64,000 bases of DNA from the NCBI GenBank assembly GCA_004123355.1, contig SCHM01000004.1, forward strand, positions 5,855,017 to 5,919,016. The letters run 5' to 3'. The first letter of the stretch is position 1. Each line of letters opens with the position of its first letter. This DNA comes from Amphirosellinia nigrospora (Eukaryota; Ascomycota; Sordariomycetes; Xylariales; Xylariaceae). Of this stretch, positions 1 to 64,000 are shown one piece after another. Below the pieces are notes generated by a model. The model searched no databases, was not told the origin of the DNA, and saw only the letters and a list, made by a program, of their open reading frames with translations. Made by a program: the position numbers and the translations under genes.

Positions 1-99
1 GTAACCATCCTCCTCAGAACCGAGGATGGTCTGTTGACCATGGCCGGCGTGATCCATGGCGTCTAGAGGTACAAAGGCCACGCGACACGGATAGCGGAA

Positions 100-1074
100 G
101 TGCTCGAATTTTTCAGCAAGGTGCCAGCGCTCCTAGCCATCAAAAGTAGATGGAAGCGATGGGAGGCGCGTATGAGATCCAACGCGGATCGGTACGCCGA
201 GATGATGGATATGCTCGAAGACGCTGCCCACTTCATGCACAAGCCTTTCGACGCATTCCAGAAGGCCCGACTCGAGAGGCTGCCGACGGGGACCTGGAAG
301 CACCCGCCTGAAATCCTCGCGAAAATGGCACAGCGCGAATATACCCGCGCCGACCCGGCCGTGCGTAAGACCATCGACGATTTCCTTCAAAACTATACCA
401 GTATCAACAGCCTCCAGGCCACTCAGGTGACGGTGAATGAGATCGGGGAAACGCTGCAACAAATGACCGACATAGGCGGAATCACGACGGGGTCGGGCAG
501 ACCAACCGTATTCGATTTCCATCATCCATCGTCACAAAACCGCCCGCCGCCGCCGCCGACCCCTCGGCCGGTATATCCTACGCTTGAGGCCGTCTCGATT
601 CCCACCAGCGCCTCCGTTTTCGGGGTCCCGGGGATCACGGGGCCAGGGCTTATGCAGACGACCGAGGGCGAGACGCCTCCGCGGCGCATCACGCGGGCGC
701 AGAAGCCTCAGAACGCCGCGGAACGCAGCTCGGCCTATCGGAATTACATGTCCAACCTACTTTCGACGGTCGTGGCGTCGGGCAAGAAGGCCGACTTCTT
801 CAAGACAGCCGTGCCGCAACCCATCGCCGACCTGCTACCATCGCAGAAACAGTTGGCGCCCGGGAGCGGGCGGCTCCCCATCAAACCGTTTCCGAACCCC
901 TATGCGGGCCGTAGGGTCAGGACGTCGGTGGACGCAGTATTCCAGGCACGCAAGGAGGCACGCAACAAAGACCGCCAGGCGCAAAATAAGGCCAAGGGTG
1001 TCTATGTAAGTCCTAGGTTGTGGCGTGAGACTGGAGAGGACGATGTGGAGATGACTGATGTAGAAGATGCGTAA
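100..1074 (+). CDS. Unrecognised protein, 5' end not in window
   Basis: The frame is open from just after a TAG at 64-66 to the stop at 1072-1074. The first ATG in frame is at about 172, inside what already looks like coding sequence, so the true start may lie in an exon left of the window. The CTAG near 63-66 could be the acceptor of that intron. Counting from base 100, residues 1-125 are charged and helix-like, residues 149-157 are a proline run (PPPPPTPRP), and the C-terminal half is basic. The protein ends in an acidic tail, DVEMTDVEDA. I see no catalytic motif, membrane segment or signal peptide and do not recognise the family. Several short antisense frames overlap it and were ignored. 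Confidence 0.5.
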   Translation: MLEFFSKVPALLAIKSRWKRWEARMRSNADRYAEMMDMLEDAAHFMHKPFDAFQKARLERLPTGTWKHPPEILAKMAQREYTRADPAVRKTIDDFLQNYTSINSLQATQVTVNEIGETLQQMTDIGGITTGSGRPTVFDFHHPSSQNRPPPPPTPRPVYPTLEAVSIPTSASVFGVPGITGPGLMQTTEGETPPRRITRAQKPQNAAERSSAYRNYMSNLLSTVVASGKKADFFKTAVPQPIADLLPSQKQLAPGSGRLPIKPFPNPYAGRRVRTSVDAVFQARKEARNKDRQAQNKAKGVYVSPRLWRETGEDDVEMTDVEDA

Positions 1075-1450
1075 GCCTTGCATCTTGACGAACGAGAGCG
1101 AGACGAATGACATAGTATTTTGTTCATTTCAAATATGTATTGATGGCGTGTCATATAGTTGAATGAGCTGCAGATACCTACTTGAACCACTTCTATTCCA
1201 CTCTTTAGTTGATAATTTTGTTACGAGTAGGTGATAGATGTCTGGATAGGTAGAAAGAGTCTACGCTATACAACCCAGTCACATTAATTTATGAACATTG
1301 CTCGAAATGATAATGGTGATGACTATTGTGCAAACCAGTCCAGATTGAATCATGCTGAACAGCTTGTGATCCACTTCTAAATGCTATAATACGAATAATG
1401 CCGGGTATCTTGAAAAGCGCCGTATGCATGCATGCTCCTTGATCGTCATT
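1075..1450. other. Intergenic, convergent 3' ends
   Basis: AT-richer than the flanking genes. Nothing recognisable apart from the two likely 3' untranslated regions. Confidence 0.5.
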
Positions 1451-2246
1451 TTATATCCTCCCCCGTAGTTGCCAAAGCTGATTGGCGGCTTCCATGCGCA
1501 GCTGATCCGAGGGACTCGTGTTATCGTCATTTGAGTCGACCTGCCATTGAGACTTGTGGCTCCTGATCTGACGGTGTATACCTATGAGTGGGTCGTTATA
1601 TATAGGTTGCGTAGCGTGATGCCACGTATATGAATAGTTTGTCGCACTTAAATTAGATGGTTTCTGAGCAAGAGGGCTTGTAGGTCCAACCAAAGGAACT
1701 ATTTCCAACGGCTCTTGTTTGTCTAGTGGCGATGACGACTGCTCCCAGTCCACAGGAAAAGGCGGAAGCACCGGTCCTTGAGAGAAATCAGATCCTATTG
1801 TTGAAACAGGGAGTTGATGTCGCATAGGAGTATCGTATTGGGGGCTTGGCGCAGGCAGCGCCGCGGCTGGAATGAGTATGAGGTATAGGGCGGCGTAGAG
1901 CATGCTACGCTCCCATCTTCTACGCTTGACTGTTTGATAGAGTGGCCAAGGCCGAGGGTAGGATGTGAACCAGCGACGTGCGATTCGCAAATGGGGGTGG
2001 AGGTCCTGGTGTGGCTGGCAATCTATTTGTTATGACAGAGGGCCCCGGAGCTGGGGTCCTCCTGAAACTTACGAATTCTCTGGTAGCCTTAATATACCGA
2101 TCCTTGCTAGTGTGTATCTTGGGGCGCTTGTTCTCTTTAGCTGGCTTCGTCTGATACTCTATGTGCTCACAAGCGATAAGAGTTGAAGGGGCGGGTTTTC
2201 TTGCTCTCCTTTTGTTGGGTCGTGACTTGGCAGTGCTCGAAGACAT
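1451..2246 (-). CDS. Unrecognised protein or C-terminal tail of the adjacent sirtuin
   Basis: Starting at ATG 2246, exon 1 encodes a Lys/Arg-rich start (SSSTAKSRPNKRRARKP) and runs to GAATTC, followed by a good donor (GTAAGT). A plausible acceptor (AAACAG) lies near 1928. The second exon needs one base restored near 1856 to connect with the long frame ending in EAANQLWQLRGRI at 1451. The combined product has a basic, nuclear-type N-terminus and a Pro/Ser/Gln-rich C-terminal half. A hydrophobic stretch starting at 1903 (MLYAALYLILIPAAALPA) looks like a signal peptide if read alone, but the spliced frame avoids it. It could be a separate gene, or the unstructured tail of the Hst4-like sirtuin immediately upstream on the same strand. 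Family unknown. Confidence 0.35.
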
Positions 2247-2265
2247 GATGGCCTGCTGATTGGGT

Positions 2266-4676
2266 TTAGGATCTCCGGGGATCGCATCGATAATAGCACA
2301 GAGAAGTAGTTAGGGTTCGCGGACTCGTTTGAAATAGAGCTAGAGTCGCGGAACAGCCTTGGCCACGAGCGTGTGGCCTCTGGCTAGCTCTTTCAGGAAG
2401 TGGCCTCCTGCTCTTCTTTTGGTTGTCGGGTCCGGCTGGTTGGCGAATGCTCAGCTCACAGTGATGCCCGATGTTCGTGTTTGAAGTTATGCTCGACATG
2501 GGAGCAGAGACAACGGGAGAAGAGGACAGCGACGTATATCGGTTGTCGAAAGGTTCACCTATCTTCGCCAGTGTCTGAAATATATCCCACACGACATACG
2601 CACCACAGTGATAATCGTTCCGCATAGCCATGGGGTTTTTTGGTGGTGGTTTGTCTTGCTCAGCTCTGGTAAGGATTCCCTCTTGTTCTCAAGACTATCT
2701 CGTTTCTTTTCGACGATGCTCTCCCGTTTCCGCAAAGCTTCTCTCTTCTTTTCCCCAAAGTCTCGCGCCTCTGTTGATCTAGCTCCAGCCGCTCCTCAGG
2801 CGATAGCCAGAGAATTGGCTTGCGTGTTTTCAAGTCCTTGACCAAGCATCGCAATCCCATTCGATCCAATAGTCGAGAACATCCCCCCAGGCACTTTCTG
2901 ACGGCTTTGTGAAATTGATAAAGACGACCTTGCCGCCCTTTTTGTGTACTGCCTTGGCGAACTCCTTCACCATGACTTTCAAACCATGCACGCGTACCAA
3001 GCACCAATAACAAATCCGGACCGGCAGCCAGGTCATGCTGCACGATAGGCGAGATCAGATCGATTGGGGATGTTCCTCTCCATATAGGACAATATCAGGA
3101 CGGAGCTTGCGATGCCGAGAGCTCGCTTCCCCTTCTCCAGGCGGGCTGCCGTGGCCCCGCGCAGTGAGGACACTCCGGCTGTTTCTCCAGACAAGTGCAA
3201 GATTCGCGGCCGTCTTCGTCCAGTCACAAAGTTTACCGCATACGAAGCGGAGAGAATGCAAAGATCCGTGAAGGAACACACACTCGACGCCCTTGTCAGG
3301 GCTGAGTTGGGGACGAGGTTTAGATTGCGTTGATGCTCCTACGTCTTGCGAATTCTGTACCCGCTGGACCGTGTCGGCGGTTCCGGGGGCAGCTACATCA
3401 TCAGGTGATTCTATAGCTTCCTTTCCCGACGGCTCCTGGCTTGGTGCTTTATCGATTTCCTCTTCCTGCCCCGCACCGTGCTTGAGGCAGTTGAGAGCCC
3501 AATCTTCTTCTCGATCTCGTCGTTTTGGGTGTAGACACGAGCGAGCTTCCCCACGTCTCGCATCTGTGCAATGAAGCGATGTGTTACCGTTGGCTCAACC
3601 TCCTTGACCCGCTGCCGCAGGGACTAGCAATCTATAGAAAACTGATGTCTTCAGCGGGTCGGCCCAGATATTGCAGTCAAATAGGTCCCTCCCCTTCATG
3701 TTCCGGAGATTTGAGCTTGAGGCCTGTGATGAGAAGAAGTCGAATGATTGTTGGGTGTCGTCAGACTCAGATATACCGAGCAATCAGACTCGTCATGAGA
3801 GCTGGTATCAGTGGAAGTGGATGTTCTCGTAAGATCGAAGAGGTCTGGTGGTGGCGGAGGAAAGCGACGAACTGGCGAGATGGGCTATGGCTGCAGGCCT
3901 CCTGGGTGTGTTAGACGTGTATGATAGATGGCGTGCTGGGCGTATCCGCAAAGTCGAGACGTCCGTCTGTGAAGAGTTGTGGACGGTGGCGGTCCGAGAA
4001 GAAAGAATCGGGCTTGTTGGATGAGTCGATGGAATGCTGTGTCAGGTGCCGGGTATTGTTGGTCGCAGTATTGTTGCCCGAGACGCGTTACCCGTCGCGA
4101 AGATTCTAGCGAAGCCGTTGCGGCCAATTGGTCCTGTGCCGGATCCGGCTGGTTTGGGCAAGGAACAGGTTCCGTGTGCGTGGTGGTTTCTGAGGGCCGG
4201 CCTGTGTTTGAGATGTAGGCTGGTTCGAAATGGGGAGAACCCGCGAAGTAACGATGTCGGCCGTGTAGTATAGTCGTACGCTAGTCCAGAAGTCCTCCTA
4301 CGCTTTAGCGGTCGCTCGCTGATGTCGAAAGCCGTTGGCAGCGGCGGCGGTATCGGCCGTGGGAGCGGTGGTCTCCCGATCCTCGATGGTGTCCTTTTTC
4401 AAATCGGCACTGGCACTCGCTTCAGCGCGCTCAAATTGATCTTGAATGAGGGAGTAGAGGCCGTTTTCGGAACGGAAGTCCTGGCAGGCATGGTCAGCGG
4501 GTCGATTACTGGTTTAGCAACAATATAATCGGCAAGGGCAACGAGCATACAGGTATCCCAGAGTTGGTGCTTATGCCGGCGCCGGTAATGATGACCATCT
4601 TCCGAGACTTGGCGAGAGTATCGGCGACATTCTGAAGGAGGTCGAGGGCGTCAGGCGTGATCTGAAGGGTAGGCAT
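2266..4676 (-). CDS. Sirtuin, Hst3/Hst4-like NAD-dependent histone deacetylase (frameshifted)
   Basis: Members of this family remove acetyl groups from lysines, typically H3K56, using NAD+ in the nucleus. Exon 1 (4676-4551) gives a perfect sirtuin start with the NAD-binding motif VIITGAGIS followed by TNSGIP. An intron (4550-4481, GTATGC...CCAG) leads to DFRSENGLYSL. Further on appear THRFIAQMRDVGKLARVYTQN, the catalytic-loop FLHGSLHSLR, zinc cysteines (FVCGKLCDW and PECPHC), and VFINFTKPSESAWGDVLDYW. The C-terminal extension includes CGAYVVWDIFQTLAKIGEPFD. Between the core blocks the reading frame changes many times, nearly always by one missing base in a run (for example GG read as G near 3062 and 3109). 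Conserved residues are kept on both sides of each break, so this is probably an intact gene in an error-containing assembly. The long linker between 3600 and 4400 is poorly conserved. Its tail may extend to 1451. Confidence 0.8.
4481..4550 (-). other. Intron 1 of the sirtuin gene
   Basis: 70 nt, GTATGC donor and TGCCAG acceptor. It interrupts the GIP|DFRS motif in phase 0. Confidence 0.8.
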
Positions 4677-6135
4677 ATTTCACTAAGGCCGGGCGTGGTG
4701 TTGGTGGTGGTCCTCGGCGCGGGGGTGTCTGAGCTGCTGAGCTGGGAGCATGTAGATGACGGCGCTCAACCAGCACGATAGACCATGGTGTGTACTGGGA
4801 GCGATTGGGCAGGTGTTGAAAGTTGTGTCGTAGTCGATAGTTAATTATGCGCGATTCAAGTTGGTTTCGCGTGCTAAGTGGCTTGTGGGTCGTAGTTCGG
4901 ACAATCAGGTCATCTCATATGAACACCGACTTAGACGCGTTTTGGTCCGTGATTATGGCTCTGGTCGGGCTGGATAAATCCTGAAGAAACAGCGGGCGAA
5001 GACCGGTTCGATCCTAGATGGGCAGGGAGTGAGGAATGGTGAGAAACACCGAGTCCGGTCTGGCGGAACACAATGCAAACGAAGGTACGAGGAAACGAGG
5101 GACACGAGGGAACGGGGACGCGGCAATGGGCTCACGTCTCGACGGCGGCACGCTGATTTGGGGCTGATCTAGTAGATCTAGTAGTAGTCGATAACGATGG
5201 ACGCTAAAAGGGCGTGAATAAAAGAAGACGAAGGCAATTACTATAGAACCGTGTCAGCCCTCAAGCCATAGCAACTGCGAGCACAATAATCCAGTGCGGC
5301 ATTGCGGTATGTGCACTTGTATGACCAGGCGTCGTCGGCATTGTGGTTTGGATGACATGACATGAACGACATGCAGCTATTATAGGTTAAGACAGAATGC
5401 GGCGGCCGGGGCGGCGCGTGAAAGTGGACGCCCCACCGTAAGAGCTCCAAGTCACCGAAGCTCGTGTGGAGCGGGTAAACAGCCCAACCAGCCAACCAAC
5501 CAACCAACCACTAGGCCTACCTAGAGGTACATACTAAGTACTTATAGTATAACCAACCAACTACGGAGTACCTACCTAGGTAGGTATAACCAACTAACCA
5601 ACATTGGGGGTGGGACCTCGCTACCTCTTCTCACCTCTCACTTCCAATCTCACTTACAGCTTGGAAGTACAAGCAGCAGCGATGCACCACTCATGGCCCA
5701 TGGGACGAGCATCACAGGCAATCACACCAGCGACTTGGTACTCATACCTACTGCAGGTTGTGCCTCCAGGCCACATCACCGGAAGCAACAGGTAGTAATG
5801 AGCATTCTTACAACAACCTTCCAAGGTTCTCCCTTTCACGCTGCTTTACCTGCCACCTACTCTCCTGCCGCCCTTTGTTAAAATCAAGAAACCCATATCG
5901 ATACATAGGTAATTATATACCTATATATTTATATTTATATATATATACATCTAGATACCTACATATATATATACCTACGTACTAAGGTTCTTACACGATG
6001 GGTGAGCTCGTGGGCCTCAACGGACTCATCCTGACGAGTAGTGTAAGAAGGCTGCCGAACAATCCCAAGCACATAGGAATGGCATTGCTCATTCTGCTCA
6101 GGGACTGATTGCTGACGGCCTCTCAAATCACATCC
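4677..6135. other. Intergenic region upstream of the sirtuin
   Basis: No gene seen. It holds a (CAAC)n run at about 5484-5512, a TACCTACCTAGGTAGGTA palindrome at about 5569-5586, and an AT-rich (TA/TATT) simple repeat at about 5905-5985. Confidence 0.5.
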
Positions 6136-6700
6136 ACCACAGACCCTGCTGCTTTACGTCGCCATCCGCGTCATCTATAACCTCTACTTCCACCCGTGGC
6201 CTCGTTCCCGGGTCCGCTTCTCCGCCGTGTCAGCCGAATCCCTTGGTCTCTTCCCGTGCTACGAGGCACCGCTGTCTTTGACGCCGCCGACCTCCACGAC
6301 AAATACGGCCCCGTCGTCCGTCGTCCGTCGTCCGTCTCGCCCCTGACGAGCTCGCCTTCTGTGACCCTCGCGCCTGGCGAGACCTCATGGGTGGTGGGAC
6401 ATCTGAGATCCCCAAGTGTGAGCATCAGGCCGTGTTGATTAATACCTTACTTACTCACCTATTTGCCCCGCCTTCTGTGACTGGAACATCCCAAACACTT
6501 TTTCCAAATATGAACATTGGGATACTGCACCAGTCCGGGCCCAGCAGCGTCTATTTGGGGCGAAACCTCTTTCTTGGTTGTCATGAAGCCATATTATCGC
6601 GAAGCATCGAACAAGGAGATTATCTGTAATTATATAGCCCAGTTACGTCTACCGAGGTAGCTCTCGAGTCCCTCGCGCAACAAGTATAGGCAACCTTCCA
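6136..6700 (+). pseudogene. Cytochrome P450 N-terminal remnant
   Basis: Three frames together carry blocks typical of the N-terminal half of fungal P450 monooxygenases. These are VIYNLYFHP (the proline-rich hinge region), then VSRIPWSLPVLRG and LHDKYGPVV, then RLAPDELAFCDPRAWRDLMG. A weaker DTAPVRAQQRLFGAKPLS block near 6530 resembles the helix C motif. No haem-binding cysteine loop, ExxR or helix I is present, and the following DNA belongs to another gene starting at 6734. The frame changes at 6313-6342 inside a short tandem repeat of CGTCCGT units, which looks like a real repeat expansion and not only an assembly slip. It would have been an ER membrane monooxygenase. I read it as a truncated, decayed copy. 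Confidence 0.6.
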
Positions 6701-6733
6701 ATATTTCAAAGGGTCCCTGACATTGGTCTCTCA

Positions 6734-9214
6734 ATGATGAAGAAGCCTACAGCCCCAAGCTTCCGACCGGCACTTCAAGCCTCTGGCAAGGACTCAGGGG
6801 TAAGTTGAATCCCACACAAGCCTTCGAGTGATAGTAGGAGCTAGATACCATGCCACTTTTTCCAGCAGGGGCGGTGCAACCATGGAGCTGTATGCCATTA
6901 TCTACACCAAATGGAGGAACCAACAGCTACGGATGGCCCTCAGCCTATTAATAATCCCAAAATGCCGGTAAGCACCCAACATGGGAACTTGGTGGGTTTT
7001 CATGCTGTCGCTAATGAGCCCTGCAGACTGACTCCCGCTCTACAAACGGCACCGCCATGAGAGCATTCCGCAGCGTTCTCGTTCGCTTCGACTCGGGCGC
7101 CCAGGTCTCGAAAGTGACCATGTCATCCGACTACTCAGCCGTCCATATCGACCATCTGCCCGCAAAGAGCTCTCGAGAATCAATCCTTGAACTCCTTTCT
7201 TCACAAGGCATCAGCCTGCCAAAGCCGCCTCACATCAGAGTTGTTCATCTGGACTCTAAATCGATGGCCGATGTCAAGGTCGAACATGCTGACTTCGCGA
7301 AACGAGTGTGCGCGAAATTGGGGCCGCAGATTGCGTCACGGCAAGGCAACCTGTCGCAGCCTGTAGCGACCCCGGTGCAGCCCCTTTTGTATGGACACGC
7401 AGATGCTCTCCGCGTTGATCACAGGAAGATCTACTTCTCCTGGCACAACCCAAGCAAGACCGTCTGGCTCAACTTTGGAAGTGGCGAGATCGCCAGTCGT
7501 GTCGACAAGAAGTTCAAGGACGGCAACTACCTTGTGAACAAGAGGGTGACGAGCGAGGCGCGCTCTCGGGCGCCTGGCCGACATAATCCGCTGGCCTGGA
7601 CAGTCACGCTCACAGATGTCCCTGCGTCAGCAACGGAGCAAGATGTCAGGAAGGCGGTTCGAGTACATACCGATCAACCACGCGGAATACAACTTGGCGA
7701 GCCCACGTACAGCGAAGACGCGGAAACATGCTATGCAACGATTCTCTTGCTCTTGAGTCGAATTGGCGAGCTATATTTTCCACGAATTAACTCCGGACCC
7801 TGTTGGAAAGCCCGTCAAAGGCAAAGTCAGATTCATAAACGCAGCTCATGCACGGGAGGCAGAGATTCAACTAAACAACCGTCTCCTCCCCTTCAGCCGT
7901 AACGCTAAGCTTACTGCTCAAGTCGTGCACTCGGCCAAGTTCAAGGTATCTAGACCTATTTACCCAGATCGTCCGGGCGCAGCTTCAGGCCAGCATCGCA
8001 GGTTGGAAAGCGAAGCATTTGAGCTACACAGTTTATGAGCACTCCACTCCTCCCACGTCGCACGTCGTGCTCAAGATCGAGGGCACCAATAACGAGGATG
8101 TGGCAATAGCAAAAAAGACCATCGAAGGTATTGCGGCCGGTAGGGTTGCTAAAGACGGATCCTCGACACTGTGGCACCCATGCTTCGCGGAAGCGGGCCA
8201 CTGCTCGCTGAAATTGAGAATATTGCCCAACTTAAGAGAGTCCTGCTGGTTCGAAACAAGTACAAGTCTCAAATACGCTTGTACGGACCTCCAAACATGT
8301 GCGAGGAGGTCGAAACCTCGATCGCCAAGGTCCTAAACAATTCAACGTCCGAATCGCGTGATATCATCCTCGATGAGCTAATGCTCAACAAAGTTTGTCG
8401 AGGCGGGTTTCGCCAGTTCTCGGAAGCCCTGGCCGGTGGCTCGGTCATACTCGATGTGGTATCTCGCCCAGACGGGTCATCATCAACGGCTCCGTCAGCG
8501 ACTACAAAACCGCGTTGAATATCTTATATGGAGAAGCCAACCGAACGTTGTCGACGAGGGGAACAGATCTGTGTGACTGTTCAATTTGTTATACTGCAGA
8601 ACCCGAGGCTATTCGTACCAAGTGCGGGCATACCTATTGCCTAGATTGCTTCGAAAACCTCTGCATATCGGCCACCAAGGGAGACCGACCGGCAGAGGTG
8701 AAGTGCGCAGGGAATCTAGGCCAATGTAGCATCAGTCTTGATCTCCCCGAATTGCAAGAGCATCTATCACCTAGCGCATTTGAAGAACTCCCGAAGCTCT
8801 CCTTCGCTTCATACGTGCGATGTCATCCAACCAGTTGAAATATTGTCCCACAGCAGACTGTGACTCCATTTACCGCGCAAGTGCCGACTCTAATGCATTA
8901 CCGCGTTCTCACCACTGCCCAACCTGCCTCGTCGATGTTTGTACGACCTGCCACGCCCGACATGGGCAGATGACTTGCGGCGACTACAAGGATCTGTCTA
9001 CGGGGGCTATAAGGCGTACGAGAGGGTAAAGAAGGAACTTGGAATCAAGGACTGCCCCAAGTGCAGGACTGCTATGGAAAAGACGGAGGGATGCAACCGC
9101 ATGACATGTCGGTGCGGTGCACACATCTGTTGGGTGTGTATGAGGACGTTTACCGAATCCGTCGCCTGCTATGAACACATGAATAAAGAGCACGAGGGGA
9201 TAGGAATCGTCTGA
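6734..9214 (+). CDS. CCCH zinc-finger, RING-IBR-RING (RBR) E3 ubiquitin ligase (frameshifted)
   Basis: Exons: 6734-6799, 6866-6967 and 7027-9214, with GTAAGT/GTAAGC donors and TCCAG/TGCAG acceptors. All three junctions are in frame. Exon 2 encodes a CCCH-type finger (CNHGAVCHYLH). Exon 3 has an RRM/KH-like middle region (VHIDHLPAKSSRES onward). The C-terminus is a full RBR module: RING1 (CSICYTAEPEAIRTKCGH, then CLDC), IBR (YCPTADC to CTTCHARHG) and RING2 (CPKCRTAMEKTEGCNRMTC, then CWVC). The cysteine in GCNRM is the expected catalytic thioester residue. Six frame changes (near 7765, 7955, 8185, 8480, 8835 and 8995) leave conserved residues intact. Correcting them gives about 785 residues. 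It probably ubiquitylates an RNA-linked substrate; the substrate is unknown. Confidence 0.75.
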
Positions 9215-10289
9215 TTGGACCGGTTCCTCTGGTAGAGACAATCGAAAGCTCATAGAAGGCAAAGAGATTAATATAATTGAATTGAGCGAACGACGCGTGA
9301 GGTTAATGGGACGTGTGGTGTTATTGTCGCGGGGGCTGTCACTGGCGCGTGTAGGTTTAAGGGAATAAGAAAGTAGATGATAGTGATGGCGCGGCATAGA
9401 GGATAGGGATGGGAGCTAGCGAGGGTAACTATTATGAAAAAAGGATTTTAGTATGCATTTGTAGGATGCTGTATCGCCGAAACTACTTGCAATGATGCTT
9501 ATAACTACGACACCTGCTACACTCAGAAATATGACGCTTTACATGGCTATGAACCTCGTCCGTAGTAAAGCACCCGTTGTACCACTAGGTCGTCCTTTGA
9601 GCTGTGCAGTAAATACAACATTTCATTTGCGGCAAGTCTTATATTTTCAACAATTCATTAGAATTAGTTTATTCCTGCACCCACTCTGCCATAGAAAAGA
9701 AAGAAAGGGGTGTGGGTGGCGGAAATCCCATCCCTGCTCGACATGCGTTAGAGCAAGCGTATCGTGACAAGGAGAGGCTAAAAACAAATAGAACAATACA
9801 CACAGAATTCTTACATCATCGAGTAATTGGCCCCAAGTCTAACAACATGTATGTACACCGCTGCCAAGGTACAAAGTGCTCGGTATGGTAGCTGAAATAA
9901 CACATAGAGATTCCACGGCGGTGTCCTTTCTCCAATTGTATCATGGGCGACTACTTAACGTACTTAAAAGCCTACAAACAGAAGATAATATAATCAATCC
10001 CTTCATACCAGAATCCTCAAACTACTTCGTTTTAGCCCGAGTTGAATAGTCCCTCTGTTTCATGACTGTAGAGTTAGTTTTACCGGCGTTATCTATTAAA
10101 ACCTTGTTGAAGTTTAGGTAGCTATCAAGATCGTAAGCAATAAAAACGTTATTACTTATATTGCTTACTTTAATATCTATACTTTTACTACTGGACGCTT
10201 GTAATTTAATTTCCACAGTCTTTATTCTTAAGTTTAGGTTCTACGAATTAAAAAAAATCCTTCGTTTTATTTAGTGATATAGTCTTTTG
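9215..10289. other. Intergenic, AT-rich
   Basis: No gene supported. From about 9950 the sequence becomes strongly AT-rich. A 64-codon frame at 10022-10216 on the minus strand consists of Asn/Ile/Lys/Ser only and looks like a composition effect. Confidence 0.4.
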
Positions 10290-11821
10290 CTAAATACCAA
10301 AGCATATCTCATGAAGACGTTTTACCACCCTAGTTTTAGGTTTTCCTAGCTCCATAGACTCAACCCAGTCTTCTACGGCCTTGATCATAAACTCATTGTC
10401 GCAATTTTGGACGGCTGCTTCGTAATCCCTCAAATTCGCGTTTGTCTCATCACGCCAGATGTTCACAAATTCCGGCGCATGATGCAACATCTCCTTGATG
10501 TAACAATGTCGCAGCTTCGTCATCTCGAATTGCTGAAGATCCCGGGAGTATGCTGAATGCGGGGGGCCGTCGTTGTCGATGAAATAGTACTGATGGACGG
10601 GTTCATCGAATCGGTCATATGGTTGTCGAAGAAAAGCCGGAAACTGGCATGCTTCATGAAGGGGGAGACATGGAATGCACTGCCAGTCAAGGACACCTGT
10701 GAGTACACCTTCGTCATCTACGAGAATGTTATCGAGCGAGAGACCATCATGGCAAAGGATAGTGCTCGCTTGTTTCGTCGTTGCGCCGTGGGCGAAAGTC
10801 TCCTGTTCAGAACCAGTGGAAGATATTCTAATACAAGAGAGAAATTGCGGCATCAATCTCTCTATTCGTATGGTCAAGTCTAACATGTGTTGCAATGTCT
10901 CCCTTTCGTTCGTATTATCAGCGTTGTTGAGCCGCGAAGTCAGATCTGATGACGCGAACGCCAGCCGAGATCGCATCCAGTCGAATGTCCCGGGGAAAGG
11001 TCCACGGCTACGATCCAAAGTAGCGCGCTGTCCCTAAAAGAACGCCATGGTAACCAGCTCACCAACAACATGAATATGGCCATCGGAGCTGGGACCTTTC
11101 TTGGTAATGCTTCCGATGCCCTCGTAGAACGGTTGACGGAAGGTGGAGATGACGAAGTCGACGATTTGTTTCACAACGCGTTCTTTCGACGCCATGGCCA
11201 CTGACGGCCAACAAGCCGAGAGTGGTTTTCCGTTCAGCTTTGTCATGAGGAGCCATTCATAGCCGATAGAATTGTTTCGAGACGCATCGTAGGCTTTTAC
11301 TTGGGAACAGGCAATTGAGTATGTTGACTAACCCAGTCAAGCGTAGCTACCTCGGCCTCTGTTTTAGTTCGGAGGCAAAGGGGCAAAGAGATACGCATGA
11401 CGAAGGCTTGATTGTCAAAAGACACGTCATACAGCCTACTCAATGAGCCGTTATGAAGCAATTGCACGCTGTAATCGTGGTTGGGGCCGATGGCGGCCTG
11501 GAGTGTCGTAATGATAGACTCAATTGTCGGCTCAACTACCCAGGTCGGGTAGCTGCCCAATTCACGCTTGACCCAGGCTACACCACATGTCGGATCCGCT
11601 CCAAGCCTTGATGGCAATGCAGAGGAGGTATTGGTGTGTGACTCTTGACTTGGCCTAGCACTTGCGACGTTTGAAACCCCAGTTGGAGGGTGCGATTGTG
11701 GTGTTAAGCTCTCTTCAAGGTCACCATCTTGACTAGGCTCGTCACCAAATAGGGAATCGTATGAAGGCGACCGTCTCAGCTGCCGGTCCTCTTCTTCTCC
11801 TCCTTCCCGGATGTTGATCAT
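10290..11821 (-). CDS. Aminoglycoside phosphotransferase (APH)-fold kinase family protein
   Basis: Start chosen at ATG 11821 (MINIREGGEEED). The N-terminal 100 residues are acidic and Ser/Thr-rich. The kinase-like domain follows: a nucleotide-binding N-lobe (VQLLHNGSLSRLYDVSF, AFVMRISLP) and then the catalytic block CHDGLSLDNILVDDEG with the metal-binding GVLDW. These correspond to the Brenner (HxDxxxxN) and DFG-like motifs of the APH/choline-kinase superfamily. The substrate cannot be told; fungi have many such proteins of unknown role. One base is missing near 11300 (AAG|GTA read as AAGTA). At 11034-11036 there is an in-frame TAG where relatives have tryptophan (expected FFWG). It could be TGG to TAG by one transition. 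With both corrected the length is 510 residues, an exact number of codons. Confidence 0.7.
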
Positions 11822-12548
11822 GATGATCGGGGTCTTTGGAGATAACAACGATATCGAAACAACGAGCAAGCAAAATGCTGCGGATGGCGTTGTTTAATGG
11901 GCGAAATGAAACCAAACTTTCGAAATGAGGTATCGGACCATGCTTCTATTCTAATTATGATGAGCGGATATGGCCTTGAGTCTGGCGGCGAGATTGTCTG
12001 ATTGTTGTGGTTTCTGTAGACTCGGTATTTGGTATAGAAATGGTTTCCTTTTCCATTTTAATCTTGGCTGGCTTCGTTGGCTTGGTAGACTTAGTAGACA
12101 TGGACTTAGTTAGGTAGGAGGTAGGTCTTCACTTATATCTGTTCTGGTGTTGCGTTCTTGCCATATAAAATGTACTTAGGTAGGTACCTGCCTGAGGAAG
12201 CGAGGACTTATACCTTTAGGGTAGTATGTATGTGTGGCGTGTGTGGCGTGTGTAGGTATGGTGTGGCTAGTGGTGCATGGGCACGGACTAAACCAGAGGC
12301 GGTATGGCGCGTTCGCCCACTCTCATCCGTGCTGCCATGCTTCGACTCCACCCTTTCTCTGCTAGCATACCGGGTTGCCAGACCGACTGCTCTTTTTTTA
12401 TCTGATCGTTATTTCTCGCAAAATCTTAAAAAGACCTCGTCTCCATCTCTATACCTACTCAATCCCCATCCCCATCCTCCTCTACCATCTTCTACCAGCT
12501 GCAAGGCTCCTTACCGTCTTTTCTTCACACAAACCGTCATCATCTATC
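11822..12548. promoter_or_regulatory. Shared intergenic region between two divergent genes
   Basis: About 0.7 kb between the kinase-like gene (minus) and malate dehydrogenase (plus). It contains several TAGGTAGG/TACCT motifs at 12110-12190 and a pyrimidine-rich tract at about 12440-12540 just before the MDH start, typical of strongly expressed fungal genes. No TATA box stands out. Confidence 0.4.
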
Positions 12549-13759
12549 ATGTTGGCTACACGAGCTGTATTTGCCGCCGCCAGCGCCGAGCCTTTTCCGC
12601 CTCTGCGCATAACGTAAGTGAATAGTATACTTATAACTCATCTTGTCTCGCCCATGGCCGGCCAATTGCTCACGTCACGCCGCCCGTCGGTGAGAACAGC
12701 TCTCCAAAGTCACCGTCCTCGGTGCTGCCGGCGGTATAGGCCAGCCGCTGTCCCTTCTGTTAAAGCAGAACCCCAGAGTCACCGAGCTTGCTCTGTACGA
12801 TATCCGCGGAGGCCCGGTATGTTGATTGTCGTTCTTGTCATCACCTTGCTACCGCTACTACTCCATTCATATCATGATCCTCGCCTAACATGAGATATGG
12901 ATGGCCAGGTGTTGCTGCCGACATCTCCCACATCAACACCAAGAGCACCGTCAAGGGCTACGAGCCCAGCGCCGCCGGCCTCGCCGCCGCTCTCAAGGGT
13001 AGCGACGTCGTCGTCATCCCCGCCGGCGTACCCCGCAAGCCCGGTATGACCCGTGACGACCTCTTCAACACCAATGCCTCCATTGTTCGTGACCTCGCCA
13101 AGGCCTGTGCCGAGTCCAGCCCCGAGGCCAACATCCTCATCATCGCCAACCCCGTCAACTCGACCGTCCCCATCGTCGCCGAGGTCTTCAAGGGTCGCGG
13201 CGTCTACAACCCCAAGCGTCTTTTCGGAGTTACCACCCTCGATGTCGTGCGTGCCAGTCGTTTCGTCAGTGAAATCAAGGGCACCGACCCCGCCGACGAG
13301 CGTATTACCGTCGTCGGTGGCCACTCAGGTGTCACCATCGTTCCCTTGTTCAGCCAGAGCAACCACCCCGACCTGACCTCCGATGCCGAGCTCGTCAAGC
13401 GTGTCCAGTTCGGTGGTGACGAGGTCGTCAAGGCCAAAGATGGTGCCGGCTCCGCCACTCTCTCCATGGCCATGGCTGGTGCCCGCATGACCGACGCTGT
13501 GCTGCGCGCCGCCCAGGGCGAGAAGGGCGTCGTCGAGCCCTCGTTCGTCGACAGCCCTCTCTACAAGGATCAGGGCATCGACTTCTTTGCCTCCAAAGTC
13601 GAACTCGGCCCCAACGGCGTCGAGAAGATTCTCCCCGTCGGCGAGGTCGATGCCAATGAGCAGAAGCTCCTCGAGGCTTGCCTGGGCGACCTCAAGAAGA
13701 ACATTGCTAAGGGTGTGTCTTTCGTCGAGGCCAACCCCCGAAGTAAAACCACAGCATGA
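12549..13759 (+). CDS. Malate dehydrogenase, mitochondrial
   Basis: Catalyses malate + NAD+ to oxaloacetate + NADH in the TCA cycle. Exons: 12549-12613, 12700-12816 and 12909-13759. The N-terminus ([13 protein letters not shown], continuing AFSASAHN) is Arg/Ala/Ser-rich and fits a mitochondrial targeting peptide. The Rossmann motif [19 protein letters not shown] follows, then the substrate-binding/catalytic regions [26 protein letters not shown] and VVGGHSG with the catalytic histidine. The C-terminus [12 protein letters not shown] is typical. Two single bases appear lost: one C in the CCC run near 12585 (restoring the SARAFS reading) and one G at the exon 2 donor (12816/12817). Restoring them gives 344 residues, the normal size. 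Long antisense frames over this gene are composition shadows. Confidence 0.93.
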
Positions 13760-14190
13760 TATCACATACTTTAGAAAAAGAGGCGGCATGGCAGCGGGCG
13801 TCTCGTGCAATAGACTCGTAAGTCGATCTTAACAAAATTTGGGAACGGGCAACGGGTCGGTGGCTGGGCTACCTTGGATGGAATTGGGCCTGGGTTGACT
13901 ATTCTGGGGTCGTAAAATTCACGACCCTTCTGGTGTCGGTACTGCTTATGCATTATGAAACCGGATGATAATGATCACTCCATTTCCGTCTTGGACCTTC
14001 CGAACTGTATGATAGATGAATGCAAGAATATACCACTTATTGTCCTTGGCCCCTATGTCTCGATTACCAAGCATAATCACATCAGCGACTACTATCCTAC
14101 ACCATTTCAGCATCGTGCTTAACCCACATTGGTCGACCAACACATCTATTATGTAGCTACGCCGGTCATGGACTTCTGCTATTTGCTTCC
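13760..14190. other. Intergenic, convergent 3' ends
   Basis: Between the 3' ends of malate dehydrogenase and the CofD-like gene. Nothing else recognisable. Confidence 0.5.
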
Positions 14191-16137
14191 TTACTGCCCG
14201 CTCGTATTCCGCCTGCTCCTCGCCATCTCGGCCTTGCCTATGACGGCCTCCAGGGCACCCACGAGCCCAGCCTCGTCGTACCGGAGCACGCCGTCCACCT
14301 GCCGTCGGCCATATACACGCACCGAATCGACGCCCAGGGCCGCGAGCTCGGCCCTGTCGACCCTGGGCGCACCCTCGCCCTCGAGATAGATGAGGTGCGT
14401 CACATAGTCGTGTACCGAGAACACGTCCGAGCCGTCGTGATCGACCTGTAAACTAGGACCTGGCTGCTCGATCGCGCTGGGCGCATCCGGAAAGCCCGTG
14501 GGATTGGAGGTGGGGTGGCCATCATCATGTGCGGGGCGTGCGCGGCCGCGCGTCTCGCTCTCGGCACACGCACGCGCGATGGCGCGCACGAAATCGGCGG
14601 CCGTCAGAGCGCGTGCGCCGCTCGGCCCCGTCTCGCGGTCGAGCGACGAGTTCAAGATGAGGATCTTGTGGCGCACGTGGGGCGCGCGGATGGCGGCGCC
14701 GACGCCGCGGAGGATCAGGCTGGGCACGAGCGAGGTGTAGAGCGACCCGATGCTGTAGACGACGGTGCGGGCCGCCGCGATGCTCGAGAGGACCTTTGGG
14801 TTGGCCACGGGGTAGATCTCGTGCCCGTACGGGTTGATGTACCAGATGCGCGAGATGCGCGATGGTAGGTCGTCGGTGCCGGGCGATGGGGACTTGGTGA
14901 AGGTGATGTATTGTTTCCGTAACGAGGGTAGAGAGCCCGGTAGCGTGGCGTCTTCTATGCGGTCGTGCGCCTCGGTTTCACGTAGCACGGTTTGTGCGTC
15001 TTCCAGGGTGAAGAGTCTCGGTTGTGGTAGTGGCGTTGTTGTGGAGGTCGGGGTAAAGATGGTGGGAGTAGCGAGAGATGATGATGAAGGGCCTTCCGCT
15101 GCTACCATGGACGCCGTCGTCGTATCCCCGGTGTCGGGCAGGCTGGTCGGCGCCGAGGGGTGGGAGATGGCGTTCTGTCCGGTGATCTGTGAACCGTCCT
15201 CCAGCCCTGCACTGATGTGGTGTGTGAAGTTGCTGTTGATGGCTGGGAGGGTTGCTACTGCTGGCGGGACGGCGCAGATGGTGGAGAGGAGATAGATGGC
15301 CGATTCTAGAGATCCTGTGAAGAGTCGTGCACTGTTCCCCTGGTTAGATTGGGACAAGTGAATCAACCACAACATACCCAGTCAAGAATAAGTTCCCAAT
15401 ACTCGCCTTAGCAAAGTTAAAGACAGAGCTAGGCCGCGCCCGCTTCACGATCTCCATATTGGTATGGTTGAAGATGGAGCGGATGAGCTCCCGCTTCTCG
15501 GTCGATATATCGACCCATAGCGTGTGGCGACCCTCGACGATGTCCAGCCACTCTATGCGTGCCGACGAAGCGTCGGACGAGAGACGATGGTTGAAGAGGG
15601 ATTTCAACGATGCCCTTTCTCCGTCGGTGTCTGACGGGGGGATCAGACGGACCAGGCGGCCTATCACGATCAGTGGTGGTGAAGCATGAAAACGATAGAA
15701 GACCGGAGGTGGTTAATAGGGATAGTGATAGGGGTATGGATAGATATAGACTTACTTCGTACATCGCCTATGCCTGTTTTTTATTTTCATGTTAATGAAA
15801 TGAGTGACAGTAGACGCATAATCGGGAAGGTAAGGAGTGAGAGTAAGAGTGAGAGGGAGAGTGAGTGAGTGAGTGAGCGAGCGAGTGAGTCTGTATGATG
15901 TATGTATGTATGTAAGTGAAAACAAGCAATTGATGATGAGTAGAGCGAACTACCTAATGAACTCACCCGGCCCCCGAAAACCCGAATCAGCTCAGAACTA
16001 CTACCACCATTATCGCTGATGGGGATGACATGTTGCAGAGTGCAGCCGCGACTCTCACGCAGCCTCTCGAAGACGTCTACTAGGCTATTCGTCGCTGTGC
16101 CGCCGCCGAAGACGACGATGCCCTTGGGCGTGTCCAT
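14191..16137 (-). CDS. CofD-like / UPF0052 family protein
   Basis: Exons: 16137-15967, a microexon 15773-15756 (18 nt), 15660-15378 and 15331-14191. Exon 1 encodes the phosphate-binding glycine loop IVVFGGGTATNSLVDVF and the PISDNGGSSSELIR motif of the CofD/YvcK fold. The microexon supplies GIGDVR. Exon 3 continues with RLVRLIPPS and ends in ASIGNLFLTG, and exon 4 opens with ARLFTGSLESAIYLL. One C is probably missing at the end of exon 1 (near 15968). With it, the exons total 1,614 nt, giving 537 residues. Relatives in archaea transfer phospholactate to cofactor F420 precursors, and bacterial YvcK regulates cell-wall metabolism. The fungal role is not established and no F420 pathway is expected. 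Intron 1 (193 nt) contains GA/GT simple repeats. Confidence 0.82.
15836..15893. repeat. GA/GT-rich simple repeat inside an intron
   Basis: Runs of GAGT/GTGA units (GAGTGAGTGAGTGAG and similar) within intron 1 of the CofD-like gene, followed by a short TGTATGTA run. Confidence 0.7.
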
Positions 16138-16659
16138 CTTCTTTTTCTATCCTCACGCTGATACGACGATGACGAAAAACTCTCAATTTCCAAGGTTCCA
16201 AGTTACCTACCCCCATGTACTGTAGTAGCTGGCGTGGTATTTATCCGTCCAAAGAGGTCATTGCGAGTCGATCTAGGTAGGTAAGGTACCTATGTACGGA
16301 TCTGGGTGAGGATACTACATAGATTAGGTAGGTACCTAGGTAGTTCATCTGGTGCAACATCCCCGGTTAATGCATATCCAGACTAACGAGCACGCCAGGC
16401 CCCGAATTGAATGCAGAGTACGTGGTTTTGAAGCCGCGAATTGAATTCGAAAATTAATATCTAGCCAATAATTTATTCACATTCATCCATCGGATACAAA
16501 CAAAAAGGCCGGATCGATTTTAAATGTAGGCTGTCTAACTCTAGCATATGCATACACGTCTATGTCGCAGCACCTCTCCGCGTGCTTTTTGTGGTGCACG
16601 GCTGGTCCGGCTCAGGAGGTCGAACAATATAACCACTACTGTGATGATGTGATAGGCGT
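16138..16659. other. Intergenic
   Basis: Lies upstream of the CofD-like gene and downstream of Spf1 (both minus strand). Contains clustered TAGGTAGGTACCT palindromes at 16270-16345. No gene. Confidence 0.5.
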
Positions 16660-19600
16660 TCACCGATTACCCCCAGCCCACGCCTGAATCTTTTGTCTTC
16701 GCTCCTCGACTTTCTTCTCGAATTCCTCCACCTTGGCCAGCCGCTTCCGCTCGTCTTCGGCGTCTTTCAATGCCTGCTCGACCGCTTTCCGGTCCTGCTC
16801 GCGCTTCAGCTGGTCTGGCCGCCTGATGGCGATATCACGAGGACGTAGTCGCTAAACAAGCGCTTAAGCACTACCTCAATTACCCAGCAACCCACGTAGT
16901 CGAGGATCATGACCGCCGTCATGGTCATCTTGAACTCGTCGCTGAATTTGACTAGCTTCATCTGCTCATTGATCTCGGGAATGAACTCGGTGGAGCAGCG
17001 AGAAGGCGATCGCCGTCACCCCGACGATGCCCAAAACATGCCCCTGTTCTCCGACAGGGACTCCCGGAAAGGTCGGCCCTGGTAGTTGACAGCAAACGTA
17101 GAGATCTGTTGGATGAGCTGTAAGAGATACACGGCACTGTTCAGCAGGGACGGTGCGAACTCGGCCTCGAGATCGACTATCTCGGAACGCCTACATCATC
17201 TCGTCAGTAAACGTATCCCAAAGTTTTGGACACGACGAGTGGGAGAAACCTACGGCGCAAGCCTATCACAGAATCGGGCATATAGATCAAGGTAACGATA
17301 TGTAACAGCAAACTGACCAGAATCGACCCAATATATGTAGGTTGAAGATATTGGGCTGGGGTCGTTCTTTCGAGAGGCCTTCGACCGACTTGGCGCGGGA
17401 GAGGGACAGGAAGCAGACGCTCATAAGCATGCCGCTGATGGTGATCTGACCATCTCCGAATTTGATGCCCTCGAGATAAAGGACGCTTAGGCTGTAGGCG
17501 CTGATGAGACAGTGTGAGAGCCAAGATCTTGTACATCTGGATGGTGGCGACAAGCGTGCAACGACCCTGGCGAATAATGTTGGGGATGGCGATGACGTTG
17601 CGTAACTTGCTCGTGAATGGTGCGGCCACAGAGGCGTCGCCCAGCTTGAGCGCGGGGGGTTCGTCGTCACCCAACTCTTGTTCCATCATGGCGCTGGTCA
17701 TCTTATCGGCAAAGCCAGCCGCCTTGTTCATCGTCTCCTGTTGTTTGGATAGACGAGCGTTGGCTTGTGAAGGCTGCTGAGTTACGGCAGTAGACGCAAG
17801 GCCTTCGGTGCTGTACCCGTTCATTTTAGCGTACGCTTCGGCCGTCGTACCTTTCTTCTGCGCTTCTCGTTCGATTGCCTTTTGGTAATGAGGGTTGGAA
17901 GGTCCAGGCGGGTACAGGTGGGCGATCATGACGGGCACGGGGGGTGCGGGCTGGTTGAATCGTTGCATGAGCTCGACCTGTTTTTGGTACAACTCCTTCA
18001 TCTTGGTATTGCGCGCGTGTTCGGAGATCCTGTTCAAGTCGTCCTGCGTCCCGTTAAGCAAGGCAACACCAATATGGGCCTGCTTCAAAGCGCCGACATC
18101 ATTAGTACGTCTCCGGCCATGAGCGTGAAATAGCCCATGTCTTTGAGGCCAAGCAGAATCTCCTCCTTCTGCTTGGGAGAAACACGCGCATATACCCAGG
18201 TATGGCGGAGCAGGGACCGCCACGCGCTCATGTTGTCCTTGAACTGAGTTAACGCGTAGCCTGTAACACATATGTCCTTGGACTCGAGAATCTCGGGGTC
18301 GATAGGTTTGGATGCGTCCACATCGATGTGCACCAGGTCGTCCACACTACGCCAGACCAGTCGCCGACCCCCGTCATTCTTCTCGGGCGCATCGAGAATG
18401 AGCACGTCCCGGTCTACTATTTCGACCTCACGCGCCACGTGGACGGCCGTAAGCGGGTTGTCTCCGGTAATCATCACAACCGGTGGCTACTTTCATTCAA
18501 CATCTGGACAGCCTGTTTCGCATCATCCTTCAAGGGGCACTGAAGTACCAGGAAACCGGCAAAGGTTAGATCTGCCTCGACCTTTTCCCGTTTCAGATCG
18601 TTGATCTTCCCAGAACCCAGCTCATTGTCCACGGCCAACTGCTTGTAAGCGAGAGCGAGGACACGAGAACCTCGTCGAGTGAAGTACTTGTACGTCTCTT
18701 CGTAATCTGCGGGCACTGTCACCAACATCTTCATAATGGTCTCGGGGGCTCCCTTGACGCCGACAAAAGTGCCCCGTGTCTTCCGGCCCGTCTGGGGATC
18801 GACGGCATTGACCGTAGCCACGGAGCTCTGCCGTTTCAAGGCAGAGGAGAACTGGAAACGACGTTTGATTTGGACGGTCCCGACAGTTCCATTGGCACCA
18901 GCAGCGACAGTGGCCGTCTTGGCGGCAAGGATATCATTCTTGCCCAGACTCCATCCGAGGGCAGTCAAAGTTGCCTTTTCCATAGGGTCACCCACAACGT
19001 CACCTTCGTCAAGTTTCACGAGAGCATGGGCTGTCGCGAGTACGAGGGTCGTCTCCATCCCGGCCTTTGTAACAGGGGTCATGTGGCTGTGGGCACCGTT
19101 GGCTTCACGAGGTGTGTCGGTGCCGCTGTGACCCAGTCCTAGACCAGCGATGCCTTCGACGACGAGATCCTCGCCAGTCAACGTACCCGTCTTGTCGAAG
19201 CAGGCTATGTCGATACGGCCGGCGAAGGGAATTCGGAACGGCTCGGTACAGAAGATGGCGTACTTGGCAAGGGCAGCTAGACTGGTGTTGACAGCGAGAC
19301 TGAGTTCCATGGGGAGTTCAGGAGGAACGACACTAGTGACGATCAAGACACAGTCGAGGAGAAGCTTGGATCGCTTGCGGTCCTTCTTGACGCCCTCGTC
19401 CCATACATACCATGAGGCAGCCAGGGCAAAGATCAAGAGGAACAAGATGAAGAGCAGGGCTTCGGCGTTGTTGGCCGAGACCCGTTCGGTCGAGTAGATC
19501 ATGGTGCGGACCAGGCTGCCTTGCGACGTCTCGAAGCCCGTCTTCATAACGACGGCCATGACCCCATTGTCGGGCGGGGCGGGGACACCCGAGGCGAGCT

Positions 19601-20690
19601 TCGGCTTCTCCTCGTCAGGATTTCCATGGGTCACCTGAAGCACCTTGGTGCCGCCCCACAGGAAAGCATTCTTATCCAGGCCCTCGGGATCGATGGGCGC
19701 ATGGCCGGGCCGCAGCTGGATCGAGTCTTTAAGCAGCGGGTACTCTCGCCGGACAGCATGGCCTCGTTGACGATGGCGGTCCCTTGAACGAGAAGCATGT
19801 CACAGGCTACGCCGCTGTCCTCCTTGGTACGTCCGACGGAGACCAGGTCCCGGGCACCAGCTTGTCGCTGTGGATCTCGGACCACCTGCCCAAGCGGTAC
19901 ACCCACATGTCGTAGGCTTGATGCTCATGCCACGGAACTCGGTGAGGGTCCTCTGGCGCTGCCAGACGACGGTGCTCTCGAAGACGACGAGCATGAAGAG
20001 CGTGAAGAGGGAATAGTACCAATACTCGTCGAGCATCCAGAGGCCGACGCAGAAGATCTGGAAGACGAAGAAGGGGGCGACGGCATGTTCCTTGAAGAGC
20101 TCGGTGAAGGTGGGCACGGGGATATCGAAGGTGTTGGTGCCGTAGTACTGCTCGAGCCTCGACAGCTCAGCGGCCGTGGTGACGCCCCGAGACGCCTGGA
20201 ACTTGTCGAGGCGGGGTGTCGGTTCGGCATCGATCTCGTAGGTCAGCGGGCTGAAGGATTGCCGGTCGGGGTCGTAGAGAAAGCGGCGCTTCTGGAAGAG
20301 GAAAGAGAGTGTCGTCTGGTCATTGATTTTTTGACGAGCGAGGGTGCAGATCTCGGCCGAGCCGGCGTTCACGACGGGAATGATCTTGATGAGGCGGGCA
20401 CCTGCCAGGTCCTTGGCCTTGGTGGCGGTGAAGGCGGCCTTAAAGTCGACGCTCCAGTTGGTGCTCAACCACACAAGGCTCTGGAGGGTAATGATGGTGC
20501 CGCACCAAACGAATGTCCACTCGGACGAGGAGATGTGCTTCTCGTACAGCTCGGGGGTATAGTAATAGCGGGCGAAGATGGGCCACAGGATGGCAAAGGG
20601 CCAGACGTAGGCGTGGAGATAAAGGGGAAGCGGGGACAAGAGCTGGGCGCTCTTGATCTGGGCGTTGTCGACGAGGGGCGGGGCCGCCAT
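16660..20690 (-). CDS. SPF1: P5A-type ATPase Spf1 (ER transmembrane-helix dislocase), frameshifted
   Basis: P5A ATPases sit in the ER membrane and extract mis-targeted transmembrane helices. The start MAAPPLVDNAQIKSAQLL and the early hydrophobic segments match the family. Other motifs in order are the P5A signature PPELPMELS in M4, the phosphorylation site DKTGTLT, the nucleotide-domain KGAPE, the TGDNPLTA motif, the hinge AGDGTNDVGALKQ (after restoring one G) and the C-terminal membrane helices. The cytosolic tail is charged, ending ERRQKIQAWAGGNR. One intron, 17191-17253, joins AP to RSEIVDLEAEF. Single bases are missing in runs near 19916, 19850, 19739, 18481, 18109 and 16845, with further slips between 17280 and 17530 and around 17000. 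Corrected length is about 1,320 residues, the family norm. A 345-codon antisense frame over 19797-20834 is a shadow. Confidence 0.92.
17191..17253 (-). other. Single intron of the SPF1 gene
   Basis: 63 nt, donor GTAGGT and acceptor ATGTAG. It joins the last membrane-domain segments in frame. Confidence 0.75.
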
Positions 20691-22106
20691 GATGGCGATA
20701 CGGCGCGGTGCGGTGTGATGCGATGCGATCGATTTCGGAGGCGGGTGGCGACGGCGAGCGACGGCGAGAAGGGGGAATGTAGTCGTTATATCGAGTCGAC
20801 GCTCATAAGGAGACGAGGGAAGCCCCTACCATAAGTAGAAGCAGAAGTAGAAAGGACGAGAAGGTAACGGGAGTAGTTGGTAGAAGAGACAAACAGGCAA
20901 GACCGACGATGACGATGGTCGACGGACTAAGGTAGATAGATTAGATTGGATACCTATGTATGTAAGTGCTGTAGAATAAAATGTGCCTGGCATGTGGCGT
21001 ATGTGTCCCCTCAAATTCAAAGACGTATAGGTACGCTAGACCACATGCATATCTTGCAAAAGGTAATGGAAGGAGTAAGATGCTGGTGGATCTGATACAG
21101 ATCTGATACAGTATGAATATGTGTACTGTATTTAGTGGCATAGGTAAGGGTAAGGTTAGTACGTATGGCTTGCGGCTGAAGCCTCGACCCTGAGTATACG
21201 TTTTTCCCTTTCTAATTCTCTAACTATTTTTTTTATTTTTTGGGGGTTTTCTGTTTTGGTCCGCCTAGACACCAATCTTACTCCTTTGGGGCTGAGAAGC
21301 CCCACATAAGTTGATTGATTAGGCCAGCCCTGGGTCGTGCAGGTGGATATCCCCCCCAACACTTAAGCATTGATGCAAGATGTAGTGTATAAACGTTGCG
21401 GGAGGCCAAACAGAACAGTTAGGTACCTAGTTTAAGCAGTCCCAATTATAAGTTCGAGTCATTAGCAGTATTGACCACCCAAAATAGAGGCAATTGCAAT
21501 TAGCAATTGTTGGATTTAGTAGGTCACAGTGTGTTCTGTGGGACGTGGCTAGTAGCCTAGTAGCTATGGCTCTGGTGGCTATCTGATTTCTAGGTAGGAA
21601 AGACTAGAGGGTGTATACAAATCTAACTAGATTTAAGAGCTATGTGAAGTTTTTGACTCGAAAAGGCTACCTAGGTAGTTACAGATTGAGATACGAAAAC
21701 TTGATACTGCAAATTCGTTACGCATTCGACGACCTGTTGCTATTGCCACGAGGCTCTTTTACATATGAATTTCTTGTATTTTTGTCCTGGCTGTAGTAAG
21801 TCGGTGGCAGCCCCTTTTGATTTCTTCTGCTAGATCAATTTTTAATCCCACTATTTACTGCTGCTTCGAATTTTGTTAGGAGCCATTGAGTTTAAACAAC
21901 TATATAGGCTAGTGTACTATACCAACCCTTTTGCGAGCTGTAGTCGAAGCTTCATGATAGGTAAGTCACCGAATCCCCACACGAGATAAAGTAAGAAGTA
22001 AAAAAACCTGAAATTTCCCATGTCCAAAACTATTAACTCCGCGGTACTATAAGTGCACCATGATATATATATATAAACAGGGCCCCCTTTATGACTGAGG
22101 CAGTAT
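20691..22106. other. Intergenic, SPF1 upstream region
   Basis: 1.4 kb with no supported gene. The first 150 bases upstream of SPF1 are likely 5' UTR/promoter. Further out are T-rich tracts (21228-21242) and scattered TACCTAGGTA motifs (21421, 21590 and 21668). Confidence 0.5.
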
Positions 22107-24929
22107 TCAAGATATCGACAACGTCTCGTACCGAATCTCGGCCGTGTCCGAGCCACCGTTCAAGGTAACATAATTCTTCCCTACCGCCAGTGTGACGTCC
22201 GCCGAAACCGTCGTGTATTTGCCTCCCGACGGCTGCAGCTGCAGCAGCGTCTGCGAAACTTGGTTCACCGTCACGTTCACACTCACCACGTCAGTGCCTG
22301 GGTTTGTGTAGCTGAGCGTCAGGTGTTTCGGCTGTCCGTCCGACTTGATTCCCGAGAAAGCGACTGCACTGTCGGATTGCAAGCCACCTACCACCGCCCG
22401 TTCTTCGTCACCGTCGACACCGTGTCAAAGACCACCCGTGTATTGGCGCCTGTGAGGTGCGCATCCACGGCGAAATATGTCGGCCCCGTCACCGGTGGTG
22501 TCCACACCTCGAGCTCGCACACGCCCACCCACGTCGTCGACTGCCGGTACATGTTGACCGCCACAAACGTCGTCTCTACCGAATCGAAGTGGATCTCGTT
22601 ATGGTCGTTGGGTAGGAGTTGCATACTGGACGCGTCCACCGATGCGATGGGGCCATTGGAGCCGTAAATCTCGATGCGGGAAGGTAGGTCCACGCTGCCG
22701 CCTCGTGCGACGTCTGAGTATAGGGCAAGTGTGACCGATGAAATGCTACGCGGCCGCGCAAAGTACACGGTCAATGTGTCGTTTTTGTTGGGCGATTGAT
22801 AGTTTGTCCAACGGTTGTCGGGCACCTGGTCGTAGTAGACGACCCCGTCGATAGCCTTGTAGCTGAAGTCCGCTGGGAATGTGAAAGTTGCGTCAGCCAT
22901 GGGATACTGGCCTGGCCGTCGGGATTCGCGGCGATATTGATGGGAGCGTCGTCTGCTGGGAGAACCGGCGGTGGGATGGGAACCTTGGTAGATTGATCTG
23001 CTCCTTGGTGCACCTTCTCACCGTCGACGTAGACGGTCAACCCCGGGCCTGAATTGTACCTCGACCCATCCTTGTCGTACAGGACAGTAACTAGATGTCC
23101 ATGATATGGCAGGTTCTCGAGGGCAAAGTATGTCCAGTTACTCGGGATAATGGGGGAGATCTGGAGGGTATCATCTGGCTGTGGTATAATGCCCAGGAGT
23201 CCGGTGATTACGTCGCTAATGGCCCGAAAGTATCAGTCATCTCGTACATAGTCACGATATAACCAAGCCACCCGAATTCAAATCACAATGCGAGGCTACA
23301 GGATCACTTACTCATTGTTAGTTGAATGATCATAATGCTCCGAGTGATTAAAATCGTCTCTGCTCCAGACATTGTCAAACGGAGCATGGGACTCGGCCAC
23401 ATAGGGCATTCCGTTCTTTTGCTGTGTCTGGGCGTAGATTTGGAGGTATTGATGATACTGGTCCGTTGTAGCATTGGTGACTCCCGATCGATAAATTGTC
23501 GCCAACGATTTAAGAGTATGGGCAGTAGAGTATGGCCAGGACATACCATTCCACCAGCAGCCTATCATCGTCAGTGTCACTAGCTCTATACGATACCTAT
23601 CAGAAGACTACTTACAATAATCCGTGGGCTTCGTAGCGGCAAAATAGGGGTTACGGATTTCCAAGGTAGTGGGGCCGTACGGTGCAAAGAAGCCTTGCGG
23701 GTCAAACATGGAATCAAGAGCTGGCTGAGCGTAGCTCTCATTCAAGCCAATGCCGAATCGATAAGGAAACAGGCCAACTTGCTCACGACCAGTGAGACGA
23801 GTCAAGTCGGGGTTATCAGGACGAATGACATCCATCTATCGTATAAGCATGATTAGGTCAATGTTGTCAAGAACGGGGGACGCAATCTGTCTTCTAACCC
23901 TCCAGTGGGCGTGAGGAGAACCAAGAGGGAGACTAAGCTAAGCATGCACGTACGAAGAACTCTTGCTCAGGTGCCCACAAACGGTTGTATATGGCCGTCT
24001 CAAGATCGTCGGCGATCTGGGTAAATTGAGATTCGGCGAGGCCGTCATGTGCGATCCCAGCAGCTCTCGCAATGGCTCTGGCATTGGCGACCATATAGGC
24101 ACTATGACACGACACAGCATTAATAAGAGTTCTATCTGCGGTTGGTGAGGTACGTGAGGAAGAAGGTATGTGGGGTGAAGTATGGCGATACGATAGGCGA
24201 TCACCATTAATGGCAGATAGAATAAACATACTTGTGACTCGGTCGATAGGTAAGAGGGCCATCTTTCCTCAAATCGAAGTTCGTATTATTTGGATCCACT
24301 ATGAAGCCAGGCAGAGACAGTTCCTGGGCGTCCCACACCGGTTGGTAGTAATACAACCCGGCATTGGAATCATAAAAATCATCCCACTGATGCCACACCC
24401 GCTTCATGTCGGCAAGCTGGGTACTCAAGAACTCACTATCGCCCGTCACCATGGCGCGACGGCTTGTGGCATCCAAAATCCACTGAGTATACTGAAGTGG
24501 ATCAGCTGGTCCTCGTGTGTAAAGCTGAATATAATCATCGCCATAGGCAGTATTCCTCAACCACCTTGACTCGTCGATCTGATGACCGGCGGCAGCATCG
24601 ATGGTGCCGAAGGCCTTGGCATAGCCGACAGGGTGTACAAACTCTGTGCACATGTAGCCTGTGCCAGCGACCACATAGCGAAGATTTCGCTGAAGTGATG
24701 TCCATCTATAGTAGTAGACATCCTGGATAAGCTGGTCAGGAATGTCAATGAAGGGGATGTTGTCTCGCAAGAAAGTGCGTCCAAGAAAACCAGATATAGG
24801 GTCCTCATGGTTGAGAAACGAGGTGCCATTCACATCGCTGACGCCTTGCCGTGGTCGCAGCTGGTGGCCTCCTAGGACTGAGTAGGCAAGCCCCAAAAAG
24901 ATAATGATGGTAGATAATGACATCGCCAT
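22107..24929 (-). CDS. Secreted or membrane-anchored six-hairpin glycosidase with C-terminal carbohydrate-binding domain
   Basis: Exons: 24929-24232, 24101-23954, 23835-23616, 23561-23312 and 23215-22107. All junction phases agree, and two restored bases (in runs near 22912 and 22398) give 808 residues. The N-terminus MAMSLSTIIIFLGLAYSVLGG is a signal peptide or signal anchor. An in-frame ATG at 25115 would add a 62-residue cytosolic tail and make it a type II membrane protein. The middle resembles alpha/alpha-barrel glycosidases of the GH63/mannosylglycerate-hydrolase type (YYYRWTSLQRNLRYV, YCCWWNGMSWPYSTAHTLK across an intron, HSEHYDHSTNND). The C-terminal 300 residues form a beta-sandwich region with an F5/8-type carbohydrate-binding look (ISSVTLALYSDVARGGS, VGVCELEVW). 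Exact substrate unknown; probably a cell-wall or plant glycan. Confidence 0.75.
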
Positions 24930-27789
24930 TTTACGTAGGGTATCGTCGACCTTTGAAGAGAAGCCATGGTGACGAATATGGAGGTCATGGCCCCTTTTAA
25001 GCTCGCCGTCGAGGGCATGCCGAGGCAGCACGACAGTGGCCGTAGATTTCATCATATTTCCGGTAGTAGAGGTCAGGGGTTGTTTGAAAGTATCATATGA
25101 TGGTAGAATCGCCATGGCCGGTCCGAGCGATCGAGAAGCAAGGATGCAGCCAGTCGGGCGGTACCTGCATGGAGCATGGAACCCAACCCAATAGAATAAA
25201 TCAGTGACCAAGAGCTGGTGGCGGCATGTCAAGGCTTGATGCAATGAGGCATGCAACGTTGACTTAGACGCGATGAGATGTAGGGACCGGCCTGCATCTG
25301 CCTATGCTCGCATCCGCAATAACCATCGAAGCATCAAGCTGGTTTTGGCAACTCAACTTTCTATCCAGCCTAATGATCGATTAGTGGGATGAGTACGGCC
25401 GGATGCGACGTCACGTACTCTGCTAGTTTACCCGGTACGACACACTCACGATGAAGAGGTGAAGGCAAACGATGCTAGTCTTGTCCGGTGATTTTCGGTC
25501 GTAGTATCGGGGGCGGAGATGGTCACACAATCAGCGCTTCGCCGGTTGTGCGTGATATTACCAGGACCACTCTAGTGGAGAAAATCGAAGGCCAGGCTCT
25601 TTATACTCGAGGAAATAAATCAAGTAGAAAGCTGGATTGTTCGAAGATTGGCATTATCAAGGCGCCGGGTATGGTCGGTGGCAGGTAAGGGGTATTAAGA
25701 GATGGCTGGGTCGGGGCAAGCCACTGACACCTCAAATCGGTCGGGAATGCAATGATGAATACTTGTCTCAATCTCCAACCCTAACGAAACCAGTCTGAGT
25801 CCCCATTCCATGAGATGTATTCAACGCCAGCGGGATAAAAGACTGTTTCTTTTGCATTGGCATACCTATCCAGGGCGGAAGCGGGTGGGCCCGGTGATGT
25901 TGCAGGGGTGCTAGGTGAGAGGGTTTCGGTAAAGCCTCGTGAGAATTAAGGGTCGGATGAGACGCTCACGCGCACGCGCACGCGCACCGGGTCCATGGCT
26001 CATGGGGTTGTTTAACTAAGCAGATTCTCCGTCGCCGGGGCGGGCGCATCCCGGAGGCTTGGCTTTGGTTTAGCTCCAGCCCTAGCTCCAGATAGCTCCT
26101 ATTCGAATACTGTATACTGTCGTGCAATTCCGTCCGCCCGGGAACCTTTCTCGGTTCACTCATTCAAATGCGAATGCGGCTACCATGCTCTGCTCACGTG
26201 AACTCATGCCGCGAGGAACCATGCCTTAGCTTAGCTGCAATATACAGTAGTAAGTAGTCGCACACGACTCATCTGTCCACTCACTCACTCACTCACTTAC
26301 AAGGCGGGGATCCAGCTTCATTCCCATGCGACTATAAAGATTCCAGGTCCATCATAGCCTCAGCCGATATCCTCATCTTAGAAGCGTAGACCGGGTCCTA
26401 GATCCGGTATAATAGTGATTAGGGAACGGGGTACTGGACGTTACGGGTAGGTGAAAGAATGAACGATGAGGAAGAAAATCTTAGATGGAGCGCAAGACAT
26501 GTTTTACTGGCGAATAAGGATGGTGGGCATTCGGAGCACCGGGTAATTTAACCGGCCGTGTTGGTTTTCGGAGAGGAGTGGTCATGGCCTCCATTCCGGC
26601 TCCATTCTAGTTGGCAAAAAGACGAAAAGGGAAGGCCACGCGTAGTTAGTGAGTTTCTTAGTACGTGAAGTAGATGGAATGCGATGAGAAGTGATGGTTT
26701 GATCAAAATGTTCCCAAGTAACCTAGCCTGGGCCTGGCTAGCCTAGGGCTACGGAATACTACCTACTGTAGGTGCCTGAGCGGGTGGGTTAGGGGGTCCT
26801 GTCAGGTACGGTTACGGTTACATACATGCCTTGCCTCGCGCAGTAAAAGGAAAGCGTTGCGAAAATCTAATCTAATCTGACAAAGATCAATATACTAACC
26901 ACAACTGCACAGTTAATTACCTTTGTATTAATTCATTGAAAATATAAATTACCTACTCTGACGCGTTCCATGAGCTTTACTGTACTAGGTACATAAGGTA
27001 TTAAATCATCACCCAAGTAACTCCTAAAACCCCGCCCCCACATTCAAGTACCTAAGTACTTGATAGATCTCTAGGTACATGGCTTTATGCCCATCACATG
27101 TGGGAAACGACATAGGAGGTATATACATAAGTGCCATTATAAGCCGTGATTGCATAAACCATGGGCAACTCCTGGCCTACAGTAGATACGAAGGTCCTTG
27201 CCAAATTGACCATTACCCTTGGCAATGGCTCATAGTACGAATCAAATAAACTGTGTGCGGTCTGGCGGATCGGCAAGTAATGTTTCGGGCCGTTGGCGGG
27301 CTATAAGACACTACAGTACAAATTACGCTATACCTGTGTAGGGCCCAGTTTAGGGAGGACCTACAGTGATTAGTATTTGGCCTTGTCAGTTTATATCAAC
27401 GTCCACGGGTATTAGTCGGGCTGGTTAGCGGCCCGAGAATTACCTAATCTACACTACCCCTATACGGAGTAGTACCCAATTTTGGCACGGATTTCTGTAC
27501 TGTGCGGCCTCCAGGAGACCTGGTGGGGGTGGGGAGCCCGGTCATCATCGGGTGAGTCCTCGCCGGCAACAATATGCATACTTAGGAAGTACGATCTTAG
27601 ATAGTAAGGGAGCCAGTCACGTACAACACCACTTACTACATAATCTACAACGCAATTGGACATTCATGTCATGTCAAAAAATAACATGGTATGAATTGAA
27701 TATTTTATCAAGGTGACAGATGAAACATATCAAACGAACACCCACAACTCCTTAGTCGGCTTGAGGGCAAACAACTACATAAACCGGAG
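24930..27789. promoter_or_regulatory. Divergent intergenic region, 2.8 kb
   Basis: Lies between the glycosidase (minus) and the Rqt4-like gene (plus). No gene could be supported. Contains a (CGCACG)n run at about 25965-25987, a (CTCA)n run at about 26278-26300 and several CTAGGTAC motifs near 26990-27080. The section from 26880 to 27720 is AT-richer. Confidence 0.45.
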
Positions 27790-29640
27790 ATGGATGCCAT
27801 GGCCATGTCGACAGTACGGCTCTCGAGGCTGCTTCCCTTGCCCGATGAAGAGTTGAAACAAATCATGGAATACGCCGCGACCTTGTCTAAACCAGATGCT
27901 GCCGACCATTTTCGCAACTTGTTGGGCGACTCGCCTGACGCCGTCGATTTTATTGCGTCGTTCAACTCGAGAAGACAAGCTCCCACGGCGGTCGCCCCAA
28001 ATGCTGCTTTGGGCAACGCAGCAGGCTCTGGTTCTGGTTCTGGCTCTGGCATTGAACCGGTACCAAGATTTTCCAAGGGGCAAGGCAAAAAGAAAAAGGC
28101 GCCCTTGCACACACCCGCGCCGCGAAAAGTGCTTGAATCTGGCCCTCCTACTGGTACTATATACAGCAAGAAAACCCTCGACGAGGATTATATCACCAAA
28201 CGACCCAGCCCAGCCGCGGCACCATCAGTAGCGTCCTTAACAGTGAAGACTGTGCCACACCGATCCGCGACGCCATCACCTGTACCAAAACCCGCCTCGT
28301 CTGGAGCCGGACGTCTAATATCTGATCCGCTGCCTCCTAAATCCAAGTCCACGCCCGGCTCGCGGTCTTCCACGCCGGCATCCAAGACCAGGGTTCACAT
28401 CTCCGGCGGTACCGCGATGCATGGTGCTTCGACTGTCTTATCAGATCTTGATAACGCTATTCGGACGCTCGAGATGATCACCAATCCCCCTATCGACCGA
28501 TGCTGGCCTACGACGATGCAACTGTGTGGCAGCCCGCCACCCTCTCTTGGTTGCTGCCCCTAACTGTCTGAGCTGTGGGAAGGTTGTATGTGTCAAGGAA
28601 GGCCTTGGGCCCTGCACCTTCTGCGGCGCATCACTTTTAAGCCCAGCGGAGGTTCAGTCCATGATCCGCGAACTTCGGGATGAACGCGGTAAAGAAAAAA
28701 TGGCTAGTGAGTACTATCAGCCTTCTAAGCTTGGTTTCATACTCTCCAGAATGGGTTTACACGCTTCTCGCGGTATGTCCGTTTGTAGCATCTACTGCGG
28801 TTACTAATACTAGACGCTGTAGTCGATCGTCAAGCTCACAAAAGGGCCGACGTATCAAGAACGCCGGCACCATTCTCAAGACCGAGAGAAGGTGATGGCG
28901 CAACAAGTGAGGCAGAGATCAAGGCTCTGGAACATCGAGATCGCCTACTCGGTTTTCAAGCCCAGAATGCGCGCAGAACTACGGTGAAAGACGAAGCTGC
29001 CGACTTCGACGTCGGCGCAGCCGTGGCTGGGACGGGCGGAAACATGGTGAGTTGATTTTCATGGCAATGTCCTTCCTCCGTGATAGGTTTCGGAGGCCGA
29101 GGCCCACCAATCTTCCATGTTCCCTTTACGGCCGTGAAGATCTCGTTATACGTCCTACCCGAAACATTTGGGCATCATTCTACTAGCACGAATGTGACTA
29201 CTAACGAAATTGTTGCAGTGGGCCACCCCGGAAGAGCGTGCAAGAGAGCTCAAACGACAGCAGAAAATCCTTAGGGAAATGGAGTGGAATGCGCGTCCAG
29301 ATTACGAGAAGCGGCGGCAGGTGGTCAGTATCGATGTAGTCCGGGTAAGGTCGTGCGAAAAATGGCGGCTGTCGAACGACCGGAGAGCCCCGATGACGAG
29401 GACAGCAGAAGATCCTTAGAGGAGACAACCAAGGACTACGATGATGGGCACAGTGGTGGTGCCTTTAGCAAGAATCCTTTGCTTGGTAACTTAATCAAGC
29501 CCGTGTTTGGCGCCAAAGGTAAAGGTGCTTCTCAGGAGGGTCGTAAAGCGAGTGCCACAAAGTGGCGTAGGGCACAGGATGATTTAGACGATAATGAAGG
29601 TCTTATCTTGGATGGCGGTGTTTATGGCCAGCCAGCTTGA
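27790..29640 (+). CDS. Rqt4 / TRIP4 (ASC-1) type C2HC5 zinc-finger protein
   Basis: Homologue of the activating-signal-cointegrator-1 zinc-finger subunit. In yeast this is Rqt4 of the ribosome-quality-control trigger complex, which binds ubiquitin and helps split stalled ribosomes. Exons: 27790-28706, 28823-29046 and 29219-29640. The N-terminal 250 residues are low-complexity (GSGSGSGSG, Pro/Ser-rich) after a short helical start (DEELKQIMEYAATL). The zinc domain reads CNCVAARHPLL, then NCLSCGKVVCVKEGLGPCTFCG. The C-terminal section has the family block WATPEERARELKRQQKILRE, then MEWNARPDYEKRRQVV, and ends ILDGGVYG. A frame change just before the finger (near 28497) and one missing base near 29349 (GGGG read as GGG) are needed. 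The total is then 520 residues with every junction in phase. Confidence 0.85.
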
Positions 29641-30948
29641 TAAGGGTCGAGGCGTTTCCCCTCGGTAGATAAGGCATGCTTGTACTTGTAGATAGCACCT
29701 CACTACCTACCTAGGTACCAAGGTAGGCATCGTACAAGTTGAATACATCTACCATCTATCTGTCCTGCCTCTTGCTTCTGTGACGTGTACATGGTGACTC
29801 ACGTTGAATTAAGGAACGGAAAAGGAGCTCGTACTAGATCACGAACACGTAGTATAGATAACTGCAATACCCGTGACATTACCTACTCACAACTTGAAGT
29901 ATGGTGCTTACCTAGGTACCTAGTCCCTACCTATGTAGCAAATGATGCGGGATGGTGAGTTGATTAGCATCATGCAGTACCCCTCCATATGCATGAACTT
30001 GGTCCCTATGGGCCTAGCTCGCGAATAAATCATCTTGCAGATGGGGCCAGTGCTAAGCAGGCCTAGCTCTGAACACAGTATATTTCTTAACGCAGAGTCG
30101 AACCGAAGCTCACAGTGTGTCAACAGAGCTATCAAGGTGAGGTTTCAGACCCGACTTGACTATCTACAATATAGGTATAAGGTAGGTAGAGGCGAAACAA
30201 TAAACAGCCGCCACCAATACTACCTAGATACCTAGGTAATGCCATTGGCGCTTACGACAAGCCTTGATCAATATATTTCCATTTATGGCCAACCATTGTC
30301 ATTGAGAACTTGTTACAATTATGTACAATGTACCTAAGTATACTAGCATTTATACGTACACTATCTATACAGTGCGTCGGCAATCCACCGGCCCACCGCC
30401 CTAATAGCACTACAGGTTTAATCTGCCACCATATTGAAGAAGAAAAAAATCACCAGGTCAACCAACTGGGCCGACCCTGACCAACTATCCTGACCGCCAA
30501 AGTGGGAATCAGAGAATTTTCTTCTATCCCACTTTCGAATTGTCCGCTTTCAACACTAGGTATTCAATCGACCCCTCCAACCCCTCTCCTCCCCTCTCCT
30601 CCCCGAGAGAGTGTGCTCGTACGAACGAACAAGCAAACACCCGACCAACCGACCGACCAACCAACTAGACCAACAACGTACAAGCAGTTCGTTGATTGCT
30701 TGTGGCATTGTGGATTGTGTGTCATATTATTGGTAGCACCCCAGCTCAACCATGTCTCTCTCTCTATCTCTATCTTTCTCTCTCTAACTAACTGATTGAC
30801 AGAACGACAGCTTGACAGACCGCCCACCACAGCTCAGACAGGCAGACAGACGGACAGATAGACATCTATTTAGCTATCTACCTACCTGTCCCAATCCTTC
30901 GCCGCCCCCATATTCCTATCAACTCATTTATACATAGTCGGAGCTACA
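29641..30948. other. Intergenic, 1.3 kb
   Basis: No gene seen. Rich in TACCTAGGTACC-type palindromes (29703-29725, 29908-29935 and 30220-30238). The last 400 bases before the coiled-coil gene are C/T- and CCAA-rich, consistent with a promoter and 5' UTR. Confidence 0.5.
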
Positions 30949-33040
30949 ATGGGAAACATCCTCTCCACCCTCTCAGGCGCTGATCCACTCGCCAAGGACC
31001 AGTTAGATAAGAAGATTGCCGAGCAAGACCATCGAGTAGCTACACTCCAGGAAGAAGCAGATGCCCTCCGGAAGAAGATTGCCGAATTGGAACGTGCAAA
31101 CCAGCAGCAGGCCGAGAAGCACGAGACCGACTCAAAGGAACGGGACAGCAAGTCTGCCGCCGCGCACTCGAGTTGGATGGCGCTGCGAAGGAGCAATTGA
31201 CCGCTCTCGAGGGCAAGCTGCAGGCCCTCGAGCAGGCCAAGGGGGCGCTCGCAGAGGAGCTGTCTGTCGCCCAACAGGATCTGCATGGTTCCGCAGAGAA
31301 GAGCCGTTCCCTCGAGGCCGACCTCGCCGCCGTGAAGAAGGAGCTCGCTGACACGACTGTCGCCCGTGACGCCCTGCAGGCAGAGCAGACCAGGGTTGCG
31401 GATGAGCTGGCCTCGGCCCAAAAGGCCCTGGACGAGCAAAAGGGCGTCCTCGCCAAACTGCAGACTGATAACCAGCAACTACAACACGCAAATGAAGAGT
31501 TCAGCAAGGGATCAGAGGAGCAGCTCTCTGCTGCCAAAGCCAGTTTAGCTGAGGAGCAACGGCATCGGTCCGACCTGGAGCAGGCACACGAGAAACTGAC
31601 GGCCGAACTCGAGGCGGCGAAAGCCGAGACTGCCGAATGGCAAAACAAGCATCAGTCCTTGCAGTCTGCATACGAGAGCTTGCAGGCCGAGTCCGAGGCA
31701 GCCGCGAAACAAGTTGCTGAATGGCAAGAAAAGCACAAGGCACTGCAGTCAAGCTACGACGCTCTCACCGCTGAACAGGCCGCTACGAAGAAGGATGTAA
31801 CTGAATGGCAGGAGAAGCACAAGACGCTGCAGGCTACGTACGATGATCTTGTCTACGACTGTGAAGCCTCCAAGGAGGAAACTGCCGAGTCGCAAGAGAA
31901 GCTTAAGGCATCACAAGAGAAGCTAGACAGTATTACCAACGAACTGGAGGCTGCCCACAAGGATGTCGCGTCATGGCGGGAGAAGCATGATACATTACAG
32001 ACCAACTACGACGGCCTCGTCAACGAGTCCGGCGATGCAAAGAAGCAAGTCTCCGAGTGGCAGGAGAAGCTCGGCGCCGTTTCTGCCGATCTGGAGGCGG
32101 CTAAGAAAGAGTCGGCTGATTGGCAACAGAAGCATACCACTGTTTCGGACGAATTAGACGCCTCTCAGGAAGAGACATCCGAGTTGGAAGAGAAGCGTGA
32201 CGCCTTGATCACAGAGTTAGAAGCGGCAAAGAAAGCATCATCCGAACAGGATCAGCGTCTCAAGTCTCTACAGGCCGCCCAAGACGAGGCCTCTAAAGTC
32301 GCCGAGTCGTTGAGACAGGAATTGGAATCCGCCAAGAAGCAACATCAGGATCTCCAGGAAAAGTCCGACGCCCTCGTCAAGCAACAAGAGGAGAAGGCGA
32401 AGGCTTTGGGAGACAGTCACGAGCCGAACTAGAAAAACTCCGTGGCGACAAGGCAAAGGTTGAGGAGGACCTGGCCGAGCTACAGAACAACCACAATAGT
32501 CTCAAAACTGAAGTCGAAAAAGCATCGCAACAAGCAACTGAACTCGAGGCGAAACTAAAATCTACCGAGGAGACGAGCAACAAGCTCCAGTCTCAGCTTG
32601 ACGAGAAGTCAACCGAGGCTCAAGACGCGACGAAGCAAGTCGCTGAGCTACGTGAGAAGTTGGAGGCTGCCGAGGAGGAGACTGACGAAAAGACGGAGGT
32701 CGACGGCCTCCGCAAACAAAGCGAGGCCGCCGAGAAGAAGGCCACGGCGGCCGAAGATAGTCTCCAGAATGCGCAGAAGGTATGACCCCTAGCATCTCCC
32801 TTATCACCTCATTCGCGTGGTGTGAGTAGGCGACTAACAGTAACACAGGATAAGGCCGCCCTCGAGACGAAACTCGCCGAGGTGGAGGCAGACGCCAAGA
32901 AGGCTCAGGACGCCAAATCAGAGCTTCAATCCAGCATCGAGAGTCTAGAAACGGAGAAGAAAGCGCTCGAGGAGGAGTTAAAGGCCGCTAAGGCCGCCGC
33001 CACGGAGGAGAAGAAGTCTGACGAAGCCGCTGCTGCGTAG
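30949..33040 (+). CDS. Long coiled-coil protein with N-myristoylation-type start and 28-residue repeats
   Basis: Exons: 30949-32779 and 32849-33040 (intron GTATGA...ACACAG, 69 nt). Two single bases must be restored (near 31168 and 32419). The total is then 2,025 nt, or 674 residues. The first residues MGNILSTLSG carry a glycine at position 2 and a serine at 6, as in N-myristoylated proteins, so membrane tethering is plausible. The rest is almost wholly heptad-repeat coiled coil (Leu/Ala at core positions; Glu, Lys, Gln outside). From 31632 there are consecutive 28-residue repeats, each starting [A/T/S]-x-W-Q-E-K-H or close to it, i.e. exactly four heptads with a recurring tryptophan. No globular domain is visible. 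It may be a structural or tethering protein; function unknown. Confidence 0.75.
32780..32848 (+). other. Intron of the coiled-coil gene
   Basis: 69 nt, donor GTATGA, branch-like GACTAACAG, acceptor ACACAG. Keeps the heptad register (NAQK|DKAA). Confidence 0.75.
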
Positions 33041-33833
33041 GTCGTAGTTGATCAAAGCAAAGCTTAAGGATTCTGAGGATGCAGGAGGGGATATTCATGA
33101 TGACGATGATGACGTATGGGAGGAAGGTCGCCAAACGCCCTGCTGTACCTGCGACGTATGTATGTATGAATGCCCGCTACGCTAAGCTGTGCCGTGCTTT
33201 TGCCATCGATGTAGATACCCATTATTGTATGACTAATGATAATGTCAACCAAGGCATTTTTGTTACTATTGTTCGTGAGGTCAGTTTCCAATTTTAGCAT
33301 GCATGAGTTTCAATCTTAGTTTAACCTTCCATCAAGTGGAAAGTAATGTATAAACTAAAGCTTTTGAATTTTCTCACCGAGTGTCATCTATACCACTCGT
33401 GTGCATTATTGCACACCAAATTAGTCTGTCATTCGGCCTCTGGGCACCACAATCTTAACTGTGTGTATCCCAATCCAAAAAAAGCCCCCTTCTCGACTGG
33501 GGAGGCCGGCTTCGTCGAAATTACCCTGATTTGGGTCTGGGGTCGCACTAGCTCTTGTCAAAGCCAAAGCCAGAAAGTCCGACGGCTTATCGTCATCGTT
33601 AGTAAGCCATAGGTTCTAGTCTACTTACCTGTGTCACAACTTAACATGGGTAAATCCCAACCACTTAGTAGTCGTTTTTACGGTCAGAGCAAAGAAGCAG
33701 TGTAGACTTGAACTATTGAAGTAATGCGGGTGCCTAACGAAGCAATCTATTTCTATGGTAAAGCTTTTTGGGAAGAAGGGTAAATCTGTGGCTTACACGG
33801 GCTTCATAATAATACCCGTCACCTTCGTCGGTA
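33041..33833. other. Intergenic, convergent 3' ends
   Basis: Between the 3' ends of the coiled-coil gene and the SnoaL-like gene. No gene supported. Confidence 0.5.
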
Positions 33834-34772
33834 TCATGGCTCAAGAGCAAGTTCCTGCAGTTCCTGCAGTTCCTGCACCGTCGTTTTGACCGTATCCCAA
33901 ATCGTAGTGATATGACTGATCAGGCCATTAGATCCGAGCTCGATAGCCGTTACACCAGTCCGTTTAGCAGTTGAATTATCGGACCATTCGTAACCGCCTC
34001 CCTGAGCGCTACGACCACATGGTGTAAGGACGAGCCAGCGCCGTATGGCACGGATTTCAATGCCCTGTCGAAATAGCTTCCAATGGCAATACGCCCCTCG
34101 ACCTGGACCGGAGACTGAAATCTTCCAAGACAACATCGTACGACAACAGACTAGTTGCCAGGCTGGTATTCGCCGTAGACACGGCCGTGTGGAATTTGTG
34201 AACGACATCGGAAAGAAGGCAGTCGGTGTTGTTCGAAGACAGTGCGTAAGCAAAATCCTGCGGATATTGGTCATCGGGGACCCTTCGGCGTCAAGGGATC
34301 CGGCGTCAATGGTCGACTTGGCGCAGAACCTTGCCGTGTTTGAAATCTAGAGTCGTAATCGCCCGAATCTCAGCCCCAAACAGCTGCGGTGTGTTGACGA
34401 AGATGACGATGGCCCGTTCGTGTCGCCGATGATTTTGAGGGGGTACGATGTCCCGTTCGGGCCCCAGGTTTGTACGAAGGATTCGAGAAAGCTTTCGAGC
34501 TTGGGTTGAGAGGCGACCAGCCCGAGAGTCGTGTCGGCGTAGATGCCGAGAACTGGGTCGAAGAAGTTGGCCCATTGGTGGACCTGGTAGAGGCTTTTGG
34601 TGGTGAAATAGCTTGTCATGAGTTGGACAAGTTGCTGGGAGGCATGGCTGGTGTCGGCGATGCGCGGATAAAGCGAGTCATTAGTGCGGATGGTCTGTTT
34701 TGGGAGCAGAGCAGCTGTTGTTTCGCTCAAAAGAGTAGCGGCCACCAAGGCGCCAAGGTTAGAAAACAGCAT
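33834..34772 (-). CDS. Secreted SnoaL/NTF2-like protein (frameshifted)
   Basis: Starts MLFSNLGALVAATLLSETTAALLP, a clear signal peptide. The body carries the SnoaL/NTF2-like pattern: a helical start (SQQLVQLMTSYFTTKS, QWANFFDPVLGIYAD), then strands AIVIFVNTPQLFGAEIRAI and TTLDFKHGKVLRQVDHWD. The last segment repeats the pattern (GVTAIELGSNGLISHITTIWD), suggesting two NTF2-like units in one chain. Three frames must be joined, with breaks near 34407, 34315 and somewhere between 34060 and 34260. No introns are obvious. The 3' end encodes QELQELQEL from a short CTGCAGTTC tandem repeat (33850-33878). Fungal secreted members are of unknown function, and the catalytic residues of the polyketide cyclases are not identifiable here. 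Confidence 0.65.
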
Positions 34773-35322
34773 GTTTAAATTTGAGTATGAAGTTCTCTCT
34801 GTTGTAGTGTATTAGCTTTCTTTGAAGTATGGTTGGTCTTCATCATGATATCGCGCAGTTGCACATCTTCTTAAGTAGTTGACACAACATTTACTCGAGT
34901 TCATATTTCGGCCGAACTAGTATAAACTCGCCGCTTTGTCATACCTTTCCAATGATTGCTCTAGAAAATGTAGAACACGGCTCCTTAGCGAATTTGTTAA
35001 CTATTTATCAACATTAGTCATGCGGTACTAAAATCACGATCACTAGCATTGTCTATCGGTAGTTAGGATTGCTGTATATGCCAGGTACACATGTATCAAT
35101 AAACGTTGTATAGGTAGTGCTGGAATCAACGTTACTAGAATTGGCAATTGGTGGTTAGGACTTAGCGCTGCTAATATTTTCTATTGCTAAGGCACCTAGC
35201 GTGGTCGCGATAATAACTAGTAAGTTGGACTACTATGAATCTAGCAAATTTAAAAGAATTTGCGTAACCATCAAAACTTACGTTATGATTAATAATGAAT
35301 GACTGTTTCACCTACCTACGGT
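34773..35322. other. Intergenic, AT-rich
   Basis: No gene. AT-rich sequence with several imperfect short direct repeats (CTAGCATTGTCTAT at 35042 and CTAATATTTTCTAT at 35170). Possibly an old degenerate element. Confidence 0.35.
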
Positions 35323-36920
35323 TTAAAAACATTGGTTGTCCTTGCTAAACCCAAAGAGTGATGAAATGCCCCAACCAGATGTCTTTGTGACTTGGCGTGA
35401 GGTTTTGTTATCTAGGGTCAATGAATAAAACGTCAACATGTCGTCGTAACTATCGGTCGCTAAAGCACTTGGCTCCTCAAGTTCGACTGTCTCTTCTCTT
35501 GGGGTGCTTATTCCGCCAACCGTATATACCGATGTTGGAGTAGCTAGGTCGACATCGACGAACTGCCCAGAGCTCTCGCTGTCCTCATCCTCACTCAACA
35601 TTTCCTCAGCCGGGGTCGTAGCACACGACTCCGAAACAATCGGTGGAACATTTAGTGCGAAAGCCGATGAGTGCTCGCTCTTATCCAAGAACCTTCCCGC
35701 GACCTCATTGGTGGTAAACTCCCCATATACCCTGTCTGGGAGCACTCTGTCGATCTCCTCCCGTGGAATACTACAACACTCGAAGTTAGTCGTTACTTTT
35801 AAGAGGGCGAATTATAAGGGATTTAGAAGCTTCGAGATATTCTCACGTCCTAAAAGGGAAATGTTGCTTCTGAAACTTGCTGAAATACAAAGAAAATAGT
35901 TCGGAGAATTACGCACTCATTAAGGATGGTGAGATCAAGACGTTCTGCCGTGTCTATAAACTCGAGTTAGTTACCAACATGTCGAGCACGAATGGGAGGG
36001 AAATGTTCCGAGAATGGCTTACCTGCCTCACGCCTAAATTCCAAAAGGGAAGGATCGATAGCACCGCACTACAATACTGGAGTTAGTAATATTCATAAGC
36101 GTATAGAAGCTGTAGAATCATCTTAGCTGCAAGAGAGATCCCGTGATCTACAATTTGACAAATAAAAAAGAGCAGAAATTGGTTCTGGGATATACTTAAC
36201 TGCTTCAGTCTTGCCGACCTTGCACTACAATACTCGGAGTCAGTTATTGCTATCTAAAGCTAATTTGTGGGAGTTTTGGAAGCTTCCAGACACTCCCTTG
36301 TCCCTTAAAGGGAAACATGGTGCTCTGAAGGTTGTCGAAATAGGAAGAAAATAGCACCGAGAGTTACTCACCGCATGTGGTAGTTTTGCAACAACTATAG
36401 AAGGTGTGTTATGTTGGCATGGGTTCTCATGAACAGTCTTGGGAGGTGATCTTGATCCTAATGACTCCGAAGATGATGAGTTGTCGAGACGTGGCCGGCA
36501 CTATAACAATCGGAGTTAGCTATCGCTATTCAGAGTTGATATGTGGGAGTTTTAGAAGCCTTTCGGCACTCTCTTCCAAGAAGCGAAACTTGGTGCTCTA
36601 AAAGTTTCCAAAACGTTAGAAGATGTACCGAGAGTTACTTACGCAAACGGAAGGCTCCGGAGTACGACAGCCACAGGCGTACTATAACACTAGGAGTTAG
36701 TCGTTGCTTTTGAGAGGGCGAATTTAAAGGGTTTCAGAAGCTTCAAGACATTACATGTCCTTGAAAAAGGCAATATTTTGCTCTGAAACTTGCCAAACTA
36801 GAAAAAAACAGTTCCGAGATTACGCACATAGAAGTATATAGCCATGCAAAACGTAGACGGCTGCGTAGGCTCCAGCGCCCTTTCAGGTTCGGATTTGTTG
36901 AGTGGAGCCAACGTCGACAT
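35323..36920 (-). CDS. Small seven-exon protein whose introns are copies of one another
   Basis: Exons: 36920-36828, 36681-36643, 36500-36372, 36224-36201, 36068-36023, 35953-35917 and 35770-35323 (93, 39, 129, 24, 46, 37 and 448 nt). They total 816 nt, exactly 271 codons plus stop, with no frame error. The start is MSTLAPLNKSEPERALEPTQ. Exons 1-5 give a Cys-rich section (YFYYACGCR, PEPSVCCRP, then CKVGKTEA, CGAIDPSLLEF). The last exon is acidic and Ser/Thr-rich (EEMLSEDEDSESSGQFVDVD) and ends SLFGFSKDNQCF. The CGC-type start recalls small fungal proteins of unknown function. No signal peptide or membrane segment. Introns 1, 2, 3 and 6 are clearly homologous to one another, and introns 4 and 5 share only their ends with them. 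The exact reading-frame closure over seven exons is the main support for the model. Confidence 0.75.
35771..35916 (-). repeat. Introner-like intron copy (intron 6)
   Basis: 146 nt, GTGCGT...TTGTAG, phase 2. Very close to intron 1 across its whole length, including the central GAAGCTTC palindrome, the ATTCGCCCTCT block and the GACTAAC branch site. Confidence 0.8.
35954..36022 (-). repeat. Short intron (intron 5), possible internally deleted copy
   Basis: 69 nt, GTAAGC...TTATAG, phase 1. Only the ends (TTCTCGGAACATTT at the 5' side and CTAACTCGAGT at the 3' side) resemble the longer copies. Confidence 0.5.
36069..36200 (-). repeat. Diverged intron (intron 4)
   Basis: 132 nt, GTTAAG...TTGTAG, phase 0. 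The 3' end (TACTAACTCCAGTATTGTAG) matches intron 3 closely; the interior does not. Confidence 0.55.
36225..36371 (-). repeat. Introner-like intron copy (intron 3)
   Basis: 147 nt, GTGAGT...TTGTAG, phase 0. Terminal CTCGG and CCGAG are inverted to each other. The centre can fold as a hairpin: GGGAGT/ACTCCC flanking the palindrome TGGAAGCTTCCA (36269-36297). Confidence 0.8.
36501..36642 (-). repeat. Introner-like intron copy (intron 2)
   Basis: 142 nt, GTAAGT...TTATAG, phase 0. Closest to intron 3 (shared AACTCTCGGT, AGAGCACCA and AAAACTCCCACA). Flanked by TGC on both exon sides. Confidence 0.8.
36682..36827 (-). repeat. Introner-like intron copy (intron 1)
   Basis: 146 nt, GTGCGT...TTATAG, phase 0. 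Closest to intron 6. Confidence 0.8.
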
Positions 36921-38186
36921 ATTGGTAGGTAGATATATGGAAGCTGAAAGTTGTCAGTAAAACGAATCTTCCGGAGTCTGGAAAGTAGATTGTAGTCTAA
37001 ATGTGGGATTTTGCGCATATAACTAGTGCGCAAGGAGTTTTGGTACTTTATTTTTGTTGTTGAGGAGAGTAATTGTGAGTAGATCAGGTATCGTGTGTTG
37101 AATTTATATCTTATGCTGTAAGTAGGCCTTGTCAATGTTATTGTCCAAGTTACCCAAGAGTCTTTCAGTCGCATCTGGGCATTACCTATTATCTACCAGT
37201 GGCGCCTTTCTTATCATTTCTTGCTGTAATGGAGATCCTTTGTTACAGCATTGTCATGAACTAGGGCGCTTTTACGATTATGTGAACTAATTATGATAGC
37301 TCAGAAGCATGAAAATATGAATAATAGGACAAAGCTTCGAAACAAAATCTTGTTAACCCCTTTGTGGTCCGTCACTTTCGCATCCACCACTCTCGCTGCT
37401 TGGTGCATCTATGAGTAGAGCAGCATTCGATGAAACTCATCACCTGTATCTTCCAGAGGTGATCTGATTTTAAACTTGAGTAGAGTGAAAGTGGGAGAAT
37501 AACCAACAAGCGTACGAATCGCAAGGCATCGAGTCTGGGTTGGAGAGACCTCTGGCTAGGTTATTATACTAGGCGCGACTGGCGATATTGTTATAGTACG
37601 GTATGCAAACAACTGCAGACAGTCATATGCTCGACTTGACTACGTTTTATCATTTAACGCCGTCGTGGCATAGTGCTGCAGCTGTGTTTTGTAATAATTT
37701 GTCTGGAATATACGACGAGATACTAAATTCGGAGGAATTCATGTCATTTCTCCCGACAATTTCCCATGTTTTCTCCAGAGGAGGCCGGACAAGGAATTAG
37801 GACGTAAAGAGTCCTTGTATCTCCGTCTCGGCTCGCATAGCGGATGGGTCACAAAGCACCGCACCATCTCATCCCCGGGCCACGCCATCGAGCGCCCTTA
37901 GCGTATTGTGGAGAGCCCAAGATAGCCGAAACAGCCGGGGACTTATCTACCAAACGCCATCTGAAAGCAACGGTGGATTACAAATCATCAAAGCACACCA
38001 TCCCACATCACCCCGCGTTATCACCACCCTCAATGACTTATATAGCATATATAGGCGCATAGTAGGTACCTACCAACGACGAGACAATCAGATAAACTAA
38101 ACTCAACAGAAAGCCCATCACCTACCATTCACTAATATCATACCGCAGCTGTCTTTGGTAAAGCAAAGAGCATTTTGATCATCATC
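36921..38186. promoter_or_regulatory. Divergent intergenic region
   Basis: 1.3 kb between the intron-repeat gene (minus) and the GST gene (plus). A TTTCAG acceptor about 25 bases upstream of the ATG at 36920 hints at a 5' UTR intron for the minus-strand gene. GTAGGTACCTACC occurs at about 38061-38075. No gene seen. Confidence 0.45.
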
Positions 38187-39090
38187 ATGGCTGCCGCAAA
38201 CCCCAAATTGAAGCTATACACCAACCATGGTTGCCCATGTAAGTGAGAGATGCTTCGTCACATGACACACCCAATATCAACGCCCCTCTCGGTGGCGACC
38301 GACCATTGACCGTTGATTGATTTGGAAAAGGGGCGCACCGCGCACACATCGCGCTCTCGGAGCTCAACGTGCCATTCGACGAGGAGATCATCGACCTCTC
38401 GGTGCCACGAACGGCCGAGTACCTCAAGGTCAACCCACGCGGCCTAGTGCCGTCCTTGGCGGTCGACGGCCAGGTCGTCACCGAGTCGGCCGTCGTGGCC
38501 GGGTTCTTGGCCGACACGTTCCCGTCGCACCTGGTGCCGGCGTCCAGCGACGCCAACGGCCCATTGGCGCGTGCGCGCATCGCCTTCTTCGTCGACACCT
38601 TCATGTCCAAGGTGAACTCCAACTTGTTCCCCCTTATCCTGGCCAAGTCAGACGAGGACCGTGCGTCCTTGGTCCAGAAGACGGTGGATGCCGTCGTCAA
38701 GGAGATCGACCCGCTGCTGGCGAACGCTGGTCCGTTCTTTGGCGGCAGCGACAAGCTCACGCTTGCCGAGGTAAGTTCAAGCCAACACAAATCCGCCCTC
38801 TTTGCTTTTGTTCGCCATTCTCCTGGCCTCGATCCTCCGAGATGAGTGGCGACGCTGTGTATTAACTGCCGCCAACGCGATAGGTTTCTCACGGCTCATT
38901 CGTGATCCGGTTCTGGAGCTGGCCTAAATATGACCTGCTTCCCCAGAAGCTGATCGATGAACTGTCTACCAAAGCGCCCAACTTCGCTCGCTGGGCCGAG
39001 GCAGTGGCAAAACATCCGAGTGTCAATGGCATTTTTGATGCAGAAGATACTGCGACCCGGACGAAGCAGAGGATTGCCAGTATGAAGTAA
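38187..39090 (+). CDS. Glutathione S-transferase, Omega-like
   Basis: Exons: 38187-38238, 38331-38770 and 38884-39090. All are in frame without correction, giving 232 residues. The N-terminal thioredoxin-fold domain has the cysteine motif CPWAHR (split by intron 1 inside the Trp codon), then KVNPRGLVPSL and the glutathione-binding ESAVVAGFLAD. The helical C-terminal domain follows (ARARIAFFVDTF, NAGPFFGGSDKLTLAE, PNFARWAEAVAKHPSV). A Cys active site is typical of Omega and related thiol-transferase classes, which act as dehydroascorbate or glutathionyl reductases; Tau/Phi-type classes use Ser. No targeting signal, so cytosolic. It is one of the few error-free multi-exon genes here. Confidence 0.88.
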
Positions 39091-40777
39091 GTGGTCGTGC
39101 AGACACTTGGATGTTGGTCTTAGCTACGTGTTTCTGTAGAGCAGATAACTTATGATAGCTTGTTTAGCACAATGCACCATGTGTCATCTATAAAGCCTAG
39201 TCTATAGCGCACAAGCTGAATGTCGTGAATGCTGAGGTTGGTGATCGCTACCAACCACTGGGTACAGTAAACAGCGACATACTTAAGATTGGGTAATGAG
39301 CGGAAGACGTGGAACCAGAGGAGCCCGACTCCCCGCCTTCTATAATGGGCGACTTGACCTGAATAAGAAGCGTGATTCAATTCCACTGACTCATAGGTTT
39401 GACTTGGGTGTATACTAGGTAAGTACACATGTGTGGGGGAAAAGAGAAGGGCCACTTCTCCGGACGCGGAACAGCTTCGCCAAATAGGAAACGAACGAAC
39501 TATGTCCGTGCTTAGCTTAAGGTAGCTAGACTTAGGTCTAAGTGATTGGGCATCGGGTATTGCCACGGCGCTGGGCTAAACCGCCTACGGTACTGGACTT
39601 AGTGTACTGCCTAGGATCCGCCCCAGTGCTGTTGAATTACTGTAAGTACGCGGTCAAGGTTATGGTGTCATGACGAGTCATGCCTTAGGTACAACTATTA
39701 GCTATTTAGGCACCTAACTGTATGTCACCGTATTAAAGAAGTTGGGATTGATCCTGTAAGAGTTGAGCCTCACCAAAACAATGCACACAACAGCATCCCA
39801 TTGCTAATACAGTGAATAGCGCTACGCCCTTGAAGGGTTGAATCGAAGTCTGATCTTATATAAGTAGTACACTGTATGGGAGATTGCCTCGGTCGGACTT
39901 GACCGAGTGCTACAGATATCAGGACGCTAACACGCAAAGTAAGTCGGTGTGATAAACAGTTGCGAATATACGGAAACGAGCAATAGTGTAATGCCAGATA
40001 TGTGAACGCGATTTACACATTGTAATACCAATCATATGTTTATCACGCTGCTAGTATTAGTACGCTCCGCTACATTCCCTCCATCGTTCGCAGTAAGCAG
40101 TGTAAGTATGGGTTTTACGTTCTAGAACAAAAAGAAACCAAAAAAAAAAGAGAAACGCTGAACTAGATCGAACATGACCCGAGTATACTGAATGTCTACA
40201 CTCTGGGGTATGGTTGCCGGTGCATCAAAGCCCTTGACATACCGTTACAGTATTGTAACCAGACCAGAAACCAGACAATCGGGACCAGAGTAGGCTGGAT
40301 CCAGCAGACAATTCATACTAATGCATTCATAATTGGTCCTAATGCGTACGACCATGGGTCCCCTGGACGAAAAAAGAGCGGCTACCCCGGTCGTCTACGA
40401 CCAGGGCATACCTTGGCCTCCCTCTCGGCCCCTGCAAATCAACAAGGCCTATCCACTTCGAAGCGAGGAGTGAGATTTGGACAATTCAACCTTTCAACCT
40501 GATTTGTGCAACCATCTTCCCTTCATGTTTCCCACCATCGGCCTCGACAGCCATTGATCAATGACTATTATGGTATCGTTATAGCACCGACCGACCGACC
40601 GGCTGGAGGACACAATTCGGGGTTTCGATTGCTGGTTCCCTTCGGGGGTCTGGGGATCAATACACGCAAGCTTCATCCCGGGCGATTCGCCTTTTCACCC
40701 CGTTCCATCGCCCGTCACCGCCTCCTTGGGAATTAGAATAGGTAACAAAGCACACATCATCCCGCCAACAAGGCGAG
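39091..40777. other. Intergenic, 1.7 kb
   Basis: No gene supported. An A-run (40140-40150) and scattered GTAC/CTAGG motifs only. The last 300 bases are probably promoter/5' UTR of the Clr5-domain gene. Confidence 0.45.
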
Positions 40778-42779
40778 ATGAAAAGGTCTACCCATGCGGC
40801 AGCCATGAACGGGGGCTACCCGTCTCCCGACTCCGATGGGGACGTAGTGAGTTCTGGAGCGTCCACCAAGGCTGGAACGTTACCGGCCACCGAAAGGGAC
40901 TCTGCATCTTGTGAGCCGGCATCAACCGATGCGCAACAGACGGCGAACCGCCGTCGAAAGTCTCACAGCCCCGAAGCATGGGAAGCGGTGAAAGCAGACA
41001 TTGCACGGTTATACTTGGAAGAGAACCGGCGTTTAAAGGTTAGATAGATGCGTTGAGAGTGTTTTTCTTGAGCGTACTTGATAGATAAGGGTCACTCGGC
41101 CATCAGCCCTCTGGCCCTCCTTTACTCCTTTACGCTTGTGCACTCCTCTAGCGATCAAGTTTGTTCTCACGCCGGATCATGACTAACTTTGCCTCCTTAA
41201 TTAGGATGTGATGGCCATCTTAGAAAAAGAACGGGGTTTTGGGCCTCGTGAGTGATGACACCTCCACGATTCACTATGGGAAGAGATTGCGGCTGACGTG
41301 GTAGAGAAGTCCCAAGATGTATAAGACGAAGCTGACACAATGGAAGTTCTTCAAGAACAACCGTCAAGCCGATGTGGCTAATCTATTGTACCTGCAGCGA
41401 CATCGGTTGGCGATGGGCAAAGAGAGCACGTTTCGCCGGAACGGCAGGACCGTCGACGTGGCGGCTTACATAAGGAGGAAAGGCCTTCGACCGGTCGACC
41501 TCCTCGAAGTAGCCGAGTCGGGTGACCTGCCGCCTACGCTGCGATGCCGGACGCCGCCGCCGCCCCACCTCAGCTGCTGCTCCCCAAGGAGATTGCGGCC
41601 CCCGATGACTTCCTCCTGCAGGAGGCCTACCTGCATTGGTCGCTGGATCACCCCCTCATGCCACCGCAACTGGACGCCCGCTACTTCAAGGAATTAGATC
41701 GATACCAACAGGGCGATGCCATGCGCTCCGTGACGCTCCTCACCCATGGCTGCTGGCTCCTGTCGATAGGGAGGATACGCGAGGGGGGCGGCTTTTGCCG
41801 GAGGGCCTTCTCCACCGTCGACCGCGTACTAGACGGGTCGGCCCATTTCGCCGTCTATGAGCTCTTGGGAGTCGTCACGCGGTATCCGGATCTGGGGATC
41901 CAGCGCGCACTCTGGAGCTACCTATCGAAATACGCGGCCAAGATCGGCGGGGTAAACGAGAAGCTGCAGCGCGTTCTGGCCGCCTTCGCCCAACTGGCGC
42001 GGAACTTCAGCCTTGAGCACAACGTCGCCATGGTGCAGTGGGGTCGACGGTTTGCGTCGACGCAGAGCCACGGCACGTTCGACGGCAAGCCGTTCGACTA
42101 CACGCTCATCCAACCCTGGGACATATTGCCGATGAACAGGTCGTACCACCACCGCTACTACCTGAACCAGGGCTGTGGGAGGCTGACGGTATCCCGACGG
42201 CATCGATCTACACTCCAGAGGGGAGGGGGATCCGTGGGACCTACGCGCGGACCTGCTCGTCATCTTCGGGAACCAGACGGCGTGGATGGATGATCGGATA
42301 TCGACAATGGCGCTGAAGATGCTGGCACAAGTGCCGTTGGATCGGCCGCCGGGGTACTTGCACTTCATCTGCCTTTACGCCCTAGCGCAGAACAACCGGG
42401 CGCGTTGCCGGGATGGGAAGGCCCAATTTAATCCCGACCATAAGCTGGCGAGGGAATATTTACGACGAGCCGCCGAGGGTGAGTTACATGGCATGCTCGT
42501 TCACTCACACACAACCTCGAGGGTTCGGCGAAAGGGGATTCTCTCTCTTCCTCTTCCTTTGTCCATTTTTCTCGTTTACACGAAGACCAAACCAAACGTA
42601 GCTGACTCATCCACACGATAGTGCAAGGCCAAGCATGGGAGGCGGGCAAGAATTACTACGAAACACTGACGCTGCTCGAGGCGTGGCACCGAGAAGCCGG
42701 CGACGAAGAAGCGGCCGAGGCGACGCGCCTAAGACGGGAAGTCGAATGCGAAAAGGCGTTCAAGGACTTGCGTCTGTAG
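40778..42779 (+). CDS. Clr5-domain protein (frameshifted)
   Basis: Exons: 40778-41038, 41205-41247, 41305-42478 and 42622-42779. After a Ser/Pro-rich start, the Clr5 domain spans exons 1-3: PEAWEAVKADIARLYLEENRRLK|DVMAILEKERGFGP, then MYKTKLTQWKFFKN. This small fungal domain, named after the S. pombe silencing factor Clr5, probably binds DNA. The remaining 400 residues are helical and typical of the long fungal Clr5 proteins (LLPKEIAAPDDFLLQEAYLH, YHHRYYLNQGCGEADG). The C-terminus resembles TPR-like helices (WEAGKNYYETLTLLEAWHRE). Single bases are missing in runs near 41547 (CCC), 42178 (GGGG) and 42229 (G run), with one apparent extra base near 41310. Corrected, the exons sum to 545 codons. 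Confidence 0.72.
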
Positions 42780-43601
42780 GCTCTTTATCTCATCGACCAT
42801 CAGCTCGTGTCTCATTTCTCTCCACGACTCGCCGCGGATGTAAGGGTGTTTTTGTATGTGTCAATATTGAACGATGGATGTGATATGATGCTAATATCTA
42901 CCCAGGGGGCGTCTAAGGGTAGAGTGACGTAGCCGTAGGCGTCGCTATACCACCGCGAGATAGGTGTAGTTGTAACCATGGCAGAGTTTAGGGAGGGCAA
43001 CGTACGAACAAGATGCCCCTTCACATATGTGTATAGTCTTGTGAAGGGCGATGTGCGGTTTGTAATGTATTTCTGGACGATTGACCGGATGAATTTGCTG
43101 CTTGGGTGGGGTAACGGAAGAGCACACGACAACTTGCCTACTTGAACTAGAAACATATTATACCTTGGGTGGGTATGTAGGTACACAATCAAGATGAACA
43201 ACAGCCAACAGCCGCAATGATTGACACCTGTCGGATTTGGGTTGGTATAAGGTACAAGTATCTGCAGGTACATACTACCTAACGCAGGGCTAACAGGCTA
43301 AAATCAGTCTCTGCACCGCCACATTTTATCTAGGTAGTCACTACCACAATAGCACGTCTACCCCTCCATGCTATGGCTGTGCGCAATGCGATTGCCCTCC
43401 ATCCAACCATCAACAATAATTGTTTGCGCCTAAACATAGCGTCGAGTCATATCAAGGTAGCACACACACACATTAGGTACTCACACTCTCACACACACTC
43501 TCACATACACATCCTCCCCTGCCCCGATCCTACGTCCACCTTCACTAGTATAGAACACACAGGTCAACAGCAATCGCCAATCGCGTGGACGAGAGACGAA
43601 G
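42780..43601. promoter_or_regulatory. Intergenic, upstream of glutaminyl-tRNA synthetase
   Basis: 0.8 kb, no gene. Holds a CA/CT-rich simple repeat (about 43461-43512) within 150 bases of the GlnRS start, consistent with its promoter/5' UTR. Confidence 0.45.
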
Positions 43602-46600
43602 ATGGCCGATGCCGACGCCGTTGTCGAGGCCACGGCCAAGCTCGTACTGGACGACGTGACAGGCGAGAGGGTGTCCAAGTCCGAACTCAAGAAGCGCACT
43701 CAGAAACGAGCCAAAAAGGCCGCCACCGAGAAGGCCAAAGCCGCCGCAGCCCAGGACCCGAACAAGCAGCAGTCGCAGACCGCCCCAAGCCCAAGCCAAA
43801 GCAGGAGGAATCCGTCGTCGACCCCGACGTTATATTCAAGCTCGGCTTTCTCGACGACGTGAGCCTTATGCCCCGAAACCTCGAAACCCCGACGCCCCGT
43901 CCGCATCCACATCCACATCGCTAATACTCGCCTTGTCTATCGCAGGTCTTCAAGGAGCGTCCCGTCAAGCCTGTAGTTACCCGCTTTCCCCCAGAGCCGG
44001 TGAGAACACCCCGCCGTTCGCGCCCTGCGGCGCGTCACATCCACTGGCTGACGGCGCTGTTGCAGAATGGCTTTCTCCACATTGGTCATGCCAAGGCCAT
44101 CTGCGTCAACTTCGGCTTCGCAAGGTACCACGGCGGCAAGACCTTCTTGAGAATGGACGACACCAACCCCGAGGCCGAAGAGGAGAAGTACTTTGTCGCC
44201 ATCGAGGGTAGGTCTTCTATTCACCTATCGCTATAGCTGTACCGCGCCGCCGCCCGCTTACGTCTATGTCGTGCGCCTGCTGATGCGCGTCCTGGTTTTG
44301 CTAGAAATGGTCAAATGGCTTGGGTTTACCCCCGAGGCAGTGACGTACACCAGTGACCAGTTCCAGGAGCTATATGACTTAACCGAGAAACTGATCGAGC
44401 TCGGGAAGGCCTACGTATGCCACTGCAACGGTGCGTCTCCTCTTCCCATGTTACGCCGTGTCGGGCGTGGGCGGCCGCTGATGGTCTGAAATGAGCAGAT
44501 GAGGAGATCAAGGCGCAGCGCGGAGGTGAGAACCATGGACCGAGATTCCGCTGCTCTCACGCCGAACGCTCCGTCGAGACAAACTTGGTCGAGTTTAGAG
44601 GTATGCGAGATGGCAAGTACAAGCCGAGGGAGGCATTTTTGCGCATGAAACAGGTCAGTCTCCCCATACCGGTGGCCTTGCTGTCACCATGGAACATAGT
44701 ATGAGGGACGCCACTGATCGGACCAGGATATCGAGGATGGTAATCCGTAAGTAGAATTACAGCTTTGGCGTCAGGAGAAGGCTACTAACTACCGATGTGA
44801 AAGTCAAATGTGGGATCTTGCTGCTTGTACGAACTCCATTTTCTTGATGGAATATCCCTCCTAAGTCTATTATGCTGACACGCTATCCAGACAGAGTCCT
44901 CGATAAGCCTCATCACCGGACTGGGAATAAATTCCGTATCTATCCGACATGTTAGTCATTCATCAATTCGCATCACAAAGTCCCCGTCGTATTTCGGTAG
45001 CCACCGCTATCGCACATTGACCCTTCTGCTCCCTGTATGCCGTAAATTTAGGCACCTAACGTATTATTTTAGATGATTTGGCTCACTGTTTGACGGATGC
45101 TCTGGAAACTATTACACACAGCCTTTGCACGACTGAGGTCAGCCCCCCGGCGAAAGCCGTTTGTTTGTCTACTCTATCACTTTCTTTAGGTGGGGCGCAA
45201 GGGCTTCATGGCATCACGAGCAACTGTACCCCGCAATCGAATTAACCTTCAAGATGATGAGATTTTGCCGTATAGCAATTGCTAACCTGCCACTCGAATA
45301 GTTTGTTCAGAGCAGAGTGTCCTATGAATGGCTGAACAAAAGCCGTAAGTACGATACCACTTTTAGGGGGCAACTATATCCTCTCCATATTCTATCATTC
45401 AAGTGGGAATGTATTAACCCTTTGAGTTCTCAAGTCGAGGCCTATCTTCCTGCGCAGCCTATCCAACGCGAGTACGGCCGATTAGTACGTAAAATGTCGT
45501 CACATCTCATATCGGATCGTTCGTTAACTGCGATGGGTTAGAGCATTACAGGGACCGTTCTTTCGAAGAGAAAAATCATGAGGTTGGTGAATGAAAAGAT
45601 TGTACGAGGATGGGATGATCCTAGGCTATTCACTCTAATCGCGTAAGTACTATGAACTCACTTAAGAGCTGTCAGATGTCGTCAGACCCATGGAATGTAT
45701 AAGTCTAGAGAAAATACTGACTCGGTCAATACTGAAGCATCAAACGACGAGGAGTGCCACCAGGTGCCATCATCGAGTTCGTCTCGGAGCTCGGAGTTAC
45801 CACTGCACCCGGTGTCATCCAAATCTCGAGATTCGAGCAGACAGTCCGAAGGTACCTAGAGCGTACGGTACCAAGGCTGATGCTTGTCCTTGACCCAATC
45901 CCGGTTGTCATCGAAGATGCAGAGGAAATAGAGGTTGATGTACCTTTCTCTCCCAAGAACCCGGCAATGGGATCGCACAAGCTGAAATTTACACCCACTG
46001 TCTACATTGATCGTTCAGATTTCCGCGAGGTAGGCTGCTCCTTTTAACTGTTTTTCAATAGATGGTGAAGATATAATTACATAGACTGGCGGCCCTATTA
46101 CTGCCACAGCCCTCCAGACTGCGGTCATTTTCAAGCTAGAATGTGGACGATGAATACTAACCCTGTACTAGGTTGATAGCAAGGACTATTTTCGGCTTGC
46201 GCCTAACAAGACGGTTGGATTGCTCCAGGCTCCCTGCCCAATTAAAGCCGTCTCTTTTACCAAAGACGAGGCCACGGGTCAAGTCACTGAGATCCGTGCT
46301 GTTTTTGACAAGGAGACGAAGAAACCGAAGACTTTCATCCAGTGGGTGCCCTCTGATTCACGCGAGATCGAAGTGCGGATCCAGAATTCGTTGTTCAAGT
46401 CGGATAAACCTGACGATGCCGAGGGTGGATACCTCAACGATCTCAATCCCGAGAGCGAAGTAATTTACCCCAAGGCGATGATCGAGTCAGGGTTCGATGA
46501 GGTGAAAGCACGGGCGCCGTGGCCTGAGGCCGCGGGTGAGAGCGAGCTTGGCAAAGGAGGGTTGGAGAGCGTACGCTTCCAAGGCATGAGGGTTGCCTAT

Positions 46601-46749
46601 TTCGTAAGTACCATGGGCCTACACCTACGTTGTTAGTGGTCATTTATGCTAATATGTTACGATAGGCCGTAGATTCAGTCGACAGCACCGAGTCCAAGAT
46701 AGTGCTCAACCGAATCGTCTCTTTGAAAGAAGACGCTGGAAAGAGCTAG
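43602..46749 (+). CDS. Glutaminyl-tRNA synthetase, cytosolic
   Basis: Charges tRNA-Gln with glutamine. Fifteen exons: 43602-43858, 43946-43999, 44066-44207, 44305-44430, 44499-44653, 44727-44746, 44804-44826, 44891-44950, 45073-45137, 45302-45344, 45435-45484, 45542-45642, 45738-46029, 46172-46603 and 46666-46749. With one C restored in the CCCCC run near 43785 the total is 634 codons plus stop, all junctions in phase. Motifs: [14 protein letters not shown] (HIGH), [45 protein letters not shown] and VLSKRKI (the KMSKS-equivalent). The C-terminal anticodon-binding barrels end in [18 protein letters not shown]. The DDTNP and THSLCT signatures favour GlnRS over the related cytosolic GluRS. The N-terminal 60 residues are Lys/Ala-rich ([16 protein letters not shown]), a likely tRNA-binding appendix. 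Confidence 0.93.
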
Positions 46750-47365
46750 ATATCTATTCGTCATGGATAAATCTCGTGTTGTTTCTAATGCTAGCGTCAC
46801 TGCAATCTAGGTAGTTCTATTTAGCTTAAACCTAACAATGGAAAGAACCGACAGAAGGATAAAGCGATGTCTTTGTACAGATACGAACATCGGGTCGTAG
46901 GTTTACAATTTTTTTTAATCCAAGCACTTCAATGGTATAATCCCAGATAAGATAATTGCTGTTATGACCCTCCTATCCGTACGCGGTATGAAAATATACC
47001 CTATAAACAGACAATTCGCGCAACGACTACTCGAAATAAAATACGAGTTATCCGAACTCAACATGCAGTTCAATAACGCCATATTAAACCGATAGTTAGT
47101 TAATATCAGGTTACTTGACGCCATAAGAACTTGGTATTATAGCGATGTTATATAAGGTTCAAGTAGGTAAGGGAGGTAAGACAAAGAAGGAGGTGAGGCA
47201 ATATCGGCGAAATTTATCTCGAACTAACTAGATATCACAGTCTAAGTGCCCCCTCCCCCAAAAAAGCAATGCACCCTCTCTCCTCTTTTCCGTGAGCTGG
47301 CTAGCACATCTACAAGTCGCCGCAGCACATGACCTCTACAAGTTCCTCGCTCGACTACCGGGTAA
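46750..47365. other. Intergenic, convergent 3' ends
   Basis: About 0.6 kb, AT-rich, no gene. Confidence 0.5.
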
Positions 47366-49006
47366 TTACATCATCGGCGTGCTCAGGCCGGGAAGCTCGG
47401 TGAGCCCTACGACGGCTATCAGTGTCTGTGTTCTCGTTTACGGGAATCATGATGAATTTTTACAGAGGGTGGATAAGAACAAAAGGGGGTTGGAAAATTA
47501 GATGAACGGGACAGGACAGGACAGGACGGGGAAACTCACAGCCCTCGTGATCCTCTTGCACGACGGGTTTGACGGAGCACGACTTGGCGGCGGTGATGGC
47601 CTGGTTGGCGAGCGTGGAGCACTTGGCGCCCATGCAGTTGGTGGCGTCCATGGCCTTCTGGAGCGAGTCGCCCTTCCAGCCGAAGACGTAGTCGCCGTGC
47701 TATTTCATACGGGTTCGGATTAGCCTCATGTACGTACATACAAACCGAGTTCATCCACAACAAACAGAAAAGTAGGCGAGTCAAGACAGTTCAGGTCCGA
47801 GATAGGGCTCTGCTTACCTGGCCGTATCCAGTGTTGTCTCCTGTGGAAAAGTAGAATGGTTGCGACCCGTCGGCGGGCCAGTCGGCGGGGTTGTTGAACT
47901 TGGTCGTGTCCCAGACGACCTCGTACATCAGCTGCGGGATGCGGATCGGGTGTGTCGACGGGCATGCGCCGCCGAGGCTCAGGAAGTTGGCGGGCCCCGT
48001 CGTCGGGTACGTTACGTGGTCTTGGTGGTTTGGCGTGTCGAGGTTCTTGCCGTCCCAGCAGCTGTTTGAAGGGGGCGGGCGTTAGTTGTTGATAATTAGG
48101 GGCAGGGGAAGCAAACTCACGTGGGGAAGAGAATGTTGGACCGGATGCCGCCGGCGCATTGCTTCTTGGGCAGGTACTCGGTGTCGAGTCTACTGCGAGT
48201 CAGCCATGACATCTATCAAGGTGCCTGTCGTATCAAGGTGTAGACGCACGTGCCATCCGCACATGGAGCGGCGTAGTCACCCCGAAGTTCGGCCCCGTGT
48301 AGCAGCGGTAGCAGTTCTGCATCTTGCGACTGGGGGACGGCTGCGTGCGTGCCATGGCATCTCCGACTAGCATGCGGAAACCCTGGATGAGTTATCTATT
48401 AGTACGCGTCTGACGGCCTCGAGCGTGAAAGTAGCGAGCCGGGAGGAGGGAGACCGACTGGCTTGAAAGCGGTGATCTGTCCTGGCTGTGCCGAGACGTA
48501 GTACACGAGAACACCTCCGGCGATCTGGGTACTGAAGTTGTCGCTGAATTGATACCTAGACGAATTCAACCATGTCAGCTGTGGTCTCGGGACAAGATAC
48601 GAGAGGTCTGGGCTTGGAGAACAGAGAGAGAGCAGATAAGCAAATCATCGACGAGACTGGTAACATACGCAGCGCCGCCCTGAGGAACACGCTTATACGT
48701 GCCGTTCCGGGCCTTGAAGTACAAGTTGGCGGTCCAGTAGTTGCTGAAGTCCTCGCTGAAGGCGCAGGTGGTGCACGAGGCGGCGGTTGAGACGTCGCCC
48801 GTCGTCATGGACGCGTTGAACGTGTTGCCTCCGACGATCTGGTGTACGTGTGGCGACGGGATAGATCCCGGGTTCACGAGGGGGTCGAGTCGGTCGATGA
48901 CGACCTGCGCGCACCCGAACCGCAGCATCGTGAGTCCACCGCCGCCGCCGAACTGCGGGACCGCCCCCGCGAGCGTCGAGAAGCCGAGAATCGTAGACCA
49001 ATACAT
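47366..49006 (-). CDS. Secreted DUF1996-domain protein
   Basis: Exons: 49006-48669, 48555-48459, 48382-48250, 48189-48121, 48061-47818, 47699-47540 and 47406-47366. With one G restored near 48281 (GGGGG) they total 360 residues. The N-terminus MYWSTILGFSTLAGAVPQF is a short signal peptide. The DUF1996 domain begins at once: FGCAQVVIDRLDPLVNPG, SPHVHQIVGGNTFNASM. It continues through CTTCAFSEDFSNYWTANLYF, CYRCYTGPNFG, CAGGIRSNILFPTCWDGKN and HQDHVTYP, and ends ATNCMGAKCSTL and WLTELPGL. Conserved His and Cys residues are all present. The family is abundant in filamentous fungi, extracellular, and of unknown activity. Intron 2 uses an unusual donor (GTCGGT). No C-terminal WSC or GPI region is seen. 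Confidence 0.85.
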
Positions 49007-50236
49007 TCTATCTAACGAGTGCGAGTCGTGGGAGGAATGTGGTGCTTCTGCTTCTGCTATGCTGTGCTGTGCTGTGCTAAGGAGAAGCACACGAGCCCGT
49101 GGACAAACGGCTTACATGTATGTTTATACAAAAATACATGGAGCAGTGCGGAAAGAGAGGGCTAGTCTGCCGCTCCTAGGCTTTTGCTATGCCTGTATTA
49201 GCGCACTGCCGAATCCATGTATTTTTCGCTCCTGTGATATTGAGGGCGTGAGTGGCTCAGGACGGCACTTACCTGATAGGTCATCGCATACAGCACAGAT
49301 TAATTACTTCATGGATGCTCGTGACTCGAGTGGACTGGTGGTTGGCCAGTGCCGGTCGACAAGGCAAACCCAATTAGCCGGGCGGCTACACACTCCGTGG
49401 GAGCTGGACGCGGCCTGTATATAGATGCGGACGTGCTATCCCATATATCCGCACGTCCGCAGCGTCGATTCTATGCGTGCTTCCGTCGTGTGGAAGACAA
49501 TACTCTCCATTCAAGGAATCTGGGGTCAGATCTTGCTGGCTACTGGCATTGGTCCACTCATTATCAGGCGGTGATATGGCCTCACAAGCGCCTGATGGCT
49601 CAAATTTGAATAAATAGGGAGTGACTGTCTGTGATAAAACCGTTAGAACCGAAATCATTATAAGCCTATTAGAGTAGCGGTAGGTGGAAACGAACTATCC
49701 TCGGTTCGATGTTAAAGGAATCCGATAATCTTAGGTCACGCTATTTGACCAAACGCATCGGTACGATTACCCAGTATTTATTTGCAGCTAGACGTCAAGT
49801 GAACGGCTGGGAAAGAAAAGAGAATCAAATCAGTAAAGCATCCTATATTATACGTCTCCACAATGTCAAAGTATTCGCCACAGACTAAGGGTGTAGAACG
49901 TAGAAGAAATAGGGTCGCCTCAAACTCTAACCGGCTATACATCAGCGAGACAGGCTACAGTTTTATCTAAGTCACAATGAAAACAGACTAATATGCTATG
50001 CGACGGAGGATCTCTGCGGCGGTGCTTAGATACCATCTCAACTACCTCTAGATCTGTTGATATACTGAGGATGAGTTTTATGTATATCTACCCGGGGAAA
50101 TCGGTTGTCGAGGCACAACTTGCGCCGCCAGTGCTGATGAGGTGTTTTAGCCTACAGGTTCCGGCTTCCCCACAGCAGTATCTACCGAGATATTTGCTTC
50201 ATGTGTTTCAGGCGTTGCAAAGGGCCGTTAAGTTAT

Positions 50237-50636
50237 AGTAGGTCAACCGATTGCTTATCAACGTTGTGTCATGCAATGAAGCAAATTATTGCATTATTAT
50301 AATTCCTAGCCCCTGACCTGTATAGCCAGAGATTGAAGACTAACCTGTGGCGCAGAGGCTTTTAGACCCTTTACGTGAAAACAAGAGTAATATCATGCAC
50401 TTACCTGGAGATCCTAACTTGTATATATTGTATTATTTTTTATTGCTCGAATTATTATTTAGAGTATGTCATGAACTGGAATCGGTGTAATGTCGTTATC
50501 AACTTTGGGTCACGTAAATACAACCTCACGCTTCCATGCAGGGGAACTAACGTATGCCGTATCAGAGACCGCTTGACAGCCCAGCGCAACCCGAAAATCT
50601 TGGTAGGGAAAATCCGTTGACAAATTGGTTGACCTT
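50237..50636. mobile_element. MITE-like element candidate
   Basis: About 400 bases bounded by inverted AGGTCAACCGATT (left, about 50240) and AATTGGTTGACCT (right, about 50622), matching at 12 of 13 positions. The interior is AT-rich and non-coding. No clear target-site duplication could be read, so this is tentative. Confidence 0.3.
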
Positions 50637-50698
50637 AGGACTTTGTGTCACAAGAGCCTAGTAAAGGGGCTTGTAAATGGCGTCCGTTGAATAATAAT

Positions 50699-51325
50699 CA
50701 ACTATGGTTCCAAAGGTGCCATGTAGAGCTATCCTCTCTCCATCTCCAGGCAGGAGAATTCCGTGCATTTTATGCTCGAAATATTCTCCCACCTATTTTA
50801 CAGCCTCGCGGACCTCCGTGGACTTGTGTAGCCGGAGTCTGTGCGTCTCGGTGATCTATCTCGGCCTTCGGCAAATGATTGAGACTCGCGATACTCGTGC
50901 GACTCCGTCAGCCTCGTAGGGTAGTACTTGGCGAGCTCCGTGCGAGCTCCGTGCGACATCACGTCACCTTTTGAATCACTCGGATATGCTATCGTCGAGG
51001 TTAAATATTTTGCTAATACTACACTAACATGGTCTTGCAGCAAGGGCTCATGTGGACAATTTAACATAGGATCAATTTAGCTAATAAACGACTATGGTGC
51101 CAAAGGTGCCATGACGAACTATCTTTTCTACATCGCTAGGTAGTAGGATTCCATGCCTTTTATATTCCCATAGCCTCGCAGACCTCTGGAGACTTGTGCT
51201 CCCGGAGTCTCATCTATCTCAGTGCTTGGTATCGGCCCTCGGCGAAGGCTTTGAGGCTCAGGAGGTTTGTACGACTCGTTAGCCCCGTATTTTCTTGAGA
51301 CAAGTCCGTGTGGCAGTATGCCCCT
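50699..51325. repeat. Degenerate direct repeat, two copies
   Basis: Copy A (about 50699-50970) and copy B (about 51087-51325) start with near-identical ACTATGGTKCCAAAGGTGCC. They then share, in order, AGGAxTCCxTGC, TTTTAT, AGCCTCGC(A)GACCTC, GACTTGTG, CGGAGTC and TCCGTG. Both copies carry insertions and deletions relative to each other and neither holds an intact frame. Confidence 0.6.
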
Positions 51326-53566
51326 GGGGAATGTAAAAGTGGCCACTCCGCGTCCTAATTATAATTTACTGTTAGAACCCTTCTGTTTGTGCTAGGTCCA
51401 ACTATGTATTAGCCGACAGTTGGCGCATTGTCTGAGTTTAAGCGAGTTGTGGGGGATCTCTCAATTACAACTCCATCCAAATTAAAATTTATTTACAGAG
51501 AAATTAATAGGCTTCTGGTATCTAGCCGGCCTGTCATTGTTTGAAAGCTAATTCGTTTTGTATCGCAATTAACAACGCCCTTCAGCGAAGGGCACAAGTC
51601 GAGAATAATGAAAGCCTTCCGATTGAATTATCTCGAAGAAATAATAAAGATCACAATAGACGAAGTGCCAGTTGATTACAGCTCTAGCATAAAGCTATGG
51701 AAGTATTTGTAACTGCCCTGTTGTTACCAATAAATGTCCATTTATGTGACCAGGTAGATGCTGTCTCGTTGACATCCTGCTGGGCTAGCAACCAGGAAGA
51801 CCAACTCGCCTACGGGCGCCAAGTTAATTATATACTGTTGGCTGGTCTGTGCAGTATAGCTGTAGTCAGTCCCACGTCGTACTCTTGGGCCGCAATATGG
51901 GCAGGAGCAATTCTACAACGCATGCATGGTACTTATATCTTATTAGGGTAGGCATCAGACGAAGGGAGCTACAATTGGGAGACGGGTCGTTTGTACATAG
52001 GCTACACCAGGTCAGGGGTGAATCCACTGGTTCGACTACTAAGACGGGCAATGCTGGCACCGGTATAGATGCTAAGTTAGGCCGTTCTATGCTTACATGC
52101 TTACGGCATTTCGTTCTACTTATTATCCAAGGTCCTTGCTGACAGGTAGTGTATCACTCCCGATCGCCACACAAAAAGACTTAAGACAAGGCACTGGGAG
52201 GTTACTACGAAGGACTTAGGATATTCACGCCATGTAGTATCATTAACACTGACGGTTCTTGCCATCTATCTAGATTAGATGACTTTCGCAACTTTCTACA
52301 TACGTAATTCTTTGCTCTAGTAAGGAGAGAACGAAAATTCCGTACCAAGTATGTAACCACAATCGTTCTAATTTAGATCTGCGTATCACAACCTACTCGA
52401 GGTAGGCAATGGAGTACTTGTCTACGTCTGTGTGTCCGTGCCTGCGCCTGGTGACGCTGTGGGTAGGTAACCGAACCGCCTGGGATTCGAGCCGCCTACT
52501 TTATTTATGAAACGTGAATCAAGATATAGGGGCATCCGTGGCTTTTGGATCGAGTTGGACAAAGCAGCTTGATAAAATCCGAATTTATTGTTTTTGTTTG
52601 GTGGTTGGCATACACTCAGATGTTGCCATGGTTGTGTACGGCTCTTGACCTGTTTACCTTTAGAAGGTTCACTGGCATTGTCCTGAGTGGGAACGAGGAC
52701 TATTACGGGTTAGCTCATACGGCCCCTTTACATTTTTCGCTATTAGGTAGTATAAATACCATTTATACACGTCTAGACATTCAATGAAAAGGCCCTCACG
52801 TTTCTGTTAGAGGGAGGGGTAAGCCAGTTTGTTGCAAACGCCGTGCCCTAGTAAATGAATAAGCAGGCTTCGGTCGGCTACGTGCCTCGATCATCATAAT
52901 CTATGTAATGCCATGAGCATGCTCTTTGAATGAACGTAGTTTGTTTGCGAAAGCCAATCCTGCCATTTAGTACCTATATTTTTTATTATTCAACCGCGCC
53001 ATTCGAGGGGCTCTCTATTCCCTTCAAGTCGGACTGCCATAACGCTGCGAAAAACATCTTGGCCAACAGAGAATGGGAAAAAAGCCAACTGATTGGACTG
53101 ACACGGTCAACCGAGTCGGGGTAACGAGATCTCACTCGGTGTAAGTATCCATGACAACCCATATTGCAGTGTGGGCGAAGGGATGATTGGTTGGATACCT
53201 CTTCCGTAGTATAAGAATGCCATGCACCTCGCCTTGATGCAGTACGCAACGTAAAGGTTGTTGCCCACATCCATCTGTTTGACTTGACGTAGATACGTGG
53301 TCTGAGACACAAGGCCTGAGACCTGACACCCGAGACCCGAGGTCTGAGACCAACCCGCTATGCACAACCTTATTGTTTTACCCCGAGTCCCTCCTATTCT
53401 CTCCCGCTTCCTTGCCAATCTCCGACCTCATACAGCCGTCATACCAAGACGGAGTGACTGACTGCGTGCCTGATGAGAGACAACAGAAAGCAGTAAGCAA
53501 AGACGAAGCGTTGTCCCAGTCACTCCTAGGCTCCATACTGCCCGCATATTATTCACCATACACCCC

Positions 53567-54299
53567 ATGCCGAGAAAGACAATCCCGCGCGACAGGCTGC
53601 CGGCTCTGCAGAAGAGCTACGACCAGCTATGCGCGTGGCTGAACTACGACACCAACACCCGGCACTTCGTGCGCCACCTTCTCGACAGCAGCTACGTGAA
53701 GCCCTTCTTTCGGGAGTACCGTCGGGACTTCCTCGAGGTCTTCCACGGGGATGCGGGCGTCCAGTGCGCCGAATTGTACAGCTGGTGCGTATCGACGAAC
53801 GCCTTTGTCCAGCCCAAGTATGCCGGTTCCGAGATGCCGTCGAGCAAGAGAGACTGGACCCCGCTAGAGTGAGTGATGGATCGAGTCTTCGTTTATAGAT
53901 ATGCCGGATACGACAACGCATCGCGATGTGATCTTCCCTGGCACGGTCCTACCCGTACGCATGCCGACACGGATGTACATTCACTAACTTTCCGCTCACA
54001 TAGCCATGCGGCGCGCTTCCTGGTCCGTGTTCTGCGCTTCAGCTGGGAGAACGACGGCGAGTGGAGCAGCGGCAAGTTTGATCCCGACAATGACGGGGAC
54101 GGTGAAGGCGAGTTGGAGTTCTACCAGGTCTGGGCCATCTTGCAATACCTTCAGGCAGAGTGGGAGGCTGCCAACGTGGACGACTGGGAGGTGGATCGCG
54201 TGGCTGGAAGTAAGTGATTCGTCGACGTTTGCTCATCGTCTTCGCCGCGCTGACTTGCCTATTCCAGTGTTCGCCGAGATGATGACTAGCCGTCTCTAA
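53567..54299 (+). CDS. Small hypothetical protein, 179 residues
   Basis: Exons: 53567-53868, 54004-54209 and 54268-54299. Donors GTGAGT and GTAAGT, acceptors ACATAG and TTCCAG, all in phase with no correction needed. Begins MPRKTIPRDRLPALQKSYDQ. It is rich in aromatic and charged residues (YVKPFFREYRRDFLEVF, RFLVRVLRFSWENDGEW), suggesting an all-helical globular cytosolic protein. An acidic loop (DPDNDGDGEGELE) could be an EF-hand-like calcium site, but only one is seen and its spacing is not canonical. No signal peptide, membrane helix or known catalytic motif. Family not recognised. Confidence 0.65.
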
Positions 54300-55233
54300 G
54301 GAGCTAGCACTCGCTGCCGCTTAAGGTTATGCGCGATGCGATATCCATCGGCGTTGTCTGTATGAGTTTCAATGGGCCGCAAGTCAAGCTTCTTTTCCTA
54401 AATTGTATTTGATATTGATGATATTGACAACGGACGGATGTTCATGACCATGGGACATGGCAAACGACGACACGAGAAATGGCATGAGAATGACATGGCG
54501 GCACAATTCTCTCGCATTTCATAGTATGCTCGCTGTAATCAAGGTGTGAACTATTGATATAGATCCAATGCATGAGCGAATGAATGAATGAATGAATGAA
54601 TGAATGAATGAATGTAGAGAGAAGTGCTGGCAAATGAGCAATCATCAACTCAACTGCGCCAAGAGACTTGGCGGTACCTACCAGGTCATGGTCGGTGGAT
54701 CGGTGCTTCGAGTTCCGATCTTCTCTTTGTGTTGGTGGTTGGTGGTGGTGGCAGTGGGGCTCAGGCTCATATAATAAAGAATGATAATAATAACCTCACG
54801 TAAGTATGCTGTGCCGGCGGAAAAAAGCAAGAGTCCGTAGCTAAGTCCGTACTACATATGAAGGCCTAATGGCTTGGTCTGGTCGTTACCTCTCTTCGGG
54901 TTTCATGATATGGTGCCGGGCTTACCAATCCAATGTCTGGCTTACAACAGTAGGTAGGTATGAATCGTGTAAGTTGTGAAGTGCACCGGATGAATGATGC
55001 AAGCCAAGTACCTAGGTAGGTAGGTACCTTAAGAGCTTCACGTGACAACGTTAAATCATGGTATGATACATGTAACCATATACATTGATACATATATATA
55101 GTTAACAGATAGTTCTATTTATATGGGGTATCACTAAAATTAGTACGAAATGAAATACATCCAATGATCACGAGATCACTTTTTATTTTTATTTTTAACC
55201 CTCTTCTCAAGATTCTCCATCTATCGTCGTTCG
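54300..55233. other. Intergenic, convergent 3' ends
   Basis: Contains the GAAT microsatellite and TACCTAGGTAGGTAGGTACC at about 55010-55031. No gene. Confidence 0.5.
54578..54614. repeat. (GAAT)n microsatellite
   Basis: About nine perfect tandem units of GAAT in an intergenic region. Confidence 0.9.
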
Positions 55234-56181
55234 CTAGACCTGGTGACCGCTGGAATCACTTGGCTCGTTCTTTTCTATGGTCGTCTGCTCGCTCACGCGG
55301 CCCGAGTAGTGCCCGGGCCCGCTGCTACCGTTGGGGATATGGAAGCGTTTGTCAACACGAGAGAAAGTCAGGACTAGGAGTTCGAGAACGAAGCTGAAGA
55401 CGTAGAAGGCCGGCTTGCTCTGGTACCAAGCCGGGTTCGACGCGGGCCGGGGCGGCTCCCACGCCGTGCCCGTCTTGAACCCGGCGATGAGGATGCAGAC
55501 GCACGTGGCGAGCACGTTGATGATGACCTTGGTCCGCATGCTGCCGTGGCCGAAGAGCTCGGCGTCGGCCGACTTGGGGAGCAGGAAGTGGGCCGCCAGC
55601 AGCAGCCACAGCGGCAGCGTGGTGAAGACGAGGAGGTACGTGCTGGCGGCGAGCTGGATGTCGCGGACGGCGTGCAGGATGTTCGGGTTCAGCGTGTACG
55701 AGCCCTGCACGACCGAGTAGATGACGAGGATGAGGGCACTGGCGATGCCGACGTAGAAGACCTTGAGCACGATGCCGATGCTGGGGTGCCAGCCGATGGT
55801 GGGCTGCTTGGCACGGAGGATGCGCTGGGCAAAGATGAGGTTGACGACGTAGATGACGAGCACGCCGGCGTTGACGAAGACGTTGGCGGCGATGGCGAGG
55901 CGCACGTTGTGCTGGTGCAGGGCCCACGAGATGCGCAGCGCGAAGGTGATGATTCTTGACATAGAGAAGCCGAACATGGCCCCCGATATGATAAACTTGT
56001 GCTGCCGCCGTTGGTTGATCTGCAATATGGTCATGTTGGTGATGGCGAAGCCGAGGTAGAGGACGAGGAAGACGGCCGAGATGGGCACGTCGGGGATGAT
56101 CTCGGGCAGACCACCAGGGCCGGCCATGCGGGAGGCATAAGGCGGCCCTGACGGTTGCTGTGGTGGTGGCATCTGCGACAT
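55234..56181 (-). CDS. Seven-helix fungal membrane protein
   Basis: Single exon of 315 residues from ATG 56181 (MSQMPPPQQPSGPPYASRM). A Pro-rich N-terminal tail of about 40 residues precedes seven hydrophobic segments: VPISAVFLVLYLGFAI, FIISGAMFGFSMSRIITFAL, LAIAANVFVNAGVLVIYVV, GIVLKVFYVGIASALILVIY, AASTYLLVFTTLPLWLLLAA, VIINVLATCVCILIAGF and AFYVFSFVLELLVLTF. The cytosolic tail is hydrophilic (EQTTIEKNEPSDSSGHQV). The topology is like Pth11/RTA1-type and other fungus-specific seven-helix proteins. I see no CFEM domain or opsin-type lysine. The layout fits the uncharacterised fungal family with a WEPPRP motif before helix 7. Plasma-membrane or vacuolar sensor or transporter; unresolved. An in-frame ATG further upstream (31 residues) looks non-conserved. 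Confidence 0.75.
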   Translation of the reverse strand: MSQMPPPQQPSGPPYASRMAGPGGLPEIIPDVPISAVFLVLYLGFAITNMTILQINQRRQHKFIISGAMFGFSMSRIITFALRISWALHQHNVRLAIAANVFVNAGVLVIYVVNLIFAQRILRAKQPTIGWHPSIGIVLKVFYVGIASALILVIYSVVQGSYTLNPNILHAVRDIQLAASTYLLVFTTLPLWLLLAAHFLLPKSADAELFGHGSMRTKVIINVLATCVCILIAGFKTGTAWEPPRPASNPAWYQSKPAFYVFSFVLELLVLTFSRVDKRFHIPNGSSGPGHYSGRVSEQTTIEKNEPSDSSGHQV

Positions 56182-58446
56182 GATGCGATGGAATGTAAGA
56201 ATCGGGATGTTGTCGTAGCCGGTACTTCTGCTGCTGCTTGCTGCCGCCTGCTGCCGCTGTTTATAGTTAATCAATCCAGGGGGATGACTACCGTCGCTGA
56301 ATCCGAGAATGTCTGTCTGTCACTTGTGTTCTGTACGGCGGCTCAATGGTGTAGATGGGGATGGATGTAAGCACATGAGCCAGGATGAATAAATGAAGGA
56401 GAAACACTCGATATGGATGTGGTATGGTGATCCGGGTTGCTATATATGTATCGATATCGTCGCACTAGAATAGAGTAGATTACACAACTTACTCGCATTC
56501 CTCTTGTCCGTCTTCTTATTAACTGACGTATCGGTACTAGCAAATTTCAGCTGGATGATGTTCACACCCAGTTTTCCTGACTAGGGTCGGGGGTTAGGAG
56601 AGGCGCGATGCCGACGAACCCAACAAAGATGAATCGGTTATTTACATCATCATCTGCCTAGATCCACCCATCGCCTTAGCGCAAGGGTCCTAGACCGATA
56701 TAGTAAAAGTCCTGGACTTAACAAAAACCACGAGCGGGCGTGCGGGCGTGTTGGCGCCCGCCCACCGAACTGGGCCGAGATGCCATGGCCCTGTGAGAGG
56801 ACGGTCGAAGGAGGGTCGGAGATAGACGCACAAAGAGTAGAACCGCATTGAATTCGAAAGAAAGAAAGAAAGAACAATTGCGCGCAGATGCCGGGGCCGC
56901 ACTTTGACCGGCCACAGTTTTGCAGTGCTCATCCCTTAACGGGTTTTGCCTTTTCTTTTTCTTTCTTTTTCTTTTCCGGATCTAGTTCCGCCCTGTTAGA
57001 TCTCACGCTTATTGCTGTATGCACGTGCCGGCAGGGGTGTGGGATAGATTGAATGTTTCAATCGGCCGAGCGTAAATAAACTTGCATGTCCCATGCGTTC
57101 CTCCGCCCCCGCGACTCGAGACTCAAGAGTCCACAATCACAATGCCTTTGACTCGGGTCCTATGAAGTCGAATGTCAAGCTCAGTTAAGGTGACATCGAT
57201 CTGGCGGACCGCTAAGATAAAGTCCCTCGCAGATGTCACGTCGCCTAAAAAAAAAAGACTCGTCGCGCAGTGTAATAGGCACACCACTACCACAACCTCA
57301 ACCTCGTCCGTGTGTTGCGTGCTACAAGCTAGGCGATGCTAATGATGCTGAAAAAGTATTGGTGGCTTTGAGATGGGCTCAAAAACATGTCAGCATTAAG
57401 CACCGCTCTTTGCCATATAGATACGGGTGTCTTATCTTTCCCTTTTATTTATTTATGCACCAAGTATCACAGACAGCCTTCCACTACACCCCATCGTGCC
57501 ACAACCGCATCAGACTTGAAAATCGATGGCCGGCTAGCGGGTTATCTACCGTCATACACAATAAGCGAAGAAGACGATGTCATGTCAATTCATTGTTAAT
57601 ACTAAGAATTGAGTAGCTAAAATCCACTCCTGGCATAGGTATTAGATGTGATATTATACATGACCCCCAGCGATAATGCTTAGCCTATTCTAGAGCGTCG
57701 GGCCCGAACTTATACATACGTACGTATAGCTTTAGTGGTATGAACTATACAAGATCTAACCCAGTAGCTCGTACATGGGGTCCGATTAGGGGTTGATTTT
57801 GGCTCTCGGTTCCTCGAAACAAGCATTCAAGGAACCCAAATCTACTCGCTTCAGGATTGCTCTCGCCGTCATTTCTCTTCACTTGTGAACTATGCCACTC
57901 TTCTCTCTTCGATGGATACTAATCCGGCATACCAAAATACTGTTATTGACCGATCAACTACGTACACGCCAGCATGAATATTCCCCAGCATCCATAAAAC
58001 AACATGTTTATCACAGGAAAACGACTGGATGTGTCAATAAGATGCGGTATCCAACACGAGCGGTGTTCCCCAACAACTTCAATCACGGAATAAGACAAGC
58101 CCCAGCGAAGAAACACGGCGCTTGTTCCCAACAAGGAGCCCCGTGTTCCACGTCACGTAAGGTAGGCATGCTGTTCCCATTGTTGTCTTGGAGAGGGAAA
58201 CATAGGAACCACAACAAAGGAGGACGGGCGGCTGTGAAAGGGGCATCGGAGCCGGCCGGCGAGGGGGGGAAGCAAACAGAAAGAAAAGCAACTCCTTTCT
58301 TGCTATCTTGCTCCACGTCCCCGACGCTTCCGAATCACGGCAGACCTGTTCTCGATCGATTCCCACAGAGACTGCATCTCTACTTCTCTCCGTGATCTTT
58401 CCGACCCACGTGCCCTACCACTTCCCTCCAGTAAAGTGCGCGGAAC
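56182..58446. promoter_or_regulatory. Intergenic, 2.3 kb
   Basis: Upstream of the seven-helix gene (minus) and the Cys-rich gene (plus). A CTTTT-rich tract at 56949-56978 is promoter-like. Open frames at 57233-57616 and 57892-58395 have no coding character that I trust. Confidence 0.4.
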
Positions 58447-58905
58447 ATGTGTCAATACTGGTCGTCCTCGTTCCCTTGTGGGTGTTTCACTTGGCGGAAC
58501 TCGGGCTACTCGCTCTGCGCTAATCGCGGAGAAGAGGGATCCTGCACAATTTCGTTACGACGGTATCTGTGGAAGACCTTCTGCCCGCGTGCGCGCAAGG
58601 GCTTCAGAGGTAAGCAGTATACCTCGTGGTTGCGTTTGCCTGCTTGCTACAACAATCTTGACTCCAAGACGGTTGAGGAGTTGTGTTGTAAGTGCGACTC
58701 CTCGCCTACGAACTCCTCGGAGGGCCCCACGGTGTGGGCCTGCGCCGCTCACCTAGAGCTTGTGTCCGATGAAGTAGTGAGTCTCGAGGTTGCCGAGGAG
58801 CACTTTGAATACGCCGTCGCTCTCTGGCCGCCCGATCATCGGGCACGTTACTTTCGGAGAAAAGGGGATAAGGCTTGTTGTAAGGGTATGTGGTGGTCTT
58901 ATTAA
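58447..58905 (+). CDS. Small cysteine-rich protein
   Basis: 152 residues, single uninterrupted frame from ATG 58447. It starts MCQYWSSSFPCGCFTWRN and contains 13 cysteines, several paired (CGC, ELCCKC, ACCKG). The MC-x-Y...PCGC start resembles a loose group of small fungal proteins that probably bind zinc; their function is unknown. There is no signal peptide, so it is not a classical secreted effector. The C-terminal part (EEHFEYAVALWPPDH) is more ordinary. Third-position GC is high and the frame lacks the slips seen elsewhere. An internal GAGGTAAGCAG could be a cryptic donor, so splicing cannot be excluded. Confidence 0.5.
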   Translation: MCQYWSSSFPCGCFTWRNSGYSLCANRGEEGSCTISLRRYLWKTFCPRARKGFRGKQYTSWLRLPACYNNLDSKTVEELCCKCDSSPTNSSEGPTVWACAAHLELVSDEVVSLEVAEEHFEYAVALWPPDHRARYFRRKGDKACCKGMWWSY

Positions 58906-59814
58906 ACGAAACTACCTAGTACACCTACTCCTTCTTAACGTTTGTAAAAAGTCTTCTTTGTTTTGATTTTCTTGTTAATTCTTGTTTTCGTTGTCTTGTT
59001 TTCGCGTAGAAAAGATGGATTTTTAAAGCAGTAGGGCATGAAGAATATAGTCAAGGCAGAATAGAGAATTATCAGTTTGTAGAGGTTCCACCTAGTACAT
59101 GCTTGTCCCCTTCCCTACACACGCTTCTATCCTCCCTTATTCTCAGCAGTTTCATTTTGAATATGACAATCATCATTCTGTCCCAAATTTTCTACTAGCC
59201 CTATAAAAAAGAGCACAGGCACAGTATACGAAACGAAGCAGAGCAGATTTATGGTGTTAGGGACCTCAGCCCTCATCCAATCATGCAATATACTACATAG
59301 GTTGGGGTTCTTATAATGGTGACCCAGGCTACACAGTGCTCACTTCCGTTGTGTAAAGCTACGTCGAGAACCTTACATACAAAATCGGACTTATAGATCG
59401 AAGTAGTGTCAAACACATCGCTTTGGGGATGAACGTAAAGAGCGCCCGTGTGTCTATAAATCAAGTCTATTGAGTGACCTGTAGTTCATCTACTCCTTGT
59501 GGTATCTTGCGACCGAATCTTCCGAGTCAACATCTCCTGGGCCTCCAATTCCAGGTAAGATAGCTCTGGCACATCTAGTCGTCTATACTAAGAAGCACCC
59601 TCATTGGTCGTCATGTCTCTATCAACCAACCTGCGCTAGAATGGTGCAAAAGAAACAACGTTGCCCCTAACCATGCAAGACCGAATTTTTTGGTTCCGTC
59701 GCACATATGACAAAAGAAATGTAGCTATATCATGCCGTCATGCGGTATTAGGTCATCCGTGATTCGTGAAAACGCCGATGCGTCCCATCATGTATCGTAC
59801 GAGGGGCGACATAT
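58906..59814. other. Intergenic, convergent 3' ends
   Basis: About 0.9 kb with T-rich tracts (58950-59000). Likely 3' UTRs of the Cys-rich gene and eEF3. No gene. Confidence 0.5.
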
Positions 59815-62800
59815 TTAGTCATCCTCATCGGAGAAGACCTCCTCACCGCGCTTCCGGCGAGCCATACGCTCTACAAAGTCAAGTTAGTGAGTGTTTGAAC
59901 AGATAGAGTCGTCGAGGCTATCCACTTACCCTTCTTCTTCTTTCGTGCCTCGGAGCTGGTCAGCTTCGCCTTCTTCTTCGTCGAGACAATCTTGTTGCCC
60001 ATGGCGTCGAACTTATCCTCCTCGTCGTCGTCACCCTGCTTTAGCCTTGGACCGCCACCCTGACCCTGCACCCAGTTGTGGCCCGAGGGAGTCATCTTGC
60101 CGTCCATGACAGCCCAGACTTCCTCAGTAAGATCCTTGGTGAACTCGGCACTGTGAGTAATGATGATCACACCACCTTCGAACTTCTTCAAGGCCTTGGA
60201 CAGAGCACCCAGGGAGTCACGGTCCAGGTAGTTGGTAGGTTCGTCGAGGACAATCAAATGAGGGCGTTGCCACGAGCAAGCCGCAAGCACGACTTTGACA
60301 CGTTGACCACCGGACAGACCCTTCATACGAGAGTGAGAGACCAGCTCAGCATCGAGGCCGAAGTTGGAGCAGTGCGACTCAATCTCCTTGCGTACCAGGG
60401 GGCGGAACTGACCAGAGGCTAGGGCCTCCTTCATATCGACATCAGCAACCATCTTCTGGTGAGATGCGAGCAGCTCGCTACGTGGCAACCAAGCATTGTC
60501 GGCCGTCATCATGGGTACCCAACGCTCGTTCTTCATGCCTACATTCTCACCCAGAGCAAATGAGCATTCATACTCATAACTGTTCTTGAACTTTCTCCGG
60601 CTGTTGATACCGATAACACGTCGCTGGCTACCTTCGACCTTGAAGATCTTGTCCATAGCCTTCTCGTCATCCTCGGTGATGATCTTGTTAGCACGGTCCA
60701 TGGTCTCACGATCCTCGCCGGTCTGGAAACGCCATTGGATGTACTCGGAAGGAGTCTTGTCCAGGTGATTATCGATGTGAGCGAAAGCGTGCTGCTTGAT
60801 GTAGGCGATACGGATGTTCTCATGCTGGTAGATCTCACCGGCAGTGGGGATGAGTTCACCAGTGAGGACGTTGATTAGGGTTGACTTGCCGGCACCATTA
60901 GGACCGATGACGGCAATACGAGAACCGAGAGAACACTGGAACGTGATATCGGTTATTTGAGGCTTAGGGGTGCCGGGGTATTGGAAGCTCATCTTAGTCG
61001 CTCTCAGGATAGCCTTAGCCTTAGTCTTCACACCCTCAAGGAAACCGGGTTCCGGGAAGGAAAACTCGATCTCAGATTCTCCAAGTTCGTAATAAGATTT
61101 AGCTGAAGGGTTCTTGCGGACAAATTCCTTCAAGTTACCCTTGTACTTCTTGAGCTTGAATCGTTCGTAATGGATAATGTACTGCGTGACATTGTCCAAG
61201 AAACCACTATCGTGCGAGACGATAATGGAGGTGCAGGGCGAGTTGATGAGGTAGTCTTCGAGCCATTTGACGTTCTTCACATCAAGATGGTTAGTGGGCT
61301 CGTCGAGAAGCAGGATATCAGGTGCTTCGAAAACGGCACGGCATAGGGCCAGCTTCATCTTCCAACCACCAGACAGAGCAGTGATATCGCCAGAAATCAT
61401 GCTAGGTGAGAAGCCAAACTCGGCGAGACGGGCCTCGACCTCGTCCTTGGAAGACGAGACACTGGCCTCAGCCAACTTCTTCATAGTCCAGTCGATGGTG
61501 GTCATTTCGGTATCAGCCGAGTCCAAGTCGTGCTCAACGAAGACGGTCTTGACTTCGCTCTGCTTGGGGAAGCCCTCAACCTGCTCGTTGTTGATGGCAC
61601 GCATCAGGGTTGATTTACCAGAACCGTTGGGACCGCACAGACCGTAACGACGGCCACGCTTAAGACGCAAGTGGGTCTGGTTGAGTAGGATTTTCGCACC
61701 ATAGGCCAGTGAGAACGTGCAGTTGCAGAGGTCCTCACCGTCGTCATCCTCGTCTTCCTCTTTTTCGTCCTCTTCGATACCAGGGGAGGCACGCTTTCGG
61801 AGCGCATCCACAACGGCTTCGGCATCATCGCCAACAAGGACGGAGGCGAAAGGCTTGACGGCAGCAGCCCAGACAGCCGACTCAATCTCCTTCTCATCAA
61901 CGAGCTGGCCACCGATGGCGCCGATGTAGTCGACGACAGCAGAGAGTTTCTGGCGACGGCGGAGTGCTTGGCAGGGATGACAGCCTTGAGGTGGGCGACA
62001 ACAGTGTCAATGTCACCGTCGTGGCGAACTTCGGGAATCTTGCCATCCTTGATGTTACCGACGCGGATGATGGTGTCGAGAGCTTGCTTGGTCTTCTCAC
62101 GAGCTTCGGGGTCGGCAAGAGTCTCGAAGTTCTTGGTCAAACCAGGCATCATCTTAGGCAAGAAGGGAACGATATTGGGGTCGTCGACGAGCTTGCACAT
62201 GTTGTCAACGATGACGGCCGCCTTACGCTTGATGGCGGTCTCACGCTCAGCCAGACCACGATCAAGTAAAGGAACCATGAGGGCAAGCGTAGGCTCGTGA
62301 ACCTCGGTGACGAAAGTGGTTGCACCAAGCAAGTGTACGGTCTCAGGGACGTTCTCTGGCTTGGCAATACACTTGATAAGCTCAGGGATGAAGCGTTCGA
62401 TATCACGATTGACAATCAACTCGCAAATCTTTTCCATCGTCTTGTATGCACGGTCCTTGACCTCCTTCTTCGTATCCCACATAGCCCCGGAAATGACGGG
62501 AATCAGCTCGGGGACACGGTACGCCAACTGAGCCGGCGAGGTGCGGACCAGCGTGTCGACGCAGTCCAGGGCGGCCATCTTCTCAGGCCACTTCTGAGCG
62601 GTCAGAATGGAGTTGGTGATATGAGGCAGGGCGGCCTTGACGGAGTTGGGGTTGATTGCCTCGATGATGGCTAGGCAGCAGCGGTGGCAGCGTTCTTGAC
62701 AGCAGTGATCTTGTCACCAATAGCAGACAGGACCAGGGGTAAGAGGATGACGAGGTAAGGCTCAACGTTGGCTGATACCTCAGAGTGTTGCGCGATCGCC

Positions 62801-63368
62801 TGAATGGCGTTGGCGGCCTTCTCCCGGAGAGCAGCATCCTTCTTGTTCGTGATCTGCTTCTTTAGAGACTCGACGGTTCTGTTCAAAACGAGTTAGCTCA
62901 TTCGCAGCCGATAAAAAACATGATTTAGTGGTGATGGGAAATTTGATGAAAATGGAGCGACGTGGTAAAATTCCCATTGCCGGTTCGCTGAAGCCCGTCC
63001 AGAGGCTATGGGATGTTACTTGCAACAGCTGTGACGGGTGGCTGGCGAAAAGTACGGTGGGGGCACCAATACAATAAAAATGAGATAGTAACAACAAATC
63101 CAGTCGGGTAGCGCGCACAGAGCAAATACCACATATGCAAGATCATGTAGGCAAACGAATTTAGACATAGGGGCTCTTTGGGCCCTTAACTATAGTGGGG
63201 GTCAGAAATGAGCTTACTTTGTGGGAGCCTCCTGGTCCTCAATAGGGCCGTTAATGAAGGAGGCCAAGGCAGCGGATGCGTCCTTGGTAGCAGCAGCATC
63301 TTTAGAGATGGTGAGCTTGTTCATCAGGTCGTCCAGGACCTTGATGGACTGGGCGTTCTCGGAGGCAT
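59815..63368 (-). CDS. Translation elongation factor 3 (eEF3)
   Basis: Fungal-specific ribosome-bound ATPase that releases E-site tRNA; essential in yeast. Exons: 63368-63218, 62878-59930 and 59870-59815. Order of domains: HEAT repeats ([18 protein letters not shown] to about residue 320) and a four-helix bundle. ABC1 has Walker A GPNGSGKS, signature [12 protein letters not shown] and Walker [16 protein letters not shown]2 has [22 protein letters not shown] and [12 protein letters not shown], with the chromodomain insertion between its halves. The C-terminal tail is basic then acidic ([22 protein letters not shown]). Three single bases are missing: C in ATGCCC at the start (63365), C in GCCCTA (62674) and A in AGAAAACTC (61948). 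Restored, it is 1,052 residues, the normal length. In-frame losses in an essential gene argue for sequencing error. Confidence 0.96.
59871..59929 (-). other. Intron 2 of eEF3
   Basis: 59 nt, GTAAGT...TTGTAG. Splits the Glu codon before RMARRKRG. Confidence 0.85.
62879..63217 (-). other. Intron 1 of eEF3
   Basis: 339 nt, GTAAGC...GAACAG with CTAAC branch site. Long for this genome. It joins APTK to TVESLKKQI. Confidence 0.8.
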
Positions 63369-64000
63369 ATTGATTGATTTTCCTATGGTTTCTTTTTGGG
63401 TTGTTGTGGGGAGTAGACGGGAACGGGTATCGTAAGGGTGGATGAGATCTAGAGGAGGAATCTATCGAAGTGAATCGTTTTATCCGACGGTCGTGATCGT
63501 TGAGATGAAAAGCGGAAATCTAGAAAATCTAAGGGTGTGCGCGGTTGGTTCGTGGCCGGACGACGACGAAGAGCCACGCAGGTGCAGGTTTGGGTTGCTC
63601 GGAGAAATCAGAAACAGAACCTGCTCTAAATCTGGCCTCTGTGATGCCAAAGCCCAAGTTGCGAGAAGACGAACGAGCCCAGTGCAGGAACTCAGTTCTG
63701 GACTATCTTCTGGACAAGGATATGGGGATGAATTAAGAAAAGAAAAAAGTTGCTGGAGGGGAGAGTGGGAAAGATTAAGAGGACCTGTGAAGAGGGTGTG
63801 GACTAGATTTTATTTTCAGACGGTGGACGGTGGATGCGCCTTGCCTCAAAAAATTTCTACTATCTAGATTTTTCCCCCCCTAGCCATCCCCGATAAGGTA
63901 TCACGGTACATAAGATCCTTATCCGGTACAGTTCCAGTAGGTCTGCAGTAGGTATGTGGCATGTGCTAGAATCTTTGGTTGATTGGCCGGGCGGCCATGC
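63369..64000 (-). promoter_or_regulatory. eEF3 5' UTR and promoter region
   Basis: An ACCATAG acceptor about 17 bases before the ATG suggests a 5' UTR intron, usual for highly expressed fungal translation genes. Pyrimidine-rich tracts (minus strand) around 63735-63755 fit a strong promoter. Short plus-strand frames here are not supported. Confidence 0.45.

Follow-up and report, generated by a model that had tools for sequence, protein, structure and literature searches.

A family of similar, probably mobile introns with a biased exonic site in the genome of Amphirosellinia nigrospora

Analysis of the Amphirosellinia nigrospora genome (48.1 Mb in 11 contigs), centred on a stretch of 64,000 nt at C6:5855017-5919016 (hereafter the window), revealed a family of introns of approximately 146 nt, here termed family I, which occurs in unrelated genes on at least six contigs. 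We consider it probable that family I represents a mobile spliceosomal intron which is inserted seamlessly, with the excised RNA being the likeliest vehicle. The analysis follows up an earlier note on the window, in which several introns of one gene had been proposed to be copies of a single introner-like element.

Results

The host gene occupies positions 35323..36920 of the window on the minus strand, from its start codon (36918-36920) to its stop codon (35323-35325). Removal of six GT..AG introns of 146, 142, 147, 132, 69 and 146 nt leaves seven exons, the longest of which is exon 7 (35323..35770, minus strand; 448 nt including the stop codon), and these sum to 816 nt, i.e. 271 codons plus a stop, thereby recovering exactly the frame that the earlier note had described. 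A frame of 274 codons also closes when other donors are used for introns 4 and 6; the 271-codon model is favoured because the family alignment places these two donors accordingly, intron 6 beginning at GTGCGTAA, as do many copies, and the GTTAAGTAT of intron 4 being set, by eye, on the GTGAGTAAT of the family. By arithmetic, this gene model puts introns 1-4 in phase 0, intron 5 in phase 1 and intron 6 in phase 2. A Pfam scan of the host protein returned no match, and a search of the genome for a paralogue that would represent an empty site found no other copy of the gene. When the family I profile (see below) was applied to the rest of the window, the host gene being excluded, the best match had an E value of only 0.14. 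Neighbours of the gene within the window include a lactate/malate dehydrogenase (12890-13759, plus strand), a CofD-like protein (14191-15375, minus strand) and an open frame for an ABC-type ATPase (59871-61811, minus strand).

Introns 1 (36682..36827; 146 nt), 2 (36501..36642; 142 nt), 3 (36225..36371; 147 nt) and 6 (35771..35916; 146 nt), all on the minus strand, are full-length members of family I, in line with the proposal that they are copies of one sequence. They score 84.6, 83.6, 122 and 92.2 bits, respectively, against the family profile, all four being among the 43 sequences from which it was built, and their exon junctions are T|TA, C|TG, G|TG and A|TA (the bar marking the position of the intron). 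Introns 4 and 5 had been held to share only the ends of the other introns, which proved incorrect as both resemble the family beyond their ends. Intron 4 (36069..36200, minus strand; 132 nt), which lies outside the model, matches profile positions 3-146 of 147 (19 bits, E = 6e-5), and its junction as read from the sequence, A|TG, is the commonest family I junction. Intron 5 (35954..36022, minus strand; 69 nt) is matched by the profile search in its 5′ part only (E = 2), and its ends, GTAAGCCATTCTCGGAACATTTCC at the 5′ side and CTAACTCGAG at the 3′ side, resemble those of family I. When the scores of the two ends are summed, intron 5 lies above 20,000 of 20,000 shuffles and intron 4 above all but 0.055%, and both exceed all 30 ordinary introns and fall below most family I members; when the 3′ end is scored alone, one ordinary intron outscores both. 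Judged by these likenesses, intron 4 reads as a decayed member of family I, while intron 5 is probably a derivative that has suffered an internal deletion.

The suggestion that the full-length introns fall into two pairs held in part: introns 1 and 6 are mutually close (77.6% identity, ranks 1 and 2 of 68), whereas introns 2 and 3 are rejected as a pair (71.8% identity, ranks 8 and 47). The closest relatives of intron 3 (up to 93.7% identity) sit in other genes, and it belongs to a young clade of seven copies with a mean identity of 0.90, the remainder of which are likewise located in other genes. All introns of the host gene seem to derive from family I; the gene would probably have received at least four, and probably six, insertions independently, and was probably intronless before these events.

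A genome search employing the gene region, in which 40 of 109 candidates were scored, returned at least 46 matches, namely the gene itself and at least 45 elsewhere, and all of these outside matches fall on stretches of intron 1, 3 or 6. When up to two mismatches were allowed, a pattern of 20 bases representing the 3′ end matched the genome 248 times (125 forward and 123 reverse), compared to four matches for the reversed pattern that served as a control. The profile built from 43 copies was run against 75 records (332,823 bases, some overlapping) and found 69 distinct copies at E values up to 1e-10, matches above this value being excluded; their length ranges from 136 to 169 nt, with a median of 146 nt. 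GT and AG are positioned exactly at the profile ends in 60 of the 69 copies, and boundaries are approximate in the other nine. The latter include a P450 copy (L013), the AG of which lies 5 nt past the profile end, and a deletion copy (L056, 5′ end at C1:10305672), whose mannose isomerase match was left out as junction evidence because of its approximate boundary. Alignment of 51 copies with 15-nt flanks revealed that the likeness ends at the splice sites, the flanking exons being unrelated, so that introns of unrelated genes are similar over their full width and no further. The genome-wide search that the earlier note had suggested thus yielded many further copies, in unrelated genes and with ends at splice sites, and this spread, together with the position of the ends, supports its reading of these introns as introner-like elements.

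The 69 copies reside in 54 host loci, 11 of which contain at least two copies on the same strand within 1.5 kb. Several related copies per gene, regarded in the earlier note as rare, are therefore common in this genome and have also been described for four Dothideomycete genes (PMC4457414). Copies in the same gene (n = 20 pairs) have a mean identity of 0.681, as against 0.697 for all pairs (p = 0.78; 5,000 permutations). As such copies resemble each other no more than copies drawn at random do, they would have arrived independently, and local spread within a gene is rejected as a general rule. Clades of 7, 14, 4 and 4 copies were discerned, with mean identities of 0.90, 0.85, 0.88 and 0.88, respectively, and these clades, which differ in age, suggest several bursts of spread. 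Copies were also observed to cluster: among 100 listed of the 248 3′ ends, five pairs lie within 3 kb of each other, approximately 0.6 being expected under a uniform distribution, and examples are found at C1:146849-148540 and C4:8769294-8769675. Some genes or chromatin regions therefore seem to receive introns more often.

The reading frames that are restored upon removal of the copies would suggest that these are spliced. With 120 nt taken on each side of the join, a frame across it is open in 36 of 69 spliced copies, compared to 11 and 16 for joins displaced by 1 or 2 nt and to one when the intron is retained; with 90 nt per side, the corresponding figures are 48 (spliced), 30 and 26 (shifted), one (retained) and 25 (antisense). 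At 45 nt per side the measure hardly discriminates (66 spliced, 57 and 56 shifted, three retained). Thirty spliced pieces were derived and 20 of these were given to Pfam, of which 17 produced a match and 13 contain a domain above the cut-off that spans the junction: two P450s, a TPP enzyme, a fatty acid desaturase, an MFS transporter, a GH76 protein, an alpha/beta hydrolase, an amidoligase, a DUF4246 protein, an AMP-binding enzyme, a fucosidase, a lyase and an FAD-binding protein. All three codon phases, as had been predicted, occur among the junctions inside Pfam domains. Phases assigned to copies from the longest open frame are liable to error, and for introns 1 and 2 of the host gene that frame disagrees with the gene model.

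Pyruvate decarboxylase and argininosuccinate lyase could be aligned without a gap over the junction to solved relatives, as could a third enzyme, a GH3 xylosidase; in these three genes the insertion is seamless and the protein is left intact. Both junctions of an adenylating enzyme with two copies fall within matched stretches, the second just two residues in. In six of the 69 copies the junction is not crossed by any sense frame of at least 60 aa, and in one more the frame measures just 63 aa; for some of these seven, sense frames reach or adjoin the copy. Two of these, the young copies C6:3214257-3214399 and C6:3214568-3214713 (L005/L003), lie 168 nt apart, and no sense frame within 320 nt reaches 60 aa. 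This pair may consequently be positioned outside coding sequence, i.e. in an untranslated region or a non-coding transcript, or outside genes.

The exon bases that border the copies are strongly biased. In the 60 exact copies, the base that follows the intron (+1) is T in 46 cases (binomial p = 2e-18), the next base (+2) is G in 29 (p = 4e-4) and the base that precedes the intron (−1) is A in 28 (p = 1e-4). A T at +1 occurs in 9 of 30 ordinary introns predicted in the same DNA (Fisher p = 3e-5 against family I), a set that may include false predictions (6 decoys against 35 raw candidates). The site is A|T in 25 of the 60 copies and any base followed by T in 46, with G at +1 in only two. Exact patterns applied genome-wide located T after 39 of 55 3′ ends and A before 18 of 31 5′ ends, these sets overlapping with many of the 60 exact copies. 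Target-site duplications were sought at offsets of −6 to +6 around the copies and none was found. The pyruvate decarboxylase copy interrupts a Met codon as A|TG; since the T completes this codon, and the same residue is Met in the solved relative 1pvd, it belongs to the target in that gene, and it is unlikely that the +1 T forms part of the element. The site bias argues for some sequence preference in the joining step.

Predicted consensus folds of four clades and of the whole family share a near-terminal stem, UAAU.CUCGG..CCGAG.GUUG, which is nearly the same in all five. Symmetry with the own reverse complement reached z values of 2.75, 2.99, 3.46 and 1.92 for clades A-D, respectively, and 1.05 for the whole family, and the fold z of the consensuses was −2.51 for clade B and between −0.42 (clade D) and −1.49 for the other four. 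Single copies (n = 43) had a mean symmetry z of 1.74, with 16 above 2, and a mean fold z of −0.42, with 3 of 43 below −2, so that their folding does not surpass that of shuffles. The longest Watson-Crick complementarity between the two ends was significant for clade B (8 pairs, p = 0.003) and the whole family (7 pairs, p = 0.026) and not for the other three clades, A, C and D; once G-U pairs were admitted, significance was obtained for clade B only (10 pairs, p = 0.010). Six or more paired end bases are present in 21 of 69 copies, the corresponding share being approximately 9% among shuffles and 1 of 18 among ordinary introns, and the terminal helix is paired in 81.7% of cells compared to 32-46% when it is slid. 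RNAalifold predicted no common base pair for family I and no covariation was seen in the terminal helix, on which grounds selection to maintain a structure in inserted copies is unsupported. The stem may instead belong to the active copy and be lost gradually once a copy has been inserted.

A second introner family was also detected. The published 5′-NTIRE-10 pattern, with one mismatch, matched the genome 13 times as against four in the control, and four of these matches (C1:348767, C1:4404847, C5:242476 and C5:1195028; L075-L078) contain a common word and stand at the head of introns of 68-115 nt, which start with GTGTGTATAAAAAC. Three of the four are alike throughout and the 68-nt intron is less so. 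A pattern of their 3′ end, with up to three mismatches, produced 28 genome matches and none in the control, and a DNA search produced seven matches. This family II, which is smaller than family I, thus contains the NTIRE-10 motif published for Xylariales. The ITS and 5.8S sequences of the genome likewise resemble those of this order, of the Hypoxylaceae or Xylariaceae, a placement that family II supports. In the GH3 xylosidase gene (L008, C4:3684436-3684689, minus strand), a family I intron is followed by a family II intron with no exon between them. Removal of the family I intron alone leaves a best frame of 121 residues, which is not that of the enzyme, while removal of both introns results in a 242-residue frame that aligns without a gap over the join with xylosidase 7vc7. 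A separate observation concerns the rDNA locus L043, where a small-subunit stretch at 2300-3060 looks duplicated, possibly on either side of an intron or of a broken unit.

Discussion

In the mechanism that we consider probable, the multiplying unit would be the intron itself, from the GT of the 5′ splice site to the AG of the 3′ splice site. It would enter exons without adding, duplicating or losing bases, with a preference for A|T(G) and in the sense orientation wherever a frame can be read, and because insertion would be both sense and seamless, the spliceosome could remove the intron and the protein would stay unchanged. The excised intron RNA would enter a transcribed gene where its DNA is broken or forms an R-loop, and would then be converted to DNA, the near-terminal stem possibly holding both intron ends together. 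Of the possible routes, copying by way of the excised RNA is the likeliest; we infer this copying step, as well as splicing itself and the recent gain of the introns, from the features of the copies. The route fits the exact splice-site ends, the seamless insertion and the sense frames. An intron-RNA route has been argued for fungal elements by others (PMC8469720), and Fekete et al. propose that RNA is captured in breaks. The A|T(G) bias is predicted neither by reverse splicing nor by random break capture, and the site bias fits neither version of the RNA route well. A rather unlikely extension is that family I integrates sequence-selectively and free of duplications at (C)A|T(G), the stem, which two families of different sequence would have in common, and the site preference together reflecting a separate integration chemistry. 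If true, integration at (C)A|T(G) would not follow from the introner, stwintron and transposon routes as set out in the accessible parts of the published accounts.

The strong exonic site bias is a new observation, and it also bears on the idea that family I consists of non-autonomous DNA transposons (MITE- or Helitron-like) with splice sites, inserted at A|T by a transposase or helicase without duplication. We judge this to be unlikely, if credible: the bias and the approximately palindromic form of the site, (C)A|TG, hint at an integration enzyme that binds DNA, and near-terminal inverted repeats in the consensus folds, deleted copies that retain both ends (L056 and intron 5), the two young copies without a nearby frame and the DNA signatures reported for 78.5% of non-ascomycete introner families (PMC9860276) all point in the same direction. 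Against it stand the lack of target duplications, the coincidence of ends and splice sites in 60 of 69 copies and the excess of sense frames, while the inverted repeat, lying 10 nt in from one end and 8 nt from the other, is not a proper terminal repeat. Helitrons insert at A|T without duplication and end in 5′-TC and 3′-CTRR; such ends are absent from family I, which starts with GT and mostly ends with RTAG.

The presence of family II, with its published 5′-NTIRE-10, in the same genome raises the prospect that family I derives from the sister stwintrons of Hypoxylaceae/Xylariaceae as type-2 cropped sister introns. The host belongs to the Xylariales, the introns of both families are canonical, and both stwintron papers (PMC8469720, PMC12403724) describe inverted repeats close to the termini, which also occur in the present consensuses. 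Such a derivation is nevertheless improbable, as a nested G|GT..AG|T donor is missing from family I, its consensus does not contain the printed GTATAAAAAC and WTTCTAGAAA, and its sites are biased where those of stwintrons are reported as unbiased. A [D1,2] nesting in the consensus, i.e. an internal AG followed by TRNGT, was looked for by eye and none was seen, so that family I itself is rejected as a stwintron. That ordinary introns were made alike by gene conversion or tandem duplication inside the host gene is extremely improbable: the close relationship of introns 1 and 6 speaks for it, but relatives occur on at least six contigs in unrelated genes, the bordering exon bases cannot be aligned and sharing a gene does not make copies more similar than chance pairs, and as a general explanation it is refuted by this genome-wide spread and these identities. 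Family I as a mobile spliceosomal intron, copied by way of its RNA, remains the reading that we prefer.

Concerning known systems, the introner-like elements of the Dothideomycetes Fulvia fulva and Dothistroma (Collemare et al. 2015, PMC4457414) are, like family I, similar canonical introns in many genes that decay with age, two copies being present per gene in four cases. Their reported site preference, as retold in PMC8469720, is AG/GY and not the [A/G]|T(G) of family I, and a stable predicted structure is a feature of these elements, where in family I single copies show no stable fold and the clade B consensus has a fold z of −2.51; furthermore, the family I host belongs to the Xylariales. 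Multiplying introns and stwintrons are known from this order (PMC8469720, PMC12403724), and its sister stwintrons resemble family I in that they proliferate and insert seamlessly without target duplications, in that near-end inverted repeats, of about 10 nt in the stwintrons and supported in part for family I, could hold their termini together, and in that symmetry is clearest in younger copies. Family I differs by being un-nested, by the sequence of its repeat and by its clear exonic site bias, as no bias in the bordering exon bases is reported for the stwintrons of Hypoxylaceae and Xylariaceae in the accessible text of these papers. The stwintron NTIRE-10 is carried in the present genome by family II and not by family I. 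In number, the 248 3′ ends of family I compare with 23 full-length sister stwintrons in Hypoxylon sp. CO27-5, to which 13 sheared and 12 cropped relatives are to be added.

The introners of Gozashti et al. 2022 (PMC9860276) are, as is family I, introns located in genes and similar over their full width. In the accessible text of that paper, ascomycete introners are without target duplications, as is the case here, and without terminal repeats, the near-terminal repeat of family I being partly supported; the site bias of family I constitutes a difference. A literature search returned no published description of family I, which might already be among the families of PMC9860276.

The origin of new spliceosomal introns is a long-standing open question. 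According to the accessible text of PMC8469720 and PMC12403724, stwintron families and their derivatives only have been described in the order in which we now find canonical introners in a few hundred copies. In this genome one family has copies over a range of ages, one gene seems to have drawn all its introns from that family, and there is a target preference that can be measured. Since this preference is not predicted by random break capture or classical reverse splicing, rival mechanisms become testable, and the genome of this fungus may record how new introns are born.
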